A DNA stretch of 64,000 bases, from contig OY744464.1 in NCBI GenBank assembly GCA_963556145.1, positions 6,609,508 through 6,673,507 on the forward strand, given 5' to 3'. Made by a program: the position numbers and the translations under genes. The first letter of the stretch is position 1, and each line of letters starts with the position of its first letter. This DNA is from Hygrocybe punicea (taxonomy: Eukaryota > Basidiomycota > Agaricomycetes > Agaricales > Hygrophoraceae). Below the pieces are notes generated by a model that searched no databases, was not told the origin of the DNA, and saw nothing but the letters and a program-made list of their open reading frames with translations. This document shows positions 1 through 64,000 of the stretch, one piece after another.

Positions 1-83
1 GAAGCCTTCAAATTTGGTTTTTCAGAGACATTCCTAAACTCCAAAGAAGGATGCGGCTTTTTGTGGTTATAATTTTAATCACA

Positions 84-1281
84 CTACTCAGTGCCAACCG
101 GCGGCACAGGCGCAGTATCTGTAGCAACAATACCTTTTAAAACTGCAATCTCTGCGTTCAGTATACTGCTCGTGGCAGCGCCGATGGAGACATTGTTGGC
201 CAGAACCACAAACTTGATGTCTAGAACTGGACACTGCCTGATCCTCCCGACTGATACTCCCGCCCCATCTTGGTAATACCGATCCAACCGTGGCTGCGGC
301 CTGTCGTGTTCTTCATGCACAGAAATAGCATGTCGTGGTGCCGACGGGCATCCAAGAGTTGATGCATCAGGCGTGTAAGTTGCCAACGCTTCACGGGCCT
401 GCTGTGGGCTTGGCGGTGGTCTTCGCGAGAACCGTACGGAGACACATTCGGTGTGGCCGTCAATGACGGGAACGCGATTGCATGACGCGGAGACACGAAG
501 TGGGTGGTGAGCGTGCATGTCAAATGATTTGATACCTTCGTCACCCGGCTCGGAAATCCCTCCAAGAATTTTGAGAGTCTCCCACTCCATCTTCTCTTCT
601 TCTCCGCCGATGTATGGGATCACGTTGTCCATGATATCGAGACTGGCTACCCCGGGGTAGCCTGCGCCGGAAATGGCTTGCATGGTGGTGACCATGCATG
701 CCTCAATTGGACCGAATGATTTCTCTAGAGCTGCGAGTGGAATGACGTAACCGGTGGTAGAGCAATTGGCGTTTGTGACAATGAAACCTCTTTTTAGAGC
801 CGGGGAATGAAGAGACTGTTGTTGTGGTATGATAGAGAGATGCGAGGGATTGACGAGTGGAACGATCAGTGGTACGTGAGGATCTCTACGATAGTTTTTC
901 GCATTAGAGAATACAACGAGCTCAGCCGCTCGAAAAGCAAACTCTTAACACAACGAATCAGCTTGTTACTAGTAATCATAACCATAATCACACACCGATA
1001 TCTCCAGCGACATCTGCGTCTAAGCCAGAAAACACCACGGCACAATCGGTGAAGTGTTCAGGTCGGCATTCTTTCACTACCATATCTCGAACCATTGATG
1101 GTATGAGGGTCGATTGCTTCCACTGAACAGCTTGGTGGTACGGTTTATTCGCTGATCGCGGAGATGCACCCAACACCTCTATGATAAACCACGGATGGGA
1201 AGCAAGAAGGGTAATAAACCGCTGGCCCACTGTCCCCGTAGCTCCCAAGATACCGACTTTAATTTGCCGCCGGTCTTGCAT
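84..1281 (-). CDS. HOM2: Aspartate-semialdehyde dehydrogenase
   Basis: Reduces aspartyl-4-phosphate to aspartate-4-semialdehyde, the second step of the threonine/methionine branch from aspartate (the lysine branch is separate in fungi). Two exons, 1281-996 and 943-84, with a 52 nt intron; the joined frame gives 381 residues, close to the family length of about 365. The N-terminus has the NADP-binding GATGTVGQRF loop, followed by FSGLDADVAG. Exon 2 carries NAKNYRRD, the active-site cysteine in NANCSTTG, then ISGAGYPG, IPYIGGEEEKMEWET and the VDGHTE-like IDGHTE segment. The C-terminal SVGRIR and SIGAATSSILNAE match fungal homologues. The start ATG (1279-1281) immediately precedes the nucleotide-binding strand. 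It is divergent from EMC6 across only 88 bp. Identification rests on family knowledge and whole-length agreement; I see no defect. Confidence 0.95.
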
Positions 1282-1369
1282 GGTCGTTGTAGTGGAGTTT
1301 GGCTCGAAGATCGTGATTTTACACATTTACACCGTGAGAACGAGCGAAAGTTATTCTCATCTCCCAACG
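1282..1369. promoter_or_regulatory. Compact divergent promoter HOM2/EMC6
   Basis: Only 88 bp separate the start codons of the divergent HOM2 (minus) and EMC6 (plus) genes, so both 5' UTRs and core promoters must lie here or overlap the neighbouring coding exons. No clear TATA box is visible. Confidence 0.6.
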
Positions 1370-1776
1370 ATGTCGACAACCAGGGAGGCAGCGGCTCAGC
1401 TTATTTATCCTCCGAATGTTTTGCACAATGGTTCGCTGAACACTGTCAAATTCCTTTCCAGTTGCTTCGCAGGAGCGGTAGCGGGCATCTTAGGCCTTGA
1501 GAACTGGCTCGGGTTTGCGTTGTTCGTCGCATCAACGATCTTAACTTCAGCGCTCATTTACACCGTTAATTGCCACCAAAAACCCACAAAATACATTCCG
1601 GGAGGTTTGAGCGAACTTGCCAATCCTGGTCAGGACAATATCTTTACTTTTGTTCTGGTCTGGACGCTATTCTACGGTATGTGAGCTATTGCTGTTATCA
1701 CCTCGATCCGCCGATCTTTTGATGTTCCCAAGGTGTGGTCCATGGTGAGAAGACATCCCGTTTCGAAAGAAGATAA
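1370..1776 (+). CDS. EMC6: ER membrane protein complex subunit 6
   Basis: Small core subunit of the ER membrane protein complex, which inserts tail-anchored and multipass membrane proteins. Two exons, 1370-1676 and 1733-1776 (56 nt intron, GTATGT donor, CCAAG acceptor), give 116 residues, the usual size. The protein has an N-terminal cytosolic part with NTVKFLSS, a hydrophobic segment AGAVAGILGLENWLGFALF, a second VASTILTSALIYTV, and a third in TFVLVWTLFYG. The family signature GGLxx..N.FTFVLVWTLFYGVVH is completed only after splicing, which supports the intron. Divergent from HOM2. Confidence 0.93.
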
Positions 1777-2292
1777 TCTGACCCGCTGACCTTGTCGTGC
1801 TCCAAAAGTGTACGATTAGCAAGCAAACAAGTTGCGTAACTTTGAACCTGGCTTTTCTTCTAGAGGTAAGCTTCCGTTTCTCTCGCCGTCGTTTCTCCCT
1901 GATGATCTATGAAACATCACATTTTCAGACAATTTCACCAGTTCACTACATTTACGGTTGTCGCCCCGACTAGTTAGTCATCGTCGTCAACGTGTGTGGT
2001 TTCCGAGATATTGAATTGATAACGTTCCTTGGGAACCAGCCAATCTATTTAACGACAAGTATGAGCTTGTGTACACCGATTATTCAATAACGCCCTCAGC
2101 TGGGGCTTTATAATTTATTTTTCGCCGCAGATAGCCGAGGTGCCGGACCGCGTGGCAAGCCTCGTGGTCCACACGTGGGATTTCAAATATCTTATTGGGG
2201 AGTTCCCGATCTGGTGTCTGTTGTTTGAAGGGGAGAAGGACCGTGACGCTCGATGGTCCACAGCGTTCCCCCATCCTTTCTCCAAGATCGAC
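1777..2292. other. Intergenic region without recognised gene
   Basis: The 516 bp between EMC6 and the next gene hold no convincing coding exon. An open frame runs in from about 2131 after an AG-like site, so a 5' UTR intron of the downstream gene is possible, but nothing proves it. Confidence 0.5.
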
Positions 2293-3049
2293 ATGACGGG
2301 AACCTACGTCCTCCTGCAGTTCGGGTCAAATCCATTCAGCACCAGGTTTGAGGACCTCGAAAGTAGACCTGCGTTCACGGTGTAAGTATTTCCAGAATTT
2401 TCTTACGACCCTGGAGCTTATATGGAATGGCTGTAAACAGGGGGGCGGTAATATTCTCTCAAATTTCTTATTCCTGACCGCCCATTGACCTCGGTCGACC
2501 AATACCACAGGTAGACGGGGAATATCAGCCTAACCTCGTCATCAAAATCACTCGTGAGGCTCAATGGTCAAAGCAACACCCAAGCATTATGGGCCCAGAT
2601 AAATCGTTTTTCTATTTTGGGCCCGCAACAAAACCCGGATATGTTGTCTACGGAAATGGTCCTTCCCTTGCCATGACTTCTCTTATCCGACAAAAGAAGG
2701 AGGCTAGCATGTAAGCTACTCCCCCAGGTGTCTATTCACTAGTCGCTGAGGTGTCAGGAAAGGTCTCGTTATTTCACCGCTCAGAACGGAAAGGAATATA
2801 AGTGGAAAATCACCGCTGAACGAATGGAGGTATGCCATCGATGGTTTCACCACCCTCTACTTTATTCTTATATCCCCTTTCTGACAGTGTATCGAAGGGC
2901 GATCAACGAGTTTGGCTGTCTGGGAGTTGAGCGATCCGGAGGATGAGTTCGATGCTCGCCTCACCATCAAGCAGCCTGGAATCCCTCTCGTCACCGAAAT
3001 TCTTACAACCTTGACCATGAACCGCATGGCTCAGACACTTACTTGGTAG
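2293..3049 (+). CDS. Tubby C-terminal-like / DUF6593-type protein
   Basis: Four exons, 2293-2379, 2511-2710, 2763-2829 and 2888-3049, give 171 residues ending in TLTMNRMAQTLTW. The layout fits the small DUF6593 proteins that are expanded in Agaricomycetes: an N-terminal FGSNPFSTRFEDLESRPAFTV strand region, a central GKEYKWKIT strand, an EC-I-EGRSTSLAVWEL segment, and a C-terminal helix-like EILTTLTMNRMAQ. This fold is related to the tubby C-terminal/LURP barrel; the molecular role is unknown. The first donor is read as GTGTAAG at 2380 because the neighbouring GTAAGT at 2382 breaks the frame. The start was chosen as the first ATG ahead of the conserved strand; an open frame extends upstream without ATG. 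Function is not inferable. Confidence 0.62.
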
Positions 3050-3286
3050 CCTGAAATTCCAGATTATTGGCTCCGTTCACAACTCTGTTCTGTGTGCCCT
3101 TATTTTCAGCCAACGCCATTTGTTTATGCTGTTCAACCGTCGATCAAGGCACCATATTTATTTCGACAACACGTGTAGAATATCCTGGGATTTCCAGATT
3201 TGCTTCTCACAGCATAACGCAGCAAATCAATATTTGACGCACGAACAGTGGATTATCAGGTTTCAATTTGGCGACGCCGGCGACAT

Positions 3287-6075
3287 TCATGCCTCATTAC
3301 GCAACTCGTCGTTCAGCTGTGCTAAAACTGCCCATTCCGGCTCGCCTTCGAAGTCTCTTGTCCTGCCCATGAATGTCCTCACGACACTTCGGGCTTGAAG
3401 TCTCCATTTGGACCCTTCTACCCGCGGCCCGAAGTTCCTTAAAAGATCTACCATTTCTTCCACTTCAGTAACTGCTTCCCGCCATACTTTGATCTCGGTC
3501 TCGCCTTTTTCCATGGTCCCGGCCGTACTGCACCGGTAGCCGTCGAGATAGGCTTTGAGCGCGTCCTCCCACCGTGATTGCCAGGTTAACAAACGCGCAT
3601 ACGAACGGAAAATGCGGGGGGCGGAAACTCGTGGCAAAATTGTCCGCTCAAATACATCCAAAACCCTCCTAAGCAAACCACTGCCCTCGTTGGTACTTAC
3701 GGCCATGTCTTCTGCGCAATTCCCTGCGTGGTTGGTTGGTGCCTTTGTCACTGCGTCGACAAGACGCTCAAGAACTTCTTCATCCACAGATTTTGCACCA
3801 ACCTTGGCGCTGGTCTCTTCTACAATCCGAGTTAGTGCCCGGCACACCTCGGACAATTCTCCAACATCCATAGCGACGATCATGTAGTTCGACCACATGC
3901 GCCAATTCTCATAGCTGAATTTTAGACCATGCTTGAGTGCACGGAAAGCGAGCATCTTGTTTTCAAAGGGAACAGCTTTGGCTGTTTCTTCGTCAAAGTT
4001 CAGAGAAGGACTATTCGCATTGCATCCCTGTTGGCGATGAGTTTCAGTACGCGGTCCGATCGGAGCTCTGTTGAGATACCAACCTCGACATCCCGTTGGG
4101 CTAGATCTTTGTTTCGAATTCCCATACGAAGATAGACGCTAGCCAAATTATTCCAGCTCTCGCCATCCTCCTCATCAATTGCGACACAACGACTGAAGGC
4201 GCCTCTACCTCCTTCCCAATTCTCTACTCGCACGTATGCGCAACCCAAGATAAACCAGGAACGCGATAACAAGGGATTGATTGATACCGCGTGTATCAAA
4301 CATGTGATCGCATCCTGATATTCGCCTCTCGCAAAGTGGTAACCTCCAAGAGATCTCATCGCACGTCCGGAGGTCTCTTTTGACACCGACCAAGCACGAT
4401 TATAGTGTTCGAGCGCCTTCTCTGGCTCGAGGTCCCCCAAAAGACACCAGAATTTCGCTTCCCGGGCGCTATCGAGCCACTTTCTTCTGTCGCTCGAGGT
4501 TGCTTTCCCTTTCGCCAGGACCGTGTCCGATTCTTCTTTCCTCCCCTCTAGCAAATCCCGCACAATGGCAATTGCCTTATCGCGCCTCTCCATGGATTGC
4601 CAGCACCTCACAACTTCTTCCCACATCTCCAGCCGCTCAAAAATCTCTAATGCGGACTTGATGACACCAAGAGACATGAAACGCATGGCCAATTCGCGTT
4701 CCAACTCCCATTTGCTTGGCAAAGGGATGGCGTGAAAATAAAGCAGTCGTTCAGATAAAGATGAGTCAGCAGTTGGCATCTGGTCGACCAGAGCCTGCAA
4801 CTGCAGCGTGGACCGCTCCGCCGTACGTGTTCGAGACGACTCGAGGCGTGATCGAAGAAGGAGTGCCATGGTGTGCACTGACCAATTTCTAGGGTGGGTG
4901 ATAACACGGAAAACATACGGAGACATTTGTTCATTGGTCAGACCATGCGATGGCGACGTATTTTTTACGTTAAGACACATGGCGAGCAGGATACATTGGT
5001 CGAGGGGGTGTAAGGCAGGCTGAGAGGTGGCGTCAATGTGTTTCAGTCTAGGGCCTTGGTCTGCCGAAGCGGAATTCGTAAACTCAGTGTGTTCCAGGAG
5101 TGTATCATCATTCAGAGCCAAGGTTTCAGGGAATCTCGCCGTAGATGCGGTTGCCCCAACGTTGAGGGTCTCTTGGCCTGAGCCCACCCCGATTTTTGCG
5201 GTCTCTGACGACCCTTCAACCAAATGGCTCTCAGCAAGGAGCACCAGTTGACTGACTTCGGTTTCCTGGAATTTTGTCCGCTTGCCGAGAGCTCCTGTTA
5301 GCTCGTAGTCCAACCCGGTTGCTCTGGCGGCTCGGACAAAATGATCGGCTGCCAATTTATCACGGCCGAATTGATGCTCCAGCAGACCCTGTTCGAGCAA
5401 AAGTCTGCCTGTGAGGAGGCTATGATTTGAAAGAGTGAAGTTGGCAAAAAAAGGTTCAAGAGACGTAAGCTCGAGAGCGTCCGGGAGACCGACTGGTTCG
5501 TCTAGAATCTGCTGATGTACTAGCGCAGTGCGCAGACGCCACCAAGGGGCTGACTGGCAATGATTGTATGGAAGTGAGAGGAGGATTTGAGCGAACCTCA
5601 AAAATGCTGCGTGTTGTGTTAGATGGTAAGCGGGCTCCCCGCCGTAAGCGAGTTCAGTGATAGCCTTTCGGTTAAGGTCATGTTCCGTCGGGGGAGACGA
5701 ATTTTCCGGAAAGGAAATTATCTGCAAGGGGTACACATCTACGTGAGGACCAGTCCAGTTCGCCTGCACAAAAGCATGGAGACAGGCCACAGCCAGCGAT
5801 AGCCGGATTAATTCCCCTTCCGCTCCACCGCTGGATTGACCTACGGGTGGATCGAAGAGAGCGTCTAACGGTATGGCAAGAATGTTGGTGTCGGACCGGT
5901 GAGTTGTGAATGTTTCACGAGCGTGCGAACAGGTGAGGGCCTCTTTGAATGCGCCATTCACAACATTTTGAGAGAGATTCACTGCGAGACTTTGGGCAGA
6001 ACCCGGAATGTGAGGGTCCCACCGCCCAATTAGTAGAGCGCCTTCGATTAGTGGTACCTCCGAGTCCGGGCTCAT
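3287..6075 (-). CDS. TTC27/Emw1-like tetratricopeptide repeat protein
   Basis: Exon 1 (6075-4080) and exon 2 (3987-3287), joined across an 92 nt intron (GTATCT donor, GAAG acceptor), give 898 residues, matching the size of yeast Emw1 (about 900) and human TTC27 (about 840). The N-terminal two thirds are helical with conserved landmarks such as LLTGRLLLEQGLLEHQFGRDKLAADHFVRA. The C-terminal third has TPR units, for example the pair starting SRSWFILGCAYVRVENWEGGRGAFSRCVAIDEEDGESWNNLASVYLRMG. Exon 2 supplies AFRALKHGLKFSYENWRMWSNY, which is the conserved family segment directly after that TPR. Emw1 is essential for cell-wall integrity in yeast; TTC27 is linked to assembly of large complexes. An earlier in-frame ATG at 6105 exists. 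Convergent with the upstream tubby-like gene. Confidence 0.85.
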
Positions 6076-6105
6076 CGTTGTAAACTTGTAAATTACAAAA
6101 AACAC

Positions 6106-6615
6106 CGGGAATTCCCGATTTGGGCAACAAGGTACTTGTGTTTATTATCATCGACATTTAAAATTTGATTGTATATCCTACGTGAAGCTGTGTCGTTGTC
6201 ATTTTACGCTATAGTTTCACAGTGCTCCTAGATTGTGATTTAGTGAAGGACTGCAGGAGGGGAGAACTCGAAACGTTATCGACGGGCAAAGGCCGAGACT
6301 GGAGTGGGCGGCGGCTTCGGCGCCCATGGGAGTTAGCAAAGCTAAAGACTGTCGTTTGTGATTTTCCATCATGCGATGTCCTCCACTAGACAAGGACCGT
6401 TTGATAAATTTTATAACTGCAGGGCAAGACCTTGTTCATTTGAACATTGGTATAATGGGTTGTCCAATAGAACCGAGTCGGGGGCGGCACGTTGCAATAC
6501 CCTAAACCATTTCAGGCGATATATACGCACCGGTAGGAGGGTGTTGTGATACAAGGCTTCTAGGCCCGCGCCGAATTGAATTGACTGTTAGGGCGCTTGT
6601 AAAATTACGATTAGT
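6106..6615. other. Intergenic region without recognised gene
   Basis: About 510 bp between the TPR gene and element A. It must contain the TPR gene promoter. Short open frames are present but show no family resemblance or splice structure. Confidence 0.5.
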
Positions 6616-6618
6616 TCA

Positions 6619-9600
6619 CACATCAGGACTTTCCACATTTAGTCGGGATCTAAAGTGATTTCTAAAGTTAGCACCAAAATATAATCTTTAGATTTACATT
6701 TAGGCCTAGCCTAAATATTGAATTTAAGTCACAAATAAATGTATATCTAAATTATTTATTTATTTTCATCTTTACACAGGGTGCGCAGTAGCATACCATG
6801 TCACACAGTATCTTGAAAGTACTTGACAAGTATACTAAATATCATTACCATAACATTCAACATGGTATTAAAACAGTATTCAGACATAAACTACAATACT
6901 TGTGCTCAAATTCATCTGAAGGTATGAAGGCAAATGAGACTTATACCCTTTCAATAACATCAAGCATTTTGTTTCACTACTTTTACTGTATCTACAGAAA
7001 AGTACTGTATAGTTCAGATAGAATACTTGCAGCCTAAGATGAATAAAAGTATTAAACTAGTAAGGAAGTTGTGCCACTTTCACTACTAGGATACCTTTTG
7101 AATCCTTTCAAGATACAGTGTGAAATAGGATAGTACTGTTGCCATATTGTGGATTTAAGATACTGTGTCAATACTTTTAAGATACTTTTATTATAATAAA
7201 AGTACTGAAACAGTATCTCAAAAGTATTGACACAGTATCTTAAATCTACAATATGGCAACAGTACTATACTATTTCACACTGTATCTTGAAAGGATTCAA
7301 AAGGTATCCTAGTAGTGAAAGTGGCACAACTTCCTTACTAGTTTAATACTTTTATTCATCTTAGGCTGCAAGTATTCTATCCAAACTATATGGTACTTTG
7401 CTGTAGATACAGTAAAAGTAGTGAAACAAAAGGCTTGATGTTATTGAAAAGGTATAAGTCTCATTTGCCTTCATACCTTCAGATGAATTTGAGCACAAGT
7501 ATTGTAGTTTATGTCTGAATACTGTTACAATACCATGTTGAATGTTACGGTAATGATATTTAGTATACTTGTCAAGTACTTTCAAGATACTGTGTGACAT
7601 GGTATGCTACTGTGCACCCTGTGTTAGGTTATTCTTGCAATCAAAATAATTATCAGATCTAAATTGTAAGGGGAAAGTATAATTTAGTTTCAAGTTTACT
7701 CAAATTTCTAGTCCAAATTTAGGCATCACTTAGAGGCAGGCCAAAATTAAAACTTTCGGTAGCATTAAAATAATAAATTTAATAGTTATCAAAATGTAAG
7801 ATTGTAGGAGCTATTTAAATCCAAAGGTTGTTGTTAGATCTAAAGCTATTGCCCGCGCCATCGCCCACTCGTCGCCCGCCCGTCGCCCGCCTGCCACCTG
7901 CCCACCGCCCGCCCATCGCCCACCCGCCACCCAGCCATCACACTGCTGTGCAGTTGGTGCCATTGTCATTTCCCGCAGGCTTTGAGGGTGCCCCACTACT
8001 CACCAATGTTAATTGATGCACCCACCCATCACCCACTTGCCATCCACCCATTGCCCGCCCACCTCCCAATCATATGACCTCATGAGCCCAGCTCCGACGT
8101 CAATTGACGTGGTGGTGGGGTTCGTGAGGTGATGACAGAGGTAGGGGGAGAGGCAGGCGGGGGAGATGGCAGGGCAGGGAGATGGCGGGGGCACGATAGG
8201 ATGGGAGGGCAACGAGGGTGTGGGTGATGAGGTGTGGGAGATGGCATGGGCATGGCGGGAGGGTGGGCAACTAGGGAGTGGGAGATGGTGTGGTGAGGGA
8301 GATGGCGTGGCGAGGGAGATGGTGTGGGCAGGGATTATGTTGGAGAGATGGTGTGGGCAACGAGGGAGTGGGAGGGTGAGGAGATGGCGTGGGCATGGGT
8401 GAGGGAGATGGCGTCGGTGTGGACGAGGGAGATGGCGTGGGCAGGGGGAGATGATGGGATGTGAGGGTGGGGAGATGGCGTGGGCGACGAGAGCGGGCGA
8501 CGAGAGCGGGCGACGAGAGCGTGGCGTGGGCGACGAGAGCGTGGCGTGGGCGACGAGAGCGTGGCGTGGGCGACGAGGTGTGGCATGGGTGTGGGAGATG
8601 GCGAATGTGAGGAGAGATGGCGACGAGGACGAGGGACATTGCCGTGTGGTGGAGATCTCGTCGTTCCGTGGGGCCGTCGCCATCCTCCTGTCATTTGTGA
8701 TGATGACGATGGTAGCGGCCGCGGCCGTCGTCTTGTTGCCGTCCTCCCTTCATCGTCGTCGGCTCCGATCGGCCACTTTGGGGGGCAATAGCGCACATCA
8801 TTGTGCGCTGTGATCCCCATTCCGCCGCCATTGTCACCGCTGTTGCCCTGCCACTGCCAGTTGGAAGTGGAGGTCGTCGTCGCCATCGTCCTGCAGCTGT
8901 TCAGCGGTTGCAATGGGGTGATGGTTGGCAGCGGGTGGTGAGTGCCTGCCGCTGCCATCGTCCCCTCGTGGCCATAGTGGGGACCATTTGGCCCTCATTG
9001 TTGCCGCCGTTGGATTGATGATGGACGGTGGGTGGAAGTTGTGGTGGGCAATGGGTGGACGATCAGCCGATGGTGTCTGACGAAGTAGTCAGCGGGCGAC
9101 GAGAAGTGTCAGGCGATAGAGACGTACCTTGGCCGGAGAGTTGGTGCACAACTCCTCCGGCCTCGCTGATGGTCACCGTCATTTCCATTGTCGTTGTCGC
9201 CATTGCTGTCATTGTCGTTATTGTCGCTGTCGTTGTCGTTGTTGTCGTTGTCCCTTCGTCGTCGTGTTGTTTGTTGTTGTTGTGATTTGTGACTGAACAC
9301 CTCGATCTGGAAACCCGCCGAAGTGAGTGAGAGGATGGGTGGGCGATGAGCGTGCCCGATAACGTGCACGTGGGCAGTGAGTGGGCAGCGAGTGGGCGAC
9401 GGGTGGGCGATAGGAGCGTACAATCACTTTAGTCCAGACGGAATCTTAAATTTTGACAACTACCAAAATGGTACATTTTGATATCCATTAAATTAAATAT
9501 TCTCATCCTGTCAAAATTATAAATTTCAGCTTGTCTTGAGGTGATGCCTAAATTTGGACTAGCAAACCTGTGTAAACTCGAATCTAAATTATACTTTCCC

Positions 9601-9800
9601 TCTACAATTTAGCACTGATAATTATTTTGATTGCAGGAGTGATTTAAAGGCAAGAGAAAATAATTAATTTGGACATTTATTTATTCATGACTTAAATTCA
9701 ATATTTAGACTTGACCTAAATTAAAATGTAAAGATTATATTTCTTTGCTAACTTTAGAAATAACTTTAGATCCCGACTAAATGTTGAAAGTCCTGATGTG
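6619..9800. mobile_element. Element A: 3.2 kb TIR element with internal minisatellite
   Basis: Bounded by inverted termini starting CACATCAGGACTTTC and ending GAAAGTCCTGATGTG, flanked on both sides by TCA (6616-6618 and 9801-9803), a 3 bp target duplication. The subterminal 150-400 bp on each side are AT-rich and near-inverted copies of each other. The centre (about 7840-9420) is GC-rich minisatellite: CGCCCRCC-type units on the left, GGGAGATGGCGTGGGC and GGGCGACGAGAGCGTGGC units in the middle, GTCGTTGTC units on the right. No transposase frame is recognisable, so it is non-autonomous. Three-base duplications and CAC ends fit CACTA or PIF/Harbinger types; I cannot choose. A foldback element is nested at 6775-7623. 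Related copies: 19610-22001 and the element starting at 51078. Confidence 0.85.
6775..7623. mobile_element. 849 bp foldback (hairpin) element nested in element A
   Basis: Two arms of about 420 bp, 6775-7195 and 7203-7623, are near-perfect inverted copies, starting CACAGGGTGCGCAGTAGCAT and ending with its complement (one change: GCACAGTAG). It is flanked by TTA on both sides (6772-6774, 7624-7626); the uninterrupted host sequence CATCTTTAGGTTATTC is visible in element C near 51230, which proves insertion and a 3 bp target duplication. The arms carry recurrent AGTATCTTGAAAGTACTT-like motifs. Each arm has a 79-codon open frame beginning MSHSILKVLDKYTKYHY; the two differ at several codons and nothing suggests they are genes. 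Confidence 0.9.
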
Positions 9801-11005
9801 TCACCATCAACATGGTGCAACCGAATGGGTGTAAGCGAGTGGTAGCAACATTGCCATACAATTTGATGCCCAATTTTGTAATTTCGGTGAGTCAATGTTT
9901 GACGATGTGGTACCCGAACGATCGGGAAGAACACTGCCTGTTCGTTACATATAGGTAATCTGTAGCACAAGTTTGGGTGATCCCATGCTGATAGGAGCTT
10001 ACTAAAGGGATGTGTGCCATCATCGATAAGATATTTTAGAAAGGCTACAGCTAGAGGCTGATTGGAGGGTTTTTCCACCGAAACGATCTTGGCATAACGA
10101 ACCTGGACCTCCGGAAAATGGATAAATCAGATGCCCTACGCTCCGACGATGTGCAACCCTCTGAAATTCATCAGCATCGTTGTCGAAGAGGGAAGTACAT
10201 AGTTACATGTAACCGAAGGCGCAGGGTATCCGCCCGATAACAAACGCTTGATGCAAATGAGAATGGACCAATGAAGTAACCAAGAATCAAGGGACCTCCG
10301 GGAGATTTTTGATGCGGGATCGCCAGCGCCCCCAGGAACATGTACGTACCACTGGGACCTGCATGCATTAGGAATCTTCCCGGATCCTTTATAATCGGCA
10401 CGACCACCTACACGCGCACGTTGGATCCTCTTGCACACCTGCACGAGTCTATACAAGCACCTTGAAACATCAAATAAGATACCAATCCGTGGCAGAGAAA
10501 TATCGAGTGCTGGTGCAAAACACGCTTCATCTGTGTGAGCCAGAACACCCGTTACCGTCAAGAGACCCAGGAGAAAGTTCGTAGAACATACCTCTCGGTT
10601 TCTAGTGGTCGAGCCTGAGTGACGGCCTGAGGCTGCGCTAGCTCCGCGGCTCTGTCTTCAAGTTGCTGTCCGTACCTTAGACTTGCAACCGACAAGAAAC
10701 CTAAAAGGGTGATCAGAGCTCCAATGGGACTGGCGTTGCTAGCATTCCAAATGACGGACGGACTTTTTATGGGCCTCAGGCTCTAGGAGTCCCGCGAGCA
10801 ACATAAAATCAAGACATCCAAACAGGACCCAAGTTGCTGTGGTCAATTCACCACCGTTACTTTCACCTCTCTTACCCCAAGAATCCAAACGTACGAAAGT
10901 CGCTTGCGAGACGAACGGCCATCCAAATGTCACGGCTGAGACCGTCTCGCCGCGCGTTGAGACTCTGTTTTTTTTTTTGAACCAAGATAGGAAGCGAGTT
11001 TTCAT
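9801..11005 (-). pseudogene. Decayed, truncated membrane-protein gene
   Basis: Read on the minus strand, protein-like segments lie in changing frames: a hydrophobic WVLFGCLDFMLLAGLLEPEAHKKS, then ASPIGALITLLGFLSVASLRYGQQLEDRAA, then a segment with SLPRIGILFDVSRCLYRL, a long GGRADYKGSGKIPN..WLLHWSILICIKRLLSGGYPAP stretch, and a final QPLAVAFLKYLIDDGTHPFSKLLSAWD and NEQAVFFPIVRVPHR part that stops at the terminus of element A. Some breaks look like introns (GTATGT..CACAG around 10593-10530), others are frameshifts. I do not recognise the family. The gene appears truncated at its 3' side by insertion of element A, and no intact frame remains. Confidence 0.5.
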
Positions 11006-11040
11006 TTCTCCCCATTTTCATTACCATAAAGGTCCTTAAC

Positions 11041-11720
11041 ATGGCTCCGCTCGACGAATTTGGCGCAGCGGCGGCGGCTCTCGTCGCCCGTCGTACTCTT
11101 GAAGACATCGAAGAGTTCCATGTCAAGACATTCTGCTGCATGCTCTCCTGGACTACAAGTTTTGCCCCAAACCTTGATTGCGCATTTGCTACTAAACACG
11201 ATTGTCTGGCTGCTGTGGCTCAGGAAGGAGGATCCGAGTCGTTGTGCTTCACAAGAAGGGCAAACTCTTCGCATCGAGCACTCGAGGGACCGACTATTGG
11301 CACTTCTCCGAAAAGAACTACTATCTTGGTCGAAGCGGGGATGGACCGTACCCTTACAATGACCGTGGAAGCGTCATGTTTACAGGTCCGATCTCCAATA
11401 TTGCTGTCAGCCCGTACTTGCGTTTGGTAGGCTTCAACTGATATCCTGATCTGCCTTCTTCACCTTGCCTCCACCATTAATTACACAGGATGTCTTGTTC
11501 AGGAATTAACACGGAAGGGATTCAGGTATAAATTATACCAGCAACACTTTTCCGTCCAGGAGGTTGTTCCACAACTCATATTTCCTCGGTATACAATCTT
11601 ACCACCACCATCACTGCCCCAACTCGAAGTGTTCCACCTTCCTGTCCCTTGCATGGCTCAAATGGCAAGATCACCTGCACTTCGGTGAAAAACAGCAGTT
11701 TGCGTCTTGCAAGTGAGTGG
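11041..11720 (+). pseudogene. Decayed RBR-ligase copy (N-terminal part)
   Basis: The frame starting at 11041 resembles the N-terminus of the intact RBR gene 1.3 kb downstream: ALVARRTLEDIEEFH against ALIARLTLEDIEDHE, and NLDCAFATKHDCLAAVAQ against SLDCALATDAGCLVAFLM. Intervening segments are missing and the frame is soon lost. At about 11555-11590 a second remnant reads FSVQEVVPQLI, matching FPVQEVVPYIR after RING1 of the intact gene. The zinc-binding cysteines are absent. This is therefore a deleted tandem duplicate, not a working ligase. Confidence 0.72.
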
Positions 11721-12375
11721 CAGGCTAGGATGACAACATAGGTATGCCGCAGGGTGAAGCGCTGGCCAACTCATGCCCTGGCAGTGGTAGCTGAATGACG
11801 TTGCCACCAACCAAGATTTTCTACCGCTGTGTTACAGGTTGTAGAAACTGCATCTCGTTGGGACATCATTTGCTCGATTCCATGTGTATTGAAAGAGGTT
11901 TTTGTCAGTGAAGAGGTTTTTACCAGTGAAGTCTCTTTGATCGGCATTTTCCGACACGTTGTTCTCCAGTGAATTTTATGGTACGAAGTTTTTCAACGAC
12001 GAAAAACTCCAAATTCATTCAGGTAGCTTGAAAATTACAGCCTTACGCCTACCACGACCTCCCTTGGCCGCAGCCTGTGGAATACCTTTAGATTCCATAG
12101 ATGGTATCGACATAGTATCGATGACTGCGCTCGCACTGCGGAATTCAGTGATCGACCGATGGTGGTATTGTGAGCCCACACTATTCCTATCTAGCAGACA
12201 TAATTTCTGTTCTAACCACTGGCATATACCCCCTGTCTCAGTTTTGGCAAATGCGCAGCATTTTACGTTGTGGGCGCCTCTGTTTTGAACCGTTTGCCAC
12301 AACATGGGTTTTAGCAAGAAAAAGAGGGCGATTCCTGAGGATCTGGGTTAACTTCCATCTGTTCTTGGAGATAAC
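11721..12375. other. Intergenic region without recognised gene
   Basis: Lies between the RBR remnant and the intact RBR gene and must contain the promoter of the latter. The open frame near 11959-12288 has no recognisable features. Confidence 0.45.
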
Positions 12376-13881
12376 ATGGCAATGCTATGCGACGACTTTG
12401 ACACAGAAACAATCGCTCTCATCGCCCGTCTTACTCTTGAAGACATCGAGGACCACGAACTCTCGCGAAAGGGTAAAGGGAGGTCTGATGCGCCACTCTC
12501 CGACGCCGACCTCGCTCTGCAGGTTCAAGGAGAAAGCATGCGTGATTCTTTGAGGACGATTCAGGATTACCACTTCGCACAAAGCCTCGATTGCGCGCTT
12601 GCAACTGATGCCGGTTGTCTGGTCGCTTTCTTGATGGTAGCTCGGGCCGAGGAGGAGGATCACCGTGCTGCACTTGCGTTGTCCCAAGGCCGACCCCTAC
12701 CACCCCAATCCGAGTCACAACGAGCACTCGAAGGTCCCCCCGGTGGCCAATTACTGTGAATGTCATTTGAATTTGTGCCTTAGGTGTTACTGAATGTATT
12801 TGTGACAGGCTCGAGTGTGCGCCACAACCCCCTGTCGAGGCAGAAACGTCCAGGATCCTTACCATTACCGCAGAAGCGTCAAGCACATCCACGAGTGGTA
12901 GTAGTTTAATCCGGTAAGTCAGATCTCAAAATGTTGCTATTAACGTATGCTTATTCTGCGTGGTTCTTCAGAGTCCGACGTGAATGCACGATCTGTCTCA
13001 ATCCATGCAATGCATCGTCTGCTTTCCGTGCACCCTGTAACCATTATTATTGCCCAGGCTGTCTTGTGGACTTGGTAGAGGCTTCTACGCGAGATGACTC
13101 ATTGTTCCCGCTGAAATGTTGCAAACAACAATTCCCGGTCCAGGAAGTGGTTCCATATATCAGATCCAACTTGAAACTTCACTCTCTCTTCCGAGCCAAA
13201 TCTATCGAATTCGGTACCCCATCTAACCGCCGCATCTACTGCCCTAACCCGACATGCTCCACATTCCTCAGTCCCTTGTATGATTCGAATAGCGAGGTCA
13301 TCTGCACTCAGTGCCAAACAGCCATTTGCACCGCCTGCAAGAGCGCCGCACACTCCGGGGAGGCTTGCGCCGACGCCGCTGCTATAGTAGAAGTGAGGGC
13401 TTTGGCACGAACGGAGCGTTGGCAGACGTGCCCTGGTTGCAAGAGTATCGTGGAACTGAGCCAAGGCTGCTACCACATCACATGCCGCTGCAAGACGGAG
13501 TTTTGCTACCTCTGCGCTGTGCGATGGAGAAACTGCACGTGTCCGCAGTGGGACGAACATCGTTTGCTGGATGTGGCCGAACAGCGGGTGGCCAATGAAT
13601 TTGGAGAGAGGGCTGCTGCTGCTGCACCCATGTTGCATGCACAACGTGTGCGACAAAGGGTAGATGACCTCAGGCTTTCGCATGATTGCACGCACGATAT
13701 ATGGAGGCATAGACTTGGGGGAGGTAATTGTCAAGAGTGTGGTCACTTCTTACCCATGTTCTTGAAGGTGAGTGGTTTGTCGCTGTTTGTGTTGCGAAGA
13801 GTTGTTGAAAATATTTGTCACTAGCGGTGCACGGGTTGCCAGATGCTTGCTTGTGTGCGGTGCACCCGCAATCGTTTGTAA
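12376..13881 (+). CDS. RBR-type E3 ubiquitin ligase (RING1-IBR-RING2)
   Basis: Four exons, 12376-12742, 12784-12913, 12972-13767 and 13825-13881, give 449 residues. RBR ligases take ubiquitin from E2 onto a RING2 cysteine and pass it to substrate. The N-terminal 125 residues are helical with the DxETIALIARLTLEDIE motif shared by basidiomycete RBR proteins. RING1 begins ECTICLNPC and continues with CNHYYCPGCL; the IBR has YCPNPTCSTFL, VICTQCQTAICTACKSAAHSGEAC; RING2 has TCPGCKSIVELSQGCYHITCRCKTEFCYLCAVRW with the predicted catalytic Cys in GCYHITC. A final exon adds another CxxC..CxxC pair (CQECGHFLPMF, RCTGCQMLACVRC). Intron 1 is only 41 nt. A decayed partial copy lies upstream. Substrate unknown. 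Confidence 0.9.
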
Positions 13882-14118
13882 ATGCTCCAATCTCACCTAT
13901 GATGTATGTCCTTACTTGGTTCGAATGCTTTTTCTTTCACTTCATAGTGTAAATATTCTGATTCGGTTTTCGCAATTTACAGATCTTGCTTGTTGTTTTC
14001 AAAGATGTGACAGATTTGAGTTTCCCATTGCGATAAGTATAAGAAACACCGAGACGTATGAAGGTGCCAGTGACAACTTTCTTTGGTGTTGTATAGCTCT
14101 ATCAATGAATGTCAAACG

Positions 14119-14123
14119 TTGAA
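14119..14123. repeat. TTGAA left of E1 (target duplication)
   Basis: TTGAA occurs at the left end of E1, at the E1/E2 junction (16872-16876) and at the right end of E2 (19599-19603), consistent with a shared 5 bp target duplication. Confidence 0.75.
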
Positions 14124-14611
14124 CCCCAGTGAAAACTCCACCTATCTAGATACTTTTAGGTAGATTCACATCCATGAAAAAATATGTTAGGAATTTAAAT
14201 AGAATTCTGCGCCCTGAATAGATGTTTCGCCATTAAAATACTTTAAAAAACATTGCCATTTCTAGTAAAAAACATTGCTATCGATTACGTGCAAAAAGAG
14301 CTGTGCATCCCCGCCGCCCCATTCCACCGCCTGTTCCCATTCCATTCCGCTCCCCACCGCTCTTTCCTCGTTCTGCATCCCCTCTCCCAGTCAACCAACA
14401 TGAGAATCTGCTGCTGCCTTCGCCGCTGCTGCCGCCGCCGCCTTTGCCGCTTTGATGTCTTGCTTCATCTTGATGCTCCGCTGAATATACCTGCCAAACA
14501 TCACACAGAGTTATATCAGGAGCAACATATCAGCTTTCTGTCATACACACCTGTTTTTTTTCCAGGCAATATTGAACTCAGCCAACGTCTGGGCATCTGG
14601 GGTCGAAGCTC

Positions 14612-16295
14612 CGACAAGGATGTGGAGAAGACGGAACCCGCCATCCCGCGGAAGCCGAACAAGAAACGCAAGGCTACTTCCCCTCCACGTGGTAGACGAT
14701 CTCACGAGGGTGAGAAGGCGACGGCGACGGCGGCAGTGGCACTAGCGGTATCGACATCGGCATCGGGATCTGCATCTGCATCTGCATCTGCGTCTGCGGC
14801 TGTCTCTTCCCCCACAGCGGAAGATGCCACGGCCATATCGAGGTCTACGCTGGTCACCGTGGTCCAGCTTGACGAAGCGTTCATTGACTTCTGGAGCGAC
14901 GCATTGTTGGACCCTATCTCGTCCACCTGGCCCAATTTTGTCATTTGCAAACTCAAGAACCCCATTTCGGGCGCTGAGATTGCCCAGAAGCCAATCGAGT
15001 GGGTCATCATCGAGCACGCACACAAACAGCCGGTTTCTCCCGCTCTCGCAGAGCAACCCGAAGGAGCGTCGTCGTCGTCCTCCGCCGCCGCCACAACAAC
15101 AACAACAGGCTAGCAAGAGGCCGAGGCCTTCTTCCCCCAAACCATCTTTCAGATCCGATCTTTCGAGTTCACGGCTCAGCTCGACGTTGGCGGCGACGAA
15201 GAAACACTTCAGTTTTTTGACGGGCGTTCGACATAGTATCTCTGGTGATGGCGGGAATGCCAAGTCTGCGAAAGGTCGTAAGAAGTCTCCAAAGATTGGT
15301 GAGATGGGTGAGATCTTGCCGGAGGAACAGGAGGATGAGGAAAAATCGGCCGCCAAGGTGCTTGCTCCCGTTGTGAAAGAGGAAACTAAAGTTGCTCCGA
15401 AAGGAAATGTTGAGTCTGGGCATGGTGTTGCTGGTTCGGCAGCGGCGGCGGCAGTAGTTGTTGCTGCTGCTGCTGCCGTGGAAGGCGGTGAAGAAGCTAA
15501 ACATGAACTTGTGGTGCAGCCAGCTGTTACGCCTACACCTGCTGCGCCCGAAGCTCCTGCTCAACTCGAAGTGGCAGACAAAGCGTCCCCGGCAGCCGTA
15601 CCATCGTCAACACCGGATCACTCCCCAACCCCGGCATTGTTAGTCCAAGAGAAAGAGTTGCCCGACCTGTCTGAAGCGAAAGCAAAGGAAGAAGAATCTC
15701 AGGCTAGGCTCGGCGCTGACCAGGTTCACGAGACTACAACTGTCGAAATAGTACCAGAATATGCTGCGATTCAGGACCCTGTCCCATCCGACGTCATCCC
15801 CATCTCTGTTGTGGAGCCTACTCCGGAAATCCAAGTTGTCACTCTTGAACTTGCGACTGAAACAATGGCGGATGTTTCGACGGTGCCCGTTGTTGGGAAT
15901 GTGGTGGTGCCAGAGCCTGAGGCTGGTCCATCTGCAAAGGTATCGCCAGGCAGCGCTGTCGAGGTACCACAAACGGAGACGGATATCGGTGTCCAGGAGA
16001 AGAGCCGGCGACCACCGAAATCCAGGTGAAATCAGGAGAAACAGAGTCGACGCCAAATGGGCACGAGATCGAGCACACTGGTGATGATGTTGTGGTGATT
16101 GGCGACGGCAGCCCAGATAAGCCTGAATTGGAGGCGAGGTCAGGAGAGGAATCAACGACAATCAACATACAGGCAAAATCAGATCCGTCTGATTTAGAAG
16201 CAAGGTTAGGAGAAGAGTCAGCAACGACCGAACCAATGCCAGCCATGGAAGAAGTTGCTGTAATCGCCGTAGGTTTTCGAAAGATGGACGGATGA
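14612..16295 (+). pseudogene. Captured host-gene fragment inside E1, frameshifted
   Basis: Plus-strand coding-like DNA in three successive frames. Frame 1 (to about 15100) has a basic KKRKATSPPRGRR stretch, an Ala/Ser repeat (SASGSASASASA) and a conserved-looking globular part: LDEAFIDFWSDALLDPISS, WPNFVICKLKNPISGAEI, PIEWVIIEHAHKQP. Frame 2 (about 15100-16000) has KRPRPSSPKPSFRSDLSSSR, ATKKHFSFLTG, KIGEMGEILPEEQEDEEKSA, then a long Pro/Glu/Ala/Val-rich tail. Frame 3 (16000-16295) continues with GEEPATTEIQVKSGETES and stops. The breaks lie at a CAA/CGC repeat and near 15990. The mixture looks like the C-terminal half of a disordered signalling-type basidiomycete protein; I cannot name it. Loss of frame and lack of a start argue for a passenger fragment. 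Confidence 0.6.
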
Positions 16296-16410
16296 ATATG
16301 AAAGTCTAGATTGTTTGTCGGTGGGTAAAGAGGGAGAATACGGTGAGGGGGACTGACCTCCATTGGATTCTTGTCTCGTTTGTCCTTTTTGGTTGTCTGC
16401 AGTCATTGTG

Positions 16411-16626
16411 TCAGACTACTGTGACTGCGGCACCCACATGTACATATGCGCCGAGACACGTAATCCGCTCCAACACCGTCGTACTGGCACATCCTGACCA
16501 GATGAGGAAGTCGATGAGGGTGTCACGCTTGGCTGCAGGGACATCCTTGAGGAGAGCGGCTGTGATGGTCTCGTGGGAGGGGAAAGGCGCGCCAACAGGG
16601 ATGGGGGACATGGAAGTCAGGAGCAA
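16411..16626 (-). pseudogene. Second possible captured fragment in E1
   Basis: A 71-codon minus-strand frame with a structured look (PFPSHETITAALLKDVPAAKRDTLIDFLIWSG) in the non-E2-like part of E1. It has no start context, no neighbours in frame and no family that I recognise. It may be a second passenger fragment in opposite orientation. Confidence 0.3.
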
Positions 16627-16876
16627 GGGGGAAACGAATGAACAAAAAATTCCAAGTACAAAGATGATGTCATCGACCGACTCACGTTTTGGTTCCGGTT
16701 TGCAAAAGATTTTGTCGCTACCAGAACAAGAGCTGGCTATATGCCTTTGTGAGATTTTTAATCGTCATCTTTTCACTCGGAACGATTTTACTGGTTGTAT
16801 ATAGATATAAAAGGATTTATATTGTGTAAAAGTATCTAACTGGATTATGCAAGACGGGCTTTTCACTGGGGTTGAA

Positions 16877-19598
16877 CCCCAGTGAAAACTCCACCTATCT
16901 AGATACTTTTAGGTAGATTCACATCCATGAAAAAATATTTTAGGAATTTAAATAGAATTCTGCGCCCTGAATAGATGTTTCGCCATTAAAATACTTTAAA
17001 AAACATTGCCATTTCGAATAGAAAACATTGCGATCGATTGTGTACGATTAAGAGCTGTCTAGGTGTATCCCACTGCCCGCCCCGTTCCCCACCGCCCGTT
17101 CCCATTCCGTTCCGCGCTCCCCACCACCCTTTCTTCATTCTGCATCCCCTCTCCCAGTCAACTGACAAGAGAATCTGCTGCTGCCTTCGCCGCTGCTGCT
17201 GCCGCCGCCTTCGCCGCTTTGATATCTTGCTTCATCTTGATGCTCCGCTGAATATAAACCTGCCGAACGTCACACAGAGTTATATCAGTGAGCAATGGAT
17301 CAACTTTCTGTCGTACGCACCTGTTTTTTGTCTTCATCAAGGATGTCCCAGGCGATATCGAACTCGGCCTTCGTAACTTGATTCTTCGTGCAGTATTCCT
17401 TCGCAAATAGGTTCCTGAGACAAGTGAGCTTTACTATATGGGGAACCACAAGCTGATTCAACTCACTTTGGGGTAGCCGACTGCGTACCGGTGTACTTCT
17501 TCTTTCCCTTGCCCGCCGCTGACGAAGTTGACCCTTCTTTCATCGCAGTATCAACCACAACTTGCCCAGACGCACTGTATAGATAGATTATATCAGATGG
17601 GCAAGTTTAAATGGAAAACGTACAATGGATTAATAATTCCGGGCAGTTGCTGCGATCCCGACACTGTCTTAGGTGCTTGGACCCGGTCCACGCCATCTTG
17701 AGGTGCCTGTATGCGTTCCGGGAGCGAATCTACAAACAGTCATTGAAACACTGAAGAAGCTAAAGAATATCTTCTTACATATCATTTCCTGGTCAGTGGG
17801 CAACGTCTGGGTATCTGAGGTAAGGGTGCTGGTGGTAGGCAGGACCGTTTCCGAGTCCTTTGAAGATCCCGATGAACCGCCAACCTCGCTGGAAAATGAG
17901 CCGGAGTTGGTGTGTTCCGGGGGCGAATCTACGACCACATTGAAGTGCCGAAGAAACTAAAGAATAAATCGTACCTGTCATTTCCTGGTCAGCGCACAAC
18001 TTCTGGGCATCTGGGGTCGGAGCTCCGATGGTAGGCGAGACCGTTTCCAAGTCCTTTGAGTTAGTGTTTGGTGTAGCTGGTGCTAAAAATTCTTTGGAAG
18101 TCGAGCGGGGGTCTGGAGATGGCGCGGATTTTACTGGGCTTTTCTTTGGAGACGCGCCAAGGTCGATAACGTCCTGATTGCCTGACTGTGGAACTTTCAG
18201 CTTCTTCTTCTTCTTCATAGCTGGAGCCGTCGAGTTTCTCTTCTACGGTAAGTGCATATAATCATCCTCCTTGTCCTTGTTCTCCTTGCTAGAAACGCCG
18301 ACATCTTCCTGCTCGCTGTCTTCGCTGGAGGCACGCTGTCCATACCATCCCAGGTAGTTGATCGTAGCAATTGCGTCAAGTTTCCAATGGTCTTCACAGA
18401 GACGGAGTTCAGAGGCGTAGTCGTATATCTGCATACGCACAAAGTCACGAAAACCAGAGCTCCCTTTACCCCATGTCACCGGTGCCATACCTCTCAATTG
18501 ACACTCGCGCCAAATCTCGCGAAGCCGATTTGTGATCCCAGTGAGTCGGAAGCCGTCGACGGGGGTGCCATGTTCATCCTCCACATAACTGAATTTGACA
18601 TTGATACCAGCTGCATGTCGTTTTTTGCCTTTGATTCCTACAGAATTATTGACCGTCGTTATCAAGGCAGAATTTGGCCGGGCATTCCACTCATTTTTGC
18701 GCCAGTACTTCACCTCAGGGTAGTTCATTCTGTCAAGTGGTGTCAAAAGATTGTGAACATTCGATTGAGCGGGCGTGGAAGAGAAACCCAGGTTGCTGAA
18801 TGTCGACAGACTGCCGGGTGTTGTCTGGATATTTAAGCTAGCTTCATTGGCAGAGCGACCTGTCTGGAACATTGATTGCAACATTTCCCTGTCGCATAAT
18901 TAGCAGTAGTCATAAAATTAAAAGTAACAAAATACTGGGAGAGCTCTAGTTGTGACTTCAGACGGATGTTTTCACGAAAAATATCTTGAAAAGCTTGGTT
19001 GTGGAGAAGAGAATCGTGGCCGAGTCTCCCAACAGTTGGCGTTTGGTGTATGCTGTGCTGGAATGCATATCACCGAGATCAGATGGATGGGGACAGAAGG
19101 TGAGTGTATGCGTACCATTTGACTTCCCGGACTCATATTCCAAGTACTAGTAGCGTTCTGGTGATTTTTTTGCGTCGTTTGAAGAGGTCTGCGAGCTTGT
19201 GATTGATTGAATAGAGGTGCTTGATTGGCTAGAGGTGCCATGGAGTACGAGCTTTGCATATCAGACGGAAAGGAAAGAAGCGACTCTGGTAAGTCGAAAG
19301 AGTCTTCAAGATCGGAATCATAGCGGTACAGTTGCAATGGTAGGTGCGGTTAGCACACATATCTCTGCAAAGAGATCAGATCAACAAGGTCAGAATATAT
19401 GAGAACATACTGCTGGCGGCTCAAAACACAAAAGACATATAAGTTGACGAAAGAGACTCTTTTAACTACGGAATTGCGGAACCAATTCACGGAATCCCAT
19501 CGCAAGTTAATAAAATACTATATTTTACTGTATGTAAATAGAAATTAAATAATTAAAAGTATCTAATTGGATCTTGCAAGACGGGGTTTTCACTGGGG
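16877..19598. mobile_element. TIR element E2 with one multi-exon gene
   Basis: 2,722 bp, same termini as E1 (CCCCAGTGAAAAC..TTTTCACTGGGG), directly abutting E1 through a single TTGAA (16872-16876) and followed by TTGAA (19599-19603). It carries a single minus-strand multi-exon gene spanning nearly the whole element. Element B is inserted three bases beyond its right target duplication. The superfamily cannot be set: no DDE transposase signature is visible in the encoded protein. Confidence 0.82.
17158..19337 (-). CDS. Element E2-encoded protein of unknown function
   Basis: Minus-strand gene of about seven exons. Exon 1 (from 19337) encodes MQLYRYDSDLEDSFDLPESL and a Gln/Ser-rich part; exon 2 (about 19079-18938) an amphipathic helix with LLHNQAFQDIFRENIRLKSQ; the large third exon (about 18896-18245) a globular domain including YPEVKYWRKNEWNARP, TGITNRLREIWRECQLRG, PVTWGKGSSGFRDF, YASELRLCEDHWKLDAIAT. 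Then come KKKKKLKVPQSG, disordered exons repeating a motif like APTPDAQKLCADQEMT, and a last segment with KAEFDIAWDI.. and an Ala-rich KAAKAAAAAAAKAAADSLVS tail. The WGK..LRLCEDHWK arrangement feels familiar from repeated hypothetical proteins of Agaricomycetes, but I cannot name the family. No catalytic transposase motif seen. The exon structure is intact enough that expression is possible. Confidence 0.55.
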
Positions 19599-19609
19599 TT
19601 GAACCGTAA

Positions 19610-22001
19610 CACATCAGGACTTTCAACATTTAGTCGGGATCTAAAGTTATTTCTAAAGTTAGCAGCAAAATATAATCTTTGGATTTACATTTAGGCCAAA
19701 TCTAAATATGGAATTTAAGTCATGAATAAATAAATGTCTAAATTAATTCTTTTCTCTTGCCTTTAGATTAGTCCTGCAATCAAAATAATCATCAGTGCTG
19801 AAGTGTGGAGGGAAAGTATAATTTAGATTTGAGTTTACTCAGGTTTGCTAGTCCAAATTCAGGCATCACTTGAAGACAAACCGAAAGTTATAATTTTGAT
19901 AGAATTAAAACATTTAATTTATTGGATATCAAAATGTACCATTTTGGTAGTTATCAAAAGTTAAGATTCCGTCAGAACTAAAGCGATTGTACACTCCCAT
20001 CGCCCACTCATCGCCCACTCATCGCCAACCCATCACCACTCGCTGCACGTGCACATTAGGATAAGACAATGTCATCGTCTTCGACGCACGACAACAACAA
20101 CTATGAAGACAAGAAAAACAACGATACTGACAACAACAACATCAACAGTGATCACCAGCGAGGCCCAGAGGAGTGGTGAGGATGACGACGCAGACAAGGA
20201 CGATGAGGACGACAAAGACGGCAGTATCGGCGGCACGACCACTCCTATCGCAGCCGGATGACGGCGACAACCTCCATTGCTAACAGGCAGCAGCAAGGCA
20301 ACGACGAGGACAATGGCGGCGGAACGGGGGTGTCGGGTATCGGGCACGCTCATCACCCAGCCATCGCCGACCACACCTCCCACTCATCGCCCCAGCCATG
20401 ATCAATCCAACGGTGGCAATGATAATGAAGGCCCAATGGTCCACGACTACGACCACGACCACTACAAACACGACCACGACTGCTGCCGTCGAATATGATG
20501 GCAGCAATATGGGGATGACGGCAGGGGCATTCACCCACCACCCTCACGACTTCCTCAACCACCAATACCACCACCACGAACGATGAAGATGACGACGACA
20601 GCAACAGCCCCACGGAATGGCGACAAGATCACCACCACCATCTCTGCAGCCCATCCCATTGCCCGCGCCCATTGCCCGCTCCCATTGCCCTCACATCCAC
20701 CCTGTCTCCCCACCCACGCCATCTCCCTCATCCACGCCACATCACCTGCCTACGCCTGCCCTCGCCATCTCACCTGCCCAATGCCATCTCCCTTTCCCTC
20801 GTCGCCCCCATCTCCCCCACCCTCATTGCCTATGCCACCTCCCTCACCCTCATTGCCTACGCCATCTCCCTGGCCTCCCATCCCATCGTGCCCACTCCAT
20901 CTCCCCCTGCCCACGCCATCTCCCATCCCCACTCTCCCATCCCGTCATCTCCCTCGCCCACACCCCACGCCATCTCCCTCGTCCACGCCACATCACCTGA
21001 CGCCTCGCCATCTCACCTGCCCAATGCCATCTCCCTCGCCCGCACCCCACGCCATCTCCCTCACCCTCGTCGCCCACGCCATCGCCCACACCATCTCCCC
21101 ACACTCCCATCCCATCGTGCCCCTGCCATCTCCCCCTGCCACCATCTCCCTCGCCACACCTCTCCGCCTCCCATCCCATCATGCCCCCACCATCTCCCCC
21201 TGCCCACGCCATCTTCCTCACCCACCCCTATTGCCCACCATCCCCCTACCTCTGTCATCACCTCACGAACCCCACCACCACGTCAATTGACGTTGGAGCT
21301 GGGCTCGTGAGGTCATGATTGGGTCCATTGGGAGATGGGTAGACAATGGATGGACAATGGGTGGACAATGGTGGGCTGCGTCCCATGCCGTCATACCCAT
21401 CTCCTTGCCTATGCCATCTCCCTCACCTACACCTCCCCACCTCTGCCCCCTGCTGCCAATTAATGTCGGTGAATAGTGGGACACCCTCAAAGCCCATGGC
21501 ACAATGACGATGGCACCAGCTGCACAGCAGTGTGATGGCTGGGTGGCGGGCGGGCGATGGGTGGGTGACGAGTGGGCGACGGGTGGGCGACGAGTGGGCG
21601 ACGGGTGGGCAATGGCGCGGGCAATAGCTTTAGATCCGATGGTAACTTGAATTTAAATAGCTGCCGGAATCTTATATTTTGACAACTATTAAATTTATTA
21701 TTTTAATCCTACCAAAAGTTTTAATTCTGGTCTGCCTTTAAGTGATGCCTAAATTGGGACTAGAAATTTTGAGTAAACTTGAAACTATATTATGCTTTCC
21801 CCTTACAATTTAGATCTGATAATTATTTTGATTGCAAGAATAACCTAAAGATGTAAATAAATAAATGATTTAGATGTATATTTATTCATGACTTAAATTT
21901 AATATTTAGGCTAGGCCTAAATGTAAATCTAAAGATTATATTTTTCTGCTAACTTTAGAAATCACTTTAGATCCTAACTAAAAGTTGGAACTCCTGATGT
22001 G
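19610..22001. mobile_element. Element B: 2.4 kb TIR element of the A/B/C family
   Basis: Termini CACATCAGGACTTTC and GTTGGAACTCCTGATGTG, flanked by TAA on both sides (19607-19609, 22002-22004). AT-rich subterminal regions resemble those of element A. The centre (about 19990-21640) is minisatellite DNA: CGACGACAACA-type units on the left, then long pyrimidine-rich stretches with CCATCTCCCTC units, then GGGTGGGCGACGAGTGGGC. There is no coding region: the long plus-strand frames rich in Pro/Ser/His are by-products of the repeat. Inserted just outside the right end of E2. Confidence 0.87.
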
Positions 22002-22122
22002 TAAGTAATCATAAGCACGACAATCAACAAATGTTATAAACGAAGTCAATCGGATACATGTATCTATTTCGGGTCGAAAGAACTTTTTCAATGCGTGTAC
22101 TTCGTGAAAGAAGTGACAGTGT

Positions 22123-23244
22123 TCAATCATATCTTGTATTTCTCCGCCTCGGCGGTGTGCGAGAGCGGGAGCGTCTCTCCCCCCTTCCACCTCGGTCCCG
22201 GTCCCGGTCCCTGTCCCTGTCTCTGTCCCTGTCCCTGTCCCTGTCCCTGTCCTTGTCCCTGTCTCCCCAACCCCCTCTAGCAGGGGGAGATTCAGCTCGC
22301 CTTGGCGGAGGGGCTCGCCTTTCGTGGTCCCTATGTCTGTCCACCTCTCTGTCTCGGCTGGCAAAGTCCCCGACAGTTCTTCCACCACGGCCGCGTCCAA
22401 CCCCACTAGGCGGCGGGGGGGCATTCGAGTCGCCTCTCCAATGACCTCCCCCTCGAACACCGCTGGCAGGTGGGCCAGAACTGCCCCATGCCTCTCCTGC
22501 TCTTGTGCCGGTTGTGGACCTCCAGCCGTTCGATGCAGGGGGCACAGTGGCGGTTCCCTTGATGGTGATTTCACCTGTGGGGCCTGGTACGGTGATATTT
22601 TTTGGAAGGATGATTGCTACGCAGAGAAAGTCGCCGGGCACGAATCTGAGTTCTTCCAGCGTTCTTTCCTTCTTTTCACGTTCAGTCGGCTCTCGACTGT
22701 CGCCGTCTGCGTCATCGAGTAGCCTTGGAGCGGTTGAGTGAAGCGTACCAGGCTCGCCGAGGATGTCGCGAGAATAAACCATGCCAAGGTCCTTTTGGGC
22801 GTAACGACCTCTATTGGCGGAATCGGCGTAAACTGCGCGAAAGGAATAGCGAGCTAGGGGGTGGCGATATTCGGGTGTGTTGGGTGCGGTGTGGCGAATG
22901 GTGGTCAAAACTTCGCGCAACGAAGCATCTTTCCTTGTTTAAGAAATTTAAAATAAAATAAAACAATTTTTTTTTGAACACTGTCAGACGTTGAGATGAA
23001 AGAAGGGGGGGCTGACCAAGTGAATATCTGTTGTTCGTCGGCGATGGGAAAGCTGCCGTCCTCAAAGAGAGAAAGTCGATGAAAACCACCAATTTTGATG
23101 AATGCACGGATGAGGAATGGAGATGTCTGGAGTAGAGTCGAGCGTGTCGACAGATAATAATAAAAAAGATAAACTGCTCACCTTTTCTCGCGAGACCATC
23201 GGCTGGCCAGCTGCTGTGGTCGTCGCCGTCACCTCTGAGTCCAT
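22123..23244 (-). CDS. SAP18: SAP18-family protein with RD-repeat tail
   Basis: SAP18 is a ubiquitin-like-fold subunit of the Sin3-HDAC complex and of the ASAP/PSAP splicing complexes. Three exons, 23244-23182, 23126-23017 and 22933-22123, give 327 residues. Exon 2 opens the domain with PFLIRAFIKIGGFHRLSLFEDGSFP..QQIFTW, and exon 3 continues KDASLREVLTTIRHTAP, YSFRAVYAD, RTLEELRFVPGDFLCVAIILP, all diagnostic. Residues from about 195 on are disordered: Gly/Pro/Arg-rich, then an (RD)n run and GERRSRSRTPPRRR, an RS/RD tail not present in animal SAP18, which is about 150 residues. The tail would favour the splicing-related role, an inference only. The GGTCCC/CTGTCC codon repeat makes a low-complexity run at 22195-22262. 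Confidence 0.93.
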
Positions 23245-23970
23245 GGTTGTAAAAGTTTACGTAAAAAAAGATCTTTTGGGCGCTCGGGCTCGCGTCACTC
23301 AGGGAACATCCGGCTATTCTCAGGGATTCTCAGCTCGTGGTCCTCATCGAATGCGTTTCCTCCGTTCTAAGAGTCATCTCAAGCTTTGAAGCTTTTTTTG
23401 AAGCTTTGAAGCTGCCCCTCACTTTCTGCGACACCGCCAGCTTTCAACTTGTGATCTTCGCTTGACGGTGAAAAGCACATTTGGACCTGGCCCCGACCAA
23501 AATCGGAACTCGAGTCGTTCAAACATCGCACATGTATCTAACTTACCAGGATTACCTTCATAGACTTTTACCAGAAATTAGCCCTTTTTTTTTGCTGCGG
23601 GCTATGTCACCCTACGCCGAAAATATCGAGGTCGGTCCTACGTTCATCTGATTACTAGTTCATTCTGCATTGACACCTGCTGCAATTCAGTCCGCTGTTC
23701 TTGGAGCTCGAAACATGTACAATAATTTCAAAACTCTTCCCTGTTGACGAGTCCGCCCTTCCTCGTCTTGATGACAGGAGCATCCAATCAGTGACACCCC
23801 AACCAATGGTTTCGACTTCCCCACACAGTGCTACAGTTTCGCAAGGGACGAGTGCATCTTGAGTTGTACGCCACAGGCGACAAGACGGTGATTGGTATCA
23901 TCCCAGATCTGGTGCAGAAACATTGTTATCAGTATTCACGGTGCCATCGTGTGTCGAAATAGATGCAGAT
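23245..23970. other. Intergenic region without recognised gene
   Basis: About 725 bp upstream of SAP18. It contains several AAGCTTTGAAGC-like direct repeats near 23380-23412 that recur near 25046-25066. No convincing coding exon. Confidence 0.45.
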
Positions 23971-24099
23971 TTCCTATATAAGAAAACCAAAACGGACCTC
24001 CCCTCGACAAGACATGGCTCCGGGGCCCATACCCATAGTCATGCTAGTGTTTACTATTCTCAGCTTCGCACCCCTGCGCGCAGAGAAGAAAGAAATATA
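23971..24099 (+). promoter_or_regulatory. TATA box and possible signal-peptide exon
   Basis: CTATATAAG lies at about 23972-23980, and 33 bp further an ATG (24013) opens a 28-codon frame reading MAPGPIPIVMLVFTILSFAP then LRAEKKEI and TAG. The hydrophobic core followed by a polar break looks like a secretion signal. It could be the first exon of a small secreted protein whose next exon lies in the open frame to 24465, but I could not find a matching splice pair. Weak call. Confidence 0.25.
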
Positions 24100-24329
24100 G
24101 CAGGAAGAATAACAACAGAAAATGGGCGTACAGCGGGGCCGCGCAATGGAATACAGTATCGATTGTTTGTGAAAACCCGCCATCGCTGCTGGGAATATCA
24201 CCTCCCAAAGTATAACCTAGTACGGACAGCGGCAGCGTCGAACATCTGTTTGCAAAGTGAGTTTGATGCGATACAGAAACGTGGTTCTATAAGAACGCAC
24301 TCATCGATGAGGAAAACGGAACAGCTTTC

Positions 24330-24696
24330 ATGTAAACTACCGGTTGATGCCAGCATATCTGAGCAACGACTCGGAGAAGCAACCGCTCGCCAAGAAACTC
24401 GACGCAAAGTATGTGTAGTACACACCTTCCGTAACGGTGATTTCACAGACTACCCTGGCCTCTAGCAGCGCTGGCTCGTCGACCTTGTCAAGCACCGAGA
24501 CCTCCGTAACTTTGATGCGATCTGCAACAGGGAAAACGAATCCCCTGCGGGCATGAAACACAGTCAACCATCGAGCGGGCAGAGCTTTGGCTGCTCGAGA
24601 GGCGTTGCCCGAAATGTGAGAAATTTCTTCTTCTAAAGGTAGTTGCCCCAAGAAAGCTAGAATATCGGAGAGCTGGGTAGAAGCTGGGTAGGACAT
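24330..24696 (-). pseudogene. Truncated hot-dog thioesterase paralogue
   Basis: The minus-strand frame from 24696 matches the first exon of the two complete thioesterase genes in this window: SHISGNASRAAKALPARW, then VADRIKVTEVSVLDKVDEPALLEARVVCEITV, ending at a GTGTGT donor-like site. The other genes continue with a second exon bearing the active-site GTLHGG or GTMHGA motif; reading the following 800 bp of the minus strand I find no such exon. The gene is therefore a 5' fragment, probably left by deletion or by arrival of foreign sequence at 23.5-24.3 kb. Confidence 0.6.
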
Positions 24697-25237
24697 GCCA
24701 GATTTTTGGCTTGAAGGTGCTTTGCCCGGTTCGTCACGGTTACGTCGAAATCATACGTATCTGCGAGGCACCATAAAAGTCCTATCGCAGTGATAACTGT
24801 ATAAGTCACTTGTAAGGTAGTTGGTTACCATTTTCTATTGCTTCAACTGCGTCGATGTGGATCTGGCAGGGACTCGAACCTTGAAATGTGTAAAGCCCTG
24901 GATAGATTCCACCAATGAGACGCTGGAAGCGCAGGATCCCAGCCTCATGTCTGTGACGTGCAGGTAGGGTTGTTGAAGCCACTGAAGCTTTCTCAGACCG
25001 CGAATAAATTTCAACGATTACTAGCAACTGACATACCCGTTGAAGCTTTGAAGCTTTGAAGAGTCGTAATTTATCGTTTGGGAAGGAACGTCCCTCATCA
25101 CCGTCGTAGCCATCCGGCGGCGGCGTCGAATCATAGTTGGCTCAAACTTGAACCAACCCTGACTGGGTTGCTTCTGGTTATGGGTCACCAACCTTGAGGA
25201 TCAACTGCCATGCATTCATCGTGACAAGTGAGTTTAA

Positions 25238-26164
25238 ATGGCCTCGTTGTCTTCGTTGCTGGCGTTCACCCGAATGTCTCCCACTGGCAAGCCACTGGCA
25301 TCGTCTTTCCATTCTCCGTCCGCCTTCTACCGTGCGCTACCCACCGCGCCGAACGACGATGCCTCAAAAATCGCGGGCAACCTCACCCCTGAACAAAAAC
25401 AGCTGTGTTCCAACATACTTTCATATTTTGTAGTCGAGGGCAACGCGTACGGGTTCGAAATCGGCAAGAGAATACGTTTGGTCGAGATCAACGCGTTAAA
25501 GTTTCATGGGGAGGGTCACTCGAAGCAAGGGAGGACGGTATGCGAAATCCAGGTTGAAAAAGGCCCGACACGATTTCTCGCTGTTTGAAAGACGCGTGTT
25601 CAATATCCCTGACTGGCTTTCCTTGCAGATATGTGCAACATATATGGAACCTTGCATGGTGGCTGCGCTGCCTATATCATCGACTCGTATGTCTCGTTCT
25701 CCTTGTTCGCGTACTACATGTCGCTGTTAAGGCTAAAGGCGTGTCAGTTGTTCTTCCAGCTCGCTGGTCGCCCTTGGTGTTGTCACAGGTACAGATTATT
25801 CCGGTATGTCGCAAGCTATGAATATTATCTGGCATAACCCTGCAACCGTGTACGTTGTATTTCTATTTTCCATTTTGTCCTTCGTAAGTTTTTTGACAAA
25901 TGATGCCTTGCTCGATACAGCGGCACCAAACTCAAGATCGTAAGTACATCTATTGCCGTTGGCGGACGTGTGATGACCGCTCGGTGCGAGGTTAGTCCCG
26001 GGTTCCTGACCGGCATTCATTTGGGTAAAGCATATCATTGATAAAGTATATTTCATTGTTAGGTCTGGGACAAGGAACAAGAGAAGGTGTTAATATCCGC
26101 GGTCCACTCCAAAGTCAATCCTTTCTATGCCAGGGAAAGGGAAAGATCTGTTGCCAAACTGTAG
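25238..26164 (+). CDS. Hot-dog fold acyl-CoA thioesterase (PaaI/ACOT13-like)
   Basis: Five exons, 25238-25562, 25629-25686, 25748-25849, 25921-25990 and 26063-26164, give 218 residues. Thioesterases of this family hydrolyse acyl-CoA esters. Exon 2 carries DMCNIYGTLHGGCAAYIIDS, with the HGG active-site motif and the conserved Asp; exon 3 has the SSLVALGV..SGMSQAMNIIWHNPAT strand pair and exon 4 GTKLKIVSTSIAVGGRVMTARCE. The N-terminal 40 residues are Ser-rich and hydrophobic and could target mitochondria. Intron 1 appears to use a GC donor (GCCCGA) because no GT keeps the frame; either a GC-AG intron or a mutated donor. One of three related genes in the window. Convergent with HAM1 (stops 177 bp apart). 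Confidence 0.85.
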
Positions 26165-26341
26165 AGGGGCGCCATCATTTTCTCTCTAGCTGTTGATGGG
26201 CGGCAAGACTACTTCAGGATGTATTACTAGCCTAGGGGGGTTGCTCATCTTGTTGGCGATGGCGAAAAAAGTCTTCCATGTATTTTTGTATTAATACAGC
26301 AGCATTCGTATGACAACTTGTACTTATTCATACTCCACAAG

Positions 26342-27341
26342 TCAATCAACCGTCCGAATTTCGGGCAAGGAACGTAAATACACTCGAAGTTTATCAAGCG
26401 CACGATACCGGTGTGAGATGGCATTCTTCTGGTCCTTGGGCATCTCCGCGTACCTTTCAGTCGAAGACCCCGTCAGCAAATAATATATGCATAGTAGTTG
26501 TCACTTCTGGATGAGTGTGTCTGGGAGCCGTCAATGGGATGGGAAACAACTCACGTCAAACCAGTTTCTTCGGCCTCAAAGACAGCATCCCAGCCAAAGT
26601 CTGGCGGCCCTCTTGCAGGAACGATAGTCCCTTCTGTGCGGCCTTCAAATAGCACAGGCTCGGAACCTGTATTAGATCCAAAAAAAATGAACGGTCGACG
26701 TTGGGGAATGAAAACTGCGCTGCCACGTAAACGCATACCGGGGCCAGCAGAATAGGCAAAGGTGCAAAGGGCCCAAGCTGCTTTCGTTGGGAAGCCAGTG
26801 AGGAGGGCATTTAGGCCTACGTTGAGAGAGAGAATAGATTAGTATGAGAGGAATTTCATCAGGCTTTGGCACCAAACCGTCATGTCCAACCGATGCCATG
26901 AAATACTTGACGAACGGTCCGGGAAGGCCATTCAAAGCTTTGTAGCATAAAGCGGTGTCTTCAGTAATACAGGGACCGCCTATCTAGAATATAGTTTTTC
27001 TTTCTTTCAGCAGACATGACTCGAGAACGACGGCAACACCGGCGCGAACGTGCAATTTCAGCTGCCCGTCGACATTTCTCCCGTGCGACCTCTTGGGTAG
27101 AACCTTGAATTTCCGGTACTACGACAAAAAGTTAAAATTTTAATTGTTCCTAATTATAAAAACGAAGAGCGAAAGCTTACTGTCCAGACTCTGCGAGTCG
27201 ATCTCGATGGGATGGCCTTGGGCTAGAATCGCTTTTACTTCTTTGAGCTTGTTGGCATTTCCTGTAACGAAAACTGGAGAGGGTCAGTGTTTGCGGAATA
27301 ACATGTATTTCACGGACACCTTTACCGAGTCGCTTGGACAT
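26342..27341 (-). CDS. HAM1: Inosine triphosphate pyrophosphatase (HAM1/ITPA)
   Basis: Hydrolyses ITP, dITP and XTP to monophosphates and so keeps deaminated purines out of nucleic acids. First exon is tiny (ATG 27339-27341, MSKRLGK), then a spliced [30 protein letters not shown] gives the canonical N-terminus. Further exons supply [30 protein letters not shown] (about 26990-26875), [45 protein letters not shown], and a last exon with [26 protein letters not shown] ending at TGA 26342-26344. All signature blocks of the family are present. Divergent from the Boi-like gene. Confidence 0.94.
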
Positions 27342-27725
27342 GATGACGGGCAAAAGGATAAAACACTTACGACCGAGTCACTGCAGCCGCCAGCGATAAG
27401 ATTCCCTGCGAAAGCGGTACGGGTTTCAGCGCTTTTGAGCATCCGGATCGAGCCGAGCTGCTTGCCGTCATCGGAAGCCCACCACAATCCCGCCCTTTTC
27501 ACCTCTTCCTGGTCGTTCTCGAAGCCCCTGACTGCCCTGTCAGAGAAAGTTTCAACCCGCCTGTCTGCTGTCTGTCTGTCCTTTTCTTGCTCTTTTATCG
27601 TCACCTCCAACTCATTCCATTACGACCTTTACACCACATTCTTGGCTTCCAACCCTGTTTCTAGCCGCCAGCGCGGTGTAAAGCAGCTACAGCTTGACTT
27701 GTGTCACGCCGAGGCCTCCAACGGG
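27342..27725. promoter_or_regulatory. Divergent promoter HAM1/Boi-like gene
   Basis: 384 bp between the start codons of two divergent genes. It includes pyrimidine-rich tracts (TGTCTGTCTGTCC near 27570) upstream of the Boi-like start. No clear TATA. Confidence 0.5.
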
Positions 27726-30700
27726 ATGTCTCAATACGTCTACGCACTACACGACTTCTTTCCGGAACATGAAGACGAGGTTTCATTCCGGGCTGGGGAA
27801 CCAGTAGAGGTTATTGAGAAGGACGACCTCTACGGGGATGGCTGGTGGCATGTAAGTCCTTCCTTCGGTTTTTTCGGACTACTATCTGGTCGGGTGTCGT
27901 GGTGTTACTCTAATCGTGCCAGCTTGAGGCTGTCACCAAGCTACTGCGGTTATGTGAAGCCCAAGAACAAAGAGACTCTTCCGATCTCTCCAGGATCGTG
28001 TGCGGACTCTCTCATTACTCGAGGTGTTCTTCAATTTGGTTGCCGGCGACATTTGTGTAATGGAATACCTCAGTTGGAAACATTACAAAGGGGGTATGCA
28101 TGCACACCGACCAAATAGAGATATGTTGGAGATCTGGGGCGGTTTGGGATGATCTCCGTTCGGCCTGATTGGCTGGGCTGAAAGTCTACTACCTCACCCA
28201 CACCCTTGTTGAAAAGGCCTGTTCAGCATGCCATTGCGGCGAGGCCAGTCATGCATTTGTTTCTGCGCAAGTTCCTGCACTTGGCACGCCAGCAAGTGTT
28301 CTAGGAACCCACTTAAATAGGAGGGGCCTTCACCCGAATTGCGGAACTCAAATTGGCTTTTTTCTTCACTACCTCTTTGTTCATGATTCAGTTGTTCACC
28401 TTGTTTCCATCATTCGCTCTACAGGGTCGAAATATCTCTGGAAAAGTTGGTCTCTTCCCACAAAGCTACACTGCATCTGTCCCTCCCTCTGCCGAATTGC
28501 TGGCAGCTTCCGCTCCTGCCACGTCGTTTATTTCTGCTACCAAAGTCGGGTCGTCACCCAAGACCCAACTGCAGCCACTGCGTGAAGAACCCGAGTTCGA
28601 GTCTCCCCTCTCCCGTACACCCGCGCCCGATTCTGTGTCACCGACCGTCCACCTCAATGGTCACGATATAAGCCTTGAAGGTGAACGTGTGAATGGCAAA
28701 CTGAAGAATGGTGTAAAGGGGACTGCTGCAGGTGATGGGGAAATGATGAAGGCAACCATGACGGACGTGCAAAAGGCTATCGAACAACTCGGCCGGTCTA
28801 AACACGATGCTGATGGGGCAAGGAGTTTTAGTTTTGCGAGTACGGGAGATGGGGATCGGGATACGGAGGGTGACTCGGAGACCGATACAGATTTTGAGAT
28901 GGATCACAAAGATAGCGATGCGGAGAATGGGCAGAACTGGCATAAAGGTGCTAGAAGGAAGTTGGCAGAGAAGGCGAGGAGGGCTGTCGAGGAGGCAGAG
29001 AAGTTGGAGAGGATGATTAGTGGTGCTGGCAGGAACGTGGCGCCCCCAATCAATGTTGAACTCAGCGATGAAAGTGAGGGCGAGGACGATGAGCAACCTG
29101 GCAGGTATGATATGGAGAGGCAGCATCCTTATATTCCAGAGGAAGACGAGGGCGAAGAGGAGGATGGGCCTGATCATCATACGAAGGCACAGTCAACAGA
29201 CTCGACCATAAAACGAGGCGACCGGTCGTCTGCCACCGACACTGTGGACATTCCGGTGCAGGATGACTCGGATCTTCCTACAGCTGTCCAGTCAGCATTC
29301 CCGACGTCGTCTTCTGTGCAGGTATCAACCACACCACCTCAAGAGCATGCTCAAGAGAATCAGAATCAACCCACCTCACTCCCAACAGCCACTCCTGGGG
29401 AATATAACATTACCCAGTTCTCTGTCATGAACAACTCTTACGCGTCGCCTCCTGTTGCGATGCGGGACTCGCGAACTAATACGTCTATGAATGAGGCTTC
29501 TGTAGCCTTGCCGTCGCCGACCATAACCTCATCTGTCGCTTTCCCCCAAACTCGCTCCCAACCACGACAAGAGTCGATACCTGATAGCTTTGGATCTCCC
29601 GCTCCGCCTCAGCATAGCTTGGTGAATGCTTCTCCTGCCGCATCTGTTTCAGTCCCTCAGCCCGATGTCTCTGTGATTTCTGTTGTTCGGAATGGTGACG
29701 CTGAGAGGAAGGAAAAGGAGAAACGTCATCCCTCCGATTGGTCTGTGGAAGAGGTTGTCGAGTGGTTGAAAAGCAAGGGTTTTGATAAGGATGTTTGTGA
29801 CAAGTTCATCGGTTCGTATCCCTTGCATGCAACCTGACAACAGAGTGCTAATATCTCAGACCACAGAACAAGAAATAACTGGCGATGTCCTCCTCGAACT
29901 CGACGTCAATCTTCTCAAAACTGAAATCGGCATCATGGCATTCGGGAAACGTATGCGTATCGCAAATGGTATCACAGATCTCCGTCGTCCACCATCACTC
30001 ACATATTCAGACCAACGGGCGCAATCTCCTGTGAATTCAAACCCATTTTCACCTGTAACTCAGAACAACACAAGCCCGAATCACTCGCGGAATCAATCCC
30101 AGGCACATTCTCAGGCATACTCATATTACCAAGGACATCCGCAAAGCCCGCAGGGCTCTGTTCAACATTCGTTCCAGGGTCCTTGGAATGCTGGTTCGGC
30201 GAGCATGTTCATGGTGAGCCCGGAGACACCGAATACAGGCGATATCGTTGGAAGTCCGAGGCCGACCAGCTTTGTTATGTTGCCAAATGTGAATGGTGAT
30301 CGGGATGTGAGAGGGCCGAGCAGAGAGAATGGGACGGTGTGGGATGTACCTTGGAGTGCTGAAACCCAAGAGCGAGGAATTGTCGGTCTTGGTATTGGCA
30401 ATGGCATGTCAGGCGGCAATAGTCCTGGTTTTCAGGCGGTAGGTTTATCTTTCTTCTGTTTCCTTTGATGTCTTTTATCTTTTTTACGCAGGTACAGAAG
30501 AGTCGACCACCACATTTGACGTTATCACCAAGTGACAGCGCGCTGCGTCGTACTGCCCAGGCGGTATCGGGAACTCCGGAGGATGGAGACGAAGACAAGG
30601 GTGTTATGAGTGAGGTTTGTGTTTTTTTTTCTTTTTTGCGCGGTTAGAAGGCGGGGAGGTTTATTTTTATTTTTGTGGGAAACAGGGCGAGGCTCCACAA

Positions 30701-32622
30701 ACGGCGGCGAACAACATGCGACGACGTTTGTTCGGACGCAACGATTCGTCTGAATCCAGAAAAGCCAAGCGAGCGTCTGACCCATCCACCTCCAAATTAA
30801 AAGACACTTCGTCTCCTAAAAACTCACTCAAGGACCTGGATAAGGATGGTGATGGTGGTTCTAGCACCATGAGCCGGCACAGTCGAAGGAAAAAGAGTCT
30901 TGACAATGGGAAAACTTCTGATCGATTGAGCCTGTTTGGTAATGCTTTCGGTGGGCAGTTGGGCAAGAGCCGGAAGCCACCGCCAAGATATTCCTCGTAT
31001 GTCCACTCTCCTTGCTTGGATTTAGCAGTCCCACCTTCGTTTTCTGAGTATTGATTGGTTTCATTAAACACAGGAACGTCGCGGAAACCTTGGATGCACA
31101 AAATGAGAGGGGCTCAAGTTTGAGTATTTCAAGGCTGTACGGACAAGGAAGCAAAAAGGCCAATGCTCGATCACAGAATCCGGATGGATCTCCTACCAAT
31201 AATGGCAATGACAATATCAAGGGCCGTCCCACCAGCAAGGAATTTAAATCTGAGAAAGATCCTGCGGTGCTTCGCAAACGATCATCCCCTATCCATGCCC
31301 CAGCTATCTCAGCTGGTATCTACGGTGTGCTTGGTAGTGCTGGTATGGAACAACTGAAACCTGGGCAGAGTATTCTTGAGCAAGTCGGGGAGTCGGATCA
31401 CAAAGGATGGATGCGCAAGAAAGGCGATCGGTACAACACTTGGAAGTTGAGGTATTTCATTCTGAAGGGTCCGCACTTGTACTGGCTGGCCAGCGACAGT
31501 AAGACGGTGTGTTTTCATCTATTCACTTTTTTTTTTCCCCGGCAGGTCCTGAGTCGACTTGTTCTGAATGCAGGAAACAAAAATCAAGGGTTATGTCAAT
31601 ATTGTGGGCTACAAAGTCGTCGCGGACGAAAATGCAAATCCTGGCCGCTACGCTTTCAAGATTATACACGATCAGGATAAAACGCATTTCTTCAGTTCGG
31701 ACGAGAAGGTGGTTATTCGAGAATGGATGAAGTCTATCATGAAGGCAACTATTGGACGAGATTATACCAGTGAGCTCAATGCCATCGGAGCGTTGCCCAC
31801 TACTAAATGTCTTCACATCTAAGAACCCGTAATATCATCATGTAACATCCCCACGATACCGCTTATGGTCGCTCAAGCTATGAATCCCTCCCCACGGCCT
31901 CCATCCCCCTCGGCGCGCGACGCAACACAGAAAGCACTCCGACGAGAGAATCCAAATCAGTTATCCAGCCGTGATGCTCGTGTACTGATGGGCCTCCCAT
32001 CACCTTCAGGGGAACTTAAGGAGCATGAACGTCTCAGGTTGGAGTCCTTTTTCATGACAGAACCGGAGCCACCACCGTACAACGGCGGTCCGCCTTCACT
32101 TCCCCCCTTGTCGTTGTCAACTCTGTCAATGTCAACTCCTCCAAGACCGCCGAGGGAAATACGAACTGTTACTTCACAAGGGGAAATTGCTGTATGTATA
32201 TTTTGTTCCCCTCTATGCTCAGGTTTGAACGTGTTCGCCACCTACAGCTCAACCCTTCCGATCGCAGTTTAATAGATTGGGCCAACTCACATCTGCCTAG
32301 CTCCCTCCGGATAACGAATACTCTTGGTCCACTGTGTGGCGGACTCGCCCTTTTCCGCCTTGCAGAATCTATCAGGGGAAGACCTTCATCCCCACCTGTG
32401 CCAGATTCAGCATTCCCAACAAGCCCTGCTGACGATAAGCTTGATGGTCTTTTCAAATTGTTTGATTTCTTGCTCGATAATGATGTTAAGATGGGATCGG
32501 TGAGCATCAACGACGTCCGCCACGAAAAGAGGGACAAGATCTTGCAGTTACTGAGAGCTTTGAAGGCGTGGGAGGACAAACGCTTGGCAGTCGCGCAGAG
32601 CATCGGCAAGAGTGCGGTGTAA
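27726..32622 (+). CDS. Boi-like polarity scaffold (SH3-SAM-PH-CH)
   Basis: About 1,300 residues in roughly nine exons: 27726-27851, 28425-29811, 29867-30438, 30492-30614, 30686-30996, 31074-31506, 31574-31769, 31824-32191 and about 32223-32622. An SH3 domain starts at residue 3 (YVYALHDFFPEHEDEVSFRAGE..GDGWWH, completed after intron 1 by GKVGLFPQSY). A SAM domain follows (HPSDWSVEEVVEWLKSKGFDKDVCDKF..GDVLLELDVNLLKTEIGI.GKR), then long disordered parts, a PH domain (HKGWMRKKGDRYNTWKLRYFILKG, ending in VVIREWMKSIMKAT) and a C-terminal calponin-homology-like domain (SLIDWANSHLPSS..DLLDNDVKMGSV). Yeast Boi1/2 link Cdc42 polarity to exocytosis. Intron 1 is unusually long (573 nt) and interrupts SH3. 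The last junction is off by one base by eye. Confidence 0.87.
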
Positions 32623-32832
32623 TCAAGCGGCTTGGACCCTGGATTTCGTTTTGTTGACTATTTCATCCTTGTTGCGGACCGAGTTATGCGTAGCTTGCTG
32701 GACCTTTCGATTGTAGGCGCCATCTCTGGATTGTTATTCCCCGTGCGTAAAAATTGAAAGATAATGTATATGTTGCAATACATATGGGAGACTTTGGACA
32801 CACTGTGGAATTGTTCTCGACACGAAACGGAC

Positions 32833-33676
32833 TCATAAATTCGGCTTTGTGGGAGAGGGTTGCATTTTGATGTGCACGCCAGACGCTACAAGGCGACGAT
32901 GTGTCACATTCCAGATCTGTATACCTCAAGTACTGTGAGAAACCTGGTCAACGAAGGGGAGTTTCTTACCTCACTTCGAGCGGACATGGCGCGACCGCCA
33001 ACGGCGATGGTGGTATTCACAATTCGGATTTTGTCGCCCCTAGTATGAAGGTACCATAATGTGGATCAATAACCAGCAGAGGGTTGCCTGGGATGCGTAC
33101 ACGATAGCGGGGGAATGATACACCATGTTCAAGGCTTGCGAAACCCCAGGTACGGATTGTCCCAAAGTTGCGTTATTTAATACCATGAGGGGCATGGTGG
33201 AACAACTAAGGGGGAAATACATCAGCAATATGAGTTCCAAAGTGGAAAATCACTTTGCTTGTCTACTAGGAACGCGATACAGGCACCATGCATTGTCCCC
33301 GCCCCGTTGAGCATGTCTTGGTCAAGGATGAGGACCAGAACGTGCTCGAGATATGATCAAACAACTTACCACGTTCAATGGTGGTCTCGAGGACCACTCG
33401 AGCTTCCATTTTCTCGGGCTCCTCTGCCTTGGGTTGGATGGAAACTTCTGTGACTTCTAGCCTAGTAAAAATGGCATGGGCAAAGCCTAGACTCGTTGAT
33501 AACGAAGTTTGCCAACGCTTCAACAACCCCTTTACATCGTCCGGGGCATTACCAGCAATCTTGGAGACGTCCAGCTGGTCGGCCTTTGGTGACATGAGTG
33601 GACGGAGAGCCGTACTAGCGACATGTTTGTGATGGGACAACAGTTCCGGTTGAAGCCATAGCCGGTTCAACTTCAC
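32833..33676 (-). CDS. Hot-dog fold thioesterase paralogue
   Basis: Minus-strand gene of five exons ending at TGA 32833-32835. Exon 1 has VSKIAGNAPDDVKGLLKRWQTSLST and LEVTEVSIQPKAEEPEKMEARVVLETTIER; exon 2 DMLNGAGTMHGACIAFLVD with an HGA version of the active-site loop in place of HGG; exon 3 CSTMPLMVLNNATLG..GVSQALNMVYHSPAI; exon 4 GDKIRIVNTTIAVGGRAMSARSE; last exon IWNVTHRRLVASGVHIKMQPS. The second intron is best read as GC-AG (GCAAAGTG donor). The start may be 33595 (MSPKAD) or 33676, the latter adding a possible mitochondrial presequence. Divergent from the AlkB-like gene. Confidence 0.83.
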
Positions 33677-33794
33677 ATTTAAACTTAAAGTCCTCTGCTA
33701 CTAGCTCAAGTGAACCAATCGCTGTAATGCCCACGATAGTAATGTCCCCCTGATACAACCTCTTGTCTGCGCAGATACAGATATCACCGTGACA

Positions 33795-34910
33795 ATGCCA
33801 CCTGGCTTGGTTTCCAATTCACTGGCACCCTCGGAGGGACCTCAGGCTCTTGTTGGCACAGCCAAAAAACGTACACGAGCCCATGCAAAGGAGGCGCACA
33901 TAACAAGCAATCTTAATTCTGAAGCAACCGAACCTCGCCTTCGAAAGCGCATGCGTCTCACCATCGCGACCGAGGTAGTCAACCAAGTAGACCCGACGAT
34001 ATCTGCTGTCGGCACACCCACATCTCTATTCACGGCATCTGACGACGGGTGCTCAGTTCCAGACTTGCTGAACGACACTCTTGAGGGGCTGGTTTCAGTC
34101 GAACATTCTAACAAGCCCGCCCGATTATGGGCCAGTCGCGTTGCGCCGCCCATCCCAGGACTTTACTTCACTTCTGCTATCCGTTTGCCCTCGGAACTTG
34201 CTGATGAGGTCGTTGCGAAATGCATGGACACGTATTTCCGAAGGAAAGACGTGAACCAGGTGATGCTCTTTGGGCGGGCTGTTGCTACCCCACTTGTGGG
34301 AGACGGTGGAGGTCTTTCGGGCGATTGTCTGGGAAATGACGCAAATACTGGCGGTCTCCCACCTTTTTTGATGTCACTGCTATCCACGCTCGAAGAACTT
34401 CTTATACCTGTGTTGCCATCACACACACATTCACTTTTGTTTCCACCCAAAACTGCACCCGTGCAGGCGAGGCAGGCGATCCTGAATCTCTACCTCCCCG
34501 GGGAGGGAATATCTGCACATGTGGACTTGTTGCAGCGCTTCGGGGATGGAATTTTGGGCCTCAGTCTTGGAAGCGGGTGTGTGATGAGGTTCCAAAAGGA
34601 GCGGCGAGGTGGACATCTGCTCTATTCTGACAATCCCTTGCGGGATGTCAACATTAGGATGGATTCGGAGGGGGCGAAGGATCAAGATTCCTGGGACCTC
34701 TATCTTCCGGACAGGAGTGTATTGGTGCTTTCGGAGGAGGCTCGTTACAACTGGAAGCATGGCATTGACGCCCAGGTGGGCGATCTAGTCCAATGTGAGA
34801 ATGATGATGGAGAATCGGACGAGCCAACTTGGATCACTAGAGGCACAAGGCTAAGTATTACATTTCGATGGTTGCTACCAGGTGCGGATGTTGTTGGAGA
34901 TTTTGTTTGA
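33795..34910 (+). CDS. AlkB-like 2OG-Fe(II) dioxygenase
   Basis: Single exon, 371 residues, no intron, unusual for this neighbourhood. The N-terminal 110 residues are basic and disordered (KKRTRAHAKEA, RLRKRMRL), suggesting a nuclear location. The catalytic jelly roll begins near residue 120 (PIPGLYFTSAIRLPSELADEVV) and contains QAILNLYLPGEGISAHVDLLQRFGDGILGLSLGSGCVMRF with the HxD iron ligands, the distal His in YNWKHGI, and RGTRLSITFRWLLPGAD with the arginines that bind 2-oxoglutarate. AlkB relatives repair alkylated bases or demethylate RNA or protein; substrate class cannot be told, though the layout resembles ALKBH proteins of fungi. Confidence 0.86.
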   Translation: MPPGLVSNSLAPSEGPQALVGTAKKRTRAHAKEAHITSNLNSEATEPRLRKRMRLTIATEVVNQVDPTISAVGTPTSLFTASDDGCSVPDLLNDTLEGLVSVEHSNKPARLWASRVAPPIPGLYFTSAIRLPSELADEVVAKCMDTYFRRKDVNQVMLFGRAVATPLVGDGGGLSGDCLGNDANTGGLPPFLMSLLSTLEELLIPVLPSHTHSLLFPPKTAPVQARQAILNLYLPGEGISAHVDLLQRFGDGILGLSLGSGCVMRFQKERRGGHLLYSDNPLRDVNIRMDSEGAKDQDSWDLYLPDRSVLVLSEEARYNWKHGIDAQVGDLVQCENDDGESDEPTWITRGTRLSITFRWLLPGADVVGDFV

Positions 34911-35428
34911 CCGGAACGTGTCGTAAGTATCGTTGTGTTCAAATAACATACTTCCACGATTGACCCATCTGCTCATCCAGTGAACATGGTGTCCCCAGAA
35001 TCCGATACGCCTACCAACTTGAATGTCATTCCTTTTAAGGATTTATAAAAATACTTTTCGCGCATCCATCAGCAGTTGTCTCCAACCGCACATTGTACAG
35101 TATTTGCAATGATTGCGCTAGACACCGAATATAACAACGACCGGCCAGCTGCTGTGCAATCAATTCAGGCGCTAGTATGATTTACTTGCAGCGCGAATAT
35201 TTGTGCCGCCTGCCTTACCATGATACACTTGTATCGCTTCAGAGCAGTGCGTTTCGCGGTTTCCTGTGTCTTACTTACGGTAAAATTTTAACAACACAGG
35301 CCACTGAGCACTGCCATTCTATACCGGCCCGTCAACAAGCCCGGAAAGCTGTTCTACGTTTCCTAGTTTGTCGCAGTACCCTACGCCCTACGTGCCACCC
35401 TCAACCACCATCCCAACACACCCGTTGA
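34911..35428. other. Intergenic region without recognised gene
   Basis: About 520 bp between the AlkB-like gene and the MLKL-NTD-like remnant. No family-like coding exon. Confidence 0.45.
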
Positions 35429-36220
35429 TGGCTTTCCGCCTGAGGAACAAGAAAGCGGAGGCCATGGCTGCTGTGGAAGTCGCACTGCGGGCGATCAGGG
35501 ATTCAGCGGATGCCTTTCCACCACTCAAATCAGTCGTGGCAGCTGTGATAGTGGTTTTGGATATGAGCAAAGTAAGAACACTCTCGCGATTAATTTTCAG
35601 ACCGTCTGATATCGTATGACGCATTAGAAAGTAAAGTCGAACAAGAAGGAACGCAGGAGGCTAGCGGCCCGAGCTGCGGAGATTGTCCGGGATATCTGGA
35701 GGCAAACAAAAGATTATGAGGACCGGTTGCCTCTGGAAGTGCAGCACAGCATTAGCCAGATTGAACGGTGTGTCCCTTAGAGCTCTACGTTGTGAACCAG
35801 AATGTTGAGATGTGGGTCTCATTTATAGAATATTTCGCGACATTACCATATTCATGGGACAACTCGAATGCCAAGGTTTCGTAAGCCGATATGCTTCTCA
35901 GGACGACAATAAGGGGCATATTCAGCAATTTCACCGGAAGCGATCCTAGTGTTCAGTGTATGTCCTGTTGATTATTTTTTTTCCACTCAAGTTATTCATT
36001 CATCGCAGCTAAATTTGCAAATGAGCGTGCTCCGCCTGCATATGGAAACGTCCCAACACGCGAGAACCTTTCAAGTTGAAATGGATGAAGTAACCCGGGA
36101 ACGACACGATGCAGTACTCGATGTCTCTAGGATGACTGAATTAGAGCGGAAGGTGCGTGCAGACGTTTTATTTAAAATACGTGGCTGGTGGATGCTCAAC
36201 ATTGACTGCAGCAGCTCCTA
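35429..36220 (+). pseudogene. MLKL-NTD/HeLo-like coiled-coil domain gene, frameshifted
   Basis: Exons 35429-35571, 35628-35767 and 35829 onward. The product reads FPPLKSVVAAVIVVLDMSK, KVKSNKKERRRLAARAAEIVRDIWRQ, LEVQHSISQIERIFRDITIFMG, then QDDNKGHIQQFHRK. This is the four-helix-bundle type found at the N-terminus of many agaricomycete kinases and NLRs and related to the MLKL N-terminal domain. The frame hits TAG at 35947, but in the neighbouring frame the sequence continues EAILVFS, then a GTATGT donor, and after CGCAG LNLQMSVLRLHMETSQHA. A small deletion at about 35937 therefore broke the gene. No kinase or NACHT part follows within 1 kb. Whether a truncated product is made is unknown. Confidence 0.6.
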
Positions 36221-36239
36221 ACAGCAATACTGGAAAAAA

Positions 36240-36835
36240 GTGGTCAGTCTCATGTTTTGGGTCAATACCCCATACCTGCTCACTGCACCTCAGAACACCT
36301 TAATCTAAATTTAGAAAAGTCCCGATTACTTTTTTTTTATAACTCCGAACGTTCGTGCATAACATGGCCAAACGTTTGATCGCGCACTGCAATGAAGTAA
36401 CGCGTGATTATGATAGCGCTCAGCGCGAATGTTTTCTTTCATGTCCAAGGCCTCAATTGAAATCTCCCATCACCTTGCCTCCCAGTCGGGATCGCCGCTT
36501 TGTTGTAAATAATATGAGTTGGCTCGTCCTACCGTCTTACAATGAAGAAGTCTATTATTCATGGGGATTATCAGGGCATATCAAAGTGCTATAACAGTAT
36601 ATCCGAGTAACAAAAAAGGCTAGCGAAACAGTTGGATTGGGATAAATAATAAATCAACCGGGAGAGGGAGAGAATCATACGATGGAGGAAGAACGAATAC
36701 CGAAAAACGATTGTGTGAGGTGTAGGGATGTAGGGATGTAGGGATGTAGGATAATAGTAATAGCAAAAAAACAAATGTACACATTTGCAAAATGAGACGA
36801 AAGCACTCGACTTACCCTGCAGTTAGGTGCAAAAA
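36240..36835. other. AT-rich spacer with short GGGATGTA repeat
   Basis: No coding signal. Contains three to four copies of GTAGGGAT near 36720-36750. Confidence 0.4.
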
Positions 36836-38547
36836 TCAAAACCAGTTTGTGGTGCGCTTCGGCTCTGCCGCGGTATCCGCAGAAAACCACCGAACGAGCG
36901 CGCTGACGACCTCCTGCGGATGGCTCACCGTCAAGTCGTGGCCTCCGCGTTCTATCGTGATGAGCTCTGCGGAAGGGATGAGTCCCTGGATGCGCAGAGC
37001 GTTTTTATATGGTACAGTCTTATCGTCTGTGCCCTGTTTTTTTTTTTGGTTGTTGATCCCGTCGGTGAGAGGTTGGAGAGACGAAGAAAAGGACCAGATT
37101 ACGCACATGGATCAACAGCACTCTTCTTTCTTCGAGGGCCTTGAATGCGCTTTGGAGCCCTCGGATGGGGCCATCCCGTAACGACGACGCAACGGCTGCG
37201 TTGTATCCCGGGAGATGCGCAGATTGGATGCGTATTATCTATGCATGAAATAAATTAATAAATTAAGTATCTGTAGAGATAGGAGACCGGAACAAGGAAA
37301 TCACACCTCCTGCAAAGGATCGAGCGTTGGGCTTGTTGAGTTGGCTAGATGTTGCAAGTATAGCTGTGTTTCAAGAGATCAGCGATAAGGATCTTGGAAT
37401 GATGAGACCTCTCTGGAGTGCGATTATGTAGAGGACAAGATATGAAAGAAATCCCAGAGTCGTTCGAAAGCGCGAAAGAAATGAAAATTGAAGCTAGGAC
37501 GCAAAAACTGAAATGTGCAAAATGACTCACGCGAAATGGGAAACTGCCGGTCAAAATTTGTACCAATGGCGACGCCATGATTTTGACTGTGCGAGACATA
37601 TCAGATGTCTGGCAATTCCCAGAGTAGGATGCAGAAAGAGAAAAAAAAGTCAATGAGCAGAAAGGTCAGTTAAACGCGGAACGGACCTCGATAACACCCG
37701 CACAAGACAAGAGAACGAGGTTGCTGTTCACAAGTTGTGGGAATTGTGCAGCGAATGAAGCCGCTATTGCGCCCCCCTGTTGAGTGGAAAGTGGTGAAAT
37801 TCAGTGATGTACTCGCAAAGGTGAATTTGACGAATGAAAACGTAAAGTAGGACGGCGGACGTACCATGGAAACGCCGACGAGACGGGCGTGATCCCATTG
37901 TACATGCTGCATAAGGAGGGCCAGTTGAGTCACGTACAGAGATGTGTCGTAGGTTGTTTGAGGGGCGTCCGAGTACCCTCGGCCATACAAATCTGGAGAT
38001 AACGGTGCATGAATACTGGGGTATGAATACCATATCGACCCGGCGGTAGACCGAAATCGGGATGAAACGGATGAACGCACCGTAGAGCAGAACACGAAAG
38101 CCTTGCGAGGCTAATTGCGGGGCTACGTCTTTCCATATGATGGATGGGATCGAGAGACCATGAATCAAGACGATCTAACTCACGTGTCAGGAAGCACGGC
38201 AGCAAGAGTGAGCGCACGACAAGAAACGCACTTTTTGACCGTCCTCAGGCCCTAGCATCCAATACCGCACCTTGGAATAAACGGTCAGATCTCCCTGCAC
38301 GAACACGATATGCACAATGCTGAGACATTACCCTGCCATAAGGAAACTTGACATACGCGCCACCTTCGTAGTAGGTGTCCGGATAGATATCCCATGATCG
38401 CGAAGACGGTGGCAGACTGGCTAGAGAGAAATGGACTGGGAGAGCCTCAGGGGAATTTGGGAATGAAGTGAAGAGGTACGTTGCGAGGAAGATGGGGGGA
38501 AGAATGAGGAGAGAAAAGGTCAAACACTGGAAAGGATTTGATAACAT
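36836..38547 (-). CDS. Alpha/beta hydrolase, membrane-anchored
   Basis: Multi-exon minus-strand gene. Exon 1 (from 38547) has a hydrophobic N-terminus (FSLLILPPIFLATYLF), so the enzyme is probably anchored or enters the secretory system. Spliced core: VRYWMLGPEDGQK, IVLIHGLSIPSIIWKDVAPQLASQGFRVLLY with the oxyanion HG, DLYGRGYSDAP, then the nucleophile elbow GVSM/GG, which is interrupted by an intron, followed by AIAASFAAQFPQLV. The last exon gives GTDDKTVPYKNAL (acid) and IERGGHDLTVSHPQEV (His). All three catalytic positions are present. Substrate unknown; the type resembles fungal monoacylglycerol-lipase/haloperoxidase-like hydrolases. Start is 111 bp from the divergent TMA22. Confidence 0.85.
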
Positions 38548-38658
38548 GCTAGACCCTGGCCAAGTTGAGGCGCTCGACCATGTAATTCCAAGACAAAAAT
38601 ATCACAAGCACGTGACTTGGAACGCTCAGGTAAATTTACAGGTGACCGTAACCCTAAG

Positions 38659-39596
38659 ATGAGCCCTCAACGAGCCGCCAACACTGCGCCAACTCTGGTT
38701 CCCCAATCAGAGGATCTACCACCACCCCCAGAGCCTAAACCTCCTAGAGAGGTTCTATATTGTGCAGGTTCGTGTTTGCCAGACCATTTGATCTCATCGA
38801 ATATTGATGGTCGCCAGTCTGCACGTTTCCACCTGAATATTGTGAATTTGGGTCTAGTCTTACTCGGTGTAAAGAATGGCTAGGGGAGGCGCATCCCGAT
38901 CTTTTCGATCAGTTCTACTCCGATGGTACGTTGAAGTGTGTGTAAATTTTTATTTTATTTTGTTTGTCCTCCAACATCTGTGCCCCCGTTCACTCGTGCG
39001 TTCTCAGAGGCTCTCCAAGCCAAATTAGGCACCTTGAGTCTTGAAGCACAGAACAAACTCGAAAAGGACACCGCAAAGAAGGAGGCTAAAGCTGAGGCTA
39101 AGGCAGATGCGGCGTTGAAGAAGAAAATGGTAAACGTCCAATCTCCCAATCATGCTGCAGTGCTCACTGGCCCGGACTGTCTTCTCCGTGGCAATATAGG
39201 CATCGCAAGTCGGTATTCCCAAGCGATCTCACAAAACAGTCACCAATGATGCTCTAGGTTACGATTTCACGAATCGAACGGAACAAACGTAAACACGTTA
39301 CTGCCATACAAGGTCTAGAAGCTTTTGGTGCGTCGCTCATTTCATTCAAGATACTTTGCTAGTCCTCATGTGCACTGTCAGGAATCGACCTAAAAAAGGC
39401 TTCCAAACAATTCTCAGCCAAATTCGCTACAGGATCATCTGTCACGAAGAATCTCCAAAACCAAGACGAAATTGTAGTACAGGGGGATGTAAGTGGTGAA
39501 ATCGTGGAGATGATCGAGGGAGGGGTAGGCGTACTGAAGGGGATCCCTGCTGATAACGTCGAGGTGGTCACTGTTGGGAAGAAGAAGGCAGATTGA
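38659..39596 (+). CDS. TMA22: Translation machinery-associated protein 22 (DENR homologue)
   Basis: Five exons, 38659-38767, 38818-38925, 39008-39129, 39258-39327 and 39382-39596, give 207 residues, the family size. TMA22/DENR pairs with TMA20/MCT-1 to recycle 40S subunits and promote reinitiation. N-terminal VLYCAVCTFPPEYCEFG holds the CxxC..C zinc site, followed by SSLTRCKEWLGEAHPDLF; the middle is a charged coiled coil (KKEAKAEAKADAALKKK); the C-terminal SUI1 domain has VTISRIERNKRKHVTAIQGLEAFGIDLKKASKQFSAKFATGSSV and VQGDVSGEIVEMI. Every splice keeps phase. Divergent from the hydrolase gene. Confidence 0.93.
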
Positions 39597-39889
39597 GCGA
39601 AATGGTCCGTTGCAATTGCTCGTTTCATTGCGATGTTAATACGATAAAGGCCTTCTTCTACATGACAGAAGTGTCGATTTGTTTGGTAATAAGGAAATAA
39701 ACGTGGTTCTGCATTGTAAAGAATTGGAATACGCAACTCACGCAGGCGAACCTGTTAAGGGTTTGTACTCTACTCTCACGACTTGGCAGCTAAAGACTGC
39801 GACCTAGCCGTGAAAGTGGCATCAGCTGCACCAGCAAACTACATTCGCAAGAGAGTATCCACCGAAACTAATACTATTTTCCTATGGAA

Positions 39890-40090
39890 CATCATCGATG
39901 TATTATCTTCGGGACGGACCTTTGCGGCGTGGCCCTTCGTCTGCCAATGGCTTCAGGCCGTCGCCAACGGCTACTACGTATATTAGGGTAGGAGTCACCG
40001 TTGCAAGTTTAGTCACCCGAAAGAACCTTTGTTTTACGAGACTACTACTATTCATCTGGCAATCCTACATGCAACCCATTCTACATACCA
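39890..40090. repeat. Dispersed repeat copy 1
   Basis: Shares about 190 bp with 50268-50430: both read CATCGATGTATTATCTTC or CATTGATGTATTATCTTCT, then CTTCGTCTGCCAATGG, CGTCGCCAA, and AGAACCTTTG followed by a run of CTACTACTATT. The copies differ by several deletions, the second being richer in A/T. Probably remnants of one transposon family. Confidence 0.7.
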
Positions 40091-40159
40091 GTGTCCACTC
40101 GAGGCGCCCAACCATCAAAATTTGTCGGCCACCCTCAATTAGAGAGTGGAGCATAACCG

Positions 40160-43020
40160 CACGCATTGAATGACTCCAATATGCGACGCAACTTTGCGTT
40201 GAAAGCGAATTCTTCGACTGCGGCGGCTGCTCACATGGTTTAGCTATGGATAGCGGAATAGAATTAAGAGGAATAACCTGATTCCACGATGGCGCAGGCT
40301 TCAGTGAGCGGAATTTTACGCGAAAACGTCACTATAGCAGTCGCTTTGGATCAAGAACGATACAATAACGGTAGAAGAAGCAACTCACAGTAGGCACAAA
40401 CAATTGTATAAGCAACTGTCCTTACTCCCCGTATAGAAGAACCTTCCCGCCATTTTCAATCCCATGATGAATGAATATCGATAAAATCTCTGGAAACAGT
40501 TGTGTTAAAAGATTGCAAAATGGTAGCGAGGTGGACTTGTTCGCTCGCATATAGTTGAGTGGGATAATAGTTGTGACGAGCTCGTCGAGATATTGGCGAA
40601 ACTTTTCTTCACTTGCCGACGATGGCTGGTATTCGACTTCTGCGAAAAGTTCTAATTGAGGGTTCGGACATATACGTGACCGACCTATAATAAGATTTCC
40701 CTGATATGACTGCCTGGCTGATCATGATCATTACTTACGTTGCCTAACAAGCTGTATGGCAGCAGAAGCCGACAAGTGTTGCGTCGACATAACTATTCAC
40801 GAATAAAATGTTTTTGGTTTTCACACTTGGATAATGATTGCATTCACTCACTGTATGCACATACAACAGGCTCCCCGAGATACCTGCATGGCAGTGAACA
40901 AGTACCTTACCCCCTAGGTGCCACCCCCCACCGGTGTTGGCGGCAAGGACCGCAAACCATACTGCGATCTCTTCTTCCCCACTGCAATAGACACAGATAC
41001 CAGCAGCACCTGCGGGGGCTGTAGAAGGCGGCGCTTCGCGATCTTTCCCCCGTGCCTGAATTACCCGACATCAACAGGGAAACGCTGCTGCTGCTGTAGT
41101 TGTTGGCGTTGACGGTGGTGCTGGTGGTAGTAGTGCTGGTAGCGTCAGTGTAACTCAGCGAAGCGCACGACGGCGAAAATGTCTATGAGGAATGCGAAGA
41201 GAGAGTAGGAATGGGAGTGATCATAGGGATCGGAATGGGAGTTGGAATGGGAGTGGGAGTGGGGAGTGTGTAGGAGGCGTAGATCGCGAGCGAGAAGAGG
41301 GGCGCGTACGTTGTGTCGGTCTCCGTTGAATTCGAAGAGGTTGGAGCGGCGGGGACGTGAAGATTGCACGAAGGCCGTTGGATGAACCACTGGACAAGTA
41401 TACATGGGTGCGATACTGTGATGGAATACGGGGGACAGGCGGGATGTTGTCATCCTCCTTGCTGGGGAGGAATCCACAAGTGAGGTGGGATGCACGGAGG
41501 AGGAACGACGATTCGTCAGAAGGGCTGGGGGACCGGGAGTCCATTCATAGGAAGGAAGTGGTGAGTTGGCGCGAGGAACGCGTGGAAGCCGGCCACGCGT
41601 CGGAATTGTTGGCTGCGCGGTGAGGTGAAGTCCGTCCGGAGGGAAAGTCATTGGGGAGACGGAGGTGGTGTGGCTGAAGATAAGGGGGCAGGCTTATCGA
41701 ATGACCTCCAATCCTGGATATTGGTTACTAGGAGGATTGCGGTGACGAGGAGGTGGTCGAGGAGGTTGAGGAAGACACCCCTGTATTCTATCATCGGATT
41801 AGAACTTTCCCGTTCCTCCAAAGAAGCGTGGACATCGAGTCTTGGAGCGCCAGATCTCACCGCTGGATGAAAGGTGGCAATGGGCGCCTTGACAGCCGAC
41901 CCACACACTATAAAACGATGTTAGAGCACACCTCTGAATTAATAATAGGGAGGAACCAACCTGGTACATCGTACCTACGCGTTTCCACCGCAGACTCTGC
42001 TCAACGAAGGACACGGAAATTTTATGACTGCAACGAACAATCAGCAGCCGTTAAAGGTAAAAATGCGAGAGACTTGCAGTTACCTGCCATTGCGAGCCTT
42101 GAGCATATCCTCTCCGGACTCCCAACTCCCCCCCACCACCACTACCAATATTCATCTGCAACAACATCCAATGCAGCTGCCTCCCTTTACACTTGAACCC
42201 CAGCAGTCCGAGCGCACGACGACGGTGTCGGCGTTGTGGGCGGGGAGATGATGTACGGAGGCTCGTGCGTGCGGTCATATATCACGGCTGGGCGGAGGAC
42301 GGACGTAGTGGAGAATGTGAGTGATAGAAGGAGGGGTTGCTGCTGCTGCGTTATCGGGGCCGGGGTGCTCCGAGTATGGGCGCGGAATCGCGTATTGGCT
42401 CTGGAGAGACGACACAAGGCGGGGAATGTGAATGCGAGGAGGGTTAGTTGGCGGAGGGGTTTGGTGGTCGGATTCGCGCCGGCAGGACGTCTACGTGCCG
42501 GTACTGGTTGCGGCTCCACTCTCTGCACCGCCATTACCGGAAGCGGGGCTAGCAAGAGCCGTGTCCGGGTGCACGATGTCGACAAGGAGGGGCATCATGC
42601 ACGGGTGCTGAGTACTGAGTTACCGACTGGGTGGGTTGGGGATGGGATACTTATGAGATTGAGAAATGACGAGGACCAGGAAGGGATTTGTTGATGAACT
42701 AATCCAGATAGGCTCCAGAACGACAAGTGTCTGCGCTGCCATCAATAAAACCGTCGCCAGATGAGTGTCAACTCAGCAAGAGGTTGGGGCTGAAATTCTG
42801 CTGAGCGAAGATGACCTTTTTGCCGCCAGAAAGCTCTTTTGGCTCTGAATAGATGGAGTAGGACGAGGAGGGTAACGAGTAGAGTCCCGAGCAGCGGCGG
42901 CGACAAAAGTATTGTAATGAATCTGCAAAGCTACAGCAAACGCCGTGGACCGTGGCGCGAGCCGCAATTGCCCGTCGAAAAAAGGCGCCCATGAACTGGG
43001 CCTGAACACCAACCTTTACC
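40160..43020. other. No gene assignable
   Basis: 2.9 kb with several long open frames on both strands at 41145-41908 and 42187-42694 that arise in GC-rich, low-complexity DNA (His/Ser and Pro/Thr-rich on minus, Arg/Gly-rich on plus). The minus strand at 41800-41650 reads YRGVFLNLLDHLLVTAILLVTNIQDWRSF, which looks protein-like and hydrophobic, so a minus-strand gene of unknown function spanning about 42600-41145 is possible. I could not build a consistent exon chain. Confidence 0.3.
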
Positions 43021-44774
43021 ATGGAGAATCGGCTGAAGGCATCTCACCACGTTGAAGGAAATCCTGGTGACCATTTCTATGGGCCGACATACGGTGGTGT
43101 CGTCGGTGGTCGGCATCATAATATTGCCATCGTAAATGCCCAGAACGGTGAGCCGGCGTATTATTGTGTACATATTTTCACATTCATGAGCTTTGTCTAT
43201 TAGTTTCTATACTGGACATTTTGGAGCCTCATAACGTCCCTGACGCCTATTACAATTCACGCGAGCGGGAAAAAGAACATGCTTCTACATGCCATCCTGA
43301 CACTCACACCAGAGTCCTACGGCAAATCGAGACATGGTTAACTGGCGATGGACGGCAATTCGTGTGCTGGTTGCACGGTCCTGCGGGGACAGGAAAGTCC
43401 ACGATAGCTCAAACGGTAGCTCAGCGCCATCAGGATGGGCGGCTTGTCTGCACGTTCTTTTTCTCACGAAAAAAGGGAGATCGGGAGGACATCACGAAAC
43501 TCATTCCTACCCTTGCGTATCAGATCGCGGAAAGAATCCCAACGTTGCAGACGCAGATGCGAGATACTTTGAGCAAAGACCGGACGCTTCTCAAGCAAAG
43601 CCTCAAACGTCAGTTCCTAAAACTCATCGTTGAGCCCTTGATGAAGGTTGAAACCCACGATCGATTCTTGATCGTTATCGATGGACTTGACGAGTGCGCT
43701 GCAAGGGATGAAGTTTTGGATTTTATCGGTTTAGTTGGCGAGACGATGACGAGCCATAAATGTCCTGTTCAATTTCTCCTGACGAGCCGGCCGGAGCCCG
43801 AGATTCGTTCAGCTTTTCAGCGGCACATATTCAGTAGGATGTCGCTCTGGCTTACTCTCGAGGATTCCAAAGACGACGTTCGAAAATATCTGAAAGAAAA
43901 ACTCACGGAAATTCGCGAAACTTACGGCTCGGTTATGACAGGCGAACCGATGGAATGGCCTTCGAATAAAGACCTCAACGAGCTTGTCGGAAAATCAGAG
44001 GGACTTTTCATTTATGCGTCGACACTGGTCCTATACATGAACGACCGGCGAGAATCTCCACAGGAGAAGCTGCGTCGTGTTCTCAGGGTACACGACGGTG
44101 TGGATCCGTTATACACCCAAGTGATGACTGAAGCGCAGCAGTGCAAGGATTTCGACCAGGTCATGGGAACCATAATGTACCTTAGGAGCGCACAACCCGT
44201 TGAAGTGCTCGCTCAGCTACTTCAACTTGACGTCTCTAACATTCGGATAGCATTGGATCGATGTCACTCTATCCTAGCTATTCCAGAGGACCCTAAAGAA
44301 GCCATCCGACCTTATCATGCGTCCTTGCGAGACTTCTTAACAGACCAAGGACGGTCTCAAGCGTTATATCTAGCACCAGCCAAATTTCATTCGTTGATCG
44401 CGGTCGCCTGTCTGCGAGGGATGACCGACTGTCCCCACATCAATGATGAACAAAAGAAATATATTTCTACGGGATGGTATTACCACTGCGCTCTATTCTT
44501 ATCCGAAACCAACAGCAGTCAAGACTTCTTGGTACTTTGTGCACAGGTAAACGGGGAACTGATGAGGATTGATTTGAAGTGGTTGAAGCAATGGATGACG
44601 GAGGCATTTTTCTGCGCCGTATTAGGGTACATTAAGATTGATTTACCATCCTCGAAAGTGAGTGAGTGGACAGTCTTGTAACGGATGATTGATAATGTGA
44701 ATGTTGCGAAGGGTATGCATGCAGAAGCCAAGTCCTTGCACATCAAGTTGGAAAGAATAGGGAAGGTTCTTGAG
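43021..44774 (+). CDS. NACHT-domain NLR (NOD-like receptor), main exons
   Basis: Exons 43021-43147, 43204-44657 and 44712-44774; the last two joins are phase 0. Short N-terminus (GDHFYGPTYGGVVGG then NIAIVNAQNG) of the type that precedes NACHT in basidiomycete NLRs. After YYNSREREKEHASTCHPDTHTRVLRQI comes the P-loop WLHGPAGTGKSTIAQT, then FFFSRKKGDRED, the Walker B FLIVIDGLDEC, and the sensor LLTSRPEPEI; a winged-helix-like part follows (IRPYHASLRDFL). Without the intron at 44658 the frame stops at 44681; with it, exon 3 reads GMHAEAKSLHIKLERIGKVL and E at a GTAGGG donor. No WD40, ANK or TPR repeats follow; instead the gene leads into the micro-exon array. Fungal NLRs act in non-self recognition and cell death. 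Confidence 0.9.
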
Positions 44775-47389
44775 GTAGGGTGAAGATTTACATGCATGTA
44801 CACTGTGATAACTGATCTTTGTGTTCTAAAATGCAGAATGTAAGCTGACCATCCAATTTGCCTTGCCTTGCTGATGTCAGGTCCAAATTTATTGGAAATA
44901 TCAGTTTGTGTGTCCAGATGTTAATGTTTTTTGGATATGGTTAATGAACAGTTGCAGGTAGTATGTGACTAATTGGTATTGCAATTGGGTATGGCTGAAT
45001 ATTGGGAAAATCTGCAATGCTAGGATGTAAGTGGTGAGAATTGTGGCTGGCATGATTTGAACTAAAATTTAGGTCATTACTGTGAGCCTAGTGGGTATGT
45101 GAACTAATATTATAATATCCATTTCAGTTTGTTGACATGTTGGTGACATCTGTGTCCCCTCAGACAGTGAGTGATCCATTTGTAGACTTGGTTGATGTGC
45201 AGCTGACATGTTGGTGACATCTGTGTCCCCTCAGCCAGTGAGTGATCCATTGGTAGGCTTGGTTGATGTCCAGCTGACATGTTGGTGACATCTGTTTCTC
45301 CTCAGTCAGTGAGTGATCCATTTGTAGAGTTGGTTGATGTCCAGCTGACATGTTGGTGACATCTGTGTCCCCTCAGCCAGTGAGTGATCCATTTGTAGAC
45401 TTGGTTGATGTCCAGCTGACATGTTGGTGACATCTGTGTCCCATCAGGGAGTGAGTGATCCCTTTGTGGACTTGGTTGATGTCCAGCTGACATGTTGGTG
45501 ACATCTGTGTCCCCCCAGCTAGTGAGTGATGCATTGGTAGACTTGGTTGATGTCCAGCTGACATGTTGGTGACATCTGTGTTCCCTCAGCCAGTGAGTAA
45601 TCCATTGGTAGACTTGGTTGACGTCCAGCTGACATGTTGGTGACATCTGTGTCCCCTCAGTATGTGAGTGATCCATTTGTAGAGTTGGTTGATGTCCAGC
45701 TGACATGTTGGTGACATCTGTGTCCCCTCAGTATGTGAGTGATCCATTTTTAGACTTGGTTGATGTCCAGCTGACATGTTGGTGATATCTGTGTCCCATC
45801 AGGGAGTCAGTGATCCATTTGTAAACTTGGTTGATGTCCAGCTGACATGTTGGTGACATCTGTGTCCCCTCAGAGAGTCAGTGATCCATTTGTAGACTTG
45901 GTTGATGTCCAGCTGACATGTTGGTGACATCTTTGTCCCCTCAGTCAGTGAGTGATCCATTGGTAGACTTGGTTGATGTCCAGCTGACATGTTGGTGACA
46001 TCTGTGTCCCCTCAGAGAGTCAGTGATGCATTTGTAGACTTGATTGATGTCCAGCTGACATGTTGGTGACATCTGTGTCCCCTCAGTATGTGAGTGATCC
46101 ATTTGTAGAGTTGGTTGATGTTGGTGACATCTGTGTCCCCTCAGTCAGTGAGTGATCCATTGGTAGACTTGGTTGATGTCCAGCTGACATGTTGGTGACA
46201 TCTGTGTCCTCAGTATGTGAGTGATCCATTTTTAAACTTGGTTGATGTCCAGCTGACATGTTGGTGACATCTGTGTCTCCTCAGAGAGTCAGTGATCCAT
46301 TTGTAGAGTTGGTTGATGTCCAGCTGACATGTTGGTGACATCTGTGTCCCCTCAGCCAGTGAGTGATCCATTTGTAGAGTTGGTTGATGTCCAGCTGACA
46401 TGTTGGTGACATCTGTGTCCCCTCAGGGAGTGAGTAATCCATTTGTAGACTTGGTTGATGTCCAGCTGACATGTTGGTGACATCTGTGTCCCCCCAGCTA
46501 GTGAGTGATCTATTGGTATACTTGGTTGATGTCGAGCTGACATGTTGGTGACATCTGTGTCCCTTCAGTATGTGAGTGATCCATTTATAGACTTGGTTGA
46601 TGTTCAGTTGACACATTTGTTTTAGCAAGTGTGTTATCAGTTTGTGCAATTAATTGATGTTAAGTTTATATCTTTCAACATTGATACTTCAATCAGGTAT
46701 TTTCTTGTTCAGTATTGTTGAGCTTATGCTAATCACATTTGAATGTCTTCAGCTTGTAGGTAGTCATTCACATTTGATATCAACTTATCTTATTTAGCAT
46801 CTGTCTACTTAGGTGGTAAGCATTTTTCTTTTTGTTTCAAGTCACTCTCACTCTTGAGCTTTCTCATCAATCACACCATCCCATATTCATCTGTCAACTT
46901 AACTCATTGTCACAATCATCCTTAGGCTGTGAGTATCTTTTTTTATTATTATTGTCAAGTGGATCATGTTTTCCATTTAGAGTGTAAGTATTTGTCAGAT
47001 TTGCACAATCCTTATAGTAATCATGCATTATACTTTTCATTGTGGATGCACCATAGGATGTAAGTCAAGATGTTCTTGCACTTTTTGCTAAACTGATATT
47101 ATTGCTGCAGATTGTATGTCCTATTTATTACTTTGCATTTTTATGTACTTTAACTTGTGGTTTAGACAGTGAGTATTATGTGAATTTTTTTCTTTCTTCT
47201 GAGAGTATTCTCTATAAACAGCAAGTGTGTTTACTCCATGTCATTGCATACTTCTTTGCTGAGTTGCTTGTTCCATGGCAGTTTGTGAGTTCAAAGCACT
47301 TTGTCTTGTTTGATTGTTATTGGCCATATCCTTGTCCCCAATTAGTTTGTGAGTTACCTCCATTTTGTTTTGGATGATTGTAGAATTAA
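44775..47389 (+). other. Array of about 37 single-codon (3 nt) micro-exons
   Basis: From 44837 on, acceptor AG, exactly three bases, and a donor GT recur. Micro-exon first bases: 44837, 44905, 44958, 45024, 45092, 45164, then every 71 bp from 45235 to 46087, then 46145, 46214, 46285, 46356, 46427, 46498, 46569, 46626, 46753, 46813, 46926, 46981, 47057, 47111, 47166, 47222, 47282, 47346. Donors are mostly GTGAGT, GTAAGT, GTATGT or GTGTGT. Introns are 50-73 nt except 124 and 110 nt near 46629 and 46816. The codons start AAT TTT GTA GAT TGG ACA CCA TCA and end GAT ATT ACA CAA TTT TTT; none is a stop. After the last, AG at 47382-47383 leads to AAT TAA (35 nt intron), or AG at 47404 to AAG. The array continues the NLR frame in phase 0. 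Read directly from the sequence; splicing itself is inference. Confidence 0.75.
45095..46571. repeat. 71 bp tandem repeat (68 nt intron + 3 nt codon)
   Basis: About 21 units of 71 bp: GTGAGTGATCCATTTGTAGA, CTTGGTTGATGTCCAGCTGA, CATGTTGGTGACATCTGTGT, CCCCTCAG and a variable triplet. Divergence is low except at the triplet, which is ACA, CCA, TCA, GGA, CTA, TAT or AGA. One unit (46087-46144) lacks 13 bp including the CTGAC branch-like site; another is 2 bp short. Four units have GTCAGT in place of GTGAGT, always after GGA or AGA. The block CCA-GGA-CTA with a CCCCCCAG acceptor before CTA occurs twice (45377-45521 and 46356-46500), so a multi-unit block was duplicated. Confidence 0.95.
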
Positions 47390-47405
47390 ATGGATATTTT
47401 ATAGA

Positions 47406-50400
47406 AGGTTGGATTTCTCTTGATAGAAATGTTTTGGATTTTAATTTTAAGTTGTCACCAGCACAAGTGGTATCTCAGGTCAAACCTTCGATGGAAGCTT
47501 GTCAACTTTGTTGACCAGTATGTTCTTCTGGCAATCTTCAAGTCACAATTACTGAATGTTCTATTCTAGTTTAAAATAACAACATTTCTTTATCACATCA
47601 TTGGTATGGTGATTCTTTCTTCACTCTTTTTATGTTGCCCAGTTGATATTTTTCCTACATTAGCCTTGGAGGAAAAGCTTTTTGTTCAACATGTTGCATA
47701 TAGATGTATATAATGTGTTGGTTGTCAGGCATGTACTATGATTGTTTTATTGTCTCTGGTGGTTATGAGAGGTACTACAACTTGCCTTTGGCTTTTTCTG
47801 GTTGATGAACAAGTCCCAACCAGTCATTTCCCAGACTGGTTTTCATAGCACTATCTATACTTTTGGTACTAGTAAATATATGTACTTGCATTCATCCTGT
47901 TCTTACCTGTCTCATTCCCCTGTAGTGAACTTCACGGGTAACCCTCAGGTTTTTTTGAGGGTACCCATACCTGTACCTGTCAAAAACCCGTACCGGCCCT
48001 CTGGGTACAGGTTTTGTCATGGGTGCATATGTTCCAACCCTCAGGTTACCCAGGACCCATATCCATGGTGGGTAACCCACGGGTCTCTACTATTTTCTGG
48101 CCCATATTACCTATTTGACCTCACAACACTGGACACACATCAATTGATGCATTGCCGTGTATTCACAAGGTAGAATGGGCTTGAGGTTTCTTCACATCTT
48201 CGGGCACGCTCTGGCCTGGCATGGTGACCTTGCAACACCAGACATGTGTCAATTGATGCGGCACTGTGCATTTGCGAGGTGGAATGGGCTTGGGGCGTCT
48301 TGAGGCTAGGGTGTCTTGAGGCATGCAGCGTGCTCTGGTCTAGTATGGTGCAGTTGGGTGCATTAGTGGGCAGATGGAGGCGGTGTCATTGAATGCATGG
48401 GCTGTGTCTGTCTATGGGTGGAGGCTGCATCATTGGAACGTGGCTGTACTTATTAAAGGTGGTCCTGGGCTGGGGGATTTGCCAGTGAGTGGCAAACGAA
48501 TCAATTATATATATACAGACTCACCTGGTAACCGGGGGGTGGGTGCACCACTCCCCCAGTCTTGCTTTGCTTGCCGCCGTGGCCCTTGCCCTTGCTGTCG
48601 CTGTCGTTGTCATTGTCATTTTAGTTGGTGCATGACAGGGGTACACCCATGACCTTCTGGGGCTGTACCCGGACCCGTACCCGAGGCCCAGGGGTATGGG
48701 TATCTGCAGGGGTATGCAGGGGGTAAGGGTATACCCTTGATCTTTGGTCATTTTTGCTGATCATTCAATTTTTATTAAATCTTGTACATGTCGGATCGCT
48801 TTGATATAAAGGAGGGAGTTGTAGAGAACACTCCTGAGAGGCTCTGGAACATTTCTGGTAATTTTATGAGGCCTTGTTCTCATGTTATTCATCAAAAACC
48901 ACCAAAAACCACCAAAAACAGCCAAAATAGCTTGTTTTTGAGGACAATATATTGTATGATGTTACTGGGCATGGGTGTAGTGTGTTATCAACCATTTATT
49001 AATACCTTACCAATGCAATACCATTGCCCAAACCACCAGAAGTATCCAGTTTCCTGTCATGCACTAAAGAAAATACCTTTTTTCATGGTTTTTGGCATGT
49101 TTCTGATTTTTAGTGACTCAGATACCTCTCAGTTGGTTCTGATGTGAACTGAAAAGTTTTTCGAAAAGTTCTTTGGAGTGCTCTGAATTTTACTTTATGA
49201 TTTTAGCAAGCCTGAGTGTTGAGATATCCATTAAAAACCATCAAAAAACCGAAAAAACCACTGTTTTTGGGCCCAAAAAATGTTTCAAGGGCTCAGGCAC
49301 ATACCCCCATATGGCATGGGTATCATGGGTCAGGGACCCTGTACTCATACCCGTACCCGTGCTGTACCCATACTCTTTACCCCCGAGGGTATCAGGTACC
49401 CCTGTCATGCACTAATTTTAGTTGTTGTTGTTTTCGTTGTGGCCATTTGCATTTGCATTTGCATTTCCTGGGTCAAGCCGTAGTTGTACCTGTAGATTTC
49501 ATAAGTAATGATGTAAAAGAAAAAAAAACTTACCTTTAGCAGAGACCAGCTTCATACTGGTCTCTGCCTTGTTGTTCAATGCATCACGTTCAACTTGAAT
49601 GTGATGCGTGACTTGTGTGACATATAGTCACGAGTTACCCGTTGTGGGTACGGGTACAGCCGTGGGTCACCAAAGTGTGACCTGGACCTGGACCCAAGGC
49701 AAAACCTGTGGCAAAACCCACGGGTTTAACTGTACCTGTGATATCCACTATTCCCCTGTGACTTGCCATCTGCCAGCATCACCATCCACCTTTGCTGGTG
49801 TGTTCAATAGTGCATGTGTACAAACAAGATGGACATGAAGAAGCGCATGACCTTGTGTCTCAATGGTATCTTGCATGCAACCTCCATTGTTCTGGTCGAT
49901 GTCTTCATTAAAAACAGGTACTGCTCCAAGATGAATATGCACCCTGTAGAGCTCCCCAGGCTTTGCAAGATTAAGACAAGCCATGTCAAGTTTGTTTGCA
50001 CTTGAGCATCATACAAATACATTACTCATACATTACAAATTTTGACTTTGAGAGTCTCAAATTCTTTAACCATATGGAGTACTGGCATTACTCCATATGG
50101 TTAAAGGATGTGAAGATTCCCAAATTCAAAATTTGTAATATATTAGTATTTGTGAAATCTTATTTTGCGCACTGTGAGACAGATCTGCTGTCTCGATTCT
50201 CTTGGTTATCTTACATTCAATTTCAAGATGACTAAGATGTACTGTATGGACTGAGGCGGCGCCAAACATCATTGATGTATTATCTTCTAGACCTTTGTGG
50301 TGTGGTGCTTCGTCTGCCAATGGATTCAGGTCGTCGCCAAGTACTTATATTAGCAGTTGTTGCAAGTTCAGTCAGCCAAAAGAACCTTTGCTTTATGATA

Positions 50401-51077
50401 CTACTACTATTGGCCATCAGGAAAACATGGAGACACAGGATTTTCAGACAGATCTTATCAACAGTTAGCTGACTGATATCACATGATCTAGTGATATATT
50501 TACTTCTCATGATTTAGAACTCTGATAACAATATTGTCACACTATTCCTGTAGCTATCACATTGATATTCTAAGATCATGTCATGTAATTCTGATGTTAA
50601 GATGGTGAATTCTTGTCAGAGGTATTGCAAGACTGGAATCATTTTGTATGTGGTTATATATTAAAATCTATACATGGTCATGCTGTTAAGATTTGGCATT
50701 CCATTGGCAAGTAACTATCTTTCTTGTACCTGGAGTCTATATAAATATGTACACAGATGTTGGCACTATTTGGATGCATACCTGTGGGTTGAACAAAATA
50801 CAAAATCATATATTTTTCATCCTTATACTTATATTAAGCATTCAAATTTGACAATAAGTGAGATAAGATAAAATTCTAAGACCTTGAGATAAGATTAGAT
50901 AAAATTAATTCTAAGATCAGATAAATTCCAAGAAGATTTAAAATGAGACAATTATAAGATAAGCAAATGAGAAAGACAATGGTTAAAAGACATAATTTTT
51001 TCCCCTCCTATTACTCATAACAGATATTCCAATATCATTGGTTACCAATGAATATCAGAATTAGTGGTCAAGACATT
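47406..51077. other. Gene-poor mosaic with GGTACC-rich islands
   Basis: No gene seen. Islands at 47935-48085, 48640-48740, 49310-49400 and 49620-49740 are dense in GGGTA, ACCCGTACC, GGTACAGG and similar words, giving many overlapping imperfect palindromes; between them lie AT-rich parts with AAACCACCAAAAA runs. Two neighbouring perfect or near-perfect hairpins lie at 49538-49566 (GCAGAGACCAG stem) and 49578-49606 (GCATCACGTTCAA stem), and another at 50073-50107 (TTTAACCATATGGAGTA stem). A second copy of the dispersed repeat lies at 50268-50430. Confidence 0.5.
50268..50430. repeat. Dispersed repeat copy 2
   Basis: Degenerate copy of the sequence at 39890-40090, same orientation, with deletions and excess C to T type differences. 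Confidence 0.65.
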
Positions 51078-51340
51078 CACATCAGGAGTTCCAACTTTTA
51101 GTTGGGATCTAAAGTGATTTTCAAAGTGAGCAGAAAAATATAATCTTTAGATTTACATTTAGGCCTAGCGTAAATATTAAATTTAAGTCATGAAGAAACA
51201 CACTTCTAAATCATTTATTTATTTTCATCTTTAGGTTATTCTTGCAATCAAAATAATTATCAGATCTAAATTGTAAGGGGAAAGCATAATTTAGTTTCAA
51301 GTTTACTCAAAATTTCTAGTCCAAATTTAGGCATCACTTA

Positions 51341-52150
51341 CAGCCATTTGTATAAATGATGGCACTTTTTGAAATTTTTTGAATCAATTGAATAATATGG
51401 ACTTAGACAAATTTTCTGTGCTCAATCTTGTATCTCATGAAATACTGCATGGATTGACATGGTTACAGAGGGAAAGTTGTACCATTTTCTAAGGGCTATC
51501 AGCTCCTGTAATTACATTTGGACTATATTTAGTGTATGATGAGTGGTGGATGAAATAAAGAGGTAAAGTAGTATTTTTGACGCCCAATATGATATTGTAA
51601 AATTATGGTGTCAAAAGAGCTCCTATGAAGAAGATTGTAGGGAGAAAATTGTTCAGTTTTTCAAGGGCTAGAAGCTCATACCGTATTTTTCTTCATTTTT
51701 GTCCTTTGAGTCAAATATTACTCTGTATCATATTTGTTTGTATTGGGCTTGAAATATCATATGAATCATAATTATGGGATCAAAGGACAAAAAATGAAGA
51801 AAAATACAGTATATGAGCTTCTAGCCCTTGAAAAACTGAACAAATTTCTCCCTACAATCTTCTTCATAGGAGCTCTTTGACACCATAATTTTACAATATC
51901 ATATTGGGCGTCAAAAATACTACTTTACCTCTTTATTTCATCCACCACTCATCATACACTAAATATAGTCCAAATGTAATTACAGGAGCTGATAGCCCTT
52001 AGAAAATGGTACAACTTTCCCTCTATAACCATGTCAATCCATGCAGTATTTCATGAGATACAAGATTGAGCACAGAAAATTTGTCTAAGTCCATATTATT
52101 CAATTGATTCAAAAAATTTCAAAAAGTGCCATCATTTATACAAATGGCTG
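51341..52150. mobile_element. 810 bp foldback element with TA target duplication
   Basis: Arms of about 385 bp (51341-51725 and 51775-52150) are near-perfect inverted copies, ends CAGCCATTTGTATAAATGAT and its complement, with a loop of about 60 bp. TA stands on both sides (51339-51340, 52151-52152). The undisturbed family sequence (GCATCACTTAAAGGCAG) known from elements A and B confirms a precise insertion at TA, as for Tc1/mariner-type elements. No coding capacity. Confidence 0.9.
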
Positions 52151-53393
52151 TAAAGGCAGGCCAAAATTAAAACTTTTGGTAGGATTAAAATAATACATTT
52201 AATAGTTATCAAAATATAAGATTTTGGCAGCTATTTACATTCAAAGTTGCCATCAGATCTAAAGCTATTGCCCATGTGGCCACGCCATTGCCTGCCCATC
52301 ACCCACTTGTCACCCACCCATTGCCTGCCTGCCACCCACCCATTGCACTGCTGTGCAGCTGGTCATCATTGTTCCATGGGCTTTGAGGGTATCCTACAAT
52401 TCACCAACATGAATTGGCATGGCACCAGGCAGGGCCTAGGTGATGGCAGAGGCAAGGAGCCCCGATGGCATAGGCAAGGAAGATGGCATGGGCAAGGAGA
52501 TGGATATGACACAGCCCACCATTGTCTATCCATTGTCTATCCATTGTCTGCCCATCTCCCAATGGACCAAATCATATGACCTCATGAGCCCAGCTCCAAC
52601 GTCAATTGATGTGGTGGTGGGGTTGCATGAGGTGATGACAGAGATAGGGGGATGGTGGGCAATAGGGGCAGGTGAGGGAGATGGTGTGGGAGGTGGAGAG
52701 GTGTGGGTGAGGGAGATGGTGGCAGGGGGAGATGGTGGGGAGAGGGCATGGGCAATGGCATGGGTGACGAGGGTGAGGGAGACAGTGTGGGGTGTGGGCG
52801 AGGGAGATGGCGTGAGCAGGGGGAGATGGCGTGGGTGACAAGGGAGATGGCATGGGATGTGGGCAAGGGAGAGGGAGATAATGGGATGGAAGAGTGGGAA
52901 AGGGAGATGGCATGGGCATGGGAGGCTGGGGAGATGGCATAAGCGGTGAGGGTGAGGGGGTGGCATTGGCAATGAGGGTGAGGGGTATGGCATGGGGGCA
53001 AGGGAGGTGGCATTTGGCATGGGCAAGTGTAGGCAGGTGATGTGGCATGGATGAGGGAGATGGTGTGGGGTGTGGGTGAGGGAGATGATGGGATGGGAGA
53101 GTGGGGAAGGGAGATGGCATGGGCACAATGGGATGGGAGGCCAGGGAGATGGCATAGGCAATGAGGGTGAGGGAGGTGGCATAGGCAACAAGGGTGGGGG
53201 AGAGAGGGGGGTGACAACAGAAAGGGAGATGGCATTGGGCAGGTGAGATGGTGTGGGCAGGCAAAGGCAGGTGATGTGGTGTGGGTGGAGAGACAGGGTG
53301 GATGTGAGGGTGATGGGTGCAGGCAATGGGATGAATGGTGGAGGTGGCCTGGGTGGTGATGAGAGCGAGGGCGATGGAGATGGGTGATGATGG

Positions 53394-53726
53394 TGTTGTG
53401 ATAGCAAATGCACTCACGGCCCGATCCGAAGCTTATCGCCTAGATTAGATCTCACCTTTATCACATGATAGATCACCATTTCCCCTTTTGCGAGCCAGTT
53501 CTTTCTTATACATTTATCCTTTGTTCGTGTAGTACTTAGTCTACTCTCACAGCGTAGAAGACCTCAGTTGCACGTCCTTTCCGCCACTGAGGTCTGTTAG
53601 CCTTTCATTCACTTTCACACAATTCACTGACAATTACCTAGATTCTGTACTATTACTAGGTAACAATATACACTAGTTGCGCGTCCTTTCTGCCACTGAG
53701 ATTCTGTACTATTACTAGCCTCTACA
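53394..53726 (+). repeat. 5' LTR of copia element
   Basis: 333 bp. Differs from the 3' LTR at few sites (for example GCAAATGCACTC against GCAAACGCACTC, and GCACGTCC against GCACATCC), mostly C/T or G/A. Contains an internal CCACTGAG..CACTAGTTGCGCGTCC partial duplication. Confidence 0.95.
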
Positions 53727-53770
53727 GGTTATAAGCCCACATTGTTTTTCCACTGCGTGTTTGTCCTCCG

Positions 53771-56700
53771 ATGTCCACCACACTCCAAGCCGTCTCCGAC
53801 TCCCTTCCGTCTGATATCCTGAAACTCGCCTCCAATGGACTCAACTGGGCGATTTTTGAGCTGCGTTTTACAGCCACTGTCATGGCCAAAGGACGATGGG
53901 GACACTTTGATGGGAGCGCTTCCCAACCCTCGACTCCACCTCCCTTGGATGACGGGTCACAAGCTCCGAACCCTGATGGGGAGAAGTGGGTGAAGGACAA
54001 GGCAACAGCCAAGAACCTCCTCTTACAGAAGATACCGGACTCGGTGGCCATGAAGATCCGCCGCCACCAGACCGTTGCTTTAGCCTGGGAATCCATCATT
54101 GAAGAGTACACTTGCCGGAGTGTCTTTGCTCAAACTGAGTTGAGAGCCGCCTTCCTCGACTCGAGGTGTCCTGACAAAGGTGACGTGCGAAAGTTCTTGG
54201 ATGACCTGTGTGCCAAAAGGGAGGATTTAGCTTCGTTAGACGTGGACATCGATGACAAAGATTACTGGTCCACTATTATCTTGTCCCTCCCCCCCCACCT
54301 CGCAAACTTCGCCTCAGTGCAGCTCACCGCGGCTAAGCTATACAGCTCCACCAAGACCATCGAGCCCGACCTCTTTATTCAGGTGATCGCCGACGAGTGG
54401 GACCGCTATAGATCCCAACAGATACGATCCAAGCGGCCAATGACCAACCTGGCGATCGATGACGGCAATGATGCGATGGCTGTGGTGCCGGAGAAAAGGA
54501 ACAAGGGCCAGAGCCGATACGCTGACAAGAGTTGTTACAATTGCGGCGAGCTGGGCCACATCAGCAGGTTCTGCAAGAAACGAAGGAAGGCTAGGGCTGT
54601 CACGGAGCCCAAACTGAATGACATTCCCATGTCGGCTTGCATCGAGGAATGCGATGGTGCCTTCAGTGTTGATTCTGTTTCATCCTCTGAAGATGACGAC
54701 ACCGCTGATGCCCTATCTGATTTCAGCGATTTCAGCGACGACGGCGTCGACCCCACCAACCCCCTAGAGAACATTTGGGCTGACGAGCCCATCTTTGATA
54801 CCATTGCTGGTGTGCCCGATGCCGAGGCAGCCATGGATGTCGAATGGGTACAGGTTGGGGCCTTTCTCAAATGCAGGTCACCGGACGAGACCACCGCCAT
54901 CGCGGATGGAGGAGCCACGCACGAAACTAGGGTTAGCTTGTTAGATTCCGGATGTACTATACATATATTGCCCTACCGGGATGCCCTAGAGAACATAACC
55001 GAGGTCCCTCCCAAGACCTTCTGAGCTGCGAATAAACAGAGGTTCAGTGCTACTGAGGCTGGTACACTCACACTGAACTTACCAAATGGTGTCGATTTCT
55101 CAAGTCTGCAACTCCATGAAGTCCTCTATTCCCCCGAAGTCGGTTACACCTTCATATCAATCGGCAAGCTCGACGATCTGGGATTCAAGGTACTCTTTGC
55201 CAAGGGCACTTGCACCATTCATGCGCCAGATGGAAAAGTCGTAGGCAGGATTCCCAAGGATGCAAGTGGCCTCTATCGGTTGACTAGTGGAGGGGAATCA
55301 GCACACGCGCTCGAGACAGTAACCATCGACCAACTACACCGGCGCATGGGCCATATAGCCCCCGATACCGCCAAACACATGATTAAAGGTGGTTTTGTGA
55401 TGGGAGTGCGCCTTGACAGTTCCTCGGGCACCCCTGTTTTTTGCGAGTCTTGTATATATGCCAAAGCCACACGAAAACCAGTACCCAAGGAAAGGGAAGG
55501 CCAACAAGCTAGCGAACTTGGTGGTGAGATACACAGCGACGTCTGGGGACCAGCCCCTGTTCCTACCTTTCGAGGCCGTCGGTATTACGTCAGTTTCATC
55601 GACGACAAAACCCGTCTTGCGCATGTCACCCTTTTACATAACAAAGGTGAGACCTTCCAGGCCTATACAGACTTCGAAGCTCGACTCCAAATGCAATTTG
55701 GCAAGGGCATCGTTGCCCTAAACTCTGATAGATGGGGAGGGTACACTGGCAAGACATTTACCACTCACTTACTGAAGAATGGTACTCACCAGAAGCTGAA
55801 TGTCCATGACACTCCCCAGCACGCCGGAGTCTCCGAGCGATTCAATCATACCATTATAGAACGTGTTCGAGCCATGCTCCACGTGAGCGGACTCCCTAGG
55901 CCTCTGTGGGGCGAGGCTGCTCACCATGCCGTTTGGCTAATAAACCGGACTCCCACCAGGGCACTTGACGACATGACACCTCTCCAGGCTGCCACTGGAA
56001 AGAAGCCGGACATCGCCCTCGTTCGCGAGTGGGGGGAAAAGGTGTGGGTCAGAGTTGAAAAAGGCGACAAGCTGGGAGACCGCGTGCGTGAGGGACATTG
56101 GGTCGGTATGGATGAAAACAGCAAAGGCGCATGTATTTACTGGCCCTGGTCGAGAACCGTCACTGTCGAGTGCAATGTCTACACCAGAAATAATTGAGAA
56201 CCCATGGACCGCATCGAGGGGGAGAACTGGACCTTCGAACAGCCGACTGAGTCAGCTACATCGAGTCAGGGTCTGCAAACACCCCCACCTATGTTGGGTG
56301 AGCAGGATGTACCTTTGGCATCCGACCTGCTGGATATAGCACCACCAGTACCGCCCATAGACCAACCTCCCATCCCTCCGAAACGTTGAAACGATAAGAT
56401 CGATCCCATGAACATTCTACCCGAGGGTTCCAAAAGAACTAAAAAGCCCAGCCAGTGAGTCATAGACCTCACTACTGGCAAGGGACGCACCTCCAACAAA
56501 CCTGCTGACCCCGTCGTAACCACCAGCGTACAACTTCAGACTGTTAACCCCGAACTCACGAGTGACCATGTGGAAACCGATGAGGAATGGACAATGCCAG
56601 CTATGGATGAGAACATAGATGAGTACCCATTGGCACTTGAAACAGCGGATGCTGAAGCCATCGAACTGCGCACCCTGAACGAGGTGAAGCGTCGACCAGA

Positions 56701-58228
56701 CTGGCTGTTATGGGAAAAGGGAATACATGAAGAACTCGACACTCTCCGCAAAGCTGGAACTTGGGATCTCATTGACAAGCCTGAAGCTGCAAATGTGGTT
56801 GGATCAAAATGGGTATTCCACGCCAAGAAGGATGCCGCCAGCGCTGTTGTTAGACATAAAGCTCGCCTGGTAGCTCAAGGTTTTTCGCAGATCCCCGGTA
56901 TCGACTACCTCGACACGTATGCACCCGTCACAAAGCTCGCTTCCGTTCACACCATCCTGGCCATGGGAGTGAAGTTGAATTTGGAAATGCACCAGATCGA
57001 CATAAAAGGTGCATACCTGAATGGCGACCTGACCGAGAACGAGGTGGTGTACATGAAACAGCCCCCTGGCTACCACGCCCCCAACTCTGCTGGGAAGGTT
57101 TGCTGCCTCAATAAAACTCTATACGGCCTCAAACAGAGCGGTTGCCGATGGTACCAGAAACTGGTCTTCATCCTTGTCACAAACCTCGGTTTCCGTTGTT
57201 GTGAAGTAGATCAAGCCATATTTATATACAGAGTCAATGACGAACTTACAATTATTGCCATCCATGTTGACGACTGCACCATTGCAGCCACAACCCTCCG
57301 ACTCATTGAAGATGCGAAGGCCGGCATTCGCAAGTTTGTGGAGATAAGCAACCTGGGCGAGCTTCACTGGTTGCTAGGCATAGAGATTCGTCGGGATCAA
57401 GAGGCCGGAACCATCTACTTGTCGCAGCGATCCTACATAGATTCAATTCTACGACGTTTCAACCTCGAAGACTGCAAACCGGTTTCAACGCCAATGGAGA
57501 CGAATCTAAGACTCACCGCTGCTCAGTCGCCAACTACCACGACAGAGTTTGCCGTAATGCGTGACGTGCCATATCTTGAGGCCGTTGGATCACTCATGTG
57601 GGTGTGCCTCAGTACCTGACCTGATATTGCGTTCGCCGTCACCACGCTCTCCAGATTCTCCAAGAATCCAGGCCCCGCTCATTGGGATGCAGCCAAATGA
57701 GTCTTCCGATACCTGGCTGGAACCCGGAACCTTTGGCTGTCATATGGCGACACATGAAGCGGACTTGTAGGATATGCTGATGCCGACGGCAGTACATCAG
57801 AAGATCGATGAGCAGTAAACGGTTACACTTTCATTCTTGATGGAGGAGCCGTCTCCTGGAGCTGCAAGAGACAAGAAATTGTTTCTTTATCAACGACCGA
57901 GAGTGAATACATAGCGGCGACAAACGCGGCAAAGGAGGCCCTTTGGTTACGCTCCCTTTTGTCTTCACTTTTCGAGCCCGTTAACACCCCGACCACCCTC
58001 TTCTCAGACAATCAATCCGCGATCGCCCTATCTAAAGAACATCAGTATCACGCGTGAACAAAACACATCGACGTACGTTTTCACTTCATCCGATGGATTA
58101 TCGAGAACGGCCAACTTCGATTAATATATTGCCCGACCGACGACATGGTGGCCGATACGTTGACCAAAGCGTTCCCGTCTGCCAAAGCAAAACATTTCGC
58201 CTCCGAACTTGGCCTTCATGCGGTTTGA
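53771..58228 (+). pseudogene. Copia Gag-Pol polyprotein with nine in-frame TGA stops
   Basis: One frame of 1,485 codons holds the complete polyprotein. Gag occupies residues 1-330, with the zinc knuckle CYNCGELGHISRFC near residue 257. The protease site is LLDSGCTIH, just before the first stop. The pre-integrase part has HRRMGHIAPDTAKHM and CESCIYAKATRKPVP; integrase has HSDVWGP, LNSDRWGGYTG and GVSERFNHTIIERVRAM. RT has YAPVTKLASVHTILAMGVK, HQIDIKGAYLNGDL, YGLKQSGCRWYQKL and HVDDC; RNase H has SLSTTESEYIAATNAAKEA and TKHIDVRFHF. Internal TGAs start at 55022, 56195, 56387, 56456, 57617, 57698, 57755, 57809 and 58055. There is no TAA, TAG or frameshift. At least four stand where Arg is conserved, so CGA to TGA mutation explains them. 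Not functional as it stands. Confidence 0.95.
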
Positions 58229-58235
58229 GGGGGAG

Positions 58236-58568
58236 TGTTGTGATAGCAAACGCACTCACGGCCCGATCCAAAGCTTATCGCCTAGATTAGATCTCCCCTT
58301 TATCACATGATAGATCACCATTTCCCCTTTTGCAAGCCAGTTCTTTCTTATACATTTATCGTTTGTTCGCGTAGTACTTAGTCTACTCTCACAGCATAGA
58401 AGACCTCAGTTGCACATCCTTTCCACCACTGAGGTCTGTTAGCCTTTCATTCACTTTCACACAATTCACTGACAATTACCTAGATTCTGTACTATTACTA
58501 GGTAACAATACACACTAGTTGCGCGTCCTTTCTGCCACTGAGATTCTGTACTATTACTAGCCTCTACA
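58236..58568 (+). repeat. 3' LTR of copia element
   Basis: 333 bp, same ends as the 5' LTR. Immediately preceded by the polypurine tract and followed by the target duplication GATGG. Confidence 0.95.
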
Positions 58569-58765
58569 GATGGGCAATGGAGATGGCCATCATGCATGGG
58601 CAGGGGGATGGCATAGGAGGTTGTCATCATCATCCTGCCACTACTCAGTGGCTGATGGTGGTGGCAGTGGTGGTGGTCATACTTGTTGCCATTGTCATCT
58701 TGCCACTGCTGGATGGTGGTGGAGATCTTGTCACCATTGCCATTGTGGTGAAAAATATGAATAAG

Positions 58766-59365
58766 AATGAACAAACCCATCGTGAAGAGACATGGGCATA
58801 AGTCAATGCACCCAGAACAGGGGAAGCAAAGAGCAGAGAGAAGATGACACCAACCATAGCCAAATGGCAGATAAGAACTGCAACATGTGGGTCAGCATTG
58901 ATAGATAACACAGCCAAAGTCTCCCTACAATTCAATCAAGACGAGAGAAGTGACAAGTCAGTGTGCAAGGTGGGGAAAGAGTCAGAAGACGATGCCAGTG
59001 GCCAGCCACAGCAAAGAGTAGAGAGCGTCGACAGTGGCAGAAAATCTCCCTCACAATTCAATTGAGGGGAGATGAGAGAAAAGACTTAGACAAGACGCTT
59101 AAACTAATCCAATCATGTGACCATGAGACTTGACTACTGGTAAGGGCAAATCTCTTCAACTTTGACCAACTTTGCCAGTGCTGAGCACTAGCAAAGTTTT
59201 GTCTCTGTTGTCTCTGCATCTCCCTTTTTTTTGCTATCCTGATCTTGTTGTCTGGCCCACATTTTGCCTCCTTCTCTCCCTGTCTATTTCACTAGCAAAC
59301 CTTTTCCTTGTTGTCACATTTTCATATCCTCCTGTCCACTGGCAGTGTCTTGGCATGTTTTACGT
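58766..59365. other. Spacer between element C and the gypsy derivative
   Basis: 600 bp without recognisable gene. Holds two related segments, TCTCCCTACAATTCAATCAAG and TCTCCCTCACAATTCAATTGA, about 120 bp apart. Confidence 0.4.
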
Positions 59366-60199
59366 TGAAAGGGTGCACTGCGGTAATGTGAACGGAATCA
59401 AATACCAACTCTACCACAGTGCTGTACGAATTCTGAGGGGTTCAATCTCAATCCAAAAGGTTAATAAAAATACTCAGAGGTGCTCTGGATAGTGGCGATG
59501 ATGTTTCCGATGTGCGCAATGTGCGTGGCGTGTGCGAAACAGTCGGCAATGTTTTCAGCGTATATGTAGCACTTTATAGAAGGAACACAAAGTTTTAATA
59601 GAGCAGCGCGGAGCTATCGCATGGACGGCGCAGTAAAGAGGTGATATGATAGACTGGAATCGGGGGTATACAAGATGTCTCTCTAGTATGTAAACTATAG
59701 GGGGTATTTATGCGAAGTTGGTTGTTAGGACAATAAAGGGTGAAGAAGGCAAGACAAATAGACGGTGCGTGACGGAACTATGGTGCAATAGGAATGAAAT
59801 GGAACTGAAACAAAGGGTATAGCACCATGAGAAGCAATTTCCAAAATATCTAGAGGATAGGAGCTATAATGTTTGAAATAAGTGAAACATGTCACATAAA
59901 GACTTCCCTGGAACCGGAACGGAATCGGAATGGAATAGGGTGAACGGTACAAGCGTAGGTGATGTCGGAGAGGCTCGAAATATGTTTCCAAAGGGGGCCG
60001 AAGCGCTCCGAAGAAAATCGCCGTAATGTAAAATTATCGCCCGTATCGCCTGTATCGCGCGCATCGCGCTGTCACATCGCAATGGAGATACATATAAATC
60101 GGGATGTTTCGCAATAAATCGCAGTGAATCACAGCATGTCCGAGGCTAGAATAGGTCCAATAGAGGGTTTCCATGCTTAGGGACGTGCGCTGCATATCA
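59366..60199 (-). repeat. 3' LTR of gypsy derivative
   Basis: 834 bp, direct copy of 62480-63313 with scattered differences and small compensating indels. LTR end bases TG..CA in element orientation. Confidence 0.93.
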
Positions 60200-62209
60200 T
60201 CTTCTCTCCCAACTGAAATATTGACTGTCCTCAGTCAACAACGAGCGGAGGAGTGACCAGAATCGAAGCGCAGCAATAGCAAAGATGAGAAATGAAACCG
60301 ATGCCAGGAATAGCGGTGGTGGTTCGCCGATTTGACACTTAGCTTTGAGCTGTGGGGCGCAGCGCGGAACATGGGCAGGCGCAGAAGTGTACTGGAGCGA
60401 AATTAACAGCGGAGTCAAATATGAGCTATGTGCAGCAATCAGGAGCCAAGATGGAGGCATTCCAGAGGTGACCGCAGTTGGACGCAAAATCGCAGGATGC
60501 AAGGACAAAATGCGGGGCACTGAAGAAGACGCGGGCGCAGCAGATGGAATTGCAGTGAGCAGAATGGAAGTCGCAGTAGGTGGGGTCAGAGTAAACGATG
60601 CAAAGGGTGCAGGAAGCATGGATATAGTGGCGCGAGGCCGCGAAGAAGATAATAACGCAGGTGACAAAATACGCAAAAGGGGGGACGCAGTTTCGGGGTT
60701 GGAGGTTGGGACAGGTGCAAGCGGAGACACTAGGGACTTGTGCGCTGTACAGGCGGGTAGAGGCGAAGCTAATACTGATGGTGAAAAGGTGCGCGTGGGT
60801 ACAAGGGCTTGAGACAAGGTCTGCGCTGCTGCGGACGCAATTTTGGGATCTGGGTGAGACGCGGTTGGGACACAAAGTGACAGCAAGGCAGGGGGCTGCG
60901 AGGTCGAAATCTTGACTACAGGGGCTGCAAACGAATGGGTCTGTGAGCTGATTGACGGTGGGGATAAGGTCAAAGTATTCGGCACAGATGACGAAGCCAA
61001 AGTCAGCGGTGTAGCGGGCGAAGTCGAAGTCAAGGGTACCGCAGGCAAGAATGAATGCGAAATTGAGCGCACAGGTAAGGAGGCTGTAGGTGAGGGTGGA
61101 ACAGTGATATGCGACGTCAAAGTGGGCACAATTCAGGTAGAGGGTTGCACACTATTTGCATAGTATACCACAGTTGGACCGCTAGACAAGACAAAATGAT
61201 CTATGGGTTTTTCCTGAATAGCGCGATGTTTGCGATGATTGAAGAGGCCTTCCTGGTGGTAAACACAATGCTCTCGCAGCGTAGCTGGTTCGCGGCGCTT
61301 TTGCAGAACGGCTAATTCACTTTCTATCTCCGCAATGCACTGCACGGAAGTATGCGTCACAGATGGAGTATGGGAATCAATGTGAGGCGACAGCGAGAGC
61401 AGTTGTTGCGAGGCGAGTGCATCTGGGTACTGTAGTCGGCTAGCAATCGCGTGCGAAGCATCCTCTAGCCAGGATGAAGGCGAGCGCAGGCGCGAAAGCG
61501 GTACTGAGGGCGAGGATGTGGACAAAGGTGCAGATGATGACAAGGACTGATGCGATGATGGTAGACAAAGCTCAGGGTGCGAAAGTCGAGTGCATGGTGT
61601 CGCTGTGAACGTCGCGGGTGCGCAAGTACCGGCGGTTCGAAGTACAAAAAGCGCAGCATCATAAATGTCACTGAGGACATAGGGGTCATCTGGGAAGTGG
61701 TCCGGTAGCTTTATCTCTAAACGCGAAATGATAGCGGAGCGAATTGGGGCCTGGAACCCTCGAAGGAATGCTCTCGACTGCTCGCCAGAGGAGATGCGAT
61801 TCCCCTTTCGAAGGGACGAAGAGACCTGGAAGAATGAGCGATAATATGAACCGAGAGCGGAAATATCGGAGATGACTCGGAGACATTGCTGAGTGACTAG
61901 ATCTTCCATATCGGCAATGAACCATCTGTGGGGACCCTCTGAACCCGGATAGAGCGCATAGACAGCGGCGATGAAGTCCTGGTAGCTAGATGTAGGAGCG
62001 AACTCTGGGAGCATCGTCCAAAGGTCAGCGGAGTCGATATCAAGATATTTAGTGACATAGTACTTCTGCTCTGAAGCGGCGGTGATGCTATGGGCTCGAA
62101 ATAGGTCGGAGAGTTCGCTGAAATAGCGCCGAAGTTCGCGGGGCTGATCCGGTGAAAATCTAGGTGCAAAATCTTCGCCGCGGGCAGGCATCTGTGGTCG
62201 CGTAGTCAT
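60197..62209 (-). pseudogene. Gag-like ORF with one internal TGA
   Basis: From ATG 62209 the first part (359 residues to TGA 61133-61135) is the gag type of basidiomycete gypsy elements: FSPDQPRELRRYFSELSDLF, YVTKYLDIDSADLWTMLPEF, FIAAVYALYPGSEGPHRW, SSGEQSRAFLRGFQ, LPDHFPDDPYVLSDIYDAA. After the TGA the same frame stays open for another 310 codons, very rich in Ser, Pro, Thr and Ala, with a C-terminal hydrophobic segment (PPPLFLASVSFLIFAIAALRFW). It ends in a TGA that is also the first three bases of the 3' LTR. The single stop may be a CGA to TGA mutation or a readthrough codon. The Ser/Pro part and membrane-like end are unusual for gag. Confidence 0.8.
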
Positions 62210-62479
62210 AGTGTGAAGCGGAGACTAGAGCTGCAGGAGTGAAGCGGTACTGGCACAGAGTGGATTAATGAATGAAGGTGATGGTGGCGCTGAGATGACC
62301 GGTGCAGAATTGGTGAAGTAGATGAGGCTGCAGGTGCTAATGAGGTCACAGGGGTCTGAAAGCGAAGGTGCGAAGGTGCGAAGCAAAAATCAAAAAAATA
62401 AATCGCAGCAGATAAAGGGTGTCGCTGGTGAAAGAACCAAGAGGATATTTCGAAGAACCCCTCGTGGTGGGCTCCAAAA

Positions 62480-63313
62480 TGAAAGGGTGCACTGCGGTAA
62501 TGTGAATGGAATCAAATACCAACTCTACCACAGTGCTGTACGAATTCTGAGGGGTTCAATCTCAATCCAAAAGGTTAATAAAAATACTCAGAGGTGCTCT
62601 GGATAGTGGCGGTGATGTTTCCGATGTGCGCGATGTGCGCGATGCGCGTGGCGTGTGCGAAACAGTCGGCGATGTTTTCAGCGTATATGTAGCACTTTAT
62701 AGAAGGAACACAAAGTTTTAATAGAGCAGCGCGGAGCTATCGCATGGACGGCGCAGTAAAGAGGTGATATGATAGACTGGAATCGGGGGTATACAAGACG
62801 TCTCTCTAGTATGTAAACTATAGGGGGTATTTATGCGAAGTTGGTTGTTAGGACAATAAAGGGTGAAGAAGGCAAGACAAATAGACGGTGCGTGACGGAA
62901 CTATGGTGCAACAGGAATGAAATGGAACTGAAACAAAGGGTATAGCACCATGAGAAGCAATTTCCAAAATATCTAGAGGATAGGAGCTATAATGTTTGAA
63001 ATAAGTGAAACATGTCACATAAAGACTTCCCTGGAACCGGAACGGAATCGGAATGGAATAGGGTGAACGGTACAAGCGTAGGTGATGTCGGAGAGGCTCG
63101 AAATATGTTTCCAAAGGGGGCCGAAGCGCTCCGAAGAAAATCGCTGTAATGTAAAATTATCACCCGTATCGCGCGCATCGCGCTGTCACATCGCAATGGA
63201 GATACATATAAATCGGGATGTTTCGCAATAAATCACAGTGAATCGCAGCATGTCCGAGGCTAGAATAGGTCCAATAGAGGGTTTCTGTGCTTAGGGATGT
63301 GCGCTGCATATCA
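62480..63313 (-). repeat. 5' LTR of gypsy derivative
   Basis: 834 bp, the upstream LTR in element orientation. Equal length with the other copy and ends in the putative primer-binding site. Confidence 0.93.
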
Positions 63314-63323
63314 ACGTGTTCTA

Positions 63324-63548
63324 GTGTTGCCACAGTCCAGTCTTCTTTGGGACCATTGCAAGACCATGGCTGGACCATTGGCAAAATAAAATAGATAGAA
63401 TTCTGGAAATATTCAACTGACTGCGCTGCTATGTTGACTATAGACGAGAACATTCCTGAGATTTCCGATAATTTATTTGAATTTTAATCTGCAATGGTCC
63501 AGCCATGGTCTTGCAATGATCCCAAAAAAGACCAGACCATGGCAACAC
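63324..63548. mobile_element. 225 bp MITE with TA target duplication
   Basis: Inverted arms starting GTGTTGCCACAGTCCAG and ending TGGCAACAC, with GACCATTGCAAGACCATGGC near one end and its near-complement near the other, about 60-70 bp per arm. TA on both sides (63322-63323, 63549-63550). Small size and TA duplication fit a Tc1/mariner-type MITE. The gypsy derivative is inserted 10 bp from its left end. Confidence 0.8.
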
Positions 63549-63550
63549 TA

Positions 63551-64000
63551 ATGTGTTCTCTCAGCAACAAACTTGGCAATTTGTGTCAACAGGCATGTAG
63601 CTGATGTAGCAACATGTTCACATTCTTCCTTTTGACAATTGTTTCAACAGAATGTCTTGGACATTTTCCCTGGGCCATGGTTCTTTCAAGGTATATCAGT
63701 CAAACAATAATGCATCATGAAAATGTTGTCTAATTTCAATGGGATTAGCCTACTCTCCATGGACCATTCTATCCTCCTTCATGGCTGAACATGCTTCCGC
63801 TGATATGCTAGTCGTGGTGCTGTGCACTAAACAATAACACTCTACAACTGGTACGATTACGAGTAAGTGAAGGATTTAGCCTCTACAAGTATCGCGATGA
63901 TTGTGATCGATAGTGTGACTTAGCGATTAAAGTCGCGACAATGATAAAAGGTCGAGGTATTGAACTAAAGTCGGCAATAGTTGAACTCGAAGCAAGTAAT
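63551..64000. other. Terminal 450 bp without recognised gene
   Basis: No family-like coding exon or repeat end seen. Confidence 0.4.

Follow-up and report, generated by a model that had tools for sequence, protein, structure and literature searches.

Immediately downstream of a NACHT-type NLR gene of Hygrocybe punicea, in the stretch of 64,000 nucleotides analysed here (the window, part of contig 6 in a genome of 92.2 Mb and 42 contigs), 37 consecutive units, each with three arbitrary bases set between a YAG acceptor and a GT donor, continue the reading frame of the receptor in phase 0, as the initial annotation had proposed. Judging from the sequence, these units are probably real single-codon exons, and the ordinary splicing of short introns would then provide the receptor with a C-terminal tail of 37-38 residues. 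The best reading of their origin is that the units were multiplied by tandem duplication, with selection acting on the encoded residues.

The receptor gene comprises three predicted exons located ahead of this ladder of units (Table 1). With the NPHP3_N and NACHT domains recognized by Pfam, the gene found at 43021-44774 is a NACHT-type NLR, and the relatives named by a public protein search come from Amanita, Tricholoma and Sphaerobolus. Its third exon ends with the residues ...KVLE. No ankyrin repeats and, more generally, no WD, ANK or TPR domain were detected by Pfam in the NLR frame, one residue per repeat unit being predicted instead; on the + strand, no frame of at least 150 amino acids occurs between 44681 and 53771, a threshold which ankyrin repeats encoded by shorter exons would escape. 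With respect to the surroundings of the gene, pieces of a Copia-type retrotransposon are distributed over three frames at 53771-57616 (gag with a zinc knuckle, integrase parts and reverse transcriptase), and a short repeat unit, GGAATCGGAAC, occurs at 59910-59936 and again some 3.1 kb away at 63033-63059, perhaps as the result of a local duplication.

Table 1. Predicted exons of the receptor gene and components of the single-codon ladder (positions in the window).
Feature	Position	Strand	Basis and remarks
Predicted exon 1 of the NLR gene (MENRLKASHH...NAQN)	43021..43147	+	Sequence; in-frame join to exon 2; boundaries predicted
Predicted exon 2, NPHP3_N/NACHT domain of the NLR	43204..44657	+	Pfam: NPHP3_N 2.8e-33, NACHT 7.2e-13
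Predicted exon 3, GMHAEAKSLHIKLERIGKVLE	44712..44774	+	By-eye alignment to GMCTEAKALHITLEKIRKILQ (P0008) and GMCTEAKALHVTLEKIAEILQ (P0118)
Whole ladder: 37 acceptor-NNN-donor units, each a predicted exon of one codon, NFVDWTPSPGLPYYGRSRYSYRPGLYQLVASDITQFF	44837..47348	+	Site lists, translation, undivided homologue P0008
Left part of the ladder, non-repetitive: AAT TTT GTA GAT TGG (NFVDW)	44837..45094	+	Compare DFMDR (P0008) and LDKDW (L040)
Tandem array of 21 copies, period 71 (triplet of 3 nt + intron of 68 nt)	45133..46613	+	Tandem Repeats Finder score 2304; triplet hypervariable
Right part of the ladder, non-repetitive, 11 triplets (QLVASDITQFF)	46626..47348	+	By eye, gapless against DIINKDLNDFF of P0008
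Possible last exon, AAT TAA (Asn, stop)	47384..47389	+	Requires a 35-nt intron

The ladder consists of five left-flank units and eleven right-flank units, all in unique sequence, which enclose the 21 units of the array; the right-flank triplets read CAA CTT GTG GCT AGT GAT ATT ACA CAA TTT TTT. The 37 units were hand-picked from a candidate list, leaving aside overlapping sites located 4 nt further on together with the sites at 45128, 46641, 46760 and 47405, and a strict donor rule retains 5 + 17 + 11 = 33 of them. Most of the predicted introns (35 of 38) have the annotated length of 50-73 nt, the remaining three measuring 124, 110 and, for the last one, 35 nt. The series had been described as ending beside an in-frame stop: such a stop is readable at 47384-47389, but it depends on the 35-nt intron, and the use of the acceptor at 47404 instead would let the reading run on past it. 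Four array units (45803, 45874, 46016 and 46285), corresponding to the three AGA codons and to one of the three GGA codons of the array, possess the donor GTCAGT and not GTGAGT, and could thereby mark optional exons. The 124-nt intron, at 46629-46752, contains an AG/GT at 46695-46698 which divides it into 68 + 56 nt and possibly represents a zero-length recursive site; by eye, no additional residue occurs in the stretch of the public homologue P0008 that matches the position of this intron. Apart from this one candidate, the exons measure 3 nt, not 0 nt; the recursive-splicing ladder initially put forward is therefore not needed, and zero-length recursive exons were rejected as the general pattern.

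The spacing of exactly three bases between acceptor and donor extends beyond the repeat, and the initial claim on this point is confirmed. In the right flank (46613-47400), a YAG precedes each of the 11 donor-like sites at a distance of exactly 3 nt, and the same applies to five of the eight donor-like sites of the left flank (44775-45130), compared to means of 0.05 (left) and 0.08 (right), and a maximum of 2, in 2000 dinucleotide shuffles. Elsewhere in the window, spacing 3 is unremarkable, with 7 occurrences on the + strand and 2 on the - strand, the other spacings occurring 0-8 times. Sites located 45-80 nt apart form chains of up to 27 at spacing 3, whereas the chains at other spacings from 0 to 12 do not exceed 2, save for one of 13 at spacing 7 which is a by-product of the repeat. 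The absence of stop codons, also invoked against chance, holds for all of the 37 triplets but carries little weight: for the 84 triplets of four loci and a background stop rate of 3.4%, P is about 0.05 even if the triplets are independent, and the argument was rejected as a strong proof.

Ladders of this kind also occur elsewhere in the same genome, for which a protein search listed 86 matches, some of them being pieces of a single gene. The scan covered 39 NLR loci, each together with 1.2-1.5 kb of flank (30 from the search, two of them forming one gene, and 10 more). Four of these loci carry ladders of at least three units when weaker donors are counted by hand, namely the window gene (37 units), L040 (26), L041 (18) and L039 (3), so that dozens of predicted 3-bp exons are present, at the sequence level, at the first three loci. 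Under the strict rule, 21 sites of L040 and 14 sites of L041 show spacing 3, versus at most 2 for any other spacing from 0 to 24; L039 is weak by itself, with 3 sites at spacing 3 versus 2 at spacing 19. L040 contains a 71-bp array of its own, and its ladder reads LDKDWNIYLRIHHHYLRRVHLIQNWR, followed by NQVKQG and a stop; on the minus strand, at about 1140-1250 (counted on that strand), the NLR changes frame inside exon 2, which corresponds either to a broken gene or to an unmarked intron. In L039, the three units (GAA CAA TTG) are followed by an apparent ordinary exon. The 18 units of L041 are N-terminal and precede its NACHT exon, to which they join in phase 0. On its upstream side, this latter ladder (2150-3400) borders a frame that seems unrelated, and on its other side the NACHT exon; its triplet ATG at 2743 is possibly a single-codon start exon, and the step between 3270 and 3391 is devoid of a GT donor. 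Since this step is donor-less and the reading frame of the L040 receptor is disrupted, decay may be under way in some of the ladders. Used as a query against public proteins, the N-terminal peptide predicted from the L041 ladder, ...RDDAMREWERRLKD-LKPVQEAFY, found 29 matches; in one of these, P0122, the same domain is preceded by a short extension, MTEYDYSPEAYEAYLRKRD, a likeness which is suggestive at most.

A midpoint-rooted tree comprising 48 rows places the three C-terminal ladders in a single group of 12 rows with a support of 100/100. The only other row of this group from the same genome is L014 (L014/L032, C1:3355496-3356646), a truncated NLR pseudogene which stops before the tail exon. 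L041 belongs to a neighbouring group together with L015 and L016, both without ladder. The units of the window, L040 and L041 are alike in their layout, which comprises a donor, a CTGAC-like box and an acceptor; a first alignment of 28 ladder stretches scattered badly over the flank rows, and the second one comprises 23 rows, the window stretches 44817, 46906, 47037, 47146 and 47202 being omitted. Searched against the 92 Mb genome, the unit DNA was found at its own locus only, with at least 21 matches for the window, at least 2 for L041 and at least 5 for L040, these counts being lower bounds since best candidates only were scored. The units of the three loci were thus probably multiplied in place.

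The codons and the introns of the arrays differ strongly in their variability. In 18 of the 21 window units (45164, 46145 and 46214 being dropped), pi reaches 0.76, 0.76 and 0.37 at codon positions 1, 2 and 3, versus 0.06 in the rest of the unit; with all 21 units, it amounts to 0.63 for the triplet and 0.10 for the rest. The next most variable three columns of the array stand at 25%. The third base is A in 16 of the 21 codons and the other five are all TAT, to which every difference at position 3 is due and in which an A would give the stop TAA. Units 45661 (TAT) and 46356 (CCA) share 63 nt of identical flanks and differ in all three codon bases, and a block of three units, CCA-GGA-CTA (Pro-Gly-Leu), occurs twice. 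Because the array units are copies of each other, the TAT/NNA pattern does not amount to 21 independent observations. Tyr, Pro, Ser, Gly and Arg are abundant in the resulting middle part of the predicted tail. In the nine-unit array of L040, pi reaches 0.42, 0.72 and 0 at the codon positions (the third base being T) versus 0.10 elsewhere, but another three-column stretch, at 0.417, exceeds the codon at 0.38 and one intron column attains 0.81; the L040 array consequently provides a weaker support. Highly alike repeats with a few hypervariable positions are clear in the window array and less so in the L040 array. The simplest account is a concerted evolution of the introns and the silent base, with selection keeping the residues apart.

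An undivided homologue of the predicted tail, which the initial annotation had suggested to look for, does exist among public proteins. Among the 120 homologues listed out of 1406, P0008 alone possesses the tail. This protein of 593 amino acids, from a contig of 2152 bp, reads ...KILQ-DFMDRYGGRHHHYHLYYYGYYPRDIINKDLNDFFCE directly after its counterpart of exon 3, and both ends of its tail (DFMDR...DLNDFF) match those of the window tail (NFVDW...DITQFF), the gapless pairing at the C-terminal end covering 11 residues. In an end-anchored test restricted to the first five and last six residues, which was designed after the match had been seen, 1 of 200,000 shuffles was as good; for the full alignment of the two tails, 41, 12 and 13 of 20,000 shuffles were as good, depending on three gap costs. 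On visual inspection, P0008 retains no remnant of introns 1 and 2 and hence probably derives from a transcript; its tail may be undivided in its own genome. Its close relative P0118, joined at intron 2, ends with ...EILQVRV, which is what the reading of an intron at this position would give, and a search with the C-terminal region of P0008 returned these two proteins only. Several other listed homologues stop shortly after their counterpart of exon 3, e.g., P0002 (...TLDVRNIYLEEA) and P0025 from Amanita brunnescens (...ILEVGPLCV), which may result from donor read-through. Between the tails of L040 and of the window gene, the likeness is at best weak (414, 558 and 3759 of 20,000 shuffles scoring equally well, depending on the gap cost), and the L040 tail is unlike that of P0008 (3764-6035 of 20,000). 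The alike tail ends of the window gene and P0008 suggest fixed contacts.

Four other explanations deserve consideration with respect to these data. It is scarcely credible that a minisatellite unit merely contains splice-like letters by chance: the 21 array units are indeed copies of one unit, but 16 more sites occur in the unique flanks, further ladders with different sequences exist in the same genome and a homologous tail is found in P0008. Chance and a plain minisatellite were rejected on the basis of the flank spacing, the spacing scan of the other loci and the chain test. A burst of introner-like mobile introns, inserted between the successive codons of an older undivided exon, appears quite improbable. 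The unit layout shared by the three long ladders and the undivided protein tail of P0008 agree with such a burst, but it is at odds with the confinement of the unit DNA, among the best candidates scored in 92 Mb, to its own locus, and the near-uniform third bases within an array, together with the duplicated three-unit block, point to tandem duplication instead. Dispersed introners were rejected, the best-candidate matches of the window, L041 and L040 units being restricted to their own loci, and the codon-by-codon intron gain initially envisaged is disfavoured on the same grounds and by the third bases. To our knowledge, there is no cause for introns to become inserted exactly every three bases.

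The two other explanations bear on the fate of the triplets. They could be usually spliced out or skipped, in which case no tail would be made and the ladder would be a relic or else a brake acting through slow splicing. This is unlikely: the tail occurs in one of the 120 listed homologues and the frame of the L040 gene is broken, as would suit a relic, but P0008 does carry the tail, and variable codon positions 1-2 associated to a near-uniform third base, with TAT replacing TAA, are hard to explain without translation. Alternatively, the single-codon exons would be real but mainly devoted to alternative splicing, in-frame skipping giving many tails per gene, as citing passages report for the NACHT-ANK genes of the truffle Tuber melanosporum. 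Such a main role is conceivable and we grant it some credit short of adopting it; any skipping of phase-0 exons of 3 nt keeps the frame, and the four GTCAGT donors are in line with it, but the listed homologues offer one full tail (P0008) and no isoforms, and the 11-residue C-terminal end is equally long in P0008 and in the window, suggesting that those exons are included together. Alternative splicing is compatible with, and not exclusive of, the preferred reading, and the splicing-dependent variation of the tail mentioned in the initial annotation may occur.

According to the preferred reading of translated single-codon exons, the fungal spliceosome would recognize each short intron as a unit and take the introns out in turn, each removal adding one codon to the growing exon. 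The array would probably have grown by the in-place tandem duplication of the 71-bp unit, i.e., a codon and its 68-nt intron. Through unequal exchange or gene conversion taking place within the introns, residues would be gained, lost or moved with the frame left intact, since each unit contains one complete codon in phase 0, and a 71-bp exchange would correspond to one residue gained or lost in frame. Such exchanges would likely homogenize the introns and the third codon base, while the selection on residues would keep positions 1 and 2 different. The middle of the tail, free in length and sequence, would represent its changing, and perhaps recognizing, part. As a more tentative proposal, the ladder might function as an intron-scaffolded codon cassette, in which the 68-nt introns serve as recombination homology and the tail is written, lengthened and shuffled residue by residue without loss of frame, perhaps with further variation by exon skipping; recurring in both major fungal branches, this would be an ancient or convergent way of NLR diversification missed by standard gene prediction.

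The ladder is not the undescribed system that it was initially taken for. The report of mini-exons in Tuber melanosporum reportedly originates from Iotti et al. 2012. As described in citing passages, the NACHT-ANK (nank) genes of this truffle contain dozens of alternatively spliced 3-bp mini-exons (PMC4986451, PMC10197012, PMC3689799, PMC9815663). As far as these passages go, both systems consist of NACHT-type fungal NLRs with dozens of codon-sized exons and a proposed C-terminal receptor diversification. In contrast to the nank genes as described there, the window gene shows no detected ankyrin repeats and has its named relatives in Amanita and Tricholoma, and the present ladders exhibit tandem 71-bp units, hypervariable codons, an occurrence at 4 of 39 loci and one N-terminal location. 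Devoid of ankyrin repeats, the window gene is not placed in the NACHT-ANK family, though alike on paper. In the literature searched, single-codon exon arrays of fungal NLRs were reported from the truffle alone and none from a basidiomycete; an NLR clade without ankyrins, tandem units of 3 + 68 nt, hypervariable codons and an N-terminal version would, as read from the sequence, be new. A second occurrence, with its homologous undivided tail and its sign of selection at the codon level, would make a recurrent route of receptor diversification out of a curiosity. It would also imply that, in other fungal NLR gene models, the tail may be incorrect or absent; the ladders offer a natural test bed for the handling of three-base exons by the spliceosome, and splicing-made versus recombination-made receptor diversity becomes directly testable.

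Other known systems share some of these features. Plant microexons measure 1-15 nt and very short exons down to 1 nt are spliced (PMC8831610), while a microexon occurs in Xlr2 of Trichoderma, functional microexons being stated there as previously undescribed in filamentous fungi (PMC11121469); such very short spliced exons resemble the present ones but are single and not organized in arrays. The introner-like elements of fungi are described as invasive short introns multiplied in one genome (PMC4457414), whereas the near-identical introns found here occur in tandem at their own locus and not dispersed in many genes, as estimated by a lower-bound search. Fungal NLRs, among them the NWD genes of Podospora such as HET-D, are described as possessing highly alike WD, ANK or TPR repeats with a few hypervariable positions, inter-repeat exchange and diversifying selection (PMC4986451, PMC9815663). 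The window array similarly consists of highly alike repeats with a few hypervariable positions, but the repeats of these NLRs encode a folded motif, whereas here each repeat encodes a single residue and its conserved part is the intron.
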